DNA of 64,000 bases, from contig NZ_KB907926.1 of the NCBI RefSeq assembly GCF_000382285.1, forward strand, positions 186,001-250,000, written 5' to 3'. This document shows, piece after piece, positions 1 to 64,000 of the stretch. The DNA comes from Solimonas variicoloris DSM 15731 (GTDB lineage Bacteria > Pseudomonadota > Gammaproteobacteria > Nevskiales > Nevskiaceae). The first letter of the stretch is position 1. Every line of letters starts with the position of its first letter. A model generated the notes under the pieces. It saw only the letters and a list, made by a program, of their open reading frames with translations. It had not been told where the DNA came from and did not search any database. The translations under genes and the position numbers were made by a program.

Positions 1-1
1 C

Positions 2-436
2 TTCACGCTCGCTGCGCTCGGGGCGCGGGTGACGATGGTCGAACGCCAGCCGCTGTTCGCGGCCCTGCTCGAGGACGCGCGCCTGCGCGCCCTCGCCGAC
101 CCGCGCTGGCGCGAAACGGCCGAGCGCATCGAGCTGATCGCCGGCGACGCTGGCGCGCTGATGCGCAGCGGACGGCGCTGGGACGTCGTCCATCTCGACC
201 CCATGTATCCGCACCGCGGCAAGCAGGCCCTGCCGCAGAAGGAAATGCAGCTGCTGCGCGAACTGACCGGCAGCGATCCGGATGCCGAGGCGCTGCTCGC
301 CCCGGCGCTCGTCTGTGCGCGCCTGCGCGTCGTCGTCAAGCGGCCAAGCGCCGCGCCATTTCTCGCCGACCGTGCGCCGGCATTCCAGATCAGCGGCACG
401 CAGGCGCGCTACGACGTGTACCTGCCCGCGGCTTAG
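2..436 (+). CDS. rsmJ: 16S rRNA (guanine1516-N2)-methyltransferase RsmJ, 3' part
   Basis: The gene is open from the window edge to the TAG, so only about 144 C-terminal codons are present. RsmJ is the SAM-dependent methyltransferase that makes m2G1516 in 16S rRNA. The fragment has the family's acidic SAM-loop region (FTLAALGARVTMVER), the LDPMYPH active-site motif near 197-211, the following KQALPQKEM segment, and the C-terminal VVVKRP and Y-D-V-Y ending known from E. coli RsmJ. The start lies outside the window, so the ATG at 29 is internal. Identification is by motif similarity alone. Confidence 0.9.
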   Translation, partial: FTLAALGARVTMVERQPLFAALLEDARLRALADPRWRETAERIELIAGDAGALMRSGRRWDVVHLDPMYPHRGKQALPQKEMQLLRELTGSDPDAEALLAPALVCARLRVVVKRPSAAPFLADRAPAFQISGTQARYDVYLPAA

Positions 437-964
437 GGCCGGCGAGCGGATCGCGTCCGCGGTACCGCCTGGCGAACCGCCAGACTCCGGCTCCTTGGCC
501 ACGGCAGGGGCGAGCCGCGCAACGGGGTGATTCCCGCGAAGCGGGCCGCAACGTCGCCTGGCGGTTCGCCAGACGGCATCCCGCAGCACCCTATCGAACG
601 CTGGTTGCCGCATCGCGGGCAGTTCCTTCACAAGCCGCAGGACCGGCAAGCCCCACCCAGCGCTAGAACAGCGGCGCCCCGGTCAGGACCCGCCGGGACG
701 CTAGGCGGTGCTCGACCTGATGGGCGCCTGCCGCATCGGCGAGTTCATGGCCCTGACGGTGAACCTCAATCACGTCACCGATGCAAAGCAGCTCTCCAGC
801 CGGTACGGGTCGCAGTCCTGCTACGTCGCCCCGCGCGGGATCAGCGCCAGCCGGAGCTGGCAATTCTGGGCTGCAACGCGAGCCGCACGGCGGATCCGGA
901 CCGGCCGGATCTGCCGCGCCGCAGCGGTGGATGCGCGCGCCACGGATGCGGAATACTCGCATCC
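437..964. other. Intergenic region of about 530 bases with a pair of inverted-repeat hairpins
   Basis: No convincing gene was found between rsmJ and sixA. Short open frames exist on both strands (for example 663-962 minus and 708-1145 plus), but they show no recognisable motif and look like chance frames in GC-rich DNA. The left part holds two short palindromes listed separately. The right part (about 700-960) could be a decayed gene or a leader, but nothing in it supports a specific call. Confidence 0.5.
469..572. repeat. Pair of REP-like palindromic units in inverted orientation
   Basis: CTGGCGAACCGCCAG at 469-483 and CTGGCGGTTCGCCAG at 558-572 are exact reverse complements. Each unit is itself a hairpin with a 6-base stem (CTGGCG/CGCCAG) and a 3-base loop. 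They flank about 74 bases just after rsmJ. The arrangement resembles a bacterial interspersed mosaic element made of two REP units. It could also be a factor-independent stop or an mRNA-stabilising structure, but neither unit has a T-tract. Confidence 0.55.
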
Positions 965-1462
965 ATGCGCCTGCTCACTGTCGTCCGCCACGCCAAGTCG
1001 TCGTGGGACCATCCCGAACTCAGCGATTTCGAACGCCCGCTCAACGACCGCGGCCGCCGCGACGCGCCGCGCATGGCGGCGTGGGCGCGCCAGGCGCTCG
1101 GCGTGCCGGATCGCATCGTCAGCAGCCCGGCGCTGCGCGCGCTGACGACGGCGCGCCTGTTCGCCGACGCGTTCGGCATCGACAGCCATCAACTGCTGAT
1201 CCAGCCCCGCATCTACGAAGCGGCGTTGCCGACGCTGCTGCGCCTGGTGCGCGGCTTCGATGACGCCGATCGCCACGTCATGCTGTTCGGACACAACCCG
1301 GGTCTCAGCGAACTGGCACACGCCCTGGCGCGCTGTCCGTTCGACGATCTGCCGACCTGCGCCGTCGCGCAGATCGCATTACCGATCGAACATTGGGCGC
1401 TGCTGGCGGAGCACGACGGGGCGCTGCGCGACTATCAGTTCCCGAAGCGCTTGCGCGACTGA
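965..1462 (+). CDS. sixA: SixA-type phosphohistidine phosphatase (histidine phosphatase superfamily)
   Basis: This 165-residue protein matches the small SixA phosphatases, which remove phosphate from histidine, for example on HPt domains or the nitrogen PTS. The catalytic RH motif is at residues 8-9 (VVRHAKSSW), a supporting arginine lies in SSPALRA (about residue 58), and the second catalytic histidine is H110 in FGHNPG. The family is about 160 residues long, so the ATG at 965 gives a full-length protein; the frame is open further upstream without homology. The real substrate in this organism is unknown. Confidence 0.88.
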   Translation: MRLLTVVRHAKSSWDHPELSDFERPLNDRGRRDAPRMAAWARQALGVPDRIVSSPALRALTTARLFADAFGIDSHQLLIQPRIYEAALPTLLRLVRGFDDADRHVMLFGHNPGLSELAHALARCPFDDLPTCAVAQIALPIEHWALLAEHDGALRDYQFPKRLRD

Positions 1463-1549
1463 GCCGGGCGCGCATCCCCCAGCATCAGCAGGGCCCCGCC
1501 GCGAGTTGCCGCAAGCCGGCGTGGAACCGCCCGCCGCTTGCCGGTGCGC

Positions 1550-2032
1550 TCAGGCCGGCGCCGGTTGCAGCGACGGCGCGGCATCGAAGGCGTGGCCGCG
1601 GTCGAGCAGGTAGTCGAGCCACTTGTTGAGCAGCAGATTGCGACGCCACTGCGCCGAGAGGAAGGCGTGGGCGGCCGGATCGGCGTCGTCCTCCGCCTCC
1701 CATGGCGGGCGCTGGCTGCATTCGAGCGCCTCGGCGACCGATGCATCGCGATACAGGCGCACCCACAGGTCCGGCTGCCGGCGCACCCCGGCCTCGTCGA
1801 CGAATTCATAGGTCAGGCGCAGCGTCTGCGTATAGCGGTCGCGCTCGACGATCTCCAGATGCAGCGGACAGTCGCGCTCGCTGCGCGAGACCACGCGCTG
1901 GCGCGGCGCATGGCCGTCGAGCGCCGGCAGCAGCCGTTGCAGCATGCGGTAGTTCCGCTCGTAGAGCTCGAGCAGATGCGCAATACGCCGCGGCTTGCCG
2001 CAGCATGGGCAAAGATGCGTAGTAGCCTGCAT
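1550..2032 (-). CDS. DUF1249 family protein (YqiB-like)
   Basis: The 160-residue protein begins with a Cys-rich segment (C8, C10, C11 in LCPCCGK) followed by an aromatic/basic helix (LLELYERNYRML), typical of DUF1249 proteins such as E. coli YqiB. Their biochemical function is not established. The ATG at 2032 starts directly before the conserved N-terminus; upstream in-frame codons encode a hydrophobic stretch unlike the family. The gene diverges from pgm across about 50 bases, which must hold promoters for both. Confidence 0.82.
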   Translation of the reverse strand: MQATTHLCPCCGKPRRIAHLLELYERNYRMLQRLLPALDGHAPRQRVVSRSERDCPLHLEIVERDRYTQTLRLTYEFVDEAGVRRQPDLWVRLYRDASVAEALECSQRPPWEAEDDADPAAHAFLSAQWRRNLLLNKWLDYLLDRGHAFDAAPSLQPAPA

Positions 2033-2081
2033 GAGGGAACTATAAGATACCGGCCGAAAGCAAACCAACAGAACGACGAGC

Positions 2082-3713
2082 ATGACGATCCGCGACATCC
2101 AGACCAAGCCCTACCTCGACCAGAAGGCCGGCACCGCAGGTCTGCGCAAGAAGGTCGCCGTGTTCCAGCAACCGCATTACCTGGAGAACTATCTGCAGTC
2201 GATCTTCGACTGCGTGCCGGAACTCCGGGGCGGCACCCTCGTCATTGGGGGCGATGGACGCTATCACAACCGCGCCGCGATCCAGACCACCGCGGCGATC
2301 GCCGCGGCCAACGGCATCGCTCGCCTGATCATCGGCCAGGGCGGCCTGCTGTCGACACCGGCGGCCTCGAACCTGATCCGCGTGCGCCAGGCTGCCGGCG
2401 GTCTGCTGCTGACGGCGAGCCACAACCCGGCCGGCCCGGACGGCGACTTCGGCCTCAAGTTCAACGTCGCCGGCGGCGGCCAGGCCAGCGAAGGTCTGAC
2501 CGCGCGCATCTTCGAGTACAGCAAGGCGATCACGCACTACCGCGTGCTCGACGCGGCGCCGATCGACATCGATCGCCGCGGCGAGCAGTCGCTCGGCGAC
2601 TGCGTGGTCGAGATCATCGACAGCGTCGACGACTACGCCCACCTGATGCAGCAGCTGTTCGATTTCGACCGCCTGCGCGACTGGCTCAAGCGCGGCGCGC
2701 GCCTGCGCTTCGACGCCATGCACGCCGTCACCGGCCCGTACGCGCAGCGCATCTTTGTCGAAATGCTCGGCGCGCCGGGCAGCAGCGTGATGAACGCCGT
2801 GCCGCTGGAGGACTTCGGCGGCGGCCACCCCGATCCGAACCTGATCTACGCCAAGCACCTCGCCGACCTCGCCTATCAGGATGACGCCCCGGATCTGATC
2901 GCCGCCAGCGACGGTGACGGCGATCGCAACATGATCCTCGGCCGCGGTCTGTTCGTCTCGCCGGGCGATTCGCTGGCGATGCTCGCCGCCAACCTGCAAC
3001 GGCTGCCCGGCTATCGCGACGGCGTCAAGGGCATCGCCCGTTCGATGCCGACCTGCCGCGCCGCCGATCAGGTCGCCAAGGCGCTGCACGTGCCGCTGTA
3101 CGAAACCCCGACCGGCTGGAAGTTCTTCTGCAATCTGCTCGACGCCGGCGACGTCACGATCTGCGGCGAAGAGAGCTTCGGCACCAGCTCGGCGCACGCG
3201 CGCGAGAAGGACGGCCTGTGGGCGGTGCTGGCCTGGGCCAACGTGCTCGCCGCAACCGGCAAGTCGGTGCGCGAGATCGCCGACCAGCACTGGCTGCACT
3301 TCGGCCGCCACTACTTCGCGCGCCACGACTACGAGGAACTGGCCGCACCGCAGGCCGAAGCGGTGATGCAGGGCCTGTCCTCGGAGCTGGCATCGCTGCC
3401 CGGCCGCAGCTTCGCCGATCTGCCGGTCACGCTCGCCGACGAATTCAGCTACCACGACAAGACCGACGGCAGCATCGCCACCGCACAGGGCCTGCGTATC
3501 GTCTGCGGCGACGACGCCCGCGCGGTGCTGCGCCTGTCGGGCACCGGCACCAAGGGCGCGACCTTGCGCGTCTATCTGGAGCGCTACCAGCGCGACCCCG
3601 GCCGGCTGCACTGGGATAATGCCGAGGCGCTGGCGCCGCTGGCCAAGGCGATCGACGAGCTGGCGCGGATCAGCGAGCTGACCGGGCGACGGACGCCCGA
3701 CGTCATCACCTGA
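2082..3713 (+). CDS. pgm: Phosphoglucomutase (alpha-D-glucose phosphate-specific)
   Basis: This 543-residue alpha-D-phosphohexomutase interconverts glucose 1-phosphate and glucose 6-phosphate in the cytoplasm, linking glycolysis to glycogen and UDP-glucose synthesis. The phosphoserine loop TASHNPAG places the active serine at S113. The metal-binding loop DGDGDR is near residues 274-279, the sugar-binding GEESFG is near 363-368, and the phosphate-binding loop RLSGTGTKG lies near the C-terminus. Length and N-terminus (DIQTKPYLDQKAGTAGLRKK) fit the Pgm subfamily related to eukaryotic PGM1. A -10-like TATAAG lies at 2041-2046, 35 bases before the start. Confidence 0.95.
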   Translation: MTIRDIQTKPYLDQKAGTAGLRKKVAVFQQPHYLENYLQSIFDCVPELRGGTLVIGGDGRYHNRAAIQTTAAIAAANGIARLIIGQGGLLSTPAASNLIRVRQAAGGLLLTASHNPAGPDGDFGLKFNVAGGGQASEGLTARIFEYSKAITHYRVLDAAPIDIDRRGEQSLGDCVVEIIDSVDDYAHLMQQLFDFDRLRDWLKRGARLRFDAMHAVTGPYAQRIFVEMLGAPGSSVMNAVPLEDFGGGHPDPNLIYAKHLADLAYQDDAPDLIAASDGDGDRNMILGRGLFVSPGDSLAMLAANLQRLPGYRDGVKGIARSMPTCRAADQVAKALHVPLYETPTGWKFFCNLLDAGDVTICGEESFGTSSAHAREKDGLWAVLAWANVLAATGKSVREIADQHWLHFGRHYFARHDYEELAAPQAEAVMQGLSSELASLPGRSFADLPVTLADEFSYHDKTDGSIATAQGLRIVCGDDARAVLRLSGTGTKGATLRVYLERYQRDPGRLHWDNAEALAPLAKAIDELARISELTGRRTPDVIT

Positions 3714-4374
3714 ACACGGATCGGCCGCCGCGCCGCATCGGCCCTTGCCGCGGAATCCACCGCGCGCTGGGGCCGCGCCGGTCGATCAGCGGAACAGCGT
3801 TGCGCCGATCAAGACGCCGGCCACCAGAGAGAACGCGCCGGACCAGAATGCCCACGCATAGCGGCGCTTGATCCGCCACCTGTTACCAACTTGATCGTAA
3901 TAGCGTAAGGGCACGACGTCAGCCGCCGACAGAGATGGGGGAAATGGCAGGACGCGCGCAGCACGTCCGATAGCGCACATAGTACGACAGAAAATCATTT
4001 CTTGTCGTAGGAAACCTGACCGTTTTTGCCTGACAAGCCTTGCTTTTCTAGGCATCACGAAAAGCGCCTGCGCCGGCATTCCGTCACCACCGTTTTCCGT
4101 CTCGCAGCTTCGCCGGAACTCCGTCTCTCCCGCTCGCAAAAGGCCTCTCGAGAGCGCGAGAAAATGGTGGAATATTAAGGTTTCTTAAGAATTCACCAGA
4201 ATCCGCCATTTTTTTGACGCGACCGCGCCGCTGCGCAGGCCGGCGGCCTCGCCCCGGCACGGCCTGTCATCGAATTGCCGCGCGCCCGACGCACACTGCG
4301 TCGCTCGCCGGCACCGCATCCGCCACAGCGGGCGGTGTCGGTGCCACAGGCCTGTTCGAAAGGAATCGAATCTC
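3714..4374. other. Intergenic region of about 660 bases, locally richer in A+T, with one doubtful minus-strand frame
   Basis: The stretch from about 3860 to 4210 is noticeably richer in A and T than its surroundings. A minus-strand frame at 3786-4139 (117 codons from a TTG, with later ATG options) ends in a plausible basic-hydrophobic tail (RRYAWAFWSGAFSLVAGVLIGATLF) that could be a membrane segment. It has no recognisable domain, no clear ribosome binding site and an erratic composition, so it is not called as a gene. The right end carries a PhoB-box-like repeat listed separately. Confidence 0.45.
4264..4281 (+). promoter_or_regulatory. Candidate PhoB box upstream of the lipoprotein/phospholipase C pair
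   Basis: CTGTCATCGAATTGCCGC matches about 13 of 18 positions of the enterobacterial Pho box (CTGTCATAWAWCTGTCAY). Its first 11 bases (CTGTCATCGAA) are identical to the box found upstream of phoB in this window. It lies 93 bases before the first start codon. The second half-site is weak, and the hexamer 10 bases downstream (CACACT) is a poor -10. PhoB control of phospholipase C is known in Pseudomonas; here it is inferred. Confidence 0.45.
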
Positions 4375-4584
4375 ATGAAGACCCGGCATACGCCGGAGCG
4401 CTGGCTCGCGCTCGCGGTTCTCGCTTGCACGCTGCAGGCGTGCGGCGGCCATTCCGACGTCGACGAAACGCCGGCGCCGGTGCCGTCGACATTGCATTGC
4501 GCTCCGGAGCCCGTGGCCGGCACCAGCTCGCGCACGGCGGTGCCGGCCACGGCCTGCCCGCCCACCGCGGAGGCGCTGTCATGA
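4375..4584 (+). CDS. Small putative lipoprotein translationally coupled to phospholipase C
   Basis: The 69-residue product has a signal peptide ending in a lipobox (L-Q-A-C, Cys at about residue 23) followed by GGHSDVDE. The mature part is short, Pro/Ala/Thr-rich and has two further cysteines. No known domain was recognised. Its stop overlaps the phospholipase start by 4 bases (ATGA), so translation is probably coupled. It might help export or anchor the phospholipase, or be a small periplasmic partner; nothing in the sequence decides this. Confidence 0.7.
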   Translation: MKTRHTPERWLALAVLACTLQACGGHSDVDETPAPVPSTLHCAPEPVAGTSSRTAVPATACPPTAEALS

Positions 4585-6710
4585 GCCGCACCGACCGCCG
4601 CAGCTTCCTGCGCCTCGCCGGCGGCGCCGTCGCCTTCGCCGCGCTGCCGGCCAGCATCCGCCGCGCGCTGGCGATCCCGGCCAACAATCGCACCGGCACG
4701 ATCCGCGACGTCGAGCACGTGGTCATCCTGATGCAGGAAAACCGCTCGTTCGACCATTACTTCGGCACATTGCCGGGCGTGCGCGGCTTCGGCGACCGCA
4801 TCACCGTACCGCTCGACGGCGGACGCAGCGTCTGGGAGCAGCGTTACGAGACGGATGGCGGCGCCCGCATCATCACGCCGTACCATCTCGACCAGACGCA
4901 GGGCAACGCGCAGCGCGTCGAAGGCACGCCGCACGGCTGGGAGGACGCGCACGGCGCCTGGGATGACGGCCGCCTCGGCCGCTGGCCCACCTACAAGCAG
5001 CCGCAGTCGATGGGGTACTACCAGGAGGCCGAACTGCCGTTCCAGTTCGCGCTCGCCAACGCCTTCACGATCTGCGATGCCTACTTCTGCGGCATCCACA
5101 GCAGCACCAACCCGAACCGCCTGTTCCACTGGACCGGCACCAATGATCCGGCCGGCGAGCACGGCGGACCGGCGCTCACCAATCAGTGGGACTCGCTCGA
5201 CGCCTCGAGCGAGGGCTACACGTGGAAAACCTACCCGGAGCGCCTCGAAGAGGCCGGCGTCAGCTGGAAGCTCTATCAGAATCTGCCGAACAACTTCACC
5301 GACAACCCGCTCGCCGGCTTCAAGACCTACCGGCAGGCCAATGAAGCGCGCGGCAATGCGGCGAGCGGCTTTCCCTACCCCGCCTACAAGGACGCCGACA
5401 ACGACGGCAATCCGCTCTACAAGGGCATCGCCAATACCCTGCCGGCCGGCAACGTCGCCAATCCGAACCTGCTCAGCGACTTCCGCAAGGACATCGACGC
5501 CGGCAAGCTGCCGCAGGTGTCATGGATCGTCGCGCCGGACAGCTACTCCGAGCATCCCGGACCGTCGAGCCCGGTGCAGGGCGGCTGGTACCTGCAGGAA
5601 GTGCTCGACGCGCTGACCGAGAAGCCGGAGATCTGGAGCAAGACGGTGCTGCTCGTCAACTTCGACGAGAACGACGGCTTCTTCGATCACCTGCCGCCGC
5701 CATGCGCGCCGTCGTTGAACGAAGACGGCAGCCGCGCCGGCCTGTCGACGATCGATCTCGCCGGTGAAACGCACAGCGACGGCCGCATCTACGGCCCGGG
5801 CCCGCGCGTGCCGATGTTCGTGATCTCGCCGTGGAGCCGCGGCGGCTGGGTCTGCAGCGAGACCTTCAGCCACACCTCGGTGCTGCGTTTCCTCGAAGCG
5901 CGCTTCGGCGTGCGCGAGGACAACATCAGCCCGTGGCGGCGCGCGATCTGCGGCGACCTCACCTCCGCCTTCAATTTCGTCAACCCGAACGACGAGGATC
6001 TGCCGCCGCTGCCGACGCGCAGCAAGTCCGATGCCGACATCCTGCGCATCAGCCAGGAGTTCAAATCGCCGGTGCCGGTGCCGGCCGAGACCGAGCAGCA
6101 GCTGCCGGTGCAGCCCGCCGCTCTGCGCTTCTCGCGCGCGCTGCCCTACGAGCTGCACGCGACCGCGCGCGCCGACGTCATGCGCAATCGCCTGACGGTG
6201 CTGTTCGCCAACACCGGCCGCGCCGCCGCGGTGTTCCACGTCTACGACCGCCTGCACCTCGACCGCATCCCGCGCCGCTACGGCGTCGAAGCCGGCAAGA
6301 CCCTGCAGGACGACTGGGATCTGTCGAGCGACGACGGCCGCTACGATCTGTGGGTGCTCGGTCCGAACGGCTGGCATCGCGCCTTCGCCGGCGACGCGCG
6401 CGCGATCCGCAGCGGCATCGATCCGGAAATCCGCGTCTGCTACGACCTCGCGCTCGGCGGCGTACAGCTCGATCTGCACAACCGCGGCACGCAGGCGCTG
6501 CGCTTCGAGGTCGTGCCGAATGCCTATTTCGGCACCGAACGCTGGAGCCTCGACGTCGCAGCCGGACAGACGCAGACCCGGCTCTGGGGTCTGGCCGACA
6601 GCTTCCGCTGGTACGACTTCAGCGTGACGCACACCGACAGCGGCTTCTCACGCCGCTTCGCCGGCCGCATCGAGACCGGCGCGCACTCGGTCAGCGATCC
6701 GGCGGCCTGA
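4581..6710 (+). CDS. plcN: Phospholipase C, phosphocholine-specific type, Tat-exported
   Basis: The 709-residue protein starts with a twin-arginine signal (DRRSFLRLAGG, residues 4-14), so it is probably exported folded. A phosphoesterase domain follows, with the family motif QENRSFDHYFG near residues 53-63, the metal-site region NFDENDGFFDH, and a late T-H-S-D segment. Two beta-rich C-terminal repeats (from about residue 505) correspond to the domain found in Pseudomonas PlcH and PlcN. Such enzymes release phosphorylated headgroups from phosphatidylcholine. A PhoB-like box upstream suggests use in phosphate scavenging. PlcH-like versus PlcN-like specificity cannot be decided here. Confidence 0.9.
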   Translation: MSRTDRRSFLRLAGGAVAFAALPASIRRALAIPANNRTGTIRDVEHVVILMQENRSFDHYFGTLPGVRGFGDRITVPLDGGRSVWEQRYETDGGARIITPYHLDQTQGNAQRVEGTPHGWEDAHGAWDDGRLGRWPTYKQPQSMGYYQEAELPFQFALANAFTICDAYFCGIHSSTNPNRLFHWTGTNDPAGEHGGPALTNQWDSLDASSEGYTWKTYPERLEEAGVSWKLYQNLPNNFTDNPLAGFKTYRQANEARGNAASGFPYPAYKDADNDGNPLYKGIANTLPAGNVANPNLLSDFRKDIDAGKLPQVSWIVAPDSYSEHPGPSSPVQGGWYLQEVLDALTEKPEIWSKTVLLVNFDENDGFFDHLPPPCAPSLNEDGSRAGLSTIDLAGETHSDGRIYGPGPRVPMFVISPWSRGGWVCSETFSHTSVLRFLEARFGVREDNISPWRRAICGDLTSAFNFVNPNDEDLPPLPTRSKSDADILRISQEFKSPVPVPAETEQQLPVQPAALRFSRALPYELHATARADVMRNRLTVLFANTGRAAAVFHVYDRLHLDRIPRRYGVEAGKTLQDDWDLSSDDGRYDLWVLGPNGWHRAFAGDARAIRSGIDPEIRVCYDLALGGVQLDLHNRGTQALRFEVVPNAYFGTERWSLDVAAGQTQTRLWGLADSFRWYDFSVTHTDSGFSRRFAGRIETGAHSVSDPAA

Positions 6711-6766
6711 GCCGCATCGCACGCGCCGCCGCAGCCGGAGCCCGGCGCGGCGGCGCGCCGCGGCGC

Positions 6767-7093
6767 TCAGAGGCCGAAGTTCATGCCCGGCGGCAGCTGC
6801 ATGCCGGCGGTGACCGCGGCGAGCTTGGCCTTCGAGGCGGCGTCGACCTTCTGTGCCGCGTCATTGATCGCCGCAGCGACCAGATCCTCGACAAATTCCT
6901 TGTCTTCCTTCAGCGCATCCGGGCTGATCTCGACCTTGCGCGCCTGGTGCTGGCCGGTCATCGTGACCTTGACCATGCCGGCGCCGGATTCACCGGTCAC
7001 TTCCATGCGCGCGATCTCTTCCTGCGCGCGCTTCATGTTCTCCTGCATCTGCTGCGCCTGGCGCATCAGATTGCCCATCGCACCTTTCATCAT
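6767..7093 (-). CDS. ybaB: YbaB/EbfC family nucleoid-associated protein
   Basis: The 108-residue protein has the family's N-terminal helix ([20 protein letters not shown]) and the core [13 protein letters not shown], with the LPPGM ending. These dimers bind DNA and associate with the nucleoid. GGAG lies 8 bases before the first of two adjacent ATG codons, favouring the start at 7093. It follows dnaX by about 50 bases, the usual dnaX-ybaB pairing. The commonly following recR is absent: the next gene is the convergent phospholipase. Confidence 0.95.
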
Positions 7094-7144
7094 CGTCTTG
7101 GCTCCAGAGTCTTGAGAGTCGGCACCCGCCGCACGGCAGTGCCT

Positions 7145-8866
<1,722 letters not shown>

Positions 8867-9150
8867 CGGGAAATGTCCGGATCGACAGCGGGACGGAGAA
8901 CAGCGGTCTCCGATTGTCCCGGATCGGCGGGCCGGATACCAGCGCGCCGCCGGCGCTCCGTCGAACGCGCCGTGTCCGGGCGCGTGCCGCGCCGGCCGGC
9001 GTCTGCCAGCGCCCGCGCAAGCTCGCGCCGGCGGCCGGACGGCGCGGTTCCGAACACGTCCGCCCGCTGACAAAGCTTTTATGCGCCCGTCCGCGCGGCG
9101 GTGCTATCGTCCCGGGCTATTCGCAGAATGACCTCGCTGCAAGCGCCGCC

Positions 9151-10482
9151 GTGAAAACGATCCCTTACTGGCTCGCCGGCCTGATCGGCGTGTGCATCGC
9201 GTGCACCGCGGCCGCCGCCGACGCGCCGCCGGCGCGAGCGCTGACCCTGCCCGAACTGACGGCGATCGCGCTGCGCAATCATCCGGACACGCGCATTGCC
9301 TGGGCGACGCTCGCCCAGTCGCAGGCCGCCGAGCGCATCGCCCGCGCCGGCTGGTGGCCGACCCTCACCGCCAGCTACAGCGCGCAGCGCTCGCGCTCGA
9401 TCGCATCAGGCGGCACCGAAGTGCCGGCGCAGACGCGTTACGGACCGAGCGTCAGCCTCAGCTATCTGCTGTTCGACTTCGGCACGCGCGGCGGCAGCAT
9501 CGAGCGCGCCGCCGCCGAGCGCATGGCCTCCGAATTCAGCCTCAACCAGACGCTGCAGGACGTGGTGCTGGCGGTGGAATCCAGCTACTACACCGTGATC
9601 GGCAGCGCGGCGCTGGCCGATGCCAGCCAGCAGGCGCTCGACGAGGCGCAGGCCAATCTCGACGCCGCGCGCACCAAGCACGCCGCCGGCCTGGCGACGA
9701 TCGCCGACGTCTATCAGGCCGAAGCGGCGCGCGCCGCCGCGCAGCTGACGCAGCAACGCGCACAGGGTGACTACCGCATCGCGCAGGGCGCGCTCGCCGG
9801 CGCGCTCGGCTACTCGCCGGCGACGCCGCTGCAGCTCGTCGACTGGGCCCCGGAGCAGGCCGCGATCGAGCGGCCGGCGCTCTCGCTCGGCGAACTGCTC
9901 GATCGCGCGCGGCGCGCGCGTCCGCAACTGCTCGCCGCGCAGGCCAGCGAGCAGGCCGCGTCGGCCGCGGTGCGCGCCGCGCGCGGCAACGCGCTGCCGA
10001 CGCTGCGCCTGAGCAGCAGCGCCGGACAGACGCGCGTCGTCGATCGCGGCGCAAGCGAGCAATACAGCGCCGGCCTGAGCCTGAGCGTGCCACTGTTCCA
10101 GGGCTTCGCGCTGCGCGCGGCGATCGACGGCGCGCGCGCCAGCCTCGACAGCGCCCGTGCCTCGACCGAAGCCCTGCGCCTGACTGTCGAACAGCAGGTC
10201 TGGAGCGCCTATCAGGCGGTCGATACCGCGTACGGCAACCTCGACGCCAGCCGCGTGCAACTCGAATCCGCCGAACGCGCCGCCGAGGCGATCCGCGCCC
10301 GCTACAGGAACGGCCTGTCGAGCATCCTCGAAGTGCTGACCACCGAATCGACCCTGGCGCAGGCGCGCGTCGCGCGCATCCAGGCCTTCCTCGACTGGTA
10401 TCTGGCCCTCGCCACCCTCGCCCACGATGCCGGCGGCCTGCACGCCGCCGTCGACAGCCCCGACACCGGAGCGTTGCCTTGA
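9151..10482 (+). CDS. TolC-family outer membrane efflux protein
   Basis: The 443-residue product has an N-terminal signal (KTIPYWLAGLIGVCIACTAAAA) and two tandem OEP repeats, each with long helices rich in Ala, Gln and Glu, as in TolC/OprM channels. The conserved L-L-F-D-F-G-x-R-G and L-F-Q-G-F beta-strand motifs appear once per half. A GTG at 9151 is taken as start because it opens the signal peptide; no strong ribosome binding site is visible. The stop overlaps the next gene (TTGA), so it forms one operon with the MFP and RND genes. Confidence 0.88.
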   Translation: MKTIPYWLAGLIGVCIACTAAAADAPPARALTLPELTAIALRNHPDTRIAWATLAQSQAAERIARAGWWPTLTASYSAQRSRSIASGGTEVPAQTRYGPSVSLSYLLFDFGTRGGSIERAAAERMASEFSLNQTLQDVVLAVESSYYTVIGSAALADASQQALDEAQANLDAARTKHAAGLATIADVYQAEAARAAAQLTQQRAQGDYRIAQGALAGALGYSPATPLQLVDWAPEQAAIERPALSLGELLDRARRARPQLLAAQASEQAASAAVRAARGNALPTLRLSSSAGQTRVVDRGASEQYSAGLSLSVPLFQGFALRAAIDGARASLDSARASTEALRLTVEQQVWSAYQAVDTAYGNLDASRVQLESAERAAEAIRARYRNGLSSILEVLTTESTLAQARVARIQAFLDWYLALATLAHDAGGLHAAVDSPDTGALP

Positions 10483-11621
10483 GTCTTCGCCGCCTGGCGC
10501 TCGTCGCCGTCCTCGTCCTCATCGTCGCCGCGATCGCCTGGCGCACGCGCCACAGCGGCAACGCGCACGGCCCGCGCGGCAACGAGCCAGCCACCGTCGC
10601 GCTAGCGACCGTGCGCAGCGGCACCGCGCCGGTGCTGCTCGGCGCAGTCGGCAACGTCGTCAGCCCGCACACGGTCAACGTGCGGCCGCAGGTCGCCGGC
10701 ACGCTCAAGGAAATCTATTTCAGCGAAGGCGACAGCGTCGCCGCCGGCCAGAAGCTGTTCCTGATCGATCCGGCGCCGTACCAGGCGGCGCTGGCGCAGG
10801 CGCGCGCGCAGCTCGCCGTCGATCGCGCCTCGCTGTCGGCGGCGCGCGCGCAGTTCGAGCGCATGAAGCCGCTCGCCGAGAAGGACTACGTGACCTCGCA
10901 GGAATACGACGACGCGCGCGCCGCCGCCGAGGAATCCGCCGCCCGCGTCGTCGCCGACGAGGCCGCGGTGCAGACCGCCGAGATCAATCTCGGCTATACG
11001 CTGATCCGCTCGCCGATCGCCGGCCGCACCGGCAGCGTCGCCGCCAAGACCGGCAATCTGGTCAGCGCCAGCGACGGCACGCCGCTGGTCGTCATCAACG
11101 AGATCGACACCGTGCAGGTGCAGTTCGCGCTGCCGCAGACCCAGCTCGCCGACGTCCAGCAGGCACTGACGCGCGGCGAAGTCCCGGTCGAGGTGCTCGG
11201 CGACGACGCCGAACATCCGCTGGCGCGCGGCCGGCTCAATTTCATCGAGAACGCCGTCGATCCGAGCACCGGCACGGTCGCGCTGAAGGCGCTGATCGAC
11301 AACGCCGATCACCGTCTCTGGCCGGGCACCTTCGTCACCGTGCGTCTGCAGCTCGCCGTCGAGGACGGCGCCCTGCTGGTGCCCGAATCGGCGGTGCAGC
11401 CCGGCGCCGAGGGCCAGTACGTGTTCGTGGTCGACGCCGACGGCAAGGCCCAGCTGCGCACCGTCACGATCGATCGCCAGGTCGGCGGCGAACTGGTGGT
11501 GACGCACGGCCTGAAGGCCGGCGAGACGATCGTCGCCAAGATCCCGCACAACCTGCAGCCGGGCACCGCCGTGATCGGCATCGGCCAGCACACGGACGGC
11601 AAGCCGGGCGGCCGGCCGTGA
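10479..11621 (+). CDS. RND efflux periplasmic adaptor subunit (MdtA/AcrA type)
   Basis: The 380-residue membrane fusion protein has an N-terminal hydrophobic anchor (about residues 4-22), the lipoyl-like segment (VNVRPQVAGTLKEIYFSEGDSVAAGQKLF), an alpha hairpin (about 95-165), the second lipoyl half (INLGYTLIRSPIAGRTG) and a beta-barrel domain ending near ESAVQPGAEGQYVFV. It bridges the inner-membrane pump and the outer-membrane channel. The start is TTG overlapping the previous stop (TTGA). The end overlaps the RND gene by GTGA. Confidence 0.9.
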   Translation: MSLRRLALVAVLVLIVAAIAWRTRHSGNAHGPRGNEPATVALATVRSGTAPVLLGAVGNVVSPHTVNVRPQVAGTLKEIYFSEGDSVAAGQKLFLIDPAPYQAALAQARAQLAVDRASLSAARAQFERMKPLAEKDYVTSQEYDDARAAAEESAARVVADEAAVQTAEINLGYTLIRSPIAGRTGSVAAKTGNLVSASDGTPLVVINEIDTVQVQFALPQTQLADVQQALTRGEVPVEVLGDDAEHPLARGRLNFIENAVDPSTGTVALKALIDNADHRLWPGTFVTVRLQLAVEDGALLVPESAVQPGAEGQYVFVVDADGKAQLRTVTIDRQVGGELVVTHGLKAGETIVAKIPHNLQPGTAVIGIGQHTDGKPGGRP

Positions 11622-14600
11622 GCCTCTCCGAAATCTTCATCCGCCGGCCGGTCGCCACCACCACGCTGATGGTGGCGCTGGTGCTGTTCGGCATCTTCGC
11701 CTACCGCTCGCTGCCGGTCGCCGAACTGCCGAACGTCGACTTCCCGACGATCAGCGTCAGCGCTTCGCTGCCCGGCGCCGATCCCGACACCATGGCGGCG
11801 ACGGTCGCGACGCCGCTCGAACGCCAGTTCACGCAGATTCCCGGCATCGACTCGATGACCTCGAGCAGCACGGTCGGCAGCACGCGCATCACGCTGCAGT
11901 TCGCGCTCGAACGCAACATCGACGCCGCCGCGCAGGACGTGCAGACGGCGATCGCCCAGGCCCGCCGCCAGCTGCCGAGCGACATGCCGCAGGACCCGAC
12001 GCTGCGCAAGGTCAACCCGGCCGACTCGCCGATCATGTTCATCGCCATGAGCGCGACGACGATCCCGATGACGCAGCTCGACGAGTTCGCCGAGACGCGC
12101 GTCGCCGACCGCCTGTCGCAGGTCGACGGCGTCGCCCAGGTGGTCGTCTACGGCTCGAAGAAATACGCGGCGCGCCTTTACCTCAACCCGCAGGCGCTCA
12201 ATGCGCGCGGCCTGTCGCTGCTGCAGGTCTCGGATGCGATCGCCGGCGCCAACAGCAATCAGCCGAGTGGCACTCTGTACGGCGCCCAGCGCAGCTACAC
12301 GGTGCAGGCCGACGGCCAGCTGCGCGACGCCGCCGCTTACAACGACGCCGTGATTGCCTACCGCAACGGTGCGCCGGTGCGCCTGCGCGACGTCGGCCGC
12401 GCGGTCGACAGCATCGCCAACGACAAGCAGGCGACCGAATTCAACGGCCGGCCGTCGATCGTCGTCGCCGTCTCGCGCCAGCCGGGCACCAACACCGTGT
12501 CGATCGCCGAGGCCGTGCGCGCGCTGCTGCCGGAGCTGGAGAAGCAGGCGCCGGGCGACGCCAAGGTCGACATCATGTTCGACCGCAGCGAGTTCATCGA
12601 GGAGTCGATCGACGACGTCAAGCTGACGCTGCTGCTGTCGATCGTGCTGGTCGTCGGCGTCATCTACGTGTTCCTGCGCGACGGCCGCGCCACGCTGATC
12701 GCGGCGCTGGCGCTGCCCGCCTCGCTGTTCGGCACCTTCGGCCTGATGTACCTGTTCGGCTACTCGCTCGACAATCTGTCGCTGATGGCGCTGACGCTGT
12801 CGGTCGGCTTCGTCGTCGACGACGCCATCGTCGTGCTCGAGAACATCTCGCGCCATCGCGAGCACGGCATGCCGGGCGCGCGCGCGGCGAGCGTCGGCGC
12901 CGCCGAAATCGGTCCGACGGTGATCTCGATGACGCTGTCGCTGGTCGCCGTGTTCATCCCGATCCTGTTCATGGGCGGCATCATCGGCCGCCTGTTCCGC
13001 GAATTCTCGATGACGGTGGCGATCGCCATCCTGCTGTCGGCGCTCGTTTCGCTGACGCTGACGCCGATGCTGTGCGCGCGCTTCCTCGGCGACCATCATG
13101 CCCAGCCGCAGGGACGCTTCTACCGGATCACCGAGCGCGCCTTCGACGCCGCGCTCGGCGTCTACGCGCGCTCGCTGCGCTGGGCGCTGCAGCACTACCG
13201 CCTGATGCTGGTGGTCGCCGCGGCGACGCTGGTGGCGACGGTGTTCGCGTTCCGCATCGTCCAGACCGGCTTCATCCCGACCCAGGACATCGGCCTGTTC
13301 TTCGGTGACGTCGAGGGGCCGGACGGCATCACCTTCGACGAAATGATGGACCTGCAACGCCAGGTCGCCGCCATCGTGCTGAAGAATCCGAACGTGCAGG
13401 GCGTGCAGTCCTCGGTCGGCCAGGGTCAGGGCGGCGTATCGAGCAGCAACGGCGGCCGCCTGATGATCCGCCTCAAGCCGCTGCACGACCGCGACGCGAC
13501 GGCGGACGAGGTCATCGCCCAGCTGCGCCAGTCGCTGCGCGCGGTGCCGCTGCTGCATGTCTACCTGCAGAACCGCCCGGCGATCCGCATCGGCGGCTTC
13601 GGCGGTTCCGGCAACTACCAGTACGTGCTGCAGGGCAACGACTTCGACACGCTCGGTGCCGCCTCGCGCGAGCTGCAGGCGAAGATGGGCGGCGTGCCCG
13701 GCATCCGCGACGTCAACAGCGATATGCAGTTCAACAACCCGCAGATCGACGTGCGCATCGAGCGCGACCGCGCCGCGGCGCTGAACGTCTCGGTCGCCGA
13801 CATCCAGCGCACGCTCTACGCCGCCTACGGCACGCGCAAGATCAGCACGATCTACACCAGCACCAACCAGTACGACGTCATCGTCCAGGTCGAGCCGCGC
13901 TACCAGCGCGACGCCGAAGCGCTGAGCACGCTCTACGTGCCGACCGCGAGCGGCGGACTCGTGCCGCTCGGCAGCGTGGCGACGATGGTGCGCAGCGTCG
14001 GCCCGGTCGCCGTCAACCACTACGCGCAGCTGCCGGCGGTGACGATCGGCTTCGATCTGCTGCCGGGCGTTTCGCTCGGCGACGTCACCGGCCCGATCGA
14101 GCGGCTCGCCGCCGAAGTGCTGCCCGAGAACGTCAACGGCACCTTCGCCGGCACCGCGGCGACCTTCCAGAAATCGCTGGTCGATCTGCCGGTGCTGCTG
14201 CTGTTCAGCATCGCCGTCATCTACATGGTGCTGGCGATCCTCTACGAGCACTTCATCCACCCGCTGACGATCCTCACCGCGCTGCCGCTGGCGGCGATCG
14301 GCGCGCTGCTGGCGCTGTGGCTGTTCGGCTCGGAACTGAACGTGTTCAGCTTCGTCGGCCTGATTCTGCTGGTCGGCCTGGTCAAGAAGAACGGCATCAT
14401 CATGGTCGACTTCGCGATCGCCCGGCGCCGCGAGGGCATCAGCGCGCGCGACGCGATCCTCGAAGCCTGCACGGTGCGCTTCCGGCCGATCATGATGACG
14501 ACGCTGGCGGCGATCCTCGGCGTGCTGCCGATCGCGCTCGGTCTCGGTGCCGGCGCCGAATCGCGGCAGCCGCTCGGTATCGCCGTGGTCGGCGGCCTGC

Positions 14601-14719
14601 TGACCTCGCAGCTGCTGACGCTCTACATCACGCCGGCGTTCTATCTGACGATGGAAGGTCTGAGCGAACGCTGGCAGCGGCGCAGGACCAAGGCCGCGGA
14701 CGCCGCCGCAGCGCCTTGA
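11618..14719 (+). CDS. RND efflux pump inner-membrane transporter (MdtB/MdtC-like)
   Basis: The 1033-residue protein starts with the typical cytoplasmic-plus-TM1 segment (FIRRPVATTTLMVALVLFGIFAYRSLPVAELP) and ends with the TM10-12 block (FSFVGLILLVGLVKKNGIIMVDFA). The TM4 proton-relay motif VGFVVDDAIVVLEN is intact. Two large periplasmic loops separate the membrane segments, as in HAE1/MdtBC pumps, and the PxxxLPxVDFPTI-type N-terminus favours the MdtBC branch. The GTG start is coupled to the adaptor stop. Only one RND subunit is present, unlike E. coli mdtBC. Substrates are unknown. Confidence 0.93.
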   Translation: MSLSEIFIRRPVATTTLMVALVLFGIFAYRSLPVAELPNVDFPTISVSASLPGADPDTMAATVATPLERQFTQIPGIDSMTSSSTVGSTRITLQFALERNIDAAAQDVQTAIAQARRQLPSDMPQDPTLRKVNPADSPIMFIAMSATTIPMTQLDEFAETRVADRLSQVDGVAQVVVYGSKKYAARLYLNPQALNARGLSLLQVSDAIAGANSNQPSGTLYGAQRSYTVQADGQLRDAAAYNDAVIAYRNGAPVRLRDVGRAVDSIANDKQATEFNGRPSIVVAVSRQPGTNTVSIAEAVRALLPELEKQAPGDAKVDIMFDRSEFIEESIDDVKLTLLLSIVLVVGVIYVFLRDGRATLIAALALPASLFGTFGLMYLFGYSLDNLSLMALTLSVGFVVDDAIVVLENISRHREHGMPGARAASVGAAEIGPTVISMTLSLVAVFIPILFMGGIIGRLFREFSMTVAIAILLSALVSLTLTPMLCARFLGDHHAQPQGRFYRITERAFDAALGVYARSLRWALQHYRLMLVVAAATLVATVFAFRIVQTGFIPTQDIGLFFGDVEGPDGITFDEMMDLQRQVAAIVLKNPNVQGVQSSVGQGQGGVSSSNGGRLMIRLKPLHDRDATADEVIAQLRQSLRAVPLLHVYLQNRPAIRIGGFGGSGNYQYVLQGNDFDTLGAASRELQAKMGGVPGIRDVNSDMQFNNPQIDVRIERDRAAALNVSVADIQRTLYAAYGTRKISTIYTSTNQYDVIVQVEPRYQRDAEALSTLYVPTASGGLVPLGSVATMVRSVGPVAVNHYAQLPAVTIGFDLLPGVSLGDVTGPIERLAAEVLPENVNGTFAGTAATFQKSLVDLPVLLLFSIAVIYMVLAILYEHFIHPLTILTALPLAAIGALLALWLFGSELNVFSFVGLILLVGLVKKNGIIMVDFAIARRREGISARDAILEACTVRFRPIMMTTLAAILGVLPIALGLGAGAESRQPLGIAVVGGLLTSQLLTLYITPAFYLTMEGLSERWQRRRTKAADAAAAP

Positions 14720-14911
14720 TCGTCCCGGTAGCGGCGGCGCCGGAAGCGGCCTTGCTGCGCCGGTCATTGCCGGCGCGAGCAAAAGGCAACGGAAACCGAA
14801 TCGGGCCGGGCGGCATTGCGCCGACGGGCGGACGCTTGGCCCGCGGCCCAGACGGGCACGGCCGCTGGCGGGCATCCGCAGCAGAGGACAGAGAAGAGAA
14901 GAAGAAGCCTG

Positions 14912-14943
14912 CCGAACGCGCCAGGCCTGAAAACGGCGTTCGG
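14912..14943 (-). terminator. Rho-independent terminator of the SRP RNA gene
   Basis: CCGAACGC at 14912-14919 pairs with GCGTTCGG at 14936-14943. On the minus strand the stem is followed by a pyrimidine-rich CTTCTTCTTCTC tract. It lies about 12 bases after the 3' end of the SRP RNA and probably ends its transcription. Transcripts of the RND operon run into it from the other side. Confidence 0.6.
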
Positions 14944-14954
14944 CGATCGAAGGC

Positions 14955-15064
<110 letters not shown>

Positions 15065-15149
15065 ATCGAAGCCTCGCGCGGACCGCAGGTCCCTGCGAGG
15101 GACGCGAAGTGTGCCTGATTCGACGCGGCGCTGCCAGCCGCGCGCACGC

Positions 15150-15860
15150 TCAGCCGGCGGCGGCCTTGGCGGCGCGCGCGGCACGCTGCTCGTGCAGCGT
15201 CAGCGCCACCTTGTTGCGCAGGTAGACTGGCAGCAGCTGCGCGGCGCTGATCGTGCCGCCGTCGCGAAACGCCGGCAGCGCCAGCATCAGGGCATCGGCG
15301 GCGCGCGGCAGCGCCGCGTCGTCGAGCGACTGCAGCCAGGCCGCGCCGACCGCGGCGCGCAGCGCCTCGTAACGCCAGCCGGTGCCGACCGCGACCAGCG
15401 GCGCGTCGGCGGGCGCGACCTCGGCCGGCGCGCAGACCCGCGGCGCACCGAGCGGCTGCGCGAGGCCGTCGGCACCGGCGACATAGGCGGCGACGTAGAC
15501 CTCGTTCATGCGCGCGTCGATCGCACTGAGCACCCGAGCGGCGCCGGCGGCGAGCGCCGGCTGCGCCAGCATCGCCAGCGAGCTGACGCCGACCACCGGC
15601 CGCTCGTGCGCGAGGGCGAGGCCCTTGACGAAGCTGACGCCGATGCGCACGCCGGCGAAGCTGCCGGGACCGACACCGCAGATGTAGCCGTCGAGCTGCG
15701 CGAAGCCGAGTCCGGCTTCCGCCATCAACGCCCGCACCATCGGCGCGAGCTTGGCGGTATGGCCGCGCTCGGTCGCCTCGAAGCGCGCCAGCGTACGACC
15801 GCCGACATGCAGGGCGGCGGAACAGGCTTCGGTGGCGGTATCGAGCGCGAGCAGATTCAT
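15150..15860 (-). CDS. tsaB: tRNA threonylcarbamoyladenosine biosynthesis protein TsaB
   Basis: TsaB is the non-catalytic partner of TsaD in making t6A37 of ANN-decoding tRNAs. The 236-residue protein has the ASKHA-type N-terminus (MNLLALDTATEACSAAL) and the GVGPGSFAGVRIGVSFVKGLA motif near residues 63-83. The ATG at 15860 opens on the conserved N-terminus and overlaps the stop of the upstream helicase gene (ATGA), so the two are co-transcribed. The helicase-tsaB order is common in gammaproteobacteria. Confidence 0.93.
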   Translation of the reverse strand: MNLLALDTATEACSAALHVGGRTLARFEATERGHTAKLAPMVRALMAEAGLGFAQLDGYICGVGPGSFAGVRIGVSFVKGLALAHERPVVGVSSLAMLAQPALAAGAARVLSAIDARMNEVYVAAYVAGADGLAQPLGAPRVCAPAEVAPADAPLVAVGTGWRYEALRAAVGAAWLQSLDDAALPRAADALMLALPAFRDGGTISAAQLLPVYLRNKVALTLHEQRAARAAKAAAG

Positions 15861-17797
15861 AGCGTGGACAGGAATTCTCGCACGGCGTCGAGCTCGCGCA
15901 GCACCGGCATGCGCGGCAGGCTCGCCAGCACGCGGCGGCCGTAGGCTTTCGAACTGATGCGCGGATCGCAAAGCATCAGCAGGCCGCGGTCGGACGGATC
16001 GCGAATCAGGCGGCCGGCGCCCTGGCGCAGCATCACGATCGCCTCCGGCAACTGCAGGTCGAAGAACGGCGTGCCGCCGCGGCGGCGGATCGCGTCGAGC
16101 TTGGCCTCGAATACCGGATCGCCGGGCGCCGCGAACGGCAGGCGGTCGATGATCACGCAGCGCAGCGCACTGCCCTTGACGTCGACGCCCTCCCAGAAGC
16201 TGCTGGTGCCGACCAGCACGGCATTGCCGTCCTCGGCGAAGGCGTCGAGCAGCGCCGAGCGGCTGTCATCGCCCTGCACCAGCACGCGCAGCTTGAGCTG
16301 GCCGCGCAGGCGCTCGGCGATCTGGCGCAGCGCGCGGTGGCTGGTGCAGAGCACGAAGGCGCCGCCGCCGGCGGCCTCGATCACCGGCTGCGCGGCGGCA
16401 GCGACCGCCAGCGGATAGCGCGGATCGTTCGGCTCCGGCAGCCCGGACGGCAGGTACAGGCGCGCCTGACGCGCGTAATCGAACGGACTGTCGAGGCGCA
16501 GCGTCTGCGCGTCGTCGAGCCCGAGCGCGCGGCTGAAGTGCCCGAAGTCCTCGCCGACCGCGAGCGTCGCCGAGGTGAACAGCCAGGTGCCCGGATAGGT
16601 CTCGCGCATGCGCTGGAAATCGTCGGCGACTTCGATCGGCGTCGCGTTGACGCTGCCGCCGCGGAGCAGCGCCTCGACCCAGCGCACTTCGCGCAGCAGC
16701 GTTTCGTCGGCGTCGGCGGGCGGCGGCTCGCGCAGCACATGCGTCCAGCGTTCGAGCAGTCCGACGGCGCGCTCCAGCGCGGCGGCGAACTCGGCATTGC
16801 GCTCCTCGAGCGGCGACAGCATCTGGCGCAGACCGGCCAGCGAGTCGCCGACCTGCTCGGCGACGCGGCAGCGCTCGTCGTCGGCGAGGAAGGCCGTCAG
16901 CGGCTGGCGCTGCGGCAAGCCGGCGAACAGCTGCTCGAAGCGCGTGACGTCGCCGGAGAAGACCTGCGCCGCCTCGACCAGCGCCGACAGGTCCGGCTGC
17001 AACTGCGCCTCGGCCTGCACGTCACGCGCCAGCTCCTGCAGCTGGCGCGTCGACACGCGCCGGCCGAAGAACTCGGCGGCGAGTTCCGGCAGCTGGTGGG
17101 CCTCGTCGATGATGATGGCGTCGCTGCCGGACAGGATCTGGCCGAAACCCTGGTCCTTGAGCACGAAGTCGGCGAGCAGCAGATGGTGGTTGACGACGAC
17201 GAGGTCGGCGGCCTGCGCGTTGCGCCGCGCCCGCGCGACGAAGCACTGCTCGAAGTCGTCGCAGCGGCTGCCGAGACAGTTGTCGGCGGTCGAGGTGATC
17301 TGCCGCACCAGACCGTCGTCCTCGCGCGCCTCGCCGATGACCGGACCGAGCTCCGCCAGTTCGCCGGCGTCGGTGCGCCGCGCCCAGTCCTCGATCGCGC
17401 GCAGGCGGTCCCAGGCCCAGCGCAGCGCCGGCAGGCCGCGCGCGCGCTTCATGCGGTACAGGCACAGATAGTTGGCGCGACCCTTCAGCAGTGCGACCCG
17501 CGCCGGCGCGCGCAGCGCATCGCGCACGCGCGGCAGGTCGCGATGGAACAGCTGGTCCTGCAGCGTGCGCGTGCCGGTCGAGACCAGCGTGCGCTTGCCG
17601 GACAGCAGCGCCGGCACCAGGTACGCATAGGTCTTGCCGGTGCCGGTGCCGGCCTCGACGACCAGCGCGGCCTCGCGCTCGAAGGCGTCGGCGACGGCCG
17701 CCGCCATGCGCTGCTGCGGCTCGCGCGCCGCGAAGCCGGGCAGGCCCGAGAACGGACCGCCGTCGCCGAGCAGTCCGGCGATTTCCTCCGGCGTCAC
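15857..17797 (-). CDS. yoaA: ATP-dependent DNA helicase, DinG/YoaA family (XPD-like, Fe-S)
   Basis: This 646-residue superfamily 2 helicase has Walker A AGTGTGKT (49-56), four cysteines suited to a 4Fe-4S cluster (C112, C174, C179, C185), DEAH (231-234) and the C-terminal motif VI region LRQGAGRLIRDPSDRG. The size and the neighbouring tsaB point to YoaA rather than longer DinG proteins. YoaA acts with the polymerase III chi subunit in repair of stalled replication in E. coli. The start is GTG. Confidence 0.9.
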   Translation of the reverse strand: MTPEEIAGLLGDGGPFSGLPGFAAREPQQRMAAAVADAFEREAALVVEAGTGTGKTYAYLVPALLSGKRTLVSTGTRTLQDQLFHRDLPRVRDALRAPARVALLKGRANYLCLYRMKRARGLPALRWAWDRLRAIEDWARRTDAGELAELGPVIGEAREDDGLVRQITSTADNCLGSRCDDFEQCFVARARRNAQAADLVVVNHHLLLADFVLKDQGFGQILSGSDAIIIDEAHQLPELAAEFFGRRVSTRQLQELARDVQAEAQLQPDLSALVEAAQVFSGDVTRFEQLFAGLPQRQPLTAFLADDERCRVAEQVGDSLAGLRQMLSPLEERNAEFAAALERAVGLLERWTHVLREPPPADADETLLREVRWVEALLRGGSVNATPIEVADDFQRMRETYPGTWLFTSATLAVGEDFGHFSRALGLDDAQTLRLDSPFDYARQARLYLPSGLPEPNDPRYPLAVAAAAQPVIEAAGGGAFVLCTSHRALRQIAERLRGQLKLRVLVQGDDSRSALLDAFAEDGNAVLVGTSSFWEGVDVKGSALRCVIIDRLPFAAPGDPVFEAKLDAIRRRGGTPFFDLQLPEAIVMLRQGAGRLIRDPSDRGLLMLCDPRISSKAYGRRVLASLPRMPVLRELDAVREFLSTL

Positions 17798-17831
17798 GCG
17801 CGCGCCGCCGGCGCGACCGGCCAGCGCGCCG

Positions 17832-18404
17832 TCACGGCGTGCCCGGCGCCGCGCTCAGCTGCGCCTGCAGCGCCTCGACCTGCGCCGCAGCCTGCAGCGC
17901 GCCAACCGCGTCGCCGCGCGCCTCGCGGGCGGCGGCGATCGTCTTCCAGTTCTCGACGGCGACGTAGACGTTGCCGCGCGCCAGCGCGTTCGACTTCTGC
18001 GCGACCGACTCGGCCTGCAGGTAGTTCTTCTGCGCGAGATAGGCCTGGCCGAGCGCCGACCAGACGAAGTAGTTGCGCGGCTCGATGCGCAGCGCGCGCT
18101 CGAGCACGCCGGCGGCGCGGTCCGGCTGGCCGGCGCTGCGGTACTGACGTGCCTGCTTCATCAGCGCGGTGACGGCGCTGCCGCTGATCTGCTCGGCGCT
18201 CTTCGGAAAGCTGGCGAGCGGCGCCGGCGGCGGCTCGACCACGGCCGGCGCTTCGAGCGGCTTGGGTTCCGACTGCGCCGGCGGCGGCGGCAACGGTTCC
18301 GCCTGCGGCCCCGAGGCCGGCGGATAGATCTGGTGAGTACCCTGCGTGGTCTGGCAGGCCGCCAGGACGAGGGCGGCGACGGCAACGATCAGCTTTGAAC
18401 GCAC
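17832..18404 (-). CDS. lpoP: TPR-containing lipoprotein, LpoP-like candidate activator of PBP1B
   Basis: The protein (about 190 residues) has a lipoprotein signal with lipobox L-A-A-C (Cys about 17), a Pro-rich linker (about 30-65, PLPPPPAQSEPKP) and a TPR-like helical region (about 85-165, QYRSAGQPDRAAGVLERALRIEPRNY). The layout and its place directly after the PBP1B gene match Pseudomonas LpoP, an outer-membrane lipoprotein that activates PBP1B. The start could be GTG at 18404 or TTG at 18413; neither has a clear ribosome binding site. The functional link is inferred from context and architecture. Confidence 0.75.
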   Translation of the reverse strand: MRSKLIVAVAALVLAACQTTQGTHQIYPPASGPQAEPLPPPPAQSEPKPLEAPAVVEPPPAPLASFPKSAEQISGSAVTALMKQARQYRSAGQPDRAAGVLERALRIEPRNYFVWSALGQAYLAQKNYLQAESVAQKSNALARGNVYVAVENWKTIAAAREARGDAVGALQAAAQVEALQAQLSAAPGTP

Positions 18405-18486
18405 GGGAAGCAATCCGGGGAGCGGTCGACGCCGCTATTGTAGCCGGCGGGCCCCGACGCGCGGCCACGCGCGCCGGGCGCCATCG

Positions 18487-20787
18487 TCAGTGCCCGAAGA
18501 TGTCCTTGAGCCACTGCAGCGGCCCCTGCTCCGCCTGCGCCGCGCACGGCGCCCAGTCCTGCGGACCGAAGCCGCGCAGGTAAGGAACGGTGACGGCGTT
18601 GTAGCAGTGCTCGTCGGCGCGCAGCCCGCTGTCGGGATCGACGAGGATTTCCTCGACCGAGCCCGGCGGGATCGGCTCGATGCTGCGCACGTGCAGATCC
18701 TTCATCACGCGCGACCAGATCGGCAGCGCGCCGGACGAACCGGACAGGCCGGTCGGCTGGTTGTCGTCGCGGCCGACCCAGATCACCGTCACGCGGTCGG
18801 CACCGAAGCCGGCGAACCAGCTGTCGCGGTAGTCGTCGGTGGTGCCCGACTTGCCGGCCACGACCGTGTCCGGCGACAGCTGCGTGTACGCCGCGCGGCC
18901 GGTGCCGAGCGTCATGACCCTCTGCATCGCCCAGGTCAGCAGATAGACCGGCCCCTCGGCAATCGTCTGCTTCACTTCCAGCGGGAAGCGCTGCAGCGGC
19001 TGGCCTTCCTTGGTCTGCACCTCGCGGATCGCCGACGGCCGCGCCTGGAAGCCGCCGGAGGCGATCGTGCCGTACATCTGCGCGACCTGCAGCGGCGAGG
19101 CGTCGAGCGCGCCGAGGAAGATCGACGGCAGCGCCTTGGCCTCGCCCTGGTAGCCGGTGGCACGCATGGTCTTGAGCACCGCATCCGGGCCGAGCGCCAG
19201 GCCGAGACGCACGGTCGGCAGGTTGTATGACTGCGCGAGCGCCATGTAGAGATGCTGCGGGCCGTGCAGCTGGCGGTCGTAGTTCTTCGGCGCCCACAGC
19301 GCGGCGCCGGGCAGCTTGAGCTCGATCGGTTCGTCCTCGAGCACGGTTTCGAGGTTGTACTGCTCCGGCTGCTGCAGCGCCGTCAGGTAGACGAAGGGCT
19401 TGGCCAGCGAACCGATCGAGCGCCGCGAATCGAGCGCGCGGTTGAAGCCCGGGAAACGCACGTCGCGGCCGCCGACCAGCGCCAGCACCTCGCCGCGGTC
19501 GGCGCTGGTGATCGCGCCGGCGGCTTCGAGCAGACCGGGCTTGATCTTGCGCATCTTCTCGATCAGCGGCAGCTGTTCGAGGACGCGCGTCTCCAGCGCC
19601 TCCTGCGCGCGCGGATCGAGCGTGGTGAAGATGCGCAGTCCCTCGTTGGTGAGGTCCTCTTCCTTGTAGTCGGCCTCGAGCTGGCGGCGCACCAGCTGCA
19701 CGAACGCCGGATAGCGCTCGACGCCGCCGCCGCGACCGCCGACCACGCCGAGCGGCATCTGCACGTACTGCTGGTAGTCGGCGTCGCTGATCAGGCCTTC
19801 GTCGCGGAACACGCCGAGCACCAGGTTGCGGCGCTCGGTCGCCCGCTTCGGGTTGCGCCGCGGGTTGTAGTACGACGGCCCCTTGACGATGCCGACCAGC
19901 AGCGCGATCTCGTGCGGGCGCAGCTCGTTGAGCGGCTTGTTGAAATAGAACTGCGCGCCGAGGCCGAAGCCGTGCACGGCGCGATTGCCGTCCTGGCCGA
20001 CGTGCACCTCGTTGAGATAGGCCTCGAGGATCTCGTCCTTGCTGTAGTGGCTCTCCAGCAGCAGCGCCATGAAGGCTTCGTTGAACTTGCGGTTCCAGGT
20101 CTGGCGGCTGTTGAGGAAGAAGTTCTTGACCAGCTGCTGGGTGATCGTGCTGCCGCCCTGCACGACATGGCCGGCGCGCAGATTGGCGACGCTGGCACGC
20201 AGGATCGCCTTGAGGCTGACGCCGGAATGCGAATAGAAGTCGTGGTCCTCGACCGCGACCAGGCCCTTCGGCAGCAGCGGCGGCAGATCGCCGAGCCGCA
20301 CCAGCACGCGGTCCTCGCCCTGCTTCGGATAGATGCTGCCGATCAGCATCGGGTCGAGGCGCACGATGTCGCGGGCCTCGCCGCTGCTCGCGTCGGTGAC
20401 GGCCGAGACCATGTCGCCGCTGAAGGTGACGCTGAGCTTCTGCGCCGGTTGCGGACCGTCCCAGAAGCTGAAGGCGCGCGCGTACAGATCGACGCGCTGC
20501 GCGCCGCCGCTGTAGGTGCCGGTCATGCCGAGCTCGGCGTCCTCGCGGTAGCCGAGGCGGGACAGCTCATGCACCAGGTCGCGGGCGTTCAGCGGCAGAC
20601 CGACGTAAAGCTCCTGCGGCGCGGCGTAGACCTGGGCCGGCAGTGCCCAGCGTGCGCCGGCGAAACGATCGCGGATTTCGCGGTCGAGCTTGATGAGATA
20701 GCCGGCGAAGAAGACGCCGCCGATGCTGAGCAGCAGCACGAGCGCCGAAATCGCGACGATTTTGACGGAGCGGAAGGAGACGGCCAT
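18487..20787 (-). CDS. mrcB: Penicillin-binding protein 1B (bifunctional transglycosylase/transpeptidase)
   Basis: This 766-residue class A PBP polymerises and cross-links peptidoglycan from the inner membrane. A TM anchor spans about residues 10-30, followed by a UB2H-like region. The GT51 domain carries the catalytic glutamate in VEDHDFYSHSG (E180) and GGSTITQQL. The transpeptidase motifs are S460-L-A-K463, S520-Y-N522 and K646-S-G-T. The C-terminal tail contains two cysteines. The LpoP-like gene follows after about 80 bases, suggesting one transcript for enzyme and activator. Confidence 0.95.
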   Translation of the reverse strand: MAVSFRSVKIVAISALVLLLSIGGVFFAGYLIKLDREIRDRFAGARWALPAQVYAAPQELYVGLPLNARDLVHELSRLGYREDAELGMTGTYSGGAQRVDLYARAFSFWDGPQPAQKLSVTFSGDMVSAVTDASSGEARDIVRLDPMLIGSIYPKQGEDRVLVRLGDLPPLLPKGLVAVEDHDFYSHSGVSLKAILRASVANLRAGHVVQGGSTITQQLVKNFFLNSRQTWNRKFNEAFMALLLESHYSKDEILEAYLNEVHVGQDGNRAVHGFGLGAQFYFNKPLNELRPHEIALLVGIVKGPSYYNPRRNPKRATERRNLVLGVFRDEGLISDADYQQYVQMPLGVVGGRGGGVERYPAFVQLVRRQLEADYKEEDLTNEGLRIFTTLDPRAQEALETRVLEQLPLIEKMRKIKPGLLEAAGAITSADRGEVLALVGGRDVRFPGFNRALDSRRSIGSLAKPFVYLTALQQPEQYNLETVLEDEPIELKLPGAALWAPKNYDRQLHGPQHLYMALAQSYNLPTVRLGLALGPDAVLKTMRATGYQGEAKALPSIFLGALDASPLQVAQMYGTIASGGFQARPSAIREVQTKEGQPLQRFPLEVKQTIAEGPVYLLTWAMQRVMTLGTGRAAYTQLSPDTVVAGKSGTTDDYRDSWFAGFGADRVTVIWVGRDDNQPTGLSGSSGALPIWSRVMKDLHVRSIEPIPPGSVEEILVDPDSGLRADEHCYNAVTVPYLRGFGPQDWAPCAAQAEQGPLQWLKDIFGH

Positions 20788-20874
20788 AAGCCCGCAAGTT
20801 TAGAGGATTCGACGCCTCCGCCGCGCCTTCCCGGCATGCTGCGGCGCTGCCGACGGTTCAGTTTCCGTTCAGCG

Positions 20875-20904
20875 CAAAAAAAGAAGCCCGGCTTGCGCCG
20901 GGCT
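20875..20904 (-). terminator. Rho-independent terminator of the porin gene
   Basis: AGCCCGGC (20885-20892) and GCCGGGCT (20897-20904) form an 8-base stem with a TTGC loop. On the minus strand it is followed by a T-rich run that ends in eight Ts (complement of 20875-20882). It lies about 30 bases after the porin stop and separates the porin from PBP1B. Confidence 0.88.
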
Positions 20905-20936
20905 CGAACTGCGACCACTTGGGAACTGCGCGTTGC

Positions 20937-22031
20937 TTAGAACGTGTAGACCAGCGCGACGCCGACCGTGTCGGTCTTCGGCTTGCTGATGGTCTCCGTC
21001 GCCGGCGCGGTGCCGAGCGTGACCGGCTTGTCCTGCTCGTAGGCGACGTAGTACAGCTGCGAGACGAGCGACTTGCTGAGCTTGTAGTCGACGCCGAACG
21101 CCATTTCCTTGCGCTTGTAGTCCGAGTCGTCGCCCTTGGTCTGGCCGTACTGGGCCTTGAGCTTGAAGGCGCTGATCGAATAGCCGACCGACGCCATCCA
21201 GGTGTTGTCCTGCTTGTCGCTGGCGTTGTCGTTGACGCCGCCGACCTTGCGGTCGACGCCCTGGGCCTGCTGGTACAGGGCCGCGATTTCGAGATCGGTG
21301 ATCGGCTTGACGGCGACCGTGGCGCGCAGGATGTCGATCGCGTACGGCGAGCCGTCGACCTTCAGGCCCGACACTTCGTTGCCGGCGTAGGCGAGCGAGG
21401 CGTAGACCATCTTCATGTCGAACACGAGCGAGGCGTAGTACGTGTCGGCCAGACCGTTGTCGAGATCGCTGTTGTCGTCGGCGGCGGCGCGGCCTTCGCC
21501 CGGCGCGATCGCGACGTTGAACGAGAACATGTCGCCCAGCGTCGGCGAGGTGTACTGGATCATGTTGTTGGCGCGCGTCTCGCCCGCCATCAGGTTCGTG
21601 TCGTCGCCGATCGTGTCGTTGAACTGGTCGGCCTTCTCACCGGAGACCTTCACCGGCGTGTCGTACTTGCCGAACTTCATCGTGCCCCAGCCGCCCTTCA
21701 GGCCGACGAAGATGTTGCGCTCCGAGAACGGGCTGCCTTCCGAACCGTCCGGATCAATGCCGTACTCGAGCTGGTAGATGACCTTCAGGTCACCGAGGCC
21801 GACGTCCTGGTCGCCCTTGAAGCCGAGGCGCGAGGAGTTGTTGTTGTCGCGGAACTTCCAGGTGTTGTCCTTGCCGGCGACCGTCTTGTCCTTGTTGAAG
21901 TCGAGACCGATCTCGTCCTTCTGGCTGTCCAGACCGATGTTGAACTTGCCGTACACCTTGGTGTCAGCGAACGCCGCGCTCGGAATGGCGAAAACGGCCC
22001 CCACAGCGATCGCAAGCAGATTCTTGTTCAC
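20937..22031 (-). CDS. General outer-membrane porin (Gram-negative porin family)
   Basis: The 364-residue protein has a signal peptide ending in AAFA, then the mature start DTKVYGKFNIGLD and a beta-barrel with alternating patterns and loop segments (RNIFVGLKGGWGTMKFGKYDT). It ends in an aromatic residue (VALVYTF), as required for BAM assembly. GTG at 22031 is chosen because AAGGAG lies 8 bases upstream. A strong PhoB-box-like array with a well-placed -10 lies upstream, so this may be a phosphate-starvation porin like PhoE or OprP in role. The sequence alone does not prove anion selectivity. Confidence 0.88.
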   Translation of the reverse strand: MNKNLLAIAVGAVFAIPSAAFADTKVYGKFNIGLDSQKDEIGLDFNKDKTVAGKDNTWKFRDNNNSSRLGFKGDQDVGLGDLKVIYQLEYGIDPDGSEGSPFSERNIFVGLKGGWGTMKFGKYDTPVKVSGEKADQFNDTIGDDTNLMAGETRANNMIQYTSPTLGDMFSFNVAIAPGEGRAAADDNSDLDNGLADTYYASLVFDMKMVYASLAYAGNEVSGLKVDGSPYAIDILRATVAVKPITDLEIAALYQQAQGVDRKVGGVNDNASDKQDNTWMASVGYSISAFKLKAQYGQTKGDDSDYKRKEMAFGVDYKLSKSLVSQLYYVAYEQDKPVTLGTAPATETISKPKTDTVGVALVYTF

Positions 22032-22162
22032 GCAAACATCTCCTTCAGGATATCGATTAAGAATTTGGACGCAGCTCACTGCATCGCAGGTTCGGCCGCA
22101 CTCCCTGCGGCCCTTGCACCACGGCGCAGGTGCGTTGCGACATGGCTCTGCGGACGGCGCGC

Positions 22163-22218
22163 AGTATGGGGACGGGTGGTGACTGAATCTTTGCATCTAT
22201 GTGACGCTTAAATGACAA
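22163..22218 (-). promoter_or_regulatory. Extended PhoB box array and -10 element of the porin promoter
   Basis: On the minus strand, units with an 11-base period read TTGTCAT, GCGTCAC, a degenerate ATGCAAA and CAGTCAC (22218 down to 22179). The first two form an 18-base box, TTGTCATTTAAGCGTCAC, matching about 14 of 18 Pho-box positions. CATACT (22168-22163) lies exactly 10 bases after the last unit, the spacing usual for PhoB-activated -10 elements. Initiation near 22156 would give a leader of about 125 bases. Control by PhoB is inferred. Confidence 0.7.
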
Positions 22219-22242
22219 AGCCCCGGGCATGCCGGGGCTTTG
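22216..22242. terminator. Perfect 11-base-pair hairpin, probable bidirectional terminator
   Basis: CAAAGCCCCGG (22216-22226) and CCGGGGCTTTG (22232-22242) form a perfect stem with a 5-base loop. On the minus strand it is followed by a T-containing stretch (GTCATTT). It lies about 80 bases after the DUF2057 lipoprotein stop and abuts the PhoB box of the porin, so it insulates the porin promoter from upstream transcription. Confidence 0.75.
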
Positions 22243-22318
22243 CTGGTGAAGACCGTGCCAGTCGGGATGGTGCAAGAAGGCCCGTGGCCTTCGCCGCCAT
22301 CGCGCCGGCGGCCGACGC

Positions 22319-23197
22319 TCAGGGTTGTTCGCCGACCCAGCGCAGGAATTCGCGCCGCTGGCCGTCGCCCGACTGCGCCCACCAGGTCTTGATCGTCTCC
22401 AGCCAGTCGCCGCCGGCAACGGTCTTGCCGGCTTCGCCGCCGACCCAGCGCAGGAACCCGCGGCGCTCGTCGGCACTCGCCTGTTGCCACCAGCCCTTCA
22501 TCAGACTGACCCAATCACGCCCTGCTGCGCCCGCCACTGGAGCGGCCGATGCTGCGGCAGCGGAAGCCGCGGCGGACGGGACTGCCACCGCCGGTACCGG
22601 CGGCGCGACCGGCGCCACTGCCGGCGCGGGCGGCAGCGGCCGCACCGGCTGGACCGCGCGCGGACCTTCCGCGCCATGGTCGGCGACCAAGCCGCCGTCA
22701 CCGCTCACCTGGGCCAGCACGCCTTCCTTGAATTTCACACCGCTGTCGACCGAAGCCGTGCGCGTGGCGCTGGTCTGGTCATCGACCCATCCCCGGAAAT
22801 CCTGGGCCAGGCGCTTGGCGGCCTCGTAGTTCGCCGGCTGCGAATAGCCGATGCGGTACTGATGGCCAGCCTGAGCGTCGATCACGAACAGCGCCGGGCT
22901 GCGCGAACGCAGGACATCGCTGCTGTCGCCGCTCTGCCAGACCTCGCGGTAGTAGATCAGCGCCTCGTAGCGGCCGGGCAGCACTTCGAGCCGCTTGTCG
23001 CCCTTGTTCCACATGCCCTTGGCGCCCGGCACCTCGGTGCCGTTGATGCTGGCGACCTCGAGCTGCTCGGGCATGGTGATGACGGCGACTTCGGCGGCCG
23101 GCTTGGCCGTGCCCTCGTAGAGACGCAGCTGGGGACTGGCGCAGGCCGCCAGTGACAGCAGCAGGGCCGGGGCAAGAAACTTCGCGAAACGAAACAT
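22319..23197 (-). CDS. DUF2057-like lipoprotein with two C-terminal Trp-rich repeats
   Basis: The 292-residue protein has a lipobox signal (L-A-A-C, Cys about 19), a beta-rich domain resembling DUF2057/YccT proteins (residues about 25-150: LEVLPGRYEALIYYREVW ... YRIGYSQP), an Ala/Pro-rich linker, and two C-terminal copies of a motif of about 26 residues (DW-x5-K-x-WW-x7-RR-x-FLRWVG). GGAG lies 5 bases before the ATG at 23197. Its function is unknown. Terminators on both sides show it is a single-gene unit between the porin and phoU. Confidence 0.75.
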   Translation of the reverse strand: MFRFAKFLAPALLLSLAACASPQLRLYEGTAKPAAEVAVITMPEQLEVASINGTEVPGAKGMWNKGDKRLEVLPGRYEALIYYREVWQSGDSSDVLRSRSPALFVIDAQAGHQYRIGYSQPANYEAAKRLAQDFRGWVDDQTSATRTASVDSGVKFKEGVLAQVSGDGGLVADHGAEGPRAVQPVRPLPPAPAVAPVAPPVPAVAVPSAAASAAAASAAPVAGAAGRDWVSLMKGWWQQASADERRGFLRWVGGEAGKTVAGGDWLETIKTWWAQSGDGQRREFLRWVGEQP

Positions 23198-23246
23198 GGC
23201 AACTCCGGTGAAGCGGCCGCCGGGATGCCCGGTGGCCCGAACGAAA

Positions 23247-23272
23247 GAAGGCCGCGAACCGCCGCGGCCTTC
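23247..23272 (-). terminator. Rho-independent terminator of phoU
   Basis: GAAGGCCGCG (23247-23256) and CGCGGCCTTC (23263-23272) form a 10-base stem with a 6-base loop. On the minus strand TTTCGTT follows. It lies about 25 bases after the phoU stop. Confidence 0.8.
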
Positions 23273-23295
23273 GAAGCCCTCGATGGCGCGCGCCA

Positions 23296-24012
23296 TCAGT
23301 TCGAGGTGATTTCCTTCTCCACCGTCTCCAGCGACAGGTGGCGAACGTCCTTGCCCTTGACGAAGTAGATCACGTACTCGGAAATGTTCTTGGCGTGGTC
23401 ACCCATGCGCTCGAGCGCACGCACGCACCAGATGATGTCCATGACCCGGCCGATCGTGCGCGGGTCTTCCATCATGAAGGTGATGCACTGGCGCAGCAGC
23501 GCTTCGTACTCGCGATCGACCTCGCGGTCCTGGCGGGCGACGTTCAGCGCCGCTTCGGCATCCATGCGGGCGAAGGCGTCGAGGGCGTCGCGGACCATCT
23601 GCGAAACCTGGCGCGACAGGTGCTGGACCTCGCGCATGTTCTCGTGGATACGCTCCTGCGCAGCCAGGTCCTTGGCCATGCGCGCGACCTTGCCGGCCTC
23701 GTCGCCGATGCGCTCGAGATCGGTGATGGTCTTGATCACCGCATAGACCAGACGCAGGTCGCTGGCGGTCGGCTGGCGGCGGGCCAGGATGCGCGAGCAC
23801 TCCTCGTCGATCGAGACTTCGAGCTGGTTGATCTTGAAGTCGTTGAGGTTGACCTGCTCGGCCAGATCGGCGTCGAGATCCATCAGCGCCGTCGTGGCGT
23901 CGACGATCTGCTGCTCGACCAGCCCGCCCATCGCCATGACGCGCTGGCGCACGTCCTCGAGTTCGGCGTTGAACTGGCTCGAGATGTGTTGGCGGAAAAT
24001 CGGCTTGTCCAT
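23296..24012 (-). CDS. phoU: Phosphate signalling complex protein PhoU
   Basis: The 238-residue all-helical protein has two PhoU repeats. The metal-binding E/D-x3-D motifs are seen in ERIGDEAGKVAR (about 114-125) and ERMGDHAKNISEYV (about 208-221). PhoU links the PstSCAB transporter to PhoR and keeps the Pho response off when phosphate is plentiful. The ATG at 24012 opens on DKPIFRQHISSQFNAEL, the family N-terminus. It diverges from pstS rather than following pstB as in E. coli, so it has its own promoter; TATAGT (complement of 24058-24063) is a possible -10. Confidence 0.95.
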   Translation of the reverse strand: MDKPIFRQHISSQFNAELEDVRQRVMAMGGLVEQQIVDATTALMDLDADLAEQVNLNDFKINQLEVSIDEECSRILARRQPTASDLRLVYAVIKTITDLERIGDEAGKVARMAKDLAAQERIHENMREVQHLSRQVSQMVRDALDAFARMDAEAALNVARQDREVDREYEALLRQCITFMMEDPRTIGRVMDIIWCVRALERMGDHAKNISEYVIYFVKGKDVRHLSLETVEKEITSN

Positions 24013-24333
24013 GTGCTTGCGTGATCCGGTGATGGGTGAGCCGCGGCTCTGCTCGTGACTATAGACATTCCGTCCGCGCTTTTCACAGCGAGGCGGGGAG
24101 AACGCCGCGACTGGGCGTGGCGCAGGCGCGGCACTGTGCAATCCATTTATGACGAAAAGATGACGCCCCGGCGGTATTTTTATGAAAGGCCGCGCCGGCG
24201 CGGTATAAAGAGCGCCGGACGGCGGTTCCGGCCGCCTGGCCGACGCTTGCAACGAAACTGTAAAACAGCGCCGTTAACCTCGCGCCGCTCATCGGATCCC
24301 AACGATGATTCATTCACCACACGGAGACTCCCA
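24013..24333. promoter_or_regulatory. Divergent phoU-pstS control region with a PhoB-like direct repeat
   Basis: GCGTCATCTTTTCGTCAT (minus strand, complement of 24149-24166) contains two GTCAT half-sites 11 bases apart and matches about 12 of 18 Pho-box positions. By orientation it faces phoU, though the hexamer 10 bases further on (CACAGT) is a poor -10. On the plus strand TATAAA at 24204-24209 is a possible -10 for pstS, about 40 bases from the repeat. No good plus-strand box was seen, so how pstS is activated is unclear. Confidence 0.45.
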
Positions 24334-25383
24334 GTGACCGTTTTCCGCAAGACCCTGGCGCGCGCCACGCTCGCCGTCGCGGGCGTCGCGCTCGCCGGCG
24401 CGGCCATGGCCGCCGATATCACCGGCGCCGGCGCGACCTTCCCCTACCCGATCTACTCGAAGTGGGCGGATGCCTATAAGAAGGAGACCGGCATCGGCCT
24501 CAACTACCAGTCGATCGGTTCGGGCGGCGGCATCAAGCAGATCAAGGCCAAGACGGTCACCTTCGGTGCGACCGACAAGCCGCTGAAGGCCGAAGATCTC
24601 GACGAAATGGGCGCTATCCAGTGGCCGATGGTGATGGGCGGCGTCGTGCCGGTCATCAACGTCAAGGGCATCGCGCCGGGCCAGCTGGTGCTCGACGGCA
24701 AGACCCTCGCCGACATCTTCCAGGGTCGCATCAGCAAGTGGAACGATGCGGCGATCGCCAAGCTGAACCCGGGCGTGGCGCTGCCGGCCAAGGCCATCGC
24801 CGTCGTGCATCGCGCCGACGGTTCGGGCACGACCTTCAACTTCACCTACTACCTCGGCCAGGTCAGCGAGTCGTGGCGCGTCAACGTCGGCGTCGAACAG
24901 TCGGTCGAGTGGCCGGTCGGCATCGGCGGCAAGGGCAATGAAGGCGTCGCCAACATGGTCACCCAGACCGACGGCTCGATCGGTTACGTCGAGTACGCGT
25001 ACGCCAAGCAGAACAAGATGACGCACACGAAGATGATCAACAAGGACGGCAAGACGGTCGCGCCGGACGCTGACACCTTCGCGGCGGCTGCGGCCAATGC
25101 CGACTGGGCCAAGGCCAAGGGCTTCTACCTGATCCTCGCCAACCAGCCGGGCGCCAACAGCTGGCCGATGACGGCGGCGACCTTCATCGTCATGTACAAG
25201 AAGGCCGACAAGGCGGACGACTCGGCCGCCGCGCTGAAGTTCTTCGACTGGGCGTACAAGAACGGCGGCAAGATGGCCGACGAGCTCGACTACGTGCCGA
25301 TGCCGGCCAGCGTCATCGACCTCGTCGAGAAGACCTGGGCCGCCAACATCAAGGACGCCTCGGGCAAGGCGCTCTGGAAGTAA
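24334..25383 (+). CDS. pstS: Phosphate ABC transporter substrate-binding protein PstS
   Basis: The 349-residue periplasmic protein has a signal peptide (VFRKTLARATLAVAGVALAGAAMA) and begins the mature part with ADITGAGATFPYPIYSKW. The phosphate-binding segments include SIGSGGGIKQI, TFGATDKPL and RADGSGTTFNFTYYL. It captures phosphate for the PstCAB importer. GTG at 24334 is chosen because GGAG lies 7 bases upstream and the signal peptide starts there. It is the first gene of the pstSCAB operon. Confidence 0.96.
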   Translation: MTVFRKTLARATLAVAGVALAGAAMAADITGAGATFPYPIYSKWADAYKKETGIGLNYQSIGSGGGIKQIKAKTVTFGATDKPLKAEDLDEMGAIQWPMVMGGVVPVINVKGIAPGQLVLDGKTLADIFQGRISKWNDAAIAKLNPGVALPAKAIAVVHRADGSGTTFNFTYYLGQVSESWRVNVGVEQSVEWPVGIGGKGNEGVANMVTQTDGSIGYVEYAYAKQNKMTHTKMINKDGKTVAPDADTFAAAAANADWAKAKGFYLILANQPGANSWPMTAATFIVMYKKADKADDSAAALKFFDWAYKNGGKMADELDYVPMPASVIDLVEKTWAANIKDASGKALWK

Positions 25384-25482
25384 GGCAAGCGGCTATCATC
25401 TGCGGCGGCGGAGGGCTTCGGCTTTCCGCCGCCGCATTTCCACTGTAGGCCCGTTTCACCCGCTTCACCGGGGGAGTACCGC

Positions 25483-26460
25483 GTGACCACCGCCGTCGTT
25501 GAGCCCGCCTCTGAAACCTCGAGCATCCTGCGCCGCAACCGGCTGATGGACGCGCTGCTGCGCTCGCTGACGCGTGCCGCAGCCATCATCGTCCTGATCA
25601 TGCTCGGCGGCGTCATCATCTCGCTGGTCGACGGCGCGCTGCCTGCCCTGAAGACCTTCGGGTTCTCCTTCGTCACCACCGAATCCTGGAATCCGGTGAC
25701 CGAGAAATTCGGCGCCGCGGCGCCGATCTACGGCACCCTCGTCACCGCCTTCATCGCCATGCTGATCGGCGTGCCGATCAGCATCGGCATCGCCATCTTC
25801 ATCACCGAGCTGTGCCCGCGCCCTCTCAAGCGCCCGATTTCCACGGCCATCGAACTCCTGGCCGGCATTCCCAGCATCATCTACGGCATCTGGGGTCTGT
25901 TCGTGCTGGCACCGCTGCTGCAGGCTTACGTCCAGCCGGCGCTGATCGGCACGTTCGAGAACGTGCCGATGCTCAACAATCTGTTCGCCGGCCCGCCGTA
26001 CGGCATCGGCGTGCTCACCGCGGCGCTGATCCTCAGCATCATGGTGTTGCCGTTCATCACCTCGATCACGCGCGACGTGTTCGAGACCGTTCCGGCGATG
26101 CTGAAGGAGTCGGCCTACGGCCTCGGCTGCACGACCTGGGAGGTCGTCCGCTACATCGTGCTGCCGTACAGCCGCACCGGCATCATCGGCGGCATCATGC
26201 TCGGCCTCGGCCGCGCGCTCGGCGAGACCATGGCCGTCACCTTCGTGATCGGCAACGCGCACAAGATCCATGCCTCGCTGCTGGCGCCCGGCACGACGAT
26301 CTCGGCCTCGATCGCCAACGAATTCACCGAAGCCGACGGCGTGATGTACACCTCCTCGCTGATCGCCCTCGGCCTGATCCTGTTCATCATCACCTTCATC
26401 GTGCTTGCCGCTGCGCGCCTGCTGCTGCTGCGCATGCAGAAAGCCGAGGGCCGTCACTAA
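25483..26460 (+). CDS. pstC: Phosphate ABC transporter permease PstC
   Basis: The 325-residue inner-membrane protein has about six TM segments, a first one near residues 30-50 and a long periplasmic loop. The permease EAA-type loop lies near 205-225 ([26 protein letters not shown]). A GTG start is preceded by GGGGGAG 6 bases away. It pairs with PstA, whose start overlaps its stop by one base (TAATG). Confidence 0.95.
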
Positions 26461-27329
26461 TGACCGCGATTACTCCGTCCGCTTCGCTGAAGCTCTATGC
26501 CCGACGCCGCCGCGCGCACAAGATCGCGATGGTGCTGTCGAACCTCGCGACGCTGCTCGGCCTGATCGCGCTGGTCTGGATCCTCGCGACACTGCTGATC
26601 AAGGGCTTCGGCGGCCTGTCGCTGGCGGTCTTCACGCAGAGCACGCCGCCGCCGGGCGAAGACGGCGGCCTCATCAACGCCATCTACGGCAGCGTGATCC
26701 AGACCGCAGTGGCAACGCTGATCGGCACCCCGGTCGGCATCCTCGCCGGTACCTACATGGCCGAATACGGCCGCAACAGCAAGCTCACGACCGCGGTGCG
26801 CTTCATCAACGACATCCTGCTGTCGGCGCCGTCGATCGTCGTCGGCCTGTTCGTCTACGAGATGATGGTGCAGCCGATGGGCCATTTCTCGGCCTGGGCC
26901 GGCTGCGTGGCGCTGGCGATCCTCGTGCTGCCGGTCGTCGTGCGCACCACCGAAGACATGCTGCTGCTGGTGCCGGACTCGCTGCGCGAGGCGGCGAGCG
27001 CGCTCGGCGCACCGCGCTGGATGGTGATCCAGAAGGTCTGCTACCGCGCCGCGCGGGCCGGTCTGGTGACCGGCATGCTGCTCGCGGTCGCCCGCATCAG
27101 CGGCGAAACCGCACCGCTGCTGTTCACCTCGCTGAACAACCAGTTCTGGAGCACGAACATGAACGCGTCGATGGCGAACCTGCCGGTCGTCATCTTCCAG
27201 TTCGCGACCGCGCCATACGAGGACTGGCAGCGCCTGGCCTGGGTCGGCGCGCTGCTGATCACCGTCGCGGTGCTGGTGCTGAACATCCTCGCCAGAACCC
27301 TGTCCTCGCCGCAGTCGAATGCCCGCTAA
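26460..27329 (+). CDS. pstA: Phosphate ABC transporter permease PstA
   Basis: The 289-residue protein has a cytoplasmic basic N-terminus ([10 protein letters not shown]), about six TM helices and the EAA-type loop [27 protein letters not shown] near residues 177-203. It forms the membrane channel with PstC. The start overlaps the pstC stop and the end overlaps the longest pstB frame by 11 bases, so the operon is tightly coupled. Confidence 0.95.
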
Positions 27330-28161
27330 TATGGACGCCAACATGCAAACCCGTCCCAACGTCGAACTGACGAAAACCGTGCTCACCGAACCGATTGCCG
27401 AGGCCCTGCGGGAAAAGGTCACGATCCGCAACCTCAACTTCTACTACGGCGACTACCAGGCGCTGAAGGGCATTTCGCTGCCGCTGTACGACCGCAAGGT
27501 CACCGCCTTCATCGGGCCGTCGGGCTGCGGCAAGTCGACGCTGCTGCGCATCCTCAACCGCATGTACGACCTCTACCCCGGCCAGCGCGCCGAGGGCGAG
27601 GTGCTGCTCGACGGCGAGAACATCGTCGATCCGAAGACCGACCTGAACCTGCTGCGCGCACGCATCGGCATGGTGTTCCAGAAGCCGACGCCGTTTCCGA
27701 TGTCGATCTACGACAACATCGCCTTCGGCATCCGCCTCTACGAGAAGGTGCCGAAATCGGAAATGAACGACCGCGTCGAGGACGCGCTCAAGCGCACGGC
27801 GCTGTGGGATGAGGTCAAGGACAAGCTGCACGCCTCGGGCCTCGGCCTGTCGGGCGGCCAGCAGCAGCGCCTCTGCATCGCCCGCTCGGTGGCGGTGCGC
27901 CCGCAGGTGCTGCTGCTCGACGAGCCGACCTCGGCGCTCGACCCGATCTCGACCGCCAAGATCGAGGAGCTGATCTACCAGCTCAAGGTCGACTACACGA
28001 TCGCGATCGTCACCCACAACATGCAGCAGGCCGCGCGCGCCGCCGACTTCTCGGCGTTCATGTACCTCGGCGAGCTGATCGAGTTCGGCACCACCGACCA
28101 GGTTTTCACCAAGCCGCGCGAATCGCGCACCGAGGACTACATCACCGGCCGTTTCGGCTGA
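27319..28161 (+). CDS. pstB: Phosphate ABC transporter ATP-binding protein PstB
   Basis: This 280-residue ATPase powers phosphate import. Walker [10 protein letters not shown] is near residues 67-75, the Q-loop is in [19 protein letters not shown], the signature is [14 protein letters not shown], Walker B is [12 protein letters not shown] and the switch histidine is in VTHNMQQA. Three in-frame ATG codons (27319, 27331, 27343) could start it; GGA lies about 7 bases before the last. The gene ends the pst operon and is followed by a strong terminator. Confidence 0.95.
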
Positions 28162-28207
28162 TCGCCACGCCGCGGCAACGCGGCGCATCGCGCGACGATT
28201 CACAAGC

Positions 28208-28236
28208 AGAGGCACGCATCGCGTGCCTCTTTTTTT
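28208..28236 (+). terminator. Rho-independent terminator of the pstSCAB operon
   Basis: AGAGGCACGC (28208-28217) and GCGTGCCTCT (28221-28230) form a perfect 10-base stem with an ATC loop, followed by six more Ts. It lies about 45 bases after the pstB stop. Confidence 0.95.
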
Positions 28237-28357
28237 GTGCCGGAGGACCTGCGCTGCAAGACGCGTCCGCTGCCAGACGCGGGCGCGCGGCGCCGCAAGA
28301 CCGGGCCGCATTCGAGGCGGCGCCGTCAGAAAACGCCGGCGGCACGGACTTTCCGGC

Positions 28358-29590
28358 TCAATCGAACAGCAGCGCCTCGCCGTCGCGGCGCGGCGCCGGG
28401 CACGCCGGCGGCACTGTCGCGCCCAGCGCCTGCAGGTCACGAACCAGCGCCACCCCGTTGCGGCCACCGGCCTTGGCGCGGTACAGCGCCACGTCGGCGA
28501 GCGCGACCAGCATGTCCAGCGTCATGTCCGGCTCGAGCACGGCGACGCCGATGCTGAGCGTCGGACTGGCGCCGTCGATCACGCCGCGCATCGCCTCCGA
28601 GAAACGCTGGCATAGCCGCGCGGCGACGCGCTCGGCCTGGGCGGCGTCGATGTCCTCGAGCAGCATCGCGAACTCGTCGCCGCCGTAGCGGCCGAGCAGA
28701 TCGCGGCCGCGCAGCTGCACGGCGGCGATCTGCGCGAAGCGGCACAGCGCCGCGTCGCCGGCGGCGTGGCCGCCGCGATCGTTGATGAGCTTGAAGTGAT
28801 CGAGGTCGACCAGCGCCATCACCAGCGGCCGTCCGGCCTGGCGCGCGGCGCGGACCCGGATCTCGGCCTGCTCGCGGAAACCCTCGCGATTGAGTGCACC
28901 GGTCATCGCGTCGGTACGCGCGGCGCGTGCCAGCGAGCGCTGCGTGCGCTCCATCGACATCATCATCAGGCTCATGTTCCAGCCGGCGTACGCCGGAACC
29001 AGCAGGAACAGCAGGAACGCGTGCAGGGCGTTGTGGCCCATGTAGTCGTCGCCGGCGCCGTAACGCAGCACGACGACGGCGCGCGCGAGGTTGACGAGCG
29101 TGCACAGCGCCATCAGGAACGCGCAGATCCAGGCGGCGATCGAACCGTCGCGGCGGGCGATGCGCACCGCCGCGGCGGCGGCGGCGGCCTCGAAGCCGGC
29201 GAGCGCGCAACCGACGATGACGATGCGCGCCGCCAGGTCGGCGCTGAGCGGCGACGGAATCGCCAGCACGGCGAACAGCGCCAGCACCGGCAGCGCCGCG
29301 GCGCGGATCGGCAGCGGCCGCCGATCGTAGGCCAGCAGGCCGAACCAGGCGACGGCGACCGCGGCAACCGCCACCGTATTGGCGACGGCGATCGACCAGA
29401 TCGCCGGCACATGGCCGCGCAGGCCGATCAGCAGCGTGCCGAGCGCAGCGCCGAGATTGGCCAGCGCCCACCAGCCGACGCCGTGGCTTTGCGGCCGCCG
29501 CAGATAGAACACGAGCTCGGCGACGCCCAGCACGACGCAGATCGCGAACATTTCCAGATACAGCGTGCGGGCGTCGAGCAGCATGACCAT
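28358..29590 (-). CDS. Membrane-bound diguanylate cyclase (GGDEF domain)
   Basis: The 410-residue protein has six or seven N-terminal TM segments (residues about 10-205) and a C-terminal GGDEF domain (about 225-390) with the intact active-site motif GGDEF (303-307). The product-inhibition I-site R294-x-x-D297 sits the usual five residues before it. It should make cyclic di-GMP from GTP. The membrane part has no recognised sensor name. It lies between pstB and phoR but on the opposite strand to pst. ATG at 29590 or 29584 could start it. Confidence 0.9.
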   Translation of the reverse strand: MVMLLDARTLYLEMFAICVVLGVAELVFYLRRPQSHGVGWWALANLGAALGTLLIGLRGHVPAIWSIAVANTVAVAAVAVAWFGLLAYDRRPLPIRAAALPVLALFAVLAIPSPLSADLAARIVIVGCALAGFEAAAAAAAVRIARRDGSIAAWICAFLMALCTLVNLARAVVVLRYGAGDDYMGHNALHAFLLFLLVPAYAGWNMSLMMMSMERTQRSLARAARTDAMTGALNREGFREQAEIRVRAARQAGRPLVMALVDLDHFKLINDRGGHAAGDAALCRFAQIAAVQLRGRDLLGRYGGDEFAMLLEDIDAAQAERVAARLCQRFSEAMRGVIDGASPTLSIGVAVLEPDMTLDMLVALADVALYRAKAGGRNGVALVRDLQALGATVPPACPAPRRDGEALLFD

Positions 29591-29690
29591 TCCGGCATTC
29601 TCGGCCGCTCCGGTGGCCCTGGCTACGGCGTCCTGCGACCGGCGCGATCGGGCGGATCAACGGCGCCCCGCGACGCCGGCGCCGACCGCC

Positions 29691-31121
29691 TCAGTCCGGA
29701 TCGGCGCCGCGCTCGGCCGCCGCCAGCGCCACACTGGCAGCGTCCTGCACGCGGTGCTGCGGGAAACGACAGATGAACGTCGAGCCGACGCCGACCTCGC
29801 TCTCGATCTCGAGCTTGGCGTCGAAGGCCTCGAGCGCATGCTTGACGATCGACAGGCCCAGGCCGGTGCCGCCGGAGGCGCGCGAGCGGCCGACATCGAC
29901 GCGGTAGAAGCGCTCGGTCAGCCGCGGGATGTCCTCCGGCGCCACGCCGATGCCGGTATCGGCCACGGCGAAGCGCGCGCCTTCGCCGGCGCGCTCCCAG
30001 CTGACGCGGATCGCGCCGCCGGCCGGCGTGTAGCGGACGGCGTTGGTCAGCAGGTTGATGATGATGCTGTAGAACTCGGTTTCGCCGCCGAGCAGCAGCA
30101 GGTCCGGCTCGACCATCTGCTCGAAACGATGCTGGCCCTTCGATACCGCTTTGGCCTCCTCGACCGCGCGCATCACCAGCATCGGCGCCTGCAGCAGCTC
30201 GTCGCGCATGTGCGCGCGGTCGGCCTCGAGCCGGGCCAGCTTGAGCATGTCGTTGATGAGCGCTTCCATGCGCAAGGCCTGGTTGCGCATCTCGAGCACC
30301 GGCGTGCGCCAGCCGGCCAGCGGCCCGGCGCCCTGCGCGTCCATTTCCATCAGGTCGAGATAGCCGCGCAGCACGGTCAGCGGCGTGCGCAGCTCGTGCG
30401 AAGCGTTGGCGACGAAATCACGGCGCGCCGCTTCCAGCTGCCGGCGCTCCGAGATGTCGCGGACGATCAGCAGCTTCTGCTCGTTGCCATACGGGATGAT
30501 GCGCAGCGACAGCATGCGGTTGCGGTTGATCGGCGACGGCGCCTCGGTTTCCAGCTCGAAATCGCCGGCTTCGAAGAATTCCGTGAAGCTCGGGTGGCGG
30601 ATCAGGTTCGGAATGCGGATGCCGAGATCCTGCGGCGCGCGCAGGCCGAGCAGCTGGTGGGCCGCGGTGTTGAACCAGGAAATCTCGCCGCGATCGGCGA
30701 GCACCACGGCACCGTCCGGCAGCGCCGCCGTCGACGCCTGGAACTCGGCCAGCATCAGCGCGAGCTTCTTCTTGCGCTTGCGGTTCTTGCGCTGCAAATC
30801 GATCAGCAGATCGAACACCTCGCCCCAGATGCCGCTGGCGTCCGGAAGGAAGTGCCGCTTCGGGGCATGCAGCCAGGCGCGCAGGCGGATCAGCTGGCGC
30901 AGCTGCAACAGGATGAAGCCCAGTACGGCGGCCAGCGCACCGAGCGCGGGATAGCCGAAGATCGCGCCGACGCCGGCGCCGATCAGGGCGATGACGGCGA
31001 GCTTGCCGATGCCGCGCCACCACAGTTCGGCGTACGGAAAGTCGTCCACCGCGCCGTTGCGCGGCGCCGATTCCGGCTGCGACGCACTCGCGGCCGGCCG
31101 TGTTGTCACCGGCCCTGTCAT
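29691..31121 (-). CDS. phoR: Phosphate regulon sensor histidine kinase PhoR
   Basis: The 476-residue kinase has two closely spaced TM helices (about 40-75), a charged segment, a PAS domain (about 120-225, DGAVVLADRGEISWFN), the phosphorylated histidine H242 in ANASHELRTPL, and the HATPase_c N, G1 and G2 boxes (NLLTNAVRYTP, VADTGIGV, GGTGLGLSIV). It phosphorylates PhoB when phosphate is low. It follows phoB with a 10-base gap. The N-terminal extension before TM1 (about 35 residues) is longer than in E. coli PhoR. Confidence 0.93.
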   Translation of the reverse strand: MTGPVTTRPAASASQPESAPRNGAVDDFPYAELWWRGIGKLAVIALIGAGVGAIFGYPALGALAAVLGFILLQLRQLIRLRAWLHAPKRHFLPDASGIWGEVFDLLIDLQRKNRKRKKKLALMLAEFQASTAALPDGAVVLADRGEISWFNTAAHQLLGLRAPQDLGIRIPNLIRHPSFTEFFEAGDFELETEAPSPINRNRMLSLRIIPYGNEQKLLIVRDISERRQLEAARRDFVANASHELRTPLTVLRGYLDLMEMDAQGAGPLAGWRTPVLEMRNQALRMEALINDMLKLARLEADRAHMRDELLQAPMLVMRAVEEAKAVSKGQHRFEQMVEPDLLLLGGETEFYSIIINLLTNAVRYTPAGGAIRVSWERAGEGARFAVADTGIGVAPEDIPRLTERFYRVDVGRSRASGGTGLGLSIVKHALEAFDAKLEIESEVGVGSTFICRFPQHRVQDAASVALAAAERGADPD

Positions 31122-31131
31122 CGTCGCGTGG

Positions 31132-31824
31132 TCAGACCTTTTCGGAGAAACGGTACCCGGAGCCCCGTACCGTCTGGATCATCTCATCATAGCCGAACGG
31201 CTCGAGTGCCTTGCGCAGACGGCGGATATGCACGTCGACCGTGCGCTCCTCGACATAGACGTTCTGACCCCAGACGCGATCGAGGACCTGCTCGCGCGTG
31301 TAGACCCGCTCGGGATGGCTGATAAAGAAATGCAGCAGCCGGTACTCGGTCGGCCCCAGTCGCACCGGCTGGCCCTTGGCGGTGACGCGCTGGCTGGCGG
31401 CGTCGACCTCCAGGCCGTTGATCGCCAGACGCTCCTCCTCGCCGCCCGGCATCGCGCGCCGCAGCACCGCCTGGATGCGGGCGATCAGCTCCGGATACGA
31501 GAACGGCTTGGAGACGTAGTCGTCGCAGCCGATATTGAGGCCGCGCACCTTGTCCTCTTCCTCGACGCGCGCCGTCACCATGATGACGGGGATGTCGCGC
31601 GTCATCGCCTGACTCTTCAGCTCGCGCGTCAGCTCGACACCGGACATGCCCGGCATCATCCAGTCCATCAGGATCAGGTCCGGGCGCTCGTCGGCGATGC
31701 GCAGGCGCGCTTCCTGCGCGCCCGAAGCCTCGACCACCCGGAAGTCGGCACGGCCGAGCGCGAAACGCAGCATCTCGCGGATCGGTGCTTCGTCATCGAC
31801 CACCAGAATGAGTTTTCCCTGCAT
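31132..31824 (-). CDS. phoB: Phosphate regulon response regulator PhoB
   Basis: The 230-residue OmpR-type regulator has a receiver domain with acidic pocket D10/D11, phosphoacceptor D54 (LILMDWMMPG), T84 and K106 (SKPFSY). The C-terminal winged helix has the family features YRLLHFFISHPERVYTREQVLDRVWG and VDVHIRRLRKAL. The ATG at 31824 aligns with the E. coli start and has GGAAAG 7 bases upstream; ATGs at 31830 and 31839 are also possible, but would leave a very short leader after the proposed promoter. Its own promoter has a PhoB box, so it is probably autoregulated. Confidence 0.95.
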   Translation of the reverse strand: MQGKLILVVDDEAPIREMLRFALGRADFRVVEASGAQEARLRIADERPDLILMDWMMPGMSGVELTRELKSQAMTRDIPVIMVTARVEEEDKVRGLNIGCDDYVSKPFSYPELIARIQAVLRRAMPGGEEERLAINGLEVDAASQRVTAKGQPVRLGPTEYRLLHFFISHPERVYTREQVLDRVWGQNVYVEERTVDVHIRRLRKALEPFGYDEMIQTVRGSGYRFSEKV

Positions 31825-31853
31825 CGACATGCTTTCCATTTAATGACAACGCC

Positions 31854-31887
31854 AGCATATGAACAATGGGTGACGTTTCGATGACAG
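31854..31887 (-). promoter_or_regulatory. PhoB box and -10 of the phoBR promoter
   Basis: CTGTCATCGAAACGTCAC (complement of 31870-31887) matches about 14 of 18 Pho-box positions, with a perfect first half-site. TATGCT (complement of 31854-31859) follows after exactly 10 bases. Transcription would start near 31847. This is the layout of an autoregulated phoB promoter as known in E. coli. Confidence 0.72.
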
Positions 31888-31957
31888 GCCTCCGCAAACA
31901 ATGCGATAGCGCGATGAAGCATTGAGCACCGCTATGCGGCGAATATGAATAAATGCT

Positions 31958-31986
31958 TTGACCTATCGGAAGACGCTGCTTAGCAT
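31958..31986 (+). promoter_or_regulatory. Candidate sigma-70 promoter of the peroxiredoxin gene
   Basis: TTGACC (31958-31963) and TAGCAT (31981-31986) are separated by 17 bases and lie about 84 bases before the peroxiredoxin start. They match five and four of six consensus positions. No OxyR-type site was recognised. Confidence 0.5.
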
Positions 31987-32069
31987 GCGTCGGCCGCGCT
32001 GTTGCCGCCCGTCCCTGCCGGCCGCCACAGGGCGTTTCTCCACATCTGCTGCCTGAGGAATTCCCCCGT

Positions 32070-33723
<1,654 letters not shown>

Positions 33724-33746
33724 ACACCGCCGACGCTGCGCAAGCG

Positions 33747-33776
33747 ACGCCCCGGATCCTTGATCCGGGGCGTTTT
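33747..33776 (+). terminator. Rho-independent terminator of trxB
   Basis: ACGCCCCGGATC (33747-33758) and GATCCGGGGCGT (33762-33773) form a perfect 12-base stem with a CTT loop, followed by TTTT. It lies 23 bases after the trxB stop. Confidence 0.92.
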
Positions 33777-33838
33777 GCTTTGCGCGCGCCCAAGACCGGC
33801 GGCGATAATGCGCAGGTCCGTATCATGACTGCGCGCCG

Positions 33839-34465
33839 ATGAGCGAAACCGACAACAAGATGCGGCTGTATCGCAACCTGGCCTCGCCGTACACACGCCG
33901 CGTGCGCGCCGTGATCGAGGAGCTGGGGCTCGGCGAGCAGATCGAGGAAATCGACGTCGATCCGTACAACCCGCCGGCGGAATTCCTCAAGATCAACCCG
34001 CTGTCGAAGGTGCCGGTGCTGATCACCGAGCAGGGCGAGGCGCTGCCCGACTCGAACCTGATCATGAGCTATCTGTTTACGCGCGGGCACGGGCTCGCCG
34101 CGCTGCCGAGCGGCGCTCGCCGCTGGGGCGCGCTGCGCCGCCAGTACCTGGCCGAGGGCATCATCGATGCGGCCGTGGCTTCGACCAACGAGAAACGGCG
34201 CCCCGAAGGCATCATCTACCAGGTCTTCCTCGACCGTCAGATCGTGGCGATGCGCCGCGCGATCGATCAGCTCGACGCCGAAGCCGCCGAACTCAGTCCG
34301 GAGACGCCGACCACGGTCGAGATCACCGTCGGCTGCGCGCTCGGCTACCTGGATTTCCGCATGCCCTACATCGAGTGGCGCAAGAACCACGACGCCCTCG
34401 CCGCCTGGTACGCGCAGTTCAGCGAGCGCCCGTCGATGCAGAAGACGGCGCCGCAGGCAGCGTGA
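33839..34465 (+). CDS. Glutathione S-transferase family protein, SspA-like
   Basis: The 208-residue protein has a thioredoxin-fold N-terminal domain (MRLYRNLASPYTRRVRAVIEELGLG, cis-Pro in SKVPVL, and LPDSNLIMSYL for the glutathione site) and an all-alpha C-terminal domain. It resembles both stringent starvation protein A and general GSTs. SspB, the usual sspA partner, is not next to it, so the SspA role is unproved. Its stop abuts or overlaps the following lipoprotein gene. Confidence 0.8.
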   Translation: MSETDNKMRLYRNLASPYTRRVRAVIEELGLGEQIEEIDVDPYNPPAEFLKINPLSKVPVLITEQGEALPDSNLIMSYLFTRGHGLAALPSGARRWGALRRQYLAEGIIDAAVASTNEKRRPEGIIYQVFLDRQIVAMRRAIDQLDAEAAELSPETPTTVEITVGCALGYLDFRMPYIEWRKNHDALAAWYAQFSERPSMQKTAPQAA

Positions 34466-34467
34466 CG

Positions 34468-34932
34468 ATGCGCCGGTCCGCCTGGCGTGGCGCGGCGCTG
34501 GCGCTGCTGCTGACGCTCGCCGCCTGCGGCGGCGGCGTGCGCCCGGATCCGGCCAATGACGGCACGCGGCGCGCGATCGTGCTCGAAGCGCTCGGCCAGA
34601 TCGGCCGGCCGTATCGCTACGGCGGCACGACCCCGGCCGGTTACGACTGCAGCGGTCTGGTGCAGTACGTCTACGCGCAGGTCGGCGTGAAAGTGCCGCG
34701 CACGACGCGCGAACAGCACGCCGCCGGTCGCCGGATCGACCTCGACGACGCGGTGCCCGGCGATCTGCTGTTCTACAGCTTCAGCGGTCGCGGCATCGAC
34801 CACGTCGCGATCTATCTCGGCGACGACGAGGCAGTGCATGCGCCGGCGAGCGGCCGCTCGGTGATCGTCGCCGGCGTGCACCTCGCGTACTGGCAGAAGC
34901 ACTTCGTCGACGCGGTGCGCGTGCTGCCCTGA
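34468..34932 (+). CDS. NlpC/P60 family lipoprotein, predicted peptidoglycan endopeptidase
   Basis: The 154-residue protein has a lipobox signal (LTLAAC, Cys20) and a single NlpC/P60 domain. The catalytic residues are C61 in YDCSGLVQYVY, H112 in DHVAIYLG and probably H124 in HAPASG. Such enzymes cut peptide bonds in peptidoglycan stems. It lacks an added binding domain, like E. coli MepS. ATG at 34468 or a GTG at 34462 overlapping the previous stop (GTGA) could start it; translation is probably coupled to the GST-like gene. Confidence 0.87.
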   Translation: MRRSAWRGAALALLLTLAACGGGVRPDPANDGTRRAIVLEALGQIGRPYRYGGTTPAGYDCSGLVQYVYAQVGVKVPRTTREQHAAGRRIDLDDAVPGDLLFYSFSGRGIDHVAIYLGDDEAVHAPASGRSVIVAGVHLAYWQKHFVDAVRVLP

Positions 34933-35006
34933 GCGGCGACGCGCCCGCCGCGTTGCGCTCGAATCGACGCGTCGTCGCCCGCCGGCACCAGGCCTCGCGC
35001 AACGAA

Positions 35007-35077
35007 AACGGCCGGACCTGCTGCTGCAGGTCCGGCCGTTCCGGCGCAAGCCGGCCGGCGCCACTCAGAGTGGCGCC
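35007..35077. terminator. Two tandem hairpins forming a bidirectional terminator
   Basis: The first stem pairs AACGGCCGGACCTG (35007-35020) with CAGGTCCGGCCGTT (35027-35040) over 14 bases. On the minus strand a TTTCGTT tail follows, serving the serine hydrolase gene. The second perfect stem pairs GGCGCCACT (35057-35065) with AGTGGCGCC (35069-35077). They separate the convergent NlpC/P60 and hydrolase genes. Confidence 0.82.
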
Positions 35078-35085
35078 GCGCGCGT

Positions 35086-36021
35086 TCAGGACTTCATCCA
35101 CGCCGCGCGCAGCTTGCGGCCGCAGACCGCGGAATCGACGTAGGCGCTGGTCGACAGCTTCTGGCGCGCGACGATGCCATAGGTGCTCTTGTCGGCGGAG
35201 ATCCACGGATAGAAGCCCATCAGGCCCGGGCTGCTGAACGCGCCATCGCCGTTCTGCGGATCGTCCTCGACCCAGTGGTTGATGCTGTAGTGCCAGGCCC
35301 ACGGCGCCGGGCTGTACGCGGCGTTCGCGCACTTGGTGCAGACCGGCTCGTAGCCGAGGAAGTCATGCATGCGCAGCTGTCCCGACAGGATCTTGCGCAG
35401 GAACGCACCGTAACCTGCCGGCGTGCCCTGCATGCCGCCAGCCGGCGACGGACTCGAGTAGGAAAGATCGACGTCGCGGCCGATGTAGCCCATGACCTCT
35501 TCGGTCATGCGCTGCGCCGTGTAGCCGCCGAGCCCGAGAACCTGCGCGAGCTTCTGGTCGTGGCCGGCGTTGTACGAAAACTTGCCGACGTCGGCGGCGA
35601 CGCGCATGCCGTTCTCGCGCTTGTTGAGGCAGTCGTCGGCGGTCTTGCTGAGCATGCAGAACAGCGGGTTGAGCTTGGTGTAGCCGGCACGCATCTCCAG
35701 ATACGAGAGCTGCTCAGCGCTCGGCTTGTTGTTGCGGCCGATCTTCTCGAGCACGTAGGCGCCCCAGACGAACTTCGATGCCGAAGCGATCTTCATTTCG
35801 CTGCTCGCCGAATACTCGGTGCCGACCGCGCCGCTGGCGAGCACGCCCTTGGCGTCGCCGATCTCCCAGTAGAAGTCGCCGAGCTTCTTGCAGTCGGCGT
35901 CGCCCTGCGCTGCGGCGGTGACGGCCTTGGCGCGGTCGGCGACCGACGCCGCCCGTGCCGGCAGACTGGCGCTGGCGAGGACGGCGGCGAGCAGGCAAAC
36001 GAGACGTAGACGCGGATTCAT
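35086..36021 (-). CDS. Secreted serine hydrolase with beta-lactamase-fold motifs
   Basis: The 311-residue protein has a signal peptide (about 1-24). Its motifs fit the penicillin-binding/beta-lactamase fold: S80-A-S-K83 (SxxK nucleophile), S149-Y-N151, and a C-terminal GLMGFYPWISADKSTYGIV region that aligns in style with the third motif of class C-like hydrolases. Six or more cysteines suggest disulfides. Whether it is an esterase, a carboxypeptidase or a weak beta-lactamase cannot be told. It neighbours L,D-transpeptidase genes. Confidence 0.7.
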   Translation of the reverse strand: MNPRLRLVCLLAAVLASASLPARAASVADRAKAVTAAAQGDADCKKLGDFYWEIGDAKGVLASGAVGTEYSASSEMKIASASKFVWGAYVLEKIGRNNKPSAEQLSYLEMRAGYTKLNPLFCMLSKTADDCLNKRENGMRVAADVGKFSYNAGHDQKLAQVLGLGGYTAQRMTEEVMGYIGRDVDLSYSSPSPAGGMQGTPAGYGAFLRKILSGQLRMHDFLGYEPVCTKCANAAYSPAPWAWHYSINHWVEDDPQNGDGAFSSPGLMGFYPWISADKSTYGIVARQKLSTSAYVDSAVCGRKLRAAWMKS

Positions 36022-36104
36022 CGGAACTCCTTGCAGGACCGGTTTGGCGCAACGGTAACGAAGCCCATGTCAGAAATCTGTCAGTGCGTACCGACAGCCC
36101 TGCC

Positions 36105-37751
36105 TCAGAGCGCGCGATCGAGCGCGGCGATCAGCGCCGGATCGCGATCGTACACGTCGGGCCTGAACGCTAGCCGTCCGTCGGCATCGACCTCAACCGT
36201 CCAGTAGGCGATCAGGATCGGCACCGGCTTGGGCAGGGAGACGTTCTGGGTCTGTTCGCTGGCCAGCAGCGCGTCGATCGCCGCGCGGTTCCAGCGCAGC
36301 GGATCATCGAACAGCAGCTCGACGAGCTCCAGTGCGCGTTCGACGCGGATGCAGCCGGAGCTGAAGGCGCGTTGCCGCGCGTCGAACAGCGCCTGATGCG
36401 GCGTGTCGTGCAGATAGACGGCGTACGGATTCGGAAACCGGATCGCGACGCGGCCGAGCGAGTTGTCGGCGCCGGCGTCCTGGCGCAGCGTGACGTTGCC
36501 GGGCCGGCTCCAGTCGATCGACGCCGGATCGAGCTCGCGGCCGCTGGCATCGAGCACGCGCAGGCGGTTGCGCTGCAGATAGCGGGGATCCTTGCGCAGC
36601 TTCGGCAGCACGTCCTCGCGCAGGATCGTCGGCGGCACCGTCCAGGTGGGATTGAAGGTGATGATGTTGATCGCCGATTCGAAGATCGGCGTGCTGCGGT
36701 AGGGCTTGCCGACCTGCACGCGCGAGCGCCACACGGCCTCGCCGTGGCGGTACAGCGCGATGCCATAGCCGGCGACGTCGACCAGTACGAAATCGCCGTC
36801 GGCGCGATGCAGCAGCCAGCGGCCGCGTTCCAGGTTGGCGCGCAGCTGCGCGATGCGTGCCGCCAGCGGCACGTTCAGCACCCGCAGCGTGGCGCGGCCG
36901 ACGACGCCGTCGGCGTCGAGATACTGCGCCGCCTGATAGCGCTCCACTGCTGCCTGCAGCTCGCTGTCGTACCGCAGGTTCTGCGCGTCGGCGGTCAGCG
37001 TCGCGCCGTCGAGCGCGAGGCGCTGGCGCAGCACCGGCACGCGCGCATCCTCGGCGCCGGGCTTGAGCGACGGACCGGCCGCGATCGCCGGCCAGCCGCC
37101 GGCCGCTTCGAGCGCGCGCAGCCGCGCCAGTGCCGCGCGCAGGCGCGCATAGATCGGATGCGCCGGCCGCGCTGCCGCGAACAGGCCGGCGAAATCGCCG
37201 CTGTCGACGGCCGCGGCGAACGCGCGCAGGCCGGCCTGCGGATCGATCGCGCGCGGCACGAAGTTCCAGTGCGTATCGAGCGTACCGGGCTCGACCTTGC
37301 CGCGATACAGATGCAGCAGCGCCAGCATCGCGCCGTGCGTCACGCGCCAGTCGTCGTCGGCCAGCGTCTGGCCCGACGCCGCCGTCGCTGGACGGTCGAC
37401 TTCGGCGAGCTGGTAGTCCGCCGGATCGAGACCGTCATCGGCCAGTCCGCGCAGTGCCGCCGCCAGCGCCGCACGCCGCTGCGGATCGGTCCATGCCGGC
37501 CGGCCGCCGCGCGCGTCGTAGAACAGCCCGATCGCCTCGTCGAAGCCGAGCGGCGGCGTGGCGCTGCCGGGCACCGCCGCCAGCTGCGCCTCGGCGCGCG
37601 TGCGCAGCGGCGCCGCGCGCGCCGCCAGCCGCTGCTGCGCGTCGGCGAGCACGGCGGCGTCCGCCGCCGCGGCGCGCGCGGGCGGTCCCGGCAGCGCGCA
37701 GACAAAGAAGAAAACGATGGTGACGGCCAGAGCGCGTGCGCGTCCGTGCAT
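36105..37751 (-). CDS. L,D-transpeptidase of the YcbB/LdtD type
   Basis: The 548-residue periplasmic protein has a signal peptide (about 1-28), a long N-terminal scaffold region, a peptidoglycan-binding-like domain (about 235-290, LDADGVVGRATLRVLN) and a YkuD catalytic domain with the nucleophile C467 in FSSGCIRVE and an upstream histidine in VYLHDTPHQALF. These enzymes form 3-3 cross-links in peptidoglycan or attach proteins. The length matches E. coli YcbB. ATG at 37751 opens the signal peptide. It diverges from the next transpeptidase-fold gene. Confidence 0.92.
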   Translation of the reverse strand: MHGRARALAVTIVFFFVCALPGPPARAAAADAAVLADAQQRLAARAAPLRTRAEAQLAAVPGSATPPLGFDEAIGLFYDARGGRPAWTDPQRRAALAAALRGLADDGLDPADYQLAEVDRPATAASGQTLADDDWRVTHGAMLALLHLYRGKVEPGTLDTHWNFVPRAIDPQAGLRAFAAAVDSGDFAGLFAAARPAHPIYARLRAALARLRALEAAGGWPAIAAGPSLKPGAEDARVPVLRQRLALDGATLTADAQNLRYDSELQAAVERYQAAQYLDADGVVGRATLRVLNVPLAARIAQLRANLERGRWLLHRADGDFVLVDVAGYGIALYRHGEAVWRSRVQVGKPYRSTPIFESAINIITFNPTWTVPPTILREDVLPKLRKDPRYLQRNRLRVLDASGRELDPASIDWSRPGNVTLRQDAGADNSLGRVAIRFPNPYAVYLHDTPHQALFDARQRAFSSGCIRVERALELVELLFDDPLRWNRAAIDALLASEQTQNVSLPKPVPILIAYWTVEVDADGRLAFRPDVYDRDPALIAALDRAL

Positions 37752-37965
37752 GTGCGGTCCTCGTGAGGGGCCGTCACGGTAGCGTCCCGGCCGGGCCCGG
37801 TCCATTTGGCGAATCCGCCGCCAGCCGGTACCATGCAGGCGCACCCGGCGGTCCGGCATCTTCGCATCGGACGCGATGGCCGCCCCGGATGCCCGTCCTG
37901 TTTCCCCCATGGTTGCGGTCGCGCCCCGGGCGCCAGCCGCACCGCCAGACACGGTGTTTTGAAAA

Positions 37966-38697
37966 ATGCAGTCTTTCCGATCGGCCGTAGCGTCCGCATG
38001 CGCTGCCCTGTTGCTTCCGTTCTGCGCACACGCCGCGGACGTCTCCTCGCTCTACACCGACCTGCGCCGCGCCGCGCCCGACGCGCAGCCGCAGGCCCTG
38101 CAGGCGGCACTCGACGCGCTGAACTGCGCACAGTCCGCCGACGAGATCGCCGACGCCCGCCGCCTGGCGCTGATCGACTACTCGCTGCCGTCGACGCAGC
38201 CGCGCCTGTGGGTCTTCGACCTCGGCGAGCGCCGGCTGCTGTTCCGCGAACTCGTCGCGCACGGCCGCAACTCCGGCGAACGCTACGCCGAGCGCTTCTC
38301 GAACCGCGACGGCAGCCTGCAGTCGAGCCTCGGCCTGTTCCGCACCCTGAACAGCTATCAGGGCGGCAACGGCTATTCGCTGCGTCTGGCCGGGCTCGAA
38401 CCGGGCGTCAACGATCTGGCCCTGCAGCGCGCGCTGGTCATCCACGGCGCTCCGTACGTCGACGCCGCGCTCGGCGCCAAGCAGGGCCGCATCGGCCGCA
38501 GCTGGGGCTGCCCGGCGGTGCGCGCCGGCATCGCCCGGCCGCTGATCGACGCGATGAAGAACGGCCAGCTGCTGTTCTCGTACTACCCGGATTCGCACTG
38601 GCTGGCGTCGTCGCGCTTCCTGCACTGCGCGACGGTCACCGAGCGCCGCGAGACGCGCACGCCGAGCTTCATCCGCACCGCCGCCGCCGCGCCCTGA
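37966..38697 (+). CDS. Murein L,D-transpeptidase catalytic-domain protein (YkuD_2 type)
   Basis: The 243-residue secreted protein (signal about 1-23) has the second YkuD-like family pattern: H160 in VIHGAPYV and C182 in GRSWGCPAV, with the N-terminal DYSLPSTQPRLWVFDL strand. The family is named for its fold; its reaction is poorly defined. It is distinct from the YcbB-type gene that it diverges from. Confidence 0.87.
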   Translation: MQSFRSAVASACAALLLPFCAHAADVSSLYTDLRRAAPDAQPQALQAALDALNCAQSADEIADARRLALIDYSLPSTQPRLWVFDLGERRLLFRELVAHGRNSGERYAERFSNRDGSLQSSLGLFRTLNSYQGGNGYSLRLAGLEPGVNDLALQRALVIHGAPYVDAALGAKQGRIGRSWGCPAVRAGIARPLIDAMKNGQLLFSYYPDSHWLASSRFLHCATVTERRETRTPSFIRTAAAAP

Positions 38698-38727
38698 ACG
38701 CTGCGGGCGCAGCAGCGGCGCAGTCTT

Positions 38728-40593
38728 TCAGCCGACGATGATGCGGCCGGCGTCGCCGCCGGTGCCGCCAAGCAGCAGCTTGTTCAGGCGGCGCACGAAG
38801 CCGGCCGGATCGTCGAGCTGGCCGCCTTCGGCGAGCACCGCCTGACCGAACAGCAGCTCGCCGAGATCGGCGAACGTCGCCTCGTCGGCGGTCGCCTTCA
38901 GCTTCTCGACCAGCGGATGGGTCGGATTGAGCTCGAGGATCGGCCGCGACGCCGGCGCCTGCTCGCCGGCGCGCTTGAGCATTTCCTCGAGCCGGCGCGA
39001 CAGCGCGTACTCGCCGGCCACCAGACACGACGGCGACTCGGTCAGGCGCGACGACAGCCGCACCGACTCGACGCGCTCGCCGAGCGTCTTCTGCAGGCGT
39101 TCGAGCACGTCCTTGTACTCGCCTTCGAGGCGCGCCTTCTCCGGCGTTTCGATCTTGCTTTCGAGATCCTTGGACGCCCGCGACACCGACTCCAGCTTCT
39201 TGCCGCCGAACTCGCTCAGGTGTCCGACCAGCCACTCGTCGATGCGGTCGACGAGCAGCAGCACCTCGAAATTGCGGGCACGAAAACCTTCGAGATGCGG
39301 CGAGCTGCGCGCCGCCGACAGCGTGTCGGCGGTCAGGTAGTAAATGCCGTCCTGCCCGGCCGGCATGCGCGCCACATAGGCGTCGAGCGAAACCTCCGGC
39401 TGGTCCGGCGCGGCGGTCGAATGGAAGCGGCACAGCCGGGCGATGCGCTCGCGGTTGGCGGCATCCTCGACAATGCCCTCCTTCAGCACCACGCCGAACG
39501 CCGCCCAGAATTTCGCGTAGTCGTCCGGCTTGTTGGCGGCCATGTCGTCGAGCAGATCGAGCACGCGCTTGACCAGCGCGCCGCGAATCTTCTCGACCGT
39601 GCGGTTGCCCTGCAGAATCTCGCGCGAGACGTTCAGCGGCAGATCCGGCGTATCGACCACGCCGCGCACGAAGCGCAGGTACGGCGGCAGCAGCTCGGCC
39701 GCCTTGTCCATGATGAAGACGCGTTTGACGTAGAGCTGCACGCCGCGCGACTGCTCGCGATCCCAGAGATCGAACGGCGCATGCGCCGGAATGTAGAGCA
39801 GCGAGGTGTACTCGATCGTGCCTTCGACCTTGTGATGCGCCCAGGCCAGCGGCGCCTGGTAGTCGTGCGCGATCTGCTCGTAGAACTTCGCGTAGTCCTC
39901 GTCCTTGAGCTCGGACTTCGGCCGCGTCCAGAACGCACGCGCCTGATTCAGCGTTTCGAGCTCGCCCTTGTCGTTCTTGAGCTTGATCGGCAGGCCGATG
40001 TGGTCCGAGTAGCGGCGCACGATCGTCGCCAGCCGCATCGGCTCCAGAAATTCCTTGTCGTCCTCGCGCAGGTGCAGGATCACTTCGGTGCCGCGATCGA
40101 GCTTGAACGAAGGCTCGACGAAAAACTCGCCCTGCCCGTCCGATTCCCAGCGCACCGCGTCGGCGTCGCTGCGCTTGCTCAGCACCGTCACCTTGTCGGC
40201 GACGATGTAGGCGGAGTAGAAACCGACGCCGAACTGGCCGATCAGCTGCGAGTCCTTCTTCTGGTCGCCGGACAGCGACTCGATGAACTTGCGCGTGCCC
40301 GAGCGCGCGATCGTGCCGAGGTTCTCGATCACTTCGTCACGCGACATGCCGACGCCGTTGTCGCGGATCGTCAGCGTGCCCGCCGCCGGATCGGGAATCA
40401 GCTCGACCGCGAGCTCGTCGCCGCCGAGCAGCTCGGGCCTGGCGATCGCCTCGAAGCGCAGCTTGTCGCAGGCATCGGAGGCATTCGAGATCAGCTCGCG
40501 CAGGAAGATTTCCTTGTTCGAGTACAGCGAATGGATCATCAGGTGCAGCAGATGCCGCACTTCCGCCTGGAATTCACGCTTTTCGGCTGCCAT
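38728..40593 (-). CDS. htpG: Molecular chaperone HtpG (Hsp90)
   Basis: The 621-residue ATP-dependent chaperone has the GHKL ATPase motifs [17 protein letters not shown] (about 34-50), DNGVGM and [13 protein letters not shown], then the middle and C-terminal dimerisation domains. The family length is about 620-640, so it is complete. AAGGAG lies about 10 bases upstream of the ATG at 40593. A heat-shock-like promoter precedes it. Confidence 0.97.
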
Positions 40594-40630
40594 TGACGCA
40601 GGACTCCTTGTGCAAACATTGGAGGCGGCG

Positions 40631-40659
40631 TTTTAGGGCCGGCGCCCGGCGATTTCAAG
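40631..40659 (-). promoter_or_regulatory. Candidate sigma-32 heat-shock promoter of htpG
   Basis: On the minus strand CTTGAAA (complement of 40653-40659) is followed after 14 bases by CCCTAAAA (complement of 40631-40638). The first is a perfect sigma-32 -35 element and the second approximates the CCCCAT -10. It lies about 40 bases before the htpG start. Confidence 0.7.
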
Positions 40660-40687
40660 CCCAGGACCTGGGCCACTCGCCGCGCGC

Positions 40688-41842
40688 TCAGTCCAGCGTG
40701 CGCCGGTAGAAACGCACGGCGACCGCCATGACGATCACCGTGAAGACCAGTATCGGCCAGATGCTTGGCCACAGCTCGGCCCAGCCGTTGCCCTTGAGCA
40801 CGATGCCGCGGATCAGGCGGTTGAAGTGCGTCAGGGGCAGCACGCTGGCGAGCCATTGCGCCCAGGCCGGCATGCCGGCGAACGGGAACATGAAGCCGGA
40901 CAGCAGCATGTTCGGCAGGAAGTAGAACATCGTCATCTGCATCGCCTGCAGCTGGTTCTTGGCCAGCGACGACAGCGTGATGCCGACGGTGAGGTTGGCG
41001 GCGATGAACAGCAGCGCGGCCAGATAGACCGCGACGATGCTGCCGAAGAACGGCACGCCGAACACGAAGCGCGCGGCGAGCAGGATGATCGTCGCCTGCA
41101 GCAGGCCGATCGCGATATACGGCACGATCTTGCCGCTCATGACCTCGAGCGGCCGCACCGGCGTCGCCAGCAGGTTTTCCATGGTGCCGCGCTCGCGTTC
41201 GCGCGTCATCGCCAGGCCCGTCATCATCACCAGCGTCATCGACAGGATCACGCCCATCAGACCGGGGATGATGTTGTACTGCGTCACGCCCTCCGGGTTG
41301 TAGAGGCGGTGCACGCGGATCTCGAACGGCGGCGCGCCCGGCAGCAGCGCCGCCAGCGGCCCGCGCAGATCCTTGCTCGCGACCGAGGCGACGATCCGCT
41401 CGACGGCGCCGAGCGCCATGCCGGTCGCGGTCGGATCGGTGGCATCGGCCTCGAGCAGCACGGCCGGCTTCTCGCCGCGCAGCAGGCGCTTGCTGAAATC
41501 CGCCGGGATACTGAGCACGAACTGCACGCGGCCCTCGGCCAGCGCTTCGCGGCCGGCGGCCTCGTCCGGCAGTTCCTCGGTGATCGCGAAGTAGCGCGAA
41601 TTGCGCAGCGCGGCGACCAGGCTGCGGCTGAACTCGCTTTGCTCGGCGCTGATCACCGCCGTCGGCAGGTGGCGCGGATCGGTGTTGATCGCGAAGCCGA
41701 ACAGCGCCAGCTGCACGATCGGGATGCCGACGATCATCGCGAAGGTGACGCGGTCGCGGCGCAGCTGCAGGAACTCCTTGCGCACCACGCCCCACCAGCG
41801 CGCCGCCGAGAAGCCGCGGAAGTTGCCGAGCCAGGCGCTCAC
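40688..41842 (-). CDS. ABC-2 type transporter permease
   Basis: The 384-residue permease has one N-terminal TM (about 25-50), a large periplasmic domain, then five TM helices (about 185-375) with the RERERGTMENLLATPVRPLEVM motif typical of ABC-2 exporters such as YbhS/YbhR. The GTG start overlaps the ATPase stop (GTGA). E. coli ybhFSR has two permeases; only one is present here, so it probably forms a homodimer. Confidence 0.9.
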   Translation of the reverse strand: MSAWLGNFRGFSAARWWGVVRKEFLQLRRDRVTFAMIVGIPIVQLALFGFAINTDPRHLPTAVISAEQSEFSRSLVAALRNSRYFAITEELPDEAAGREALAEGRVQFVLSIPADFSKRLLRGEKPAVLLEADATDPTATGMALGAVERIVASVASKDLRGPLAALLPGAPPFEIRVHRLYNPEGVTQYNIIPGLMGVILSMTLVMMTGLAMTRERERGTMENLLATPVRPLEVMSGKIVPYIAIGLLQATIILLAARFVFGVPFFGSIVAVYLAALLFIAANLTVGITLSSLAKNQLQAMQMTMFYFLPNMLLSGFMFPFAGMPAWAQWLASVLPLTHFNRLIRGIVLKGNGWAELWPSIWPILVFTVIVMAVAVRFYRRTLD

Positions 41843-42777
41843 GGCCGCTCCCGGTAGTTGTCGGTCGCGCGGCTCATCAGATGGATGAAGACGTCCTCGA
41901 GACCGGTCGGCACCGTCTCGATGCGCAGACCGGCGCCGCCGGCGATGCGGCGCACGCTGGCTTCCAGCGTCGCGGCGTCGGCGCCGGTCACGTGCAGGAC
42001 ACTGCCGAAGACCACGGTCTGCTCGACGCCCGGCGCCTCGCGCAGGCGCTGCGACAGCTCGCCCAGGTGCTCGCCATGCACGGCCCAGGTCGTCAGCCGC
42101 TGCGCGGCGACGACCTCGGCGGCGGTGCCCTGCACCAGCAGCTGGCCGTAGGCCATGTAGGCGAGCTTGTGGCAGCGCTCGGCCTCGTCCATGTAGTGCG
42201 TGCTGACCAGCACCGAAATGCCCTGCGCGGCGAGGCCGTGCAGCTCTTCCCAGAAGTCGCGGCGCGCGGTCGGGTCGACGCCGGCGGTCGGCTCGTCGAG
42301 CAGCAGTAGCTGCGGCCGGTGCAGCATGCACGCCGCCAGCGCCAGGCGCTGCTTCCAGCCACCCGACAGCGCACCGGTCAGCTGCTGCGCGCGCGAGGTG
42401 AGGCCGAGCCGTTCGAGCGCCTCGTCGACGGCGGCGCGGCGGTTCGGCATTTCGTAAAGGCGCGCGACGAAATCGAGGTTCTCGCGAATCGTCAGGTCTT
42501 CCCAGTACGAGAAGCGCTGCGTCATGTAGCCGACCTGGCGCTTGATCGCGTCGGCCTCGCGCAGGATGTCGTGGCCGAGACAGCGGCCGCTGCCGGAATC
42601 CGGCGTCAGCAGGCCGCACATCATGCGGATCGACGTGGTCTTGCCGCTGCCGTTCGGGCCGAGAAAGCCGAAAATCTCGCCGCGCCGCACCTGCAGGCTG
42701 AGGTCGGCGACCACGTGCTTGTCGCCAAAAAACTTGTTCAGGCCGCGGACGTCGATCGCCAGCGCCTGGGCGCTCAC
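41839..42777 (-). CDS. ABC transporter ATP-binding protein
   Basis: The 312-residue ATPase has Walker A GPNGSGKT (40-47), the signature LSGGWKQRLALA, Walker B LLLLDEPTAGVDP and a switch histidine in VSTHYMDEAERC. The C-terminal extension (about 235-312) is typical of ABC-2 drug-export ATPases. It corresponds to one half of E. coli YbhF. GTG starts overlap at both ends of the operon (GTGA), so HlyD, ATPase and permease are coupled. Confidence 0.92.
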   Translation of the reverse strand: MSAQALAIDVRGLNKFFGDKHVVADLSLQVRRGEIFGFLGPNGSGKTTSIRMMCGLLTPDSGSGRCLGHDILREADAIKRQVGYMTQRFSYWEDLTIRENLDFVARLYEMPNRRAAVDEALERLGLTSRAQQLTGALSGGWKQRLALAACMLHRPQLLLLDEPTAGVDPTARRDFWEELHGLAAQGISVLVSTHYMDEAERCHKLAYMAYGQLLVQGTAAEVVAAQRLTTWAVHGEHLGELSQRLREAPGVEQTVVFGSVLHVTGADAATLEASVRRIAGGAGLRIETVPTGLEDVFIHLMSRATDNYRERP

Positions 42778-43727
42778 GGCAGCGTCACCGTCAGCGGCTG
42801 GCCCGGATGCAGCACGCCGGCGTCGGCCGGCGTCGGCCAGGCCTCGACCATGAACACCAGCTTGTCGCGCGTCTCGTTGCTGTAGATCACCGGCGGCGTG
42901 TACTCCGCCTCGCCCGCCACGTAGCGGATCGTCGCCGGCAGCTCGCACGCGCAGCCATCGCACTGCAGGCGCACGCTCTGGCCGGGGTGCAGCCGCCCGA
43001 CCGTGGTCTCCGGCACGAAGAAGCGGACCTTGACGTTGCCCGGCGGCAGCAGGCGCACGACCGGGCTGCCGGCCGGCACCCACTCGCCGAGGCGATACAG
43101 CGTGTCGTAGACCTGCGCGTCCTGCCCGGCCCGCAGCGTCTTCTCGTCGAGCCGCCACTGCGCCTGCGCCAGCTGCGCGCGCGCTGCCTCGACCTGCGCC
43201 GCCTGCGCGGCGATCTGCTGCTCGCGCCCCGGCAGCGCGGCGACGGCGAGCTGGTCGCGCAGTTCGCGCACGCGCTCGGCGGCGGCCTCGGCCGCGGCGC
43301 GGCTGGCGTCGAGCTGGGCCTGCGACACTGCGCCGCTGCCGGCCAGGGCCTGATCGCGGCGCCACTGCTCGGCAGCGTTGCGATCGGCGGCCATGGCCTG
43401 CGCCAGCTGCGCGCGCAGCACCGCGATCTCGGGTGCACGCTTGCCGGTCAGCAGATCCGCGTACTGCGCCTGCGCCGCAGACAGCTGCTGCGCCGCCTGG
43501 CGCTGTGCGGCCGCCTCCAGTGTCGCCTCGAGCGCGAACAGTGGCGCGCCGGCGCGGACCGCGTCGCCGCGCCGGACCGTGAGCCGCTCCAGCCGCCCGG
43601 CCTGCGAGGCGGCGACGTAGACGAACTCGCCTTCGACGTAGCCCTGGAAACGGTCGACAGCGGGATCCGAACAGGCCGCGAGCCCGGACACGCACAGCAG
43701 CACCGCGATCAGAGAGCCTCTAGGCAT
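42774..43727 (-). CDS. HlyD-family periplasmic adaptor (YbhG-like), lipoprotein
   Basis: The 317-residue adaptor has a lipobox-like signal (L-A-A-C, Cys about 19), the lipoyl half-motif (EGEFVYVAASQAGRLERLTVRRGDAVRAGAPLF), a long coiled-coil hairpin (about 70-195) and a second lipoyl half (LRAGQDAQVYDTLYRLGEWVPAGSPVV). It should link the ABC exporter to an outer-membrane channel. Its start overlaps the TetR stop by 8 bases. Confidence 0.88.
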   Translation of the reverse strand: MPRGSLIAVLLCVSGLAACSDPAVDRFQGYVEGEFVYVAASQAGRLERLTVRRGDAVRAGAPLFALEATLEAAAQRQAAQQLSAAQAQYADLLTGKRAPEIAVLRAQLAQAMAADRNAAEQWRRDQALAGSGAVSQAQLDASRAAAEAAAERVRELRDQLAVAALPGREQQIAAQAAQVEAARAQLAQAQWRLDEKTLRAGQDAQVYDTLYRLGEWVPAGSPVVRLLPPGNVKVRFFVPETTVGRLHPGQSVRLQCDGCACELPATIRYVAGEAEYTPPVIYSNETRDKLVFMVEAWPTPADAGVLHPGQPLTVTLP

Positions 43728-44406
43728 CGGCGCGCTCCAGGAGCTCGCGCTGCGCGCGCAGCGCGCCCAGCGAAAATTGCGCGATATGGGCGGAAAGGCG
43801 CGCAACCGCGCCGTCGTCATAGGTCTGCGGCGCCAGCGTCTGCACCAGCGGCCGCGCGAACAGGTAGAACATGCACTGGCTGACGAGGCTGAACGTGCAG
43901 CGCTGGATCGTGGCGGCGTCCGCACGGGGGCCGAGCAGCGCCGTCACGACGGCCGACAGCTGCCGGAACTGCGGCGCGATGACGTCCTGCACCATCGCCG
44001 GCAGCGCCGCGCTCGGCGCCAGCAGCTCGCGCATCAGCAGCTTCGGCACGAAGCCGCGCTGGTCGTCGGCGAGCAGGCGGCTCAGCAGCATGGTCAGCGC
44101 TGCCTGCAATGCGGCCTCGGGCGTCGCCGATTGGGCCGGGTCGGGCAGCGGATAGCGCTCGATGCGCTCGCTCGCCTGGCGGCGCAGCACCTCCAGATAG
44201 AGCGCTTCCTTGCTGCCGAAGTGATAGTTGATCGCGGCGACGTTGGCGCCGGCACGCTCGGCGATGTCGCGCACGCGTGCCTGCTCGTAGCCGGAGGCGA
44301 CGAAGACCGCCGTCGCCGCCTGCAGCAGCGCGGCGCGCGTCGCCTCGGGCGAGCCGCCGACGGCGGTTTTCTTCGGACTTGCGGGGCGACGGCGGGGAAG
44401 CTTCAT
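43720..44406 (-). CDS. TetR-family transcriptional regulator (CecR-like)
   Basis: The 228-residue repressor has the TetR helix-turn-helix VRDIAERAGANVAAINYHFGSKEALYLEV (about 45-73) and a C-terminal DUF1956-like ligand domain. In E. coli CecR (YbiH) sits before the ybhGFSR exporter, the same order as here. ATG at 44406 opens the protein. A perfect 16-base palindrome lies 8 bases upstream, so it very likely controls its own operon. Confidence 0.9.
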   Translation of the reverse strand: MKLPRRRPASPKKTAVGGSPEATRAALLQAATAVFVASGYEQARVRDIAERAGANVAAINYHFGSKEALYLEVLRRQASERIERYPLPDPAQSATPEAALQAALTMLLSRLLADDQRGFVPKLLMRELLAPSAALPAMVQDVIAPQFRQLSAVVTALLGPRADAATIQRCTFSLVSQCMFYLFARPLVQTLAPQTYDDGAVARLSAHIAQFSLGALRAQRELLERADA

Positions 44407-44414
44407 CGACGGAA

Positions 44415-44430
44415 TCAAACAATTGTTTGA
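44415..44430 (-). promoter_or_regulatory. Perfect 16-base palindrome, putative TetR/CecR operator
   Basis: TCAAACAATTGTTTGA is a perfect inverted repeat. A -10-like TATTAA lies just upstream on the minus strand (complement of 44441-44446). Binding here would block transcription of the TetR/exporter operon. Confidence 0.78.
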
Positions 44431-44517
44431 AACAGTCGATTTAATACGCCCGGCGCGGCAGCCGGTCAAGCGCCGGCGCGGTGTGTGCCGGCGCCGTACG
44501 CCAAAATGCGGACGACC

Positions 44518-44553
44518 AAAAGCCACGGCGGACCTTTGAAGGTCCGCCGTGGC
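44518..44553 (-). terminator. Rho-independent terminator of the rpsP-rimM-trmD-rplS operon
   Basis: GCCACGGCGGACCT and AGGTCCGCCGTGGC pair over 14 bases with a short loop within 44522-44553. On the minus strand the stem is followed by TTTT (44521-44518). It lies 46 bases after the rplS stop. Confidence 0.92.
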
Positions 44554-44598
44554 GACATCACGGTCGGTGCCGGCCGCGCCGCGGCCGGACGGCGCGTC

Positions 44599-44952
44599 TT
44601 AGCCGAGTTTCTCGGCGATGCGCGCGGCCTTGCCCGACAGATTGCGCAGGTAGTACAGCTTGGCGCGACGGACTTCACCGCGACGCTTCACGCTGATCTC
44701 GGCGACCTGCGGGCTGTAGGTCTGGAACACGCGCTCGACACCCTCGCCGTGCGAGGTCTTGCGCACGGTGAACGCCGAGTTCAGGCCGCGGTTGCGCTTG
44801 GCGATGACGACGCCTTCGAACGACTGCAGACGCTCGCGATCGCCTTCCTTGACCTTGACCTTGACCTCGACCGTGTCACCCGGATTGAAAGCCGGAACCT
44901 GCTTGTTCATCTGTTCCGCTTCAACCGCGGCAATGATCTTGTTCGTACGCAT
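44599..44952 (-). CDS. rplS: 50S ribosomal protein L19
   Basis: The 117-residue protein has the L19 features [35 protein letters not shown] and the C-terminal [19 protein letters not shown]. It sits at the subunit interface. It is the last gene of the four-gene operon, about 20 bases after trmD. Confidence 0.98.
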
Positions 44953-44972
44953 GTCTGATACCTCTGTTGTGC

Positions 44973-45719
44973 CTACCGCTGCTGCGCGATGAAGTCGCGC
45001 AACAGCGCCCTTGAATCCTCGTCCAGCTCCAGCCCGTCGAGCAGCTCGGGCCGCTTCAACCATGTCTGCCCGAGCGACTGCTGACGACGCCAGCGCGCGA
45101 TTTTCGCATGATCGCCGGACAACAGCACGTCCGGGACCGCGGCATCGCGCCAGACTTCCGGCCGCGTGTAGTGCGGATGGTCCAGAAGCCCCGCGGAGAA
45201 CGAATCGTTCACCGCCGACTGCTCGTCGCCCAGCACGCCGGGCAACAGGCGGGCAATGGCATCAATCACCACCATCGCCGCCAGTTCGCCGCCGGACAAC
45301 ACGAAGTCGCCCAGCGACAGTTCAAAATCCACTTCGGCCGCGAGCACACGCTCGTCCAGGCCTTCGTACCGACCGCAGAGCAGGATCAAGCCCGGCTCCG
45401 CGCTCAGGCGCTCCGCCCATCGCTGATCGAAGCGGCTGCCCTGCGGCGACAGATAGACCACTTTCGTGGGAACCTTCGCCGCTCCGAGCGCCGCTCTGGC
45501 GTCGCTCACCGCCGCCGCGAGCGGCTCGGCTTCCATCACCATGCCGGGCCCGCCGCCGTACGGCCGGGCGTCGACCCGGCGCCACTTGTTCGTGCTGTAG
45601 TCGCGCGGATTGCGCGTCGACAGCGCGAGCTGGCCCTGCTCGACCGCGATCCGGGGCATCCCGAACCGCGTCACCTGCTCCACGAATTCCGGGAACAGCG
45701 TGATGACCTCGACCTTCAT
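44973..45719 (-). CDS. trmD: tRNA (guanine37-N1)-methyltransferase
   Basis: This 248-residue SPOUT methyltransferase makes m1G37 and prevents frameshifting at proline and other codons. The SAM-binding deep knot is seen in [14 protein letters not shown] and [16 protein letters not shown]. The start ATG at 45719 ([11 protein letters not shown]) overlaps the rimM stop (TGATG region); an in-frame upstream codon is less likely. Confidence 0.97.
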
Positions 45720-46255
45720 CACCAGTCCGGCTGCCACTCGCAGACGATGCGACCGCCGGCCAGATCGACCTCGCGGACGATCTGCGGACTGACGAACGGA
45801 ATCAGCCGCGTCGTTGCGTCCGCGCCATCGCCGCTGCGATCGGTGATGACCAGCACGTCCTGCGGTCCGTTGCTGGTCATGTCGGTGACCGTGCCCAGCG
45901 GCAGCCCTTCGACGTTCTCGACGCGAAGGCCGATCAGCTCGGCCCAGTAGTACTGGCCGTCCGGCAGCTTCGGCATCTCGCTGCGCTCGACCTGGATCTC
46001 GGCGCCGATCAGTCCGGCGGCGATCTCGCGATCCTCGATCGGCGCGCCATTGGCGTCGCTGATCTGCGCGACCAGACTGCTACCGTGCACCTGACCGGCG
46101 AGCAGCTTGGCTTCGAAGCCTTCGCCGCGGGCGATCCACCAGCGGCGGTACTTCAGAATGTTCTGGGCCGGCCGGGTGTCGGAGTACACCTTGATCCAGC
46201 CCTTGACGCCGTAGACGCCGGCGACGCGGCCCAGCGTCACCCGGCGCGTTTCCAC
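45719..46255 (-). CDS. rimM: Ribosome maturation factor RimM
   Basis: The 178-residue protein assists 30S head assembly and binds S19. It has the N-terminal VTLGRVAGVYGVKGWIKVYS motif and a C-terminal PRC-barrel (YYWAELIGLRVENVEG ... IPFVSPQIVREVDL). The start is GTG, three bases after the rpsP stop. Confidence 0.95.
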   Translation of the reverse strand: METRRVTLGRVAGVYGVKGWIKVYSDTRPAQNILKYRRWWIARGEGFEAKLLAGQVHGSSLVAQISDANGAPIEDREIAAGLIGAEIQVERSEMPKLPDGQYYWAELIGLRVENVEGLPLGTVTDMTSNGPQDVLVITDRSGDGADATTRLIPFVSPQIVREVDLAGGRIVCEWQPDW

Positions 46256-46258
46256 AGC

Positions 46259-46510
46259 TTAGGCGGCGGCCTTCGGCGCCGTCTTGACCAGGAACGCGAC
46301 GCGATCCGACATCTGCGCGCCATTCTTGGTCCAGTGTTCGACGCGGGCGAGGTCGAGCACGAGCTTCTGCTCCTGACCCTTGGCGTTCGGGTTGTAGTGG
46401 CCGAGGCGCTCGATGAAGCGGCCGTCGCGGGCGCTGCTCTTCTCGGTGGCAACCACGTGGTAGAACGGGCGCTTCTTGGCGCCGGCGCGAGCCAGACGAA
46501 TCGTAACCAT
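46259..46510 (-). CDS. rpsP: 30S ribosomal protein S16
   Basis: The 83-residue protein begins [20 protein letters not shown] and contains [14 protein letters not shown], both diagnostic of S16. It is the first gene of the rpsP-rimM-trmD-rplS operon. Confidence 0.98.
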
Positions 46511-46572
46511 GCTTGCAAATTCCTGTTTTCTAGACGACCTAGCAGGCCGCTAAGGCCGCTGAAAGGCCGCGT

Positions 46573-46578
46573 ATTTTA
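46573..46578 (-). promoter_or_regulatory. Possible -10 element for the rpsP operon
   Basis: TAAAAT (complement of 46573-46578) lies about 63 bases before rpsP and matches five of six -10 positions. No good -35 was seen, so this is a weak call. Confidence 0.35.
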
Positions 46579-46631
46579 GCGATTTCCACACAGAACTCCA
46601 GCGCTTCGGCCAGTCTGGTGGAAATTGCCGC

Positions 46632-47900
46632 TCAACGCCGCGCCAGCCAGGCCAGCAGTTGCTCGCGCCGCGCGCCGCCGAGCGCCTCGAAACGCTGCCG
46701 CGCGCGGGCCGCCTCGCCGTCGTGCCAGAGTACCGCCTGTTCCAGCGAAAGTGCCCTGCCGTCATGCAGATACGTCGGCACGCCGGTGCGCGGCACCAGG
46801 CCGACGGCCCACAGCGGTGCGGTCCGCCAGCGGCTCGTGACCACACGCCCGGCGACGTCGCGGTCGGTCAGGCCCGGCCCGAGATCGTGCAGCAGCAAAT
46901 CGCTGTACGCGGCGATCGTCACGGAGCGGCCGTCGCCGAGACGTACGCTCGCCCGCGGCCGGTGGCACAGCGCGCAGCCGGCCGCTGCGAACAGCGCGGC
47001 GCCCGCTCGCTCTTCCTGATCCGAGCGGCGCGGCACGGCCGGCACCGCGAGTTTCTGCTGGAACGCCAGCACCGCCGCGAACAGGGCATCGTCGACTTCC
47101 GGAACGCCGCCGTCCGCCAGGCGGCAACGCGTCTGCGCCGGAGTGCAGTCGTCGGCCGGCAGCAGCCGCGTCGTCAGGCCCATCTCGCGCGAGAACGCGC
47201 GCGCCGTCTGCTCGGCGAGCGACACCGAGGCGCCCTGCCAGCCGAACCGTCCGGCCCGCTCGCCGCGGATGCCGTCGCGACGCGCTGCCGGATCGGCGGC
47301 CCAGCGCCGGCGCTGGGCATCGCTGATGCGCTCGAGCAGGCCAACGCCGTACAAGGCTGGCGCGATGCGCGGCCGCAGGATCGTGTCGGCCGCCAGCGCG
47401 CCGTCGCGCAAGGCCTCGACGCGATACGCCGGCACGCGCAGGGTCCAGAGCGCGCCGTCCGGATAGCGGCCGCGCCGCGCCCGGTAGTGCACTGACAGCG
47501 CGGCCTCGGCGTCGAGACCGTCGATCGCCGCCACGTTCAGTGTGTGGCCGTAGACCGGGTCCGGCCCGGCGTCGCGCTGCAGTTGCAGCACCAGCGAACC
47601 GGGCACCGGGCCGTCGCCTTCCGGACCGCGGCCGCGCGCGCCGTCGTTGTGGCAGCCGTCGCAGCTGCCGACGTTGAACAGCGGGCCGAGCCCGTCGATA
47701 CGCATCGCGCGCGGCGTGCCGGCGACGACCCACTGTGTGTTGAACACCCGCAGACCGAGTTCGTAGCGGGCGCCCTCGTCGCCCGACAGCGGCGCATACG
47801 CCGGCGGCTCGCGCGAATCGGCGAGCGGCTGGCGCCCGAAATCGGCCGCCGCCGCGCTGCCGCAGACCAGCGCGGCGACGAACGCCAGCGCGCGCCTCAC
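46632..47900 (-). CDS. Di-haem oxidoreductase-family c-type cytochrome (DHOR/DUF1111-like)
   Basis: The 422-residue periplasmic protein has a signal peptide (about 1-19) and two haem c sites: C80-DG-C83-H84 and C309-AL-C312-H313. The segments FNVGSCDGCHNDGARG and LHDLGPGLTD ... WRTAPLWAVG are characteristic of the di-haem oxidoreductase family (a MauG-like class). The GTG start overlaps the preceding gene by GTGA. The electron partner and substrate are unknown; related proteins are often linked to metal uptake. Confidence 0.88.
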   Translation of the reverse strand: MRRALAFVAALVCGSAAAADFGRQPLADSREPPAYAPLSGDEGARYELGLRVFNTQWVVAGTPRAMRIDGLGPLFNVGSCDGCHNDGARGRGPEGDGPVPGSLVLQLQRDAGPDPVYGHTLNVAAIDGLDAEAALSVHYRARRGRYPDGALWTLRVPAYRVEALRDGALAADTILRPRIAPALYGVGLLERISDAQRRRWAADPAARRDGIRGERAGRFGWQGASVSLAEQTARAFSREMGLTTRLLPADDCTPAQTRCRLADGGVPEVDDALFAAVLAFQQKLAVPAVPRRSDQEERAGAALFAAAGCALCHRPRASVRLGDGRSVTIAAYSDLLLHDLGPGLTDRDVAGRVVTSRWRTAPLWAVGLVPRTGVPTYLHDGRALSLEQAVLWHDGEAARARQRFEALGGARREQLLAWLARR

Positions 47901-48421
47901 GGCGCCGCGGTCACCGACAGGCGCACGGTCTCGCCGGCATGGCCGCTCAGCTGCAGCCAGACCTCGCCGGCCGGCAGCGCGTAGACGACGATCTTGCGCG
48001 GCGCGCTGCAGGCCGGATCGCCGCTGAAATCCAGCGACGGCAGCGACTGGCCCGCTGCGAGCACGTCGATCCAGAACGGCACGTCGAGCGCGACGCGATA
48101 ACGTCCGGCCTGCGCGATCCGCACGCGTGCCAGACCGGCCGAGGCGCCATCGGCGAGCGTCTTCTTGGCCGGCGGCGCGATCAGGCTCACCGCTTCCTGC
48201 GGCACCAGCTGCAGCGCGTAGAGCCGGCCGCTTTCGAGCCGCGGCGCGGCGTCGCGTGCGCGGCCCGCCGCCAGCGCCAGCGGCTCGCCGGCGAAGACGG
48301 CGCGGACATCGGCGACGTCCCACTTGATGCCCTCGCAGGGCGCCGCCGCCGGGGCGGCCGTGATCCAGGAAACCGCGAGCAGCGGCAGCAAAGCGCGAAG
48401 CAGCAGCGTGCGAAGAGCCAT
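47897..48421 (-). CDS. Secreted protein of unknown function between TonB receptor and di-haem cytochrome
   Basis: The 174-residue product has a clear signal peptide (about 1-27), three cysteines (in PCEGIKWD and DPACSAP, plus C-terminal beta strands VWLQLSGHAGETVRLSV) and an all-beta look. No family was recognised. It begins 5 bases after the receptor stop and overlaps the cytochrome gene by GTGA, so the three gene products probably work together in the periplasm. Confidence 0.75.
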   Translation of the reverse strand: MALRTLLLRALLPLLAVSWITAAPAAAPCEGIKWDVADVRAVFAGEPLALAAGRARDAAPRLESGRLYALQLVPQEAVSLIAPPAKKTLADGASAGLARVRIAQAGRYRVALDVPFWIDVLAAGQSLPSLDFSGDPACSAPRKIVVYALPAGEVWLQLSGHAGETVRLSVTAAP

Positions 48422-48426
48422 GGCGA

Positions 48427-50439
48427 TCAGAAGCGGTAGTTCAGGTTGCTGAAGAAATTGCGCCCGGCCTCGGGAAAGCCCTCGGTGTAGGCGTAATGGC
48501 GATCGAACAGATTGTTGGCGCCGGCCTCGACGCTGAGTCCGCGGCCGAGTGCGGCCGACAGCTTGAGGTTGGCGACGGTGTAGCTGGGGACACCGCGCCG
48601 GCCGTCCGTCGTGTTCAGGCGATCGGCGTTGTACTCGGCGCTGGCCACCACACTGAGCACGGACGTGGCGTCCCACTGCCCGTAGACGAACAGCTTGTGC
48701 CTGGGCACGTCGGTCAGGCGGATTTTGCGAATCTCCGGATCGTCGCTGACATTGCGCCGGTCGAGCCAGGTGTAATTGCCGCCGAGTTCGAGACTCGCGA
48801 GCGGACGGCCGCGCAGGCCGAGGTCGGCGCCCTGACTCGATACGTCGCCGACGTTCTGTTTCTGCGTGCAGCTCGAACCGCTGTCGGTGCAACGCGACGG
48901 ATCGATGGACACGGCCTGAATCAGGTCGCTGATATCGCTGTAGTAGAGCGCCGCATCAATCTGCACGCCGTGCCAGGCCTGCGCGATGCCGAGCTGGTAG
49001 TGCGTCGCGTATTCCGCCTTCAGATCGGGATTCGGCACTGACGTGCCGAAACTGTACGAATAGCGGTCCTTGATCGTCGGGAAGCGGCTCTTGCGCGCGA
49101 TCGTGAAGTAGGCGTTGCCGTCGTCCGCGGACTTGTAGAACAGCCCGAGCTGAGGATTGAACGACGAGGCCTTGCCGAGCTCGAAGTCGGAAATGCCGGC
49201 GCTGCCGTAATCTTCGGCGCGCCTGCCGTCGCGGCGGTCGTAGCTGGCGCCGGCGACGACGTCGATGCGCGCGCCGATGCGCTGCGTGTCCTCGACGCCG
49301 ATCGAGTAGGTCCGATCCTCGAAGTGCTGCACCGGATCGCTGTTGTCGTGTTCGCGATGGAAGTCGGCCTTGTAGTGCGCGGATGCCTTCAGCGTGTTGG
49401 CAGCGCCCAGCTGCGTGCCGGCTTCGAGGCTGCCGCCGTAGCTGTAGTCGTCGTACCAGCTCTTGAACGCATAACGCTTGGTCATCGTCGAGTACGTCGC
49501 GTCGTCGTAGCTGAACAGTGAATTCCGGAAGGTGTCGTAGTAGGCACGGACCTTGACGTAGGCATCACCGAACGCCGTCTTCGAGATGAAGTACAGGCTG
49601 TCCTTGTCCCAGCTCGGCCATTGCCAGTAGCGCACGCTGACGCCGGACGCGCTGCCGGCGTACGGCGGATTGCCCTTCTCGCCGCGCTGCACGACATAGT
49701 TCAGCGCGTACTCGTCGGTCGCGTTGGGCGTATACGCCAGCTTCAGGTTGAGCTTCTGGTCGGTGTTGTACGAGTTGCCGCGCACGCCGCCGTTCTCGGC
49801 AGCCGTCGGCGTGTAAGCGTCGGACAGCGAGAAATGCCGGCGATCCAGATACGAGCCGCCGAGCTGCGCGTACCACAGGCCCTGGTTGCTGCCGAGGTTG
49901 ACGCTGGCACGATAGCCCTCGTCGTTCATGTCGCGGTCGTAGTACAGGCCGCCGCCGACATTGCCTTCGAGCTTCGCGCCGGGGCGGCGGCTGATCAGAT
50001 TGACCGCGCCGCCGAGCGTGTTCGGACCGTACAGCACCGAGCTGAAGCCCTTGGCGACCTGGATCTCGGCGAGATCGAAGGTATTGAAGCGACCCATGTC
50101 GGCGTAGCCGTCGTACGAGACATAGACCGGAATGCCGTCGATGAACACCGGCACCTGGCGCAGGTCGAAGCCGCGCACGAAGAAGGCCTGCTCGTTGCGC
50201 GCGCCGACACCGCCGGTAACGACGCCCGGCATCAGGCTCAACGCCCGCCCGACCGTCTCGCGATTGAAGCGCTGCAGCTCGGCCTGATCGACCTCGCTGC
50301 CGCCCGCCTGCGGTGCGCCCTCGCCCGGCGCCGTGACCACGATCTCGCCGAGCGCGAACGGCGAAATTTCATCCTGCTGCGCTTGCGCCGCCGTCGACAG
50401 CGCGCACAGCGCCGCGCCGGCCATGACCATCCGTTTCAT
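48427..50439 (-). CDS. TonB-dependent outer-membrane receptor
   Basis: The 670-residue receptor has a signal peptide (about 1-20), a TonB box (EIVVTAPG, about 32-39), a plug domain (about 50-165, with FVRGFDLRQVPVFIDGIPV and GPNTLGGAVNLISRRP) and a 22-strand-type barrel ending ...FFSNLNYRF with a terminal Phe. The ligand is unknown. Its operon carries a di-haem cytochrome, so a metal such as iron or copper is plausible but unproved. A near-perfect palindrome overlaps its probable promoter. Confidence 0.92.
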   Translation of the reverse strand: MKRMVMAGAALCALSTAAQAQQDEISPFALGEIVVTAPGEGAPQAGGSEVDQAELQRFNRETVGRALSLMPGVVTGGVGARNEQAFFVRGFDLRQVPVFIDGIPVYVSYDGYADMGRFNTFDLAEIQVAKGFSSVLYGPNTLGGAVNLISRRPGAKLEGNVGGGLYYDRDMNDEGYRASVNLGSNQGLWYAQLGGSYLDRRHFSLSDAYTPTAAENGGVRGNSYNTDQKLNLKLAYTPNATDEYALNYVVQRGEKGNPPYAGSASGVSVRYWQWPSWDKDSLYFISKTAFGDAYVKVRAYYDTFRNSLFSYDDATYSTMTKRYAFKSWYDDYSYGGSLEAGTQLGAANTLKASAHYKADFHREHDNSDPVQHFEDRTYSIGVEDTQRIGARIDVVAGASYDRRDGRRAEDYGSAGISDFELGKASSFNPQLGLFYKSADDGNAYFTIARKSRFPTIKDRYSYSFGTSVPNPDLKAEYATHYQLGIAQAWHGVQIDAALYYSDISDLIQAVSIDPSRCTDSGSSCTQKQNVGDVSSQGADLGLRGRPLASLELGGNYTWLDRRNVSDDPEIRKIRLTDVPRHKLFVYGQWDATSVLSVVASAEYNADRLNTTDGRRGVPSYTVANLKLSAALGRGLSVEAGANNLFDRHYAYTEGFPEAGRNFFSNLNYRF

Positions 50440-50542
50440 GTCGTTGCTCCCAAGGTTTTCGGTTCCGCAAGGACGCCGAGCCCGGGACGAAAAACGCCCG
50501 TCGGCCTTGCGCGATTGCGCCGGCGCGTCGTTGGACCGGTCA

Positions 50543-50562
50543 TTATGTAGTCGACTATATAA
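50543..50562 (-). promoter_or_regulatory. Near-perfect 20-base palindrome in the TonB receptor promoter
   Basis: TTATGTAGTCGACTATATAA is an inverted repeat with one mismatched pair and a TAGTCGACTA core. On the minus strand it contains CATAAT, a good -10 element, about 105 bases before the receptor start. A repressor bound here would shut the operon. It does not fit the Fur box (GATAATGATAATCATTATC) well. Confidence 0.6.
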
Positions 50563-50705
50563 CGAAACGCGCAGGCCCGCGATGAGATGTTCGCCCGCAT
50601 GTCAGAGCACCCGAACCGAAGGCGCGGCAGCGCAATGCCCGGGCAGCGGCAAGCCGCGCCCGCCCGGCGCGCGCCGCGAAGCATGGGTTCAGGAGGGGCT
50701 GTCGC

Positions 50706-51224
50706 TTAACGCGACGCGCCGAGCAGCGCGAGCACGCGGCTTTCGATGTCGCCGGCGAAACTGTCGCCGAAGCCGTAGTAGATCTGGTCGATCTCGCCGC
50801 TTGGCGTGATGATGAAGGTTGCCGGCAGGCGCCACAGATCGAAGAAGCGCGTGGCGATGCCGATCGGATCGACGATCACCGGATAGGAAACCGGATGCAG
50901 CTTGATGAAGCGCTGCGCCTTGTCGACTTCCTGGTCGATGCTGACCGACAGCACTTCGAAGCGCTCGCCGTAGCCCTGCTTTCTCAGGCGGCCGTGAAGC
51001 GCATCGATCTGCGGCATCGATTCGATGCACGGACCGCACCACGAGGCCCAGAAATCGAGGACCACGACCTTGCCCTTCAGCGCGCTGAGCTTGGTGCCCT
51101 GCGGCCCCTGCAGGACCACGCCGGCGGCTTCCGGCGCCTGCTGGCCGACCTTGATCGCATGGGCCGGCGTGCTGGCCAGCATGGCCAGCAGCAGCAGCAG
51201 CGCCCCGCCGACGCCCCGGCGCAT
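50706..51224 (-). CDS. TlpA/ResA-like periplasmic thioredoxin-family protein
   Basis: The 172-residue protein has a signal peptide (about 1-23) and a redoxin domain with the active site W-C63-G-P-C66 in DFWASWCGPCIESMPQID, and the cis-Pro in LPATFIITPSG. Such proteins reduce disulfides in the periplasm, for example apocytochromes. It starts 4 bases after ffh and is probably co-transcribed with it. Confidence 0.9.
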   Translation of the reverse strand: MRRGVGGALLLLLAMLASTPAHAIKVGQQAPEAAGVVLQGPQGTKLSALKGKVVVLDFWASWCGPCIESMPQIDALHGRLRKQGYGERFEVLSVSIDQEVDKAQRFIKLHPVSYPVIVDPIGIATRFFDLWRLPATFIITPSGEIDQIYYGFGDSFAGDIESRVLALLGASR

Positions 51225-51228
51225 CGGC

Positions 51229-52590
51229 TCAGCGCCGCGGAATCATGCCCGGCGGCAAGCGCCCGGCGAGGCCGCGCATCATCTTCGCCATGCCGCCGCT
51301 GGCGACCTTCTTCATCATGTCGCGCGTGGTCTCGAACTGACGCAGCAGCTGATTGACCTGCTGCACTTCGAGACCGGCGCCGGCGGCGATGCGGCGCTTG
51401 CGCGAGGCCTTGATGAGGTCCGGGAAGCGGCGCTCCTGCGGCGTCATCGAGTTGATGATCGCGATCGTGCGCCGCACCTGCTTCTCGGCGTCGACGTTCT
51501 TGAGCTGCGCCTGCAGCTGCGCGCCGCCCGGCAACTTCTCGATCAGCGACTGCATGCTGCCCATGTTCTGCATCTGCAGCATCTGCTCGCGGAAGTCCGC
51601 GAGGTCGAAGTTCTTCGACTTCTTCAGTTTTTCGGCGAGCTTCTGCGCCTTCTCGTGGTCGACCTTGCGCGCCGTTTCCTCGATCAGGCTGAGCACGTCG
51701 CCCTGGCCGAGGATGCGCGTGGCGATGCGGTCCGGATGGAAGACCTCGAGGCGGTCGGACTTTTCGCCGACGCCGAGGAACTTGATCGGCTTGCCGGTGA
51801 CCTGGCGGACCGACAGCGCCGCGCCGCCGCGGGCATCGCCGTCGACCTTGGTCAGGATCACGCCGGTCAGCGGCAGCCGATCGGCGAACGCGCGCGCCGT
51901 CTGGGCGGCGTCCTGGCCGGTCATGCTGTCGACGACGAACAGCGTCTCGACCGGATCGAGCGCGGCGTGCAGCGCCGCGATCTCCTGCATCATGTCCTCG
52001 TCGACCGTGGTGCGGCCGGCGGTGTCGACGATCAGCACGTCGGCGTACTGCTTGCGCGCCTCGGCGAGCGCCGCCTTGGCGATGTCGACCGGATTCTGGC
52101 CGACCTGCGACGGGAAGAATTCGACGCCGACGTTGCCGGCGACGATGCGCAGCTGCTCGATGGCGGCCGGGCGGTAGACGTCGCACGAGACGACGACCAC
52201 CTTCTTCTTCTGTTCCTTCAGCCACAGCGCCAGCTTGCCGGTGCTGGTGGTCTTGCCCGAACCCTGCAGACCGGCCATCAGGATGATCGCCGGCGGCTGC
52301 GCGCGCAGGTTCAGCGGCTCGGTAACGCCGCCGAGGGTCGCCGTCAGTTCCTGCTGGACGACGCGCAGGAACTCCTGGCCGGGCGTCAGCGACTGCGTGA
52401 TCTCGACGCCCAGCGCGCGCGCCTTGACCTTGTCGACGAAGTCCTTGACGACCGGCAGCGCCACGTCGGCCTCGAGCAGCGCCATGCGCAGCTCGCGGCT
52501 GGCGGCATTGATCTGCTCTTCGGTCAGGCGGCCCTGGCCGCGGATGGAGTCGAGCACGCGCCCGAGGCGCGTCGTCAGATTTTCGAACAT
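51229..52590 (-). CDS. ffh: Signal recognition particle protein Ffh
   Basis: The 453-residue GTPase has the N domain, G domain with GLQGSGKTT (107-115), DTAGR and TKVDGDARGG, and a Met-rich M domain (about 300-450: QMLQMQNMGSMQSLIEKLPGG ... MMKKVASGGMAKMMRGL) that binds signal sequences and 4.5S RNA. Its RNA partner is at 14955-15064. The tlpA-like gene follows immediately. Confidence 0.97.
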   Translation of the reverse strand: MFENLTTRLGRVLDSIRGQGRLTEEQINAASRELRMALLEADVALPVVKDFVDKVKARALGVEITQSLTPGQEFLRVVQQELTATLGGVTEPLNLRAQPPAIILMAGLQGSGKTTSTGKLALWLKEQKKKVVVVSCDVYRPAAIEQLRIVAGNVGVEFFPSQVGQNPVDIAKAALAEARKQYADVLIVDTAGRTTVDEDMMQEIAALHAALDPVETLFVVDSMTGQDAAQTARAFADRLPLTGVILTKVDGDARGGAALSVRQVTGKPIKFLGVGEKSDRLEVFHPDRIATRILGQGDVLSLIEETARKVDHEKAQKLAEKLKKSKNFDLADFREQMLQMQNMGSMQSLIEKLPGGAQLQAQLKNVDAEKQVRRTIAIINSMTPQERRFPDLIKASRKRRIAAGAGLEVQQVNQLLRQFETTRDMMKKVASGGMAKMMRGLAGRLPPGMIPRR

Positions 52591-52656
52591 GAAGGGCTAC
52601 GGATGTCGGATCGGTCTATTGTAGCGGCGCAGCGCCCGCGCCGGCGGCCGGCGCGC

Positions 52657-53427
52657 TCAGCTCAGCGAAATGCTGTCGCCGCGCTTGAGGTGTACGTATT
52701 CCCAGCCGCGCAGGGCGCGCCGGCACTCCTTCTCGATCTGCACCTCGGTCCCCGGCTTGTGATGCGTCAGGTACAGCTTCGGACGATGCACGAGCTTGCG
52801 CAGCTCGACGCCGAGCAGCTCCGGCGTGAAATGCTTCGAAGCATGGCTCAGCGCCGCTTCCTGGTCCGGGAACGCGATCTCGATCATCAGCTTGTCGAGT
52901 CGCGGCAGGCGGTTCAGGAACACCCACAGCGCGTCGTCGGCGTAGGTGTCGCCAGTGAATGCGAAGGTGCCGCTGCGCGTCTCGATCGCGTAGCCGTTGG
53001 CAGGCACCGTATGCAGGACGCGGAACGGAATCACCATGCGCCCGTCGCCGAGATCGATGCGCTCCTCCATCGCCACCTCGCTCCAGCGCAGCAGCGGGGT
53101 CGATTCGTCCGGCAGCGTCGAGAAGTCCGGCCAGATCCGCCAGTTGAAGATGTGCTCGCGCAACGCCTGCAGGGTATCGCGGCTGGCGTGCACGACGATC
53201 GGCTGCTCGATGCGGTCGAACAGATTGTCGGCCATGAACGCCAGGCCACAGACGTGATCGAGGTGGCAGTGCGTGAGGAACACGCGACGAATACGCTGCT
53301 GCTGGGTCAGGGTCAGATCGCCGACCCCGGTGCCGGCATCGATCAGGATTTCCTCGTCGAGCAACAGGCTGGTGGTCCGCAAGCCAGGACCGACGCCGCC
53401 ACTGCAGCCGAGAATCTTGATACGCAT
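52657..53427 (-). CDS. Metallo-beta-lactamase-fold hydrolase, class II cyclic-nucleotide phosphodiesterase-like
   Basis: The 256-residue protein has the MBL metal motif THCHLDH (52-58), TGDTYADD, and a late histidine in LYLTHHKPG. The overall pattern (ILGCSGGVGPGLRTTSLLLD) resembles the class II cAMP phosphodiesterase group (PDE1/CpdP). Actual substrate is unverified. It lies between ffh and the divergent ypjD gene. Confidence 0.75.
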   Translation of the reverse strand: MRIKILGCSGGVGPGLRTTSLLLDEEILIDAGTGVGDLTLTQQQRIRRVFLTHCHLDHVCGLAFMADNLFDRIEQPIVVHASRDTLQALREHIFNWRIWPDFSTLPDESTPLLRWSEVAMEERIDLGDGRMVIPFRVLHTVPANGYAIETRSGTFAFTGDTYADDALWVFLNRLPRLDKLMIEIAFPDQEAALSHASKHFTPELLGVELRKLVHRPKLYLTHHKPGTEVQIEKECRRALRGWEYVHLKRGDSISLS

Positions 53428-53489
53428 AGCTTTCCGGAAAACCGATCGGACGATGCTAGCACGGCGGGCGCCAATGCTATGCTCGCCCC

Positions 53490-54272
53490 ATGATCCTCAC
53501 CGTACTCGCCGGCGCGCTCTACGTCGCCACCGCGCTGCTGATCTGGCGATGGCCGCAGCCGGCCCTCGAGCGCGTGCTGCCGCCGCTCGCGCTGCTGCTG
53601 CATGGCATCGCGCTGAGCGGCTACGTCTTTCATGGCGGCACCATCACCATCGGCTTCAACGAGGCGCTGTCGATGTTCAGCTGGCAGTCGTCGCTGTTGC
53701 TGTGGGCGCTGTGCTTCCGCGAGCCGCTGCGCGTGCTCGGCATGGCGGTCTACCCGCTGACCGCCGCCGCGGCACTGGCCGCGATCATCTGGCCTTCGCC
53801 GGTCAGCGATACCGTGGTCAGCGACTGGAAGGCCCGCATCCACATCGTGCTGTCGCTGTTCTCGGCCGGCCTGCTGACACTGGCCGCGGTGCAGTCGATC
53901 CTGCTGGCGGCACAGGACCGCCTGCTGCATCGCCGGCAGCTGACGCGGCTGGCGCGCGCGCTGCCGCCGGTGCAGACGATGGAGCGGCTGCTGTTCCAGC
54001 TGATCGGCATCGGCTTCGTGCTGCTGTCGCTGACGCTGCTGTCCGGCCTGTGGTTCATCCGCGACTGGCTGGCGCAGCATCTGGCCCACAAGACCATCCT
54101 GTCGGTCACCGCGTGGCTGATCTTCGGCGTGCTGCTGTGGGGCCGCGTCCGCCATGGCTGGCGCGGCCGCACGGCGATCCGCTGGGCGCTCGCCGGTTAC
54201 GCGACCTTGATCCTGGCTTATTTCGGCAGCAAGTTGATTCTTGAAGAAATCCTAGGCCGGCATTGGACTTGA
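53490..54272 (+). CDS. ypjD: Inner-membrane cytochrome c assembly-like protein YpjD
   Basis: The 260-residue protein has eight predicted TM helices and belongs to the CcsA/CcmC-like family, with conserved tryptophan/histidine signals (FSWQSSLLLWAL, and histidines in HIVLSLFS and HKTILSV). E. coli YpjD lies between ffh and the CorB-type gene, the same neighbourhood as here. Its function is not established. Confidence 0.9.
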   Translation: MILTVLAGALYVATALLIWRWPQPALERVLPPLALLLHGIALSGYVFHGGTITIGFNEALSMFSWQSSLLLWALCFREPLRVLGMAVYPLTAAAALAAIIWPSPVSDTVVSDWKARIHIVLSLFSAGLLTLAAVQSILLAAQDRLLHRRQLTRLARALPPVQTMERLLFQLIGIGFVLLSLTLLSGLWFIRDWLAQHLAHKTILSVTAWLIFGVLLWGRVRHGWRGRTAIRWALAGYATLILAYFGSKLILEEILGRHWT

Positions 54273-54371
54273 AGCGCTTTTCTCATGCGTGGCCGTTGAC
54301 AGCGACCGACGCGCTTCGATAACTAGAAGCCGCTGACCCGGCCTCCCTCGACTCAATCCTACTTGGACGAC

Positions 54372-55661
54372 ATGCCCCTCGCCGCCCTGCTGGGCCTGCT
54401 GATCGCCCTGCTCGCGCTATCGGCGTTCTTCTCCGGCTCCGAAACCGGGCTGATGACGCTCAACCGCTACCGCCTGCGCACGCGTGCCCAGAACGGCGAG
54501 CGCGGCGCGCGCTACGCCAAGCGCCTGTTGCGGCGGCCCGACCGCCTGATCGGCACGATCCTGCTCGGCAATACCTTCGTCAACAATCTGGCCGCGGCGC
54601 TGGTGGCGATGATCACGGCGCGGCTGTTCTCGCACGATTCGGCGGTCCTGGTCGCCATCGGCGCGATGACCCTGATCATGCTGATCTTCGCCAAGGTCAC
54701 GCCGAAGACGCTGGCCGCGCTGCACCCCGAGCGCGTCGCACTGCCGGCGGCCTACGTCTACTGGTTCCTGCGCCTGCCCCTGTTCCCGTTCGTCTGGGCG
54801 GTCAACCTGGCCAGCAACGGCCTGCTGCGCCTGTTCGGCATCACGCCGGAAGACGCCGCCCAGCACAGCCTCAGCTCCGAGGAACTGCGCACCGTGGTGC
54901 TGGAGGCCGGCGCGATGATCCCGCAGCGGCACCAGAAGATGCTGCTGTCGATCATCGACCTCGAGAAGGCGACCGTCGAGGACATCATGGTGCCGCGCAA
55001 CGAGATCGTCGGCATCGATATCAGCGACTCCCGGGAAAGCATCCGCGACACCGTCATCGGCAGCCAGCACACGCGCCTGCCGGTGTTCGACGGCTCGATC
55101 GACAATCTGAAGGGCGTCGTCCACCTGCGCCGCGCCGTGCGCCTGGCCGCCGAGGACAAGCTCGACATCGACAGCCTGCTGGCGCTGGCCTCCGAGCCCT
55201 ATTACGTGCCGGAAGGCACGCCACTGAACCAGCAGCTGCTGAACTTCCAGAATCAGAAGCGGCGCGTCGGCTTCGTCGTCGACGAGTACGGCGACATCCA
55301 GGGTCTGGTCACGCTCGAGGACATCCTCGAGGAAGTCGTCGGCGAATTCACTTCCGACCCGGCGACGCGGCTGAAGAACGTCTACGCCGATGCCGACGGC
55401 TCGTATCGCGTCTCCGGCTCGGTGACGGTGCGCAGCCTCAACCGCAACCTCGACTGGCACCTGCCCACGCAAGGGCCGAAGACGATCAACGGCCTGGTGC
55501 TCGAACACCTCGAGGCGCTGCCGCAGACCGGCAACCGCGTGGTGGTCGACGGCTACACGCTGGAGATCACCGAGGCGCGCGCCAACGTCATCAAGGCGAC
55601 GCGCATCTGGCCGCCGAAGAACGGCGGCAACGGCAGTACGACCCGGCCGCGCGCCGCCTGA
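54372..55661 (+). CDS. CorB/HlyC-type CNNM transporter (DUF21-CBS-CorC)
   Basis: The 429-residue protein has a DUF21 membrane domain with about four TM helices (1-150, FFSGSETGLMTLNRYRLR), a pair of CBS domains (about 205-330, IMVPRNEIVGID; VGFVVDEYGDIQGLVTLEDILEEVVGEF) and a C-terminal CorC_HlyC domain (YRVSGSVTVRSLNRNLDWHLP). The family is linked to magnesium homeostasis. ATG at 54372 is preferred to the TTG at 54363. It follows ypjD as in many gammaproteobacteria. Confidence 0.92.
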   Translation: MPLAALLGLLIALLALSAFFSGSETGLMTLNRYRLRTRAQNGERGARYAKRLLRRPDRLIGTILLGNTFVNNLAAALVAMITARLFSHDSAVLVAIGAMTLIMLIFAKVTPKTLAALHPERVALPAAYVYWFLRLPLFPFVWAVNLASNGLLRLFGITPEDAAQHSLSSEELRTVVLEAGAMIPQRHQKMLLSIIDLEKATVEDIMVPRNEIVGIDISDSRESIRDTVIGSQHTRLPVFDGSIDNLKGVVHLRRAVRLAAEDKLDIDSLLALASEPYYVPEGTPLNQQLLNFQNQKRRVGFVVDEYGDIQGLVTLEDILEEVVGEFTSDPATRLKNVYADADGSYRVSGSVTVRSLNRNLDWHLPTQGPKTINGLVLEHLEALPQTGNRVVVDGYTLEITEARANVIKATRIWPPKNGGNGSTTRPRAA

Positions 55662-55671
55662 GCGCCGCGCC

Positions 55672-57030
55672 TCAGAGCTGCGCCAGCGCCTCGTCGAGGC
55701 GCGATACCGCGACCACTTCCAGATCGAGCTTGGTGCCGCGCCGCGGCCGGTTCGCCTCCGGCACGATCGCGCGCCGGAAGCCCTGCTTGGCGGCTTCGAT
55801 CAGGCGTTCCTCGCCGCCGGCGACCGGGCGCACCTCGCCGGCCAGGCCGATCTCGCCGAAGACGATCCAGTCGCCGGGCACCGGCCGGCTGCGGAAGCTC
55901 GACAGCGCCGCCACCAGCAGCGGCAGGTCGGCCGCCGTTTCCTGGATGCGCATGCCGCCGACGACGTTGGCGAACACGTCCTGGTCGCCGAGCGAGATGC
56001 CGCCGTGGCGATGCAATACCGCCAGCAGCATGTTGAGACGGTTGCCTTCGAGGCCGAGCGTCACGCGCCGCGGATTGCCGATCGTCGACTGATCGACCAG
56101 CGCCTGTACCTCGACCAGCATCGGCCGGCTGCCCTGGCGCGTGACCGTGATGACGCTGCCCGGCACCGGTCCGCCGTGGCGCGACAGGAACAGCGCCGAC
56201 GGGTTGCTGACCTCCTTGAGGCCACCGTCGGTCATCGCGAACACGCCGAGCTCGTTGACCGCGCCGAAGCGGTTCTTGACGGCGCGAATGATGCGAAAGC
56301 GCGAGCCCGGGTCGTGCTCGAAGTAGAGCACCGTGTCGACCATGTGCTCGAGCACGCGCGGGCCGGCGATCGCGCCCTCCTTGGTGACGTGGCCGACCAG
56401 CACGACCGCGGTCTGCGCCGACTTCGCGTAGCGCACCAGCTGCGCCGCGCATTCGCGCAGCTGCGACACCGAGCCCGGCGCCGAATCGAGCGTTTCGGTG
56501 TACAGGGTCTGGATCGAGTCGATGACGACCAGGCCGGGCCGCAGCGCCTGCAGCTGGGCGATGATCTGCTCGACGCCGGTCTCGGCGAGCACCGGCAGGT
56601 CGAGCCGCGTCAGGCCGAGGCGCTGTGCGCGCAGGTGCACCTGCGTCAGCGATTCCTCGCCGGTCACGTAAAGCGTCGGCAGGCGGCCGTGCACCTCGGC
56701 GAGCATCTGCAGCAGCAGCGTCGATTTGCCGATGCCCGGATCGCCGCCGATCAGGATCACCGCGCCGGGCACGATGCCGCCGCCGAGCACGCGGTCCATC
56801 TCGGCGAGCCCGGTATGCGCGCGCGGCTCTTCCTGCAGCTCGACTTCGTCAAGCTTCTGTACACGACCGCCGGCAAAGCCGGAGATGCCGCCGCCGCGCG
56901 CTTTCGGCGCCGCCGTCGCGACCGTCTCCGTCAGGCTGTTCCAGGCCCCACAATCCGGGCATTGCCCGACCCATTTCGGGCTGGTACCACCACAGTTCTG
57001 ACAGACGTATTGGGTTTTGGCTTTGGCCAT
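55672..57030 (-). CDS. radA: DNA repair protein RadA
   Basis: The 452-residue protein has an N-terminal zinc finger (C10, C13, C24, C27), a RecA-like ATPase core with Walker A GGDPGIGKST, the RadA-specific KNRFG motif and a C-terminal Lon-protease-like domain. It promotes branch migration of recombination intermediates. Convergent with the CorB gene and divergent from the kinase gene. Confidence 0.97.
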   Translation of the reverse strand: MAKAKTQYVCQNCGGTSPKWVGQCPDCGAWNSLTETVATAAPKARGGGISGFAGGRVQKLDEVELQEEPRAHTGLAEMDRVLGGGIVPGAVILIGGDPGIGKSTLLLQMLAEVHGRLPTLYVTGEESLTQVHLRAQRLGLTRLDLPVLAETGVEQIIAQLQALRPGLVVIDSIQTLYTETLDSAPGSVSQLRECAAQLVRYAKSAQTAVVLVGHVTKEGAIAGPRVLEHMVDTVLYFEHDPGSRFRIIRAVKNRFGAVNELGVFAMTDGGLKEVSNPSALFLSRHGGPVPGSVITVTRQGSRPMLVEVQALVDQSTIGNPRRVTLGLEGNRLNMLLAVLHRHGGISLGDQDVFANVVGGMRIQETAADLPLLVAALSSFRSRPVPGDWIVFGEIGLAGEVRPVAGGEERLIEAAKQGFRRAIVPEANRPRRGTKLDLEVVAVSRLDEALAQL

Positions 57031-57121
57031 GCGAGTGCGACGCGTGTAGCGGACGGCGAAGTCCGGAACCGCTAGTATCGTCGCTCGTGTCGCCGCAGCA
57101 CACGGGTCGGGGGGCTTGGTG

Positions 57122-59785
57122 GTGAAAGAAAAACTGTGGACCAGAGACTGGTTCGCGGCGCTCGCATTTGCAGTCGTGTTCGCCGTGCTCGCATACGGCG
57201 TGTTCGCCGAAAGCTTTCAGTCGCTCGAGCGTTACACCTATGACCTCGGCGTGCGCTCGCGCGAGCGCGCGCCGTCCGAGCGCATCGCCATCGTCGCCAT
57301 CGACGACGCCTCGATCCGCAACCTCGGCCGCTGGCCGTGGCCGCGCACGCTGCAGGCCCAGCTGATCGACCGGCTGCGTGCCGGTGGCGCCAAGGTGATC
57401 GGCAATACCGCGCTCTATCTCGAAGCCGAGCGCAACGCCGGCAGCGACGGCCTGCAGGCCCTGGCCGACGAGCTGCGGCAGTCGCCGCTGAGCCAGCAGA
57501 TTCCGGCCGAGATCGAGACCTTCGGCGTGATGCTCGACGACGGCGCACCACGCACCGCGACGCTCGCGGCGATCGCCAAGTCCTACCGCGAGTCGGCGCT
57601 GGCCCGCGACTACCGGCAGCTGATCGGCGCCCTCGCCGAGCGTATCGAGACGGCCGCCAGGGCCGGCGGCGGCGGTGACGACGCGCTCGCCGCGGCGCTG
57701 TCGGCGCAGGGCCGCACCGTGCTGCCGATGGTGTTCGAACTCGGCCGCCCGCAGGGGCGCCCGGATGCGCTGCTGCCCGACTACGTGCAACGCAATGCGC
57801 TGACCCGGATCGAGGACCGCGTCGGCGCGCGCGCCGACGGCGCGCTGCCGCTGCAGGCCCGCGCGCTGCAGGCGCCGATCGCCGAACTCGGTGCCGACGC
57901 CAGCGCAATCGGCCACCTGAACGTCACGCCGGACAGCGACGGCGCCGTGCGCTACGAGCCGCTGGTCGTGCAGTACTACGACGCGTTCTACCCCTCGCTG
58001 TCGCTGATGCTGGCGGCAACTGCCCTGAACCTGCAGCCGGCGGACATCGTCGTGCGCCTCGGCGAGGGCGTCGAACTCGGCGAGCTGTCGATCGCGACGA
58101 CCCCGGCGCTGCGCATGTACACGCAGTTCTACGCCGATCGCGACGGCCGGCCGGCGTTTCCGGTCGACTCGGCCTACGATCTGCTGTCCGGCAAGCTGCC
58201 GCCGGAGCGCTACCGCGACAAGATCGTGCTGATCGGCACCACCGCCGCCGGTACCGGCGACAGCTTCGCGACACCGGTGGGCGCGGCGATGGCGCCGGTG
58301 CTGACGCTCGCGCACAGCGTCTCCAGCGTGCTGCAGCAGGACTTCCTGACGCGCCCGCTCTGGTCGCGCTGGGCCCAGCTCGCGGTCCTGCTGCTGCTCG
58401 CCGCCTACCTCGCGTTCGCGTTGCCGCGCCTGCGCGCGACCGCCGCGGCGCTGGCGACGCTGGCGCTGGTCGTCGCGCTGCTCGGCACGCAGCTCGGGCT
58501 GATGATCGGCCGTGGCCTCTGGCTGCCGCTGACACTGGCGGCGCTGTTCGTCGCCGTCGGCCATCTGTTCATGACCGTCAAGAAGTTCAACATCACCGAG
58601 CGCCTCAAGCAGAGCAGCGACATCGAAAGCGCCGAGTCGAACCGCATGCTCGGCCTCGCCTTCCAGGGCCAGGGCCAGCTCGACATGGCGTTCGAGAAGT
58701 TCCGCCGCGTGCAGCCGGTCGACGACAAGCTGCTCGACCTCGTCTACAACCTCGCGCTCGACTTCGAGCGCAAGCGCCAGTTCGGCAAGGCGGAGGTCGC
58801 CTACCAGTACATCGCCGGCTTCCAGCGTGAGTTCCGCGACGTGCAGCAGAAGTTGTCGCGCGCCAAGAAGCTGTCCGAGACCGTGATCCTCGGCAGCCAT
58901 GCGGCGGCGGCGCCCGGCGGCACGCTGGTGCTCGACGCCACCGAGCAGCTCGAAAAACCGATGCTCGGCCGCTATCAGGTCGAACGCGAGCTCGGCAAGG
59001 GCGCGATGGGCGTCGTCTACGCCGGCCGCGATCCGAAGATCGGACGGCAGGTGGCGATCAAGACGCTGGCACTGTCGCAGGAGTTCGAGCCCGACGAGCT
59101 GGCCGGCGTCAAGGAACGCTTCTTCCGCGAGGCCGAGACCGCCGGGCGTCTCGCGCATCCGCACATCGTGTCTATCTACGACGCCGGCGAGGAACACGAT
59201 CTCGCCTACATCGCGATGGAGTTCATCCGCGGCCACGACCTGACGCGACACACCAAGCCGAACAATCTGCTGCCGGTCGCCGAGGTGCTGCGCCTCGCCG
59301 CCGAGGCCGCCGATGCGCTCGACTACGCACACGCCAACGGCATCGTCCACCGCGACATCAAACCGGCCAACATGATGCTGCTCGAGAGCACACGGGCGCT
59401 GAAGCTGATGGACTTCGGCATCGCCCGCATCACCGACGCCAGCAAGACCAAGACCGGCCTGGTGCTCGGCACGCCGAGCTACATGTCGCCCGAACAGCTG
59501 TCGGGCAAGAAGGTCGACGGCCGCTCGGACCTTTTCTCTCTCGGCGTGACGCTGTATCAATTGCTGACCGGCGCCCTGCCGTTCCGGGCCGAATCGATGG
59601 CGACGCTGATGTTCAAGATCGCGAACGAACCGCATCTGCCGCCGCAGGCACTGCGCCCCGACCTGCCGGCCGAAGTCGATGCCATCCTCGCGCGCCTGCT
59701 CGACAAGGATCCGGCGCGCCGCCATGCGCGCGGCGCCGATCTCGCCCGCGAGCTGCGTGCCGCCGCCGGCGGCCTGTCGGGCTGA
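57122..59785 (+). CDS. Membrane Ser/Thr protein kinase with CHASE2 sensor domain
   Basis: The 887-residue protein has TM1 (about 13-30), a periplasmic CHASE2 domain (about 35-410, AIVAIDDASIRNLGRWPWPR), three TM helices (about 418-485), a TPR-like segment (about 500-570) and a Hanks-type kinase domain (about 615-885). The kinase motifs are intact: G-loop GKGAMGVVY, VAIKTL, HRDIKPAN (H743-R-D745) and DFGIAR. GTG at 57122 is preferred, with a G-rich stretch 7 bases upstream; GTG 57119 and TTG 57116 are alternatives. It leads a kinase/phosphatase/FHA cluster. Confidence 0.92.
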   Translation: MKEKLWTRDWFAALAFAVVFAVLAYGVFAESFQSLERYTYDLGVRSRERAPSERIAIVAIDDASIRNLGRWPWPRTLQAQLIDRLRAGGAKVIGNTALYLEAERNAGSDGLQALADELRQSPLSQQIPAEIETFGVMLDDGAPRTATLAAIAKSYRESALARDYRQLIGALAERIETAARAGGGGDDALAAALSAQGRTVLPMVFELGRPQGRPDALLPDYVQRNALTRIEDRVGARADGALPLQARALQAPIAELGADASAIGHLNVTPDSDGAVRYEPLVVQYYDAFYPSLSLMLAATALNLQPADIVVRLGEGVELGELSIATTPALRMYTQFYADRDGRPAFPVDSAYDLLSGKLPPERYRDKIVLIGTTAAGTGDSFATPVGAAMAPVLTLAHSVSSVLQQDFLTRPLWSRWAQLAVLLLLAAYLAFALPRLRATAAALATLALVVALLGTQLGLMIGRGLWLPLTLAALFVAVGHLFMTVKKFNITERLKQSSDIESAESNRMLGLAFQGQGQLDMAFEKFRRVQPVDDKLLDLVYNLALDFERKRQFGKAEVAYQYIAGFQREFRDVQQKLSRAKKLSETVILGSHAAAAPGGTLVLDATEQLEKPMLGRYQVERELGKGAMGVVYAGRDPKIGRQVAIKTLALSQEFEPDELAGVKERFFREAETAGRLAHPHIVSIYDAGEEHDLAYIAMEFIRGHDLTRHTKPNNLLPVAEVLRLAAEAADALDYAHANGIVHRDIKPANMMLLESTRALKLMDFGIARITDASKTKTGLVLGTPSYMSPEQLSGKKVDGRSDLFSLGVTLYQLLTGALPFRAESMATLMFKIANEPHLPPQALRPDLPAEVDAILARLLDKDPARRHARGADLARELRAAAGGLSG

Positions 59786-59792
59786 AGCGCGG

Positions 59793-60613
59793 ATGGCGCT
59801 CAAGGACAAGGTCGCGACGGCGCTGCTCAGCGATGCGGGCCGCGTGCGCGGCAACAACGAGGACGCGGTCGCCGAGGACGAGGAGATCGGCCTGCTGGTG
59901 CTCGCCGACGGCATGGGCGGCTACAACGCTGGCGAGATCGCCAGCGGCATCGCCGTGACTACCGTGCTCGACGTGGTCAAGCGCAGCTGGCCTGCGCTCA
60001 GGCGCGGCGAAGTCGACGCGCAGAGCGGCTACAGCAGCGAAGCCATGCTGCTGAAGAACGCGCTGGAGAACGCGCACGCGACGATCCATCAGGTCGCACA
60101 GACCCAGCCGCAATGCGCCGGCATGGGCACGACGATCGTCGTCGCCCTGCTCCACGACGACCGCCTGGCGATCGCCTACGTCGGCGACTCGCGCCTCTAC
60201 CGCCTGCGCAACGGCACGCTCGAACAGCTCACCCGCGATCATTCGCTGCTCGAGGAACTGGTCTCGCGCGGGCATTATTCGCGCGAGGACGCCACGCGGC
60301 TGGTGCGCAAGAACATCGTCACGCGCGCGCTCGGCGTCGAGAACGAGGTGCAGGTCGACCTGATCGAGGACACCGTCGAGGTCGGCGATCTCGTGCTGCT
60401 GTGCTCCGATGGCCTGACCGACATGATCGGCGACGAGACCATCCGCTTAACGCTGGAACGCTACACTGCCAACCTCGAAACGCGGCGCGCCGGCTCGTCG
60501 AGCTCGCCAACGATGCGGGAGGCAGGGACAATATTTCGGTCGTGCTGGCGAGGGCCGACGCGTCGTTCGCGCGCGGCCGGCGCTGGTACGAGCGCCTGAT
60601 GGAATGGTTCTGA
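59793..60613 (+). CDS. PP2C-family Ser/Thr phosphatase, apparently frameshifted near the 3' end
   Basis: The first frame encodes PP2C motifs: SDAGRVRGNNEDAV, the metal loop DGMGG (about 39-43), GMGTT, YVGDSRLYRL and CSDGLTDM. At about 60479-60484 homology jumps to the -1 frame, where LVELANDAGGRDNISVVLARADASF completes the fold including the metal-binding GG-x-DN. Inserting one G in the GCGGCGCG stretch near 60482 would give NLETAARRLVELAN. In the unshifted frame the protein ends at 60599 with an unrelated tail. A sequencing error, a real mutation or a programmed frameshift are all possible. It would reverse the neighbouring kinase. Confidence 0.85.
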
Positions 60614-60632
60614 TTTCAAGGCACGAAGGCAT

Positions 60633-61304
60633 ATGGGCAAGCTCATCGTCACCGACAGCAGCGGACAGTCGCAGGAATTCGTGCTGGACCGCGAACGCGT
60701 CAGCATCGGCCGCCACCCCGACAACGACGTCGCGCTCAACGACAAGGCGGTCTCCGGCCGCCACGCCGTCATCATCACCATCCTCAAGGATTCGTTCCTC
60801 GAGGATCTCGAGTCGACCAACGGCACGCTCGTCAACGGTCGCGCCATCAGCAAGCACCCGCTCACGCACGGCGACGAGATCATGATCGGCCGCAACCGCC
60901 TGCGTTACGAGGCGGACGACGGTGCCGAAGACGATTTCGAGAAGACCATGATCCTGCGCCCGGGCCAGCTCGGTGCGGCCTTCGAGTCGCAGCTGCAGGC
61001 ACCAGCCGCCGCTGCACCGGCCGCCGCCAAGCCGCTGCTCGGCAAGCTGCGCGTCGCCAGCGGCCCGAATGCCGGCAAGGAACTGGAGCTGTCGAAGGCG
61101 CTCACCACGGTGGGCAAGCCCGGCGTACAGGTGGCGGCGATCACGCGCCGCGCCGACGGCTACTACATCGTCCACGTCGGCGGCGACAGCGGCGGCAAGC
61201 GCGCGCTCGTCAATGGCCAGGAAATCAACACGCAGGCGCGCAAGCTGCAGCCCGGCGACACGATCGAGCTGCTCGGCACGCAGATGAGCTTCTTCACCGC
61301 CTGA
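60633..61304 (+). CDS. FHA-domain protein with two forkhead-associated domains
   Basis: The 223-residue protein has an N-terminal FHA domain (about 1-90) with the phosphothreonine-binding motifs SIGRHPDND, SGRHA and ESTNGTLVNG, an Ala-rich linker, and a second, divergent FHA-like domain (about 137-223) that lacks the classic GR and SxxH signatures. It follows kinase and phosphatase genes and probably reads the kinase's phosphorylation. AAGG precedes the ATG. Confidence 0.9.
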   Translation: MGKLIVTDSSGQSQEFVLDRERVSIGRHPDNDVALNDKAVSGRHAVIITILKDSFLEDLESTNGTLVNGRAISKHPLTHGDEIMIGRNRLRYEADDGAEDDFEKTMILRPGQLGAAFESQLQAPAAAAPAAAKPLLGKLRVASGPNAGKELELSKALTTVGKPGVQVAAITRRADGYYIVHVGGDSGGKRALVNGQEINTQARKLQPGDTIELLGTQMSFFTA

Positions 61305-61357
61305 TCGCGCCCGGCTGCGGACTCGCCGCGCCCTCGAACGAAGGCCGCGGCGCGGCC

Positions 61358-62473
61358 TCAGTGCGCAGCGGGCGCCGGCGCGTCCTCGGGCCCGTGCAGA
61401 TGGCGGAAATGCACGCGCTGCGTGAGCCCGCAGAACAACTCGTACGACAGCGTGTCGGCGTGGGTGGCAACTTCATCGGCCGACAGCGCGGGACCCCAGA
61501 GCTGCACGGCGTCGCCGACCCGCGCCTGCGGCGCGGCGCGCAGGTCGACCGTGATCATGTCCATCGATATGCGTCCGGCGAGCGCCACGCGGCGACCGCT
61601 GACGATCAGCGGCGTGCCGTTGCGGAACGCGCGATGCAGACCGTCGGCATAGCCGATCGCGACGACGCCGATCGGCATCCGCTCGGGACAGACGTAGCGG
61701 CGGCTGTAGCCGATGCTTTCGCCGGCGGCGAAGGTGCGGATCGCGATCAGGCGGCTCTCCAGCGTCATCGCCGGGCGCAGGCCGAGCGTCGCGGCGCTGA
61801 GTTCCGGCAGCGGCGAACAACCGTACAGCGCCAGTCCGGGGCGGATCCAGTCGACGCGCGCCTGCGGCCAGGCGATGACGCCGGCCGAATTGGCGATCGA
61901 GCGCGGACCGGGCACGCCGGCCAGCGCCGCGCTGAAGCCCTCGATCTGCCGGCGCGTGAATTCGCTGCCCGGCTCGTCGGCACAGGCCAGATGGGTCAGC
62001 CAGCCTTCCAGCTTCCAGTTCGGATGGCGGCGCAGGACTTCGCGCAGCTGCGGCACGTCGGCGAGCGGAAAGCCGAGCCGATGCATGCCGCTGTCGAGCT
62101 TGAACCACAGCGACAGCTGGGCGCTGTCCGGCAGCGTCTCGAGCAACTGGATCTGCCAATGGTCGTGCACCACGACCTGCAGGCGCTCGTAGACCGCGAG
62201 CGCGGCTTCTTCCTGCGAGATCACGCCTTCGAGCAGCGCGATCGGCGCGATGATGTGCGCTTGGCGCAGCTCCATCGCCTCCTCGAGGCAGGCCACCGCC
62301 AGGGCATCGACGCCGGCCGTCTCCAGCGCCCGCGCCACCGGCACGGCGCCGTGCCCATAGGCATCCGCCTTGACCGGCGCCATGACGCGCGACTGCGGCG
62401 CCAGCGCACGCATGACGCGCAGATTGTGTTGGATCGCCGCGAGGTCGATCGTCGCCGTAACGCGCGGAATCAT
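61358..62473 (-). CDS. alr: Alanine racemase
   Basis: This 371-residue PLP enzyme makes D-alanine for peptidoglycan. The PLP lysine is K35 in APVKADAYGHG, and the catalytic tyrosine lies in SIGYSRRY (about 265). The C-terminal beta domain has GRISMDMITVDL. The start overlaps the dnaB stop (ATGA), the usual dnaB-alr order. Confidence 0.97.
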   Translation of the reverse strand: MIPRVTATIDLAAIQHNLRVMRALAPQSRVMAPVKADAYGHGAVPVARALETAGVDALAVACLEEAMELRQAHIIAPIALLEGVISQEEAALAVYERLQVVVHDHWQIQLLETLPDSAQLSLWFKLDSGMHRLGFPLADVPQLREVLRRHPNWKLEGWLTHLACADEPGSEFTRRQIEGFSAALAGVPGPRSIANSAGVIAWPQARVDWIRPGLALYGCSPLPELSAATLGLRPAMTLESRLIAIRTFAAGESIGYSRRYVCPERMPIGVVAIGYADGLHRAFRNGTPLIVSGRRVALAGRISMDMITVDLRAAPQARVGDAVQLWGPALSADEVATHADTLSYELFCGLTQRVHFRHLHGPEDAPAPAAH

Positions 62474-63858
62474 TCGCCCGGATCGAAGCCGCCGTAGCCG
62501 TGTGCCCCGTGCTGGGCCAGGTTCTCGAAGCGCGTGAACTCGCCGAAGAACGCCGTCCGCACCGTGCCGAGCGGGCCGTTACGCTGCTTGGCGATGATGA
62601 TCTCGGCGGTGCCCTTGTCCGGCGATTCCTTGTTGTAGACCTCGTCGCGGTAGATGAACAGGCACAAGTCGGCGTCCTGTTCGATACCGCCGGATTCGCG
62701 CAGGTCGGCCATGCGCGGACGCTTGTTGTCGCGTTGCTCGACGCCGCGGTTGAGCTGCGACAGCGCGACCACCGGCACCTCGAGCTCCTTGCCGAGCGCC
62801 TTGAGGCTGCGCGAGATCTCGGAAATCTCGTTGGTGCGGTTTTCCTTGTTGCCGGGAATCTGCATCAGCTGGATGTAGTCGACGACGATCAGGCCGAGCC
62901 CGTGGCGCGCCTTGACGCGGCGGGCGCGGGCGCGCACGTCGAGCGGCGACATCGCGCCGGTCTCGTCGATGTACAGCGGCGCTTCGCGCAAAAAGCCGCT
63001 CTGCGAGACGAGGCGGTCCATGTCGCGATCATCGAGCTCGCCGCTGCGCAGCTTGCCCATCGGAATGCGCGCGAACGACGACAGCATACGCATGGCCAGC
63101 TGCTCGGCCGGCATTTCCATGCTGAATACCAGCGCCGGCTTCTTCTCGTAGAGCACGACGTGCTCGGCGATGTTGAGCGCGAACGTCGTCTTGCCCATCG
63201 ACGGGCGGCCGGCGACGATGACCAGATCACCCGGATGAAAGCCGGTCGTGCTGCGATCGAGATCGGAAAAGCCGGTCGACAGGCCGGCGAGCTGGCCCTG
63301 GTTCGAGCGCAGCATGTCGATCTTCTTCTCGAGCGCGTCGATCAGACCCGGCATCGCGTAGTAGTCGTTCTTCGTGCGATCGGCCTTGGCGCGCAGCTTG
63401 AAGACTTTCTGCTCGGCCAGATCGAGCAGCTCCGCATACGAACGCCCGTCCGGGCGGTAGCCGAGCTCGGCGATCTCGCCGCCGGCGCTGGCCAGCGAGC
63501 GCAGTACGGCCCGCTCGCGGACGATCTCCGCATAGGCCATGACGTTGGCGGCGCTCGGCGTGTCGTTGGCGAGCGTGCCGAGGTAGGCCAGGCCACCGGC
63601 GGCCTCGAGCTGGCCGCGCGCCTTCAGATGCTCGGCGAGCGTGACGAAATCGCAGGGCTTCTGGCTGCCGGCGAGTTCGGCGATCGCGCGGAAGATCAGC
63701 TGGTGATCCTCGCGGTAGAAATCCTCGGCGTTGAGCTTGTCGGCGAGATCGTCCCAGTGCCGGTTCTCCAGCATCAGGCCGCCGAGCACGGACTGCTCGG
63801 CCTCGACCGAGTACGGCGGCGCCTTCGGCTGCTGCTGGAGTTTCAGAGGGGTGCTCAT
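62470..63858 (-). CDS. dnaB: Replicative DNA helicase DnaB
   Basis: The 462-residue hexameric helicase has an N-terminal helical domain (YSVEAEQSVLGGLMLEN) and a RecA-like domain with Walker A GRPSMGKTT (about 206-214), Walker B IVVDYIQLM, and the C-terminal GTAEIIIAKQRNGPLG motif. It is followed by alr with a 4-base overlap. Confidence 0.98.
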   Translation of the reverse strand: MSTPLKLQQQPKAPPYSVEAEQSVLGGLMLENRHWDDLADKLNAEDFYREDHQLIFRAIAELAGSQKPCDFVTLAEHLKARGQLEAAGGLAYLGTLANDTPSAANVMAYAEIVRERAVLRSLASAGGEIAELGYRPDGRSYAELLDLAEQKVFKLRAKADRTKNDYYAMPGLIDALEKKIDMLRSNQGQLAGLSTGFSDLDRSTTGFHPGDLVIVAGRPSMGKTTFALNIAEHVVLYEKKPALVFSMEMPAEQLAMRMLSSFARIPMGKLRSGELDDRDMDRLVSQSGFLREAPLYIDETGAMSPLDVRARARRVKARHGLGLIVVDYIQLMQIPGNKENRTNEISEISRSLKALGKELEVPVVALSQLNRGVEQRDNKRPRMADLRESGGIEQDADLCLFIYRDEVYNKESPDKGTAEIIIAKQRNGPLGTVRTAFFGEFTRFENLAQHGAHGYGGFDPGE

Positions 63859-63917
63859 CGGGCTGAAGATTATGCAGCGAATGCGGCGGCGGCGGGGCCG
63901 TCGGGCGACGGAAACGA

Positions 63918-63942
63918 AACGGCCCGCGCGAGGCGGGCCGTT
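63918..63942 (-). terminator. Rho-independent terminator upstream of dnaB
   Basis: AACGGCCCGC (63918-63927) and GCGGGCCGTT (63933-63942) form a 10-base stem with a GCGAG loop. On the minus strand TTCGTTTCC follows. It ends the transcript of the gene beyond 63969, leaving dnaB with its own promoter. Confidence 0.82.
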
Positions 63943-63968
63943 CCACGAAGCGTGCAGCGGGTCGCTGG

Positions 63969-64000
63969 CTAGCGGGCCTGCGGCCGGTCTTCGGTGACGA
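63969..64000 (-). CDS. C-terminal end of an unidentified gene, possibly rplI
   Basis: One minus-strand frame runs in from the window edge and stops at a TAG (63971-63969), giving only V-T-E-D-R-P-Q-A-R at the end. The gene order rplI-dnaB-alr and the terminator after it suggest ribosomal protein L9, but nine residues cannot confirm it. Confidence 0.3.
   Translation of the reverse strand, partial: VTEDRPQAR

Follow-up and report, generated by a model that had tools for sequence, protein, structure and literature searches.

We report a three-gene operon of Solimonas variicoloris DSM 15731, encoding a TonB receptor, a small secreted protein (P3) and a cytochrome of the di-haem DHOR family, which on the evidence of its sequence is very probably a molybdenum-starvation operon for TonB-dependent uptake of Mo or W; the periplasmic enzyme and P3 may free the metal or pass it on. 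All three genes lie on the - strand of the 64,000-nucleotide stretch that was analysed (the window).

Operon architecture

The receptor (670 aa; 48427..50439, - strand), a TonB-dependent outer-membrane protein, matches PF00593 (TonB_dep_Rec_b-barrel, 141 bits) and PF07715 (Plug, 71 bits), both over cut-off. Its gene is followed after a 5-base gap by that of P3 (174 aa; 47897..48421, - strand), which in turn overlaps by 4 bases the gene of the cytochrome (422 aa, GTG start; 46632..47900, - strand). The latter is assigned by Pfam to the DHOR family of di-haem oxidoreductases (PF06537, 134 bits against a cut-off of 22) and contains two CxxCH haem-binding motifs, read from the sequence as CDGCH (residues 80-84; 47649..47663, - strand) and CALCH (residues 309-313; 46962..46976, - strand). 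The tight three-gene architecture described in the initial annotation is thus borne out, and its view that all products are exported agrees with the three N-termini, each of which looks like an export signal, as judged by eye only.

The ModE operator

A palindromic operator upstream of the receptor spans 24 bases (50541..50564, - strand), reads CGTTATATAGTCGACTACATAATG on the coding strand and lies 101 bases 5′ of the receptor start codon; the palindrome had been recognised before, at a length that was too short. Compared with the ModE pattern that was searched, CGTTATATA-N6-TATATAACG with 18 fixed positions, the operator agrees at 16/18, i.e., with 2 mismatches; the E. coli ModE consensus is given as ATCGNTATATA-N6-TATATANCGAT in an excerpt of the literature (PMC545781). 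At up to 3 mismatches, the pattern matches once in the window (0.00 expected from 100 shuffles) and in only two places in the whole 4.12-Mb genome, namely this operon and a site 17 bases 5′ of modA. The genome encodes one ModE over cut-off (TIGR00637, 109.8 bits vs. a cut-off of 98.5), with a Mop match of 151 bits (cut-off 55), and its gene sits between a moeA-like gene and modABC. Judged from the pattern match, the palindrome is a box for ModE, the molybdate repressor; this match and the modE gene in the genome together point to ModE as the co-occurring regulator, which the initial annotation had left unnamed. With ModE as the regulator, the metal would therefore be molybdenum or tungsten, rather than Fe, Cu, Zn, Mn or Ni as first proposed.

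The earlier statement that the palindrome does not fit Fur holds, since no Fur box was found anywhere in the window at up to 3 mismatches to a Fur-box consensus. The "good -10" once assigned to the palindrome stands at the hexamer level only (TATAGT and CATAAT, both inside it), whereas no -35/-10 pair passed in the promoter scan.

Conservation of the box and of gene linkage

Across 85 genomes of the order Nevskiales, the ModE pattern occurs at 40 places in 30 genomes (at most 2 mismatches), compared with one place for the reversed pattern, and 20 of these 40 places adjoin modA, modB or modE by manual sorting. The phylum sample gave 19 places in 13 of 398 genomes at up to 1 mismatch, whereas the reversed pattern gave 4. 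Of the 19 places, 16 were inspected, and 9 of these adjoin modA, modB or modE.

Gene linkage in other genomes, set beforehand as a test of the operon, was found: P3 and DHOR are linked in 11 of the 12 Nevskiales genomes having P3, the twelfth being interrupted by a contig end. In every P3 genome of the order with upstream DNA on the contig (10/10), either a ModE box is present or modE adjoins. A nearly identical operon is found in S. flava. The orthologous operons in genomes G040, G041, G008 and G042 carry boxes with 1-2 mismatches, and modE lies immediately 5′ of the operon in G041, G013, G028, G015 and G021, with a modE-like gene in G046. No ModE box was found 5′ of the receptor in G013, G028, G015 and G021, where the best sites have 7-9 mismatches, which is the chance level, and the Mo link of these four rests solely on the adjacent modE. 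In G042, the receptor and P3-DHOR form separate loci with one ModE box each, and the gene order in G046 is nifA - modE-like - P3 - DHOR - mop - nifB. Regulation by ModE and a link to Mo are well supported by these boxes and neighbours.

Relatives of the receptor adjoin P3 in Nevskiales genomes, in G625 (42%) and in Sphingomonas paeninsulae (36%), and ModE boxes also precede relatives in distant bacteria, namely those of P. aeruginosa (39%) and of E. coli (35%). On a P. aeruginosa plasmid, the box (2 mismatches) lies just 5′ of the receptor gene, with moaA and narIJHG adjoining. In E. coli, a box with 3 mismatches is followed by genes for an ABC transporter, a methyltransferase, ModD and the receptor, and 2102 of the 5426 complete E. 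coli genomes examined have this ModD-receptor operon. Among six plasmid receptor relatives, those of Azospirillum, Paracoccus and Bartonella showed no ModE site within 4 mismatches; the relatives in Azospirillum, P. aeruginosa and E. coli occur without P3.

The small secreted protein P3

P3 has no Pfam match and matches no NCBIfam family up to E 1, including the MbnP model (TIGR04052, according to an excerpt of PMC3621798). A sequence search against solved protein chains, serving as the test for CorA and MopE, gave no match up to E 10. The protein is predicted to form a beta-sandwich (AlphaFold2 pLDDT 86.6), and Trp117, Asp119 and Cys138 are invariant in an alignment of 34 proteins. In the phylum sample, modABC, Mop, ModE or TupA-like genes adjoin P3 in 10 of 20 fetched loci. 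The other 10 have no Mo gene nearby, six of them representing one genus and one arrangement; at one of the ten (L136), a site with 3 mismatches is present. A tblastn search with two receptor queries found no receptor in 19 of the 20 loci, and in G625, which has ModE, the receptor and P3, the DHOR was not found; the parts of the operon are therefore separable.

The di-haem enzyme

The C, D, C and H of the first haem motif are invariant in 11/11 P3-linked DHORs, as are both Cys and the His of the second, and in a tree these 11 split from 20 other DHORs on one branch with support 100/100. Against NCBIfam, including MbnH (TIGR04039), the cytochrome of the window matched only a weak CXXCH model (E 0.17). 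In their C-terminal haem half, the P3-linked DHORs distantly resemble an MbnH-like enzyme (hhalign probability 93.7, E 1.9e-7, 114 columns). The receptor and P3 occur with a different di-haem enzyme in Sphingomonas and Methylorubrum, where the enzyme adjoining P3 is MbnH-like (TIGR04039 268-281 bits, cut-off 363).

Proposed mechanism

By analogy with known ModE and TonB-receptor biology, molybdate-bound ModE would occupy the operator and block the promoter, and when molybdate is scarce the operon would be expressed along with modABC. The receptor would then actively import a scarce Mo (or W) species into the periplasm. Free molybdate can probably enter through porins, so that a need for TonB is not obvious; our guess is that the imported species is most likely an organic chelate, e.g., a catecholate complex. 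A search for metallophore synthesis that covered dhbA detected none, the dhbA match lying below its cut-off. In the periplasm, the DHOR enzyme and P3, whose part is likewise a guess, may free the metal or hand it on, and ModABC would then take molybdate through the inner membrane. Such redox-based release or transfer is a tentative proposal, which we consider rather less likely than not. Uptake coupled to redox chemistry, as initially suggested, fits the operon, but the redox enzyme may or may not act on the imported ligand itself: relatives pair the receptor and P3 with another di-haem enzyme (Sphingomonas, Methylorubrum) or with none that was found (G625), or have the receptor without P3 (Azospirillum, P. 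aeruginosa, E. coli).

Comparison with known systems and alternative explanations

The MbnT/MbnP/MbnH set likewise brings together a TonB receptor, a small partner protein and a di-haem enzyme, and the Sphingomonas and Methylorubrum relatives of the operon use an MbnH-like enzyme, as that set does. However, MbnT/MbnP/MbnH serves copper, whereas the window operon has a ModE box, a DHOR rather than a CCP_MauG/MbnH enzyme, and a P3 without an MbnP match. The methanotroph pairs CorA/CorB and MopE/SACCP, as described in excerpts of PMC3912023, likewise combine a metal-repressed secreted protein with a co-transcribed di-haem enzyme; they differ in serving copper and in that those excerpts describe no TonB receptor. 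The modABC-modE regulon has the same operator and regulator, and where modABC crosses the inner membrane, the window operon would add an outer-membrane and periplasmic stage. The T6SS-ModA-IcmP system of P. aeruginosa likewise delivers molybdate at the outer membrane, using secreted ModA and IcmP in place of a TonB receptor (excerpts of PMC8602904 and PMC11734730). TonB receptors of A. vinelandii under VnfA1 likewise respond to nitrogenase metal supply, but they are activated by VnfA1 and described as siderophore receptors, with no ModE box reported in the excerpts concerned (PMC9542535).

With ModE regulation and Mo uptake kept, the DHOR might instead mature P3 by oxidising a residue, for which Trp117 is the obvious candidate, into a metal or chelate site. 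MbnH has been shown to act likewise on MbnP in copper handling. A comparable action of CorB on CorA has been proposed, and P3-DHOR resembles this metal-repressed pair (PMC3621798 and PMC3912023, both in excerpt). The gene set shared with MbnT/MbnP/MbnH, the MbnH-like enzyme beside P3 in Sphingomonas and Methylorubrum, the alignment of the C-terminal haem half and the presence of Trp117 in 34/34 P3 proteins are also consistent with maturation. However, Trp117 is equally constant where no di-haem enzyme adjoins, so the two do not co-vary; P3 matches neither an NCBIfam model nor a solved chain, the window enzyme is a DHOR rather than MbnH, and the receptor relative of Azospirillum has a DHOR next to it where P3 was not found. 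We regard such maturation as unlikely, though a serious contender. It seems improbable that the cargo is the iron form of a siderophore or catechol, under molybdate control because molybdate competes for the chelator. The best family models for the receptor are haem and siderophore receptors, below their cut-offs, its closest solved relatives, over the plug, are metallophore and colicin receptors, and the genes next to its E. coli, Paracoccus and Bartonella relatives include iron-type ABC transporters. However, transporters of this type can also carry molybdate, e.g., H. influenzae MolBC; the lack of a Fur-box match in the window, the Mo/W transporters that adjoin P3 elsewhere and the moaA and nar genes beside the P. 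aeruginosa relative also argue against an iron cargo.

ModE control of a redox enzyme would further suit a molybdenum-sparing role, in which P3-DHOR is a haem-based periplasmic oxidoreductase replacing a molybdoenzyme and the receptor brings its substrate; the P3-DHOR pairs without an adjoining receptor in G042 and G046 agree with this. Yet P3 lies beside modABC, Mop or a TupA-like gene where DHOR was not found, which ties it to Mo/W handling rather than to a single enzyme reaction, and we give this role little credence. Kinship with the imelysin-DHOR loci of Pseudomonas, to which a role in iron uptake is ascribed, has the DHOR Pfam family in its favour, and at one such locus (L003) the DHOR gene has two imelysins on one side and a DUF1513 gene on the other, each scoring over its cut-off. 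We take IcmP to be an imelysin. Outer-membrane IcmP and secreted ModA cooperate in molybdate transport in P. aeruginosa (excerpts of PMC8602904), and the imelysin-DHOR loci may themselves touch molybdenum. The window operon, however, has a ModE box and no imelysin, none (PF09375) was found in its own genome at E <= 0.001, no Fur-box match was found, and the P3-linked DHORs form a separate clade, all of which makes an operon of that kind very improbable indeed.

Implications for molybdenum uptake

Descriptions of bacterial molybdate uptake mostly concern the inner membrane (ModABC, TupABC), and the only outer-membrane Mo route found in the literature consulted is T6SS-ModA-IcmP of P. aeruginosa. 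With a TonB receptor under ModE control and a conserved partner in the periplasm, active outer-membrane uptake of Mo/W becomes genetically testable, and the operon offers a role for the P3 family, which public records list as "homogentisate 1,2-dioxygenase" or as hypothetical. It is a real possibility, if somewhat short of probable, that the receptors of Nevskiales, P. aeruginosa and E. coli form a ModE-controlled family dedicated to Mo/W, that P3 is a new periplasmic Mo/W-handling family, and that a di-haem enzyme (DHOR in Nevskiales, MbnH-like in Sphingomonas and Methylorubrum) oxidises the chelate or matures P3, the whole being a Mo counterpart of MbnT-MbnP-MbnH. The operon suggests that pairs of a di-haem enzyme and a small secreted protein under metal control are a design of general use, and not a speciality of copper.

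Operon layout and predicted operator

On the reverse strand, a TonB receptor (50439-48427) is followed after a gap of 5 bases by P3, a secreted protein of 174 residues (48421-47897), which overlaps by 4 bases the gene for DHOR, a di-haem cytochrome (47900-46632). The receptor and DHOR exceed their Pfam cut-offs, and P3 matched no family in Pfam or NCBIfam; the gene coordinates bear out the three positions, gap and overlap given in the initial annotation. The operon also occurs in a Solimonas flava record (Nevskiales) and in the genome G040, with proteins 90-98% identical. Its flanks (50706-51224; 46259-46510) hold a thioredoxin-like gene beside ffh and an rpsP-rimM-trmD-rplS cluster, i.e., housekeeping genes on both sides, named from sequence reading.

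The palindrome noted earlier is present but longer than first given, covering 24 bases at 50541-50564. It fits the pattern CGTTATATA-N6-TATATAACG at 16 of 18 positions and is a predicted box for ModE, the molybdate-responsive repressor, whose E. coli consensus is ATCGNTATATA-N6-TATATANCGAT according to an excerpt of PMC545781. The co-occurring regulator that the initial annotation had left to be found is predicted to be ModE, and the genome encodes a ModE over cut-off. ModA and ModB likewise exceed a profile cut-off, with ModC slightly under (280.7 vs. 285.05). This pattern has a single match in the window at up to 3 mismatches (0.00 expected) and two in the 4.12 Mb genome, one before the P3 operon and another 17 bases upstream of modA, which belongs to a cluster of moeA-like, modE / modC, modB, modA. 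Both have 2 mismatches, whereas the reversed pattern gave one place at 3 and none at 2.

Reliability of the motif

A scan of the 85 genomes of the order at up to 2 mismatches, with places sorted via BLAST, Pfam and reading, gave 40 places in 30 genomes vs. 1 for the reversed pattern. Half of these (20) adjoin modA, modB or modE, one of which (G042) also adjoins a porin, and 7 precede a window-type receptor or P3, 2 of them being near-copies in G008, a genome with 9% contamination. A second TonB receptor type follows 4 places and a third receptor 1, while 5 adjoin porins (2 of these, in G029, also a ModE-like gene); the remaining 3 fit none of these classes, one lying at a contig end. The phylum sample of 398 genomes, where 1 mismatch at most was allowed, gave 19 places spread over 13 genomes vs. 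4 for the reversed pattern. Among the 16 inspected, 9 adjoin modA/modB/modE, 2 a MoaA-like gene and 1 a molybdopterin-oxidoreductase-like gene (both by eye), and the other 4 matched no receptor query.

Outer-membrane proteins seem to be common ModE targets within the order. The second receptor type lies just 3' of the box at L079 (G013), L082 (G018), L084 (G021) and L086 (G028), that of L079 being 58% identical over 483 aa to a ModE-adjacent receptor on the Sphingomonas NY01 plasmid (L133), and the third receptor (plug domain) starts ~190 bases past a ModE-like site at L090 (G037). Boxes adjoin Porin_O_P at L081 (G017), L091 (G038), L096 (G047) and, by BLAST, L176 (G042), and Porin_4 at L087 (G029). 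Small proteins that resemble each other in sequence, 3' of the box in two genomes from the same family (L162, ~1500-1824; L165, 1190-1525), are a possible extra ModE target.

Conservation in the order

Of the 85 genomes, 12 carry a P3 relative, and in 11 of these DHOR comes directly after it; the twelfth, G009, is truncated by a contig end. The receptor lies immediately upstream in 8 (the window, G040, G041, G020, G013, G028, G015, G021), so that the linkage on which the initial annotation had staked its reading holds. It sits on the far side of DHOR in G008 and on a separate contig in G042, and none was found within 16 kb in G046.

In all 10 P3 genomes with upstream DNA on the contig (G020 and G009 being left out), there is either a ModE box with 1-2 mismatches or, directly upstream, a modE or modE-like gene. 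The box is found in the window, G040, G041, G042 and G008, in the last before the receptor, with 3 mismatches in the box before P3. A modE gene is directly upstream in G041, G013, G028, G015 and G021, and a modE-like gene in G046; three of these upstream genes are named from BLAST alone (50-52% identity), and the ModE of G041 and G013 fall slightly under the TIGR00637 cut-off (95.8 and 92.8 vs. 98.5). Against this pattern, no box was found before the receptor in G013, G028, G015 and G021. In G046, P3-DHOR lies between nifA and nifB, with mop (all three over cut-off), and nifH is ~16 kb away.

P3 beyond the order

The P3 profile matched 26 of the 398 phylum-sample genomes (E <= 0.01), including the window's own; 23 are outside the class, and the named matches are alphaproteobacteria. 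Apart from the own genome there are 27 such places; we inspected 20, and 10 have a Mo or W gene nearby, mostly named from BLAST: modABC (L139, L142, L147, L152), Mop (L140, L149, L151, also L142 and L147) and ModE (L135, L154), with the ModA of L139 and the Mop of L147 over cut-off and the ModE of L135 slightly under (94.2). At L144 (7779-10709), P3 directly adjoins a gene for a TupA-like, tungstate-binding protein (246 bits, cut-off 400) and ABC genes. The other 10 lack such a gene nearby, six of them representing one genus and a single arrangement. In G625 (L135), of the same class as the window, the order is ModE-domain gene, receptor (42% identical to the window's) and P3, and DHOR was not found.

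On Sphingomonas plasmids, the gene after P3 encodes a CCP_MauG enzyme resembling MbnH, with a window-type receptor alongside (36% over its full length at L134; 44% over a 154-aa piece at L133). Further on at L133 lie another receptor, a gene annotated as ModE (64.5 bits, under cut-off) and a TOBE gene. These P3 genes (L133, 8950-9243; L134, 8731-9249) carry the public label 'homogentisate 1,2-dioxygenase', a name not borne out by their small size and gene context.

Receptor family on plasmids and in E. coli

The window's receptor matched 23 of 72,556 plasmid records (E <= 1e-60), 6 of which were inspected. On the P. aeruginosa 2017-45-169 plasmid (L183, 5885-9443), a ModE box with 2 mismatches lies just 5' of the receptor (39%), which is overlapped by a small gene annotated as a molybdopterin-dependent oxidoreductase and followed by moaA (over cut-off) and narIJHG. 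In E. coli MY504 (L187, 1368-7842), three iron-type ABC genes, a methyltransferase and ModD (504 bits vs. cut-off 179) precede the receptor (35%), with a ModE-like box (3 mismatches) upstream. Megablast against 5426 complete E. coli genomes finds this stretch in 2102, 2094 of them at >=80% coverage; such an operon is common in E. coli and, judging from its box, would be Mo-responsive.

At the Methylorubrum extorquens CM4 locus, the receptor (38%) is accompanied by an IS5 element, by P3 (E 1e-37) and by an enzyme resembling MbnH (268 bits vs. cut-off 363); the site before the receptor has 4 mismatches. In Azospirillum, DHOR (37%) immediately precedes the receptor, and neither P3 nor a ModE box was found at the locus. 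The Paracoccus (best site 5 mismatches) and Bartonella receptors have iron-type ABC genes close by, and no convincing ModE box or Mo gene.

Possible roles of the redox enzyme

The 11 P3-linked DHOR and 20 others fall on opposite sides of one branch (support 100/100) in a tree that includes a few long rows, and the C-terminal haem half of the P3-linked proteins resembles that of MbnH-like enzymes. Two jobs may be considered. The enzyme may oxidise a catechol-type chelate and so free molybdate, or it may mature P3, by analogy with CorA/CorB, for which such maturation is proposed (PMC3912023); for MbnP/MbnH, passages of PMC3621798 do not settle the role. That an MbnH-like enzyme stands in for DHOR in some relatives favours one task common to both enzymes, carried out on P3, the partner they share. 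However, the Trp117 of P3 is constant also where there is no di-haem neighbour, and Azospirillum has a DHOR-receptor pair without P3, both of which argue against a simple P3-modification story. In the P3 alignment (n = 34), Trp117, Asp119 and Cys138 are present in 34/34 and Lys143 in 33, and Cys29 in all 32 sequences covering that column; the predicted fold is a beta-sandwich.

Probable molybdenum or tungsten uptake

Sets of receptor, secreted protein and di-haem enzyme are already known, for copper, and outer-membrane delivery of molybdate is known through a different route, T6SS-ModA-IcmP. Literature searches of limited reach did not turn up a TonB receptor reported to be under ModE control. 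For A. vinelandii, a passage of PMC9542535 states that ModE acts as a repressor at abundant Mo. Judged from sequence, the operon is best read as high-affinity Mo or W uptake under predicted ModE control, because ModE-type control is joined by a P3 that repeatedly adjoins molybdate or tungstate genes, and because distant bacteria have ModE-boxed receptor relatives beside Mo genes.
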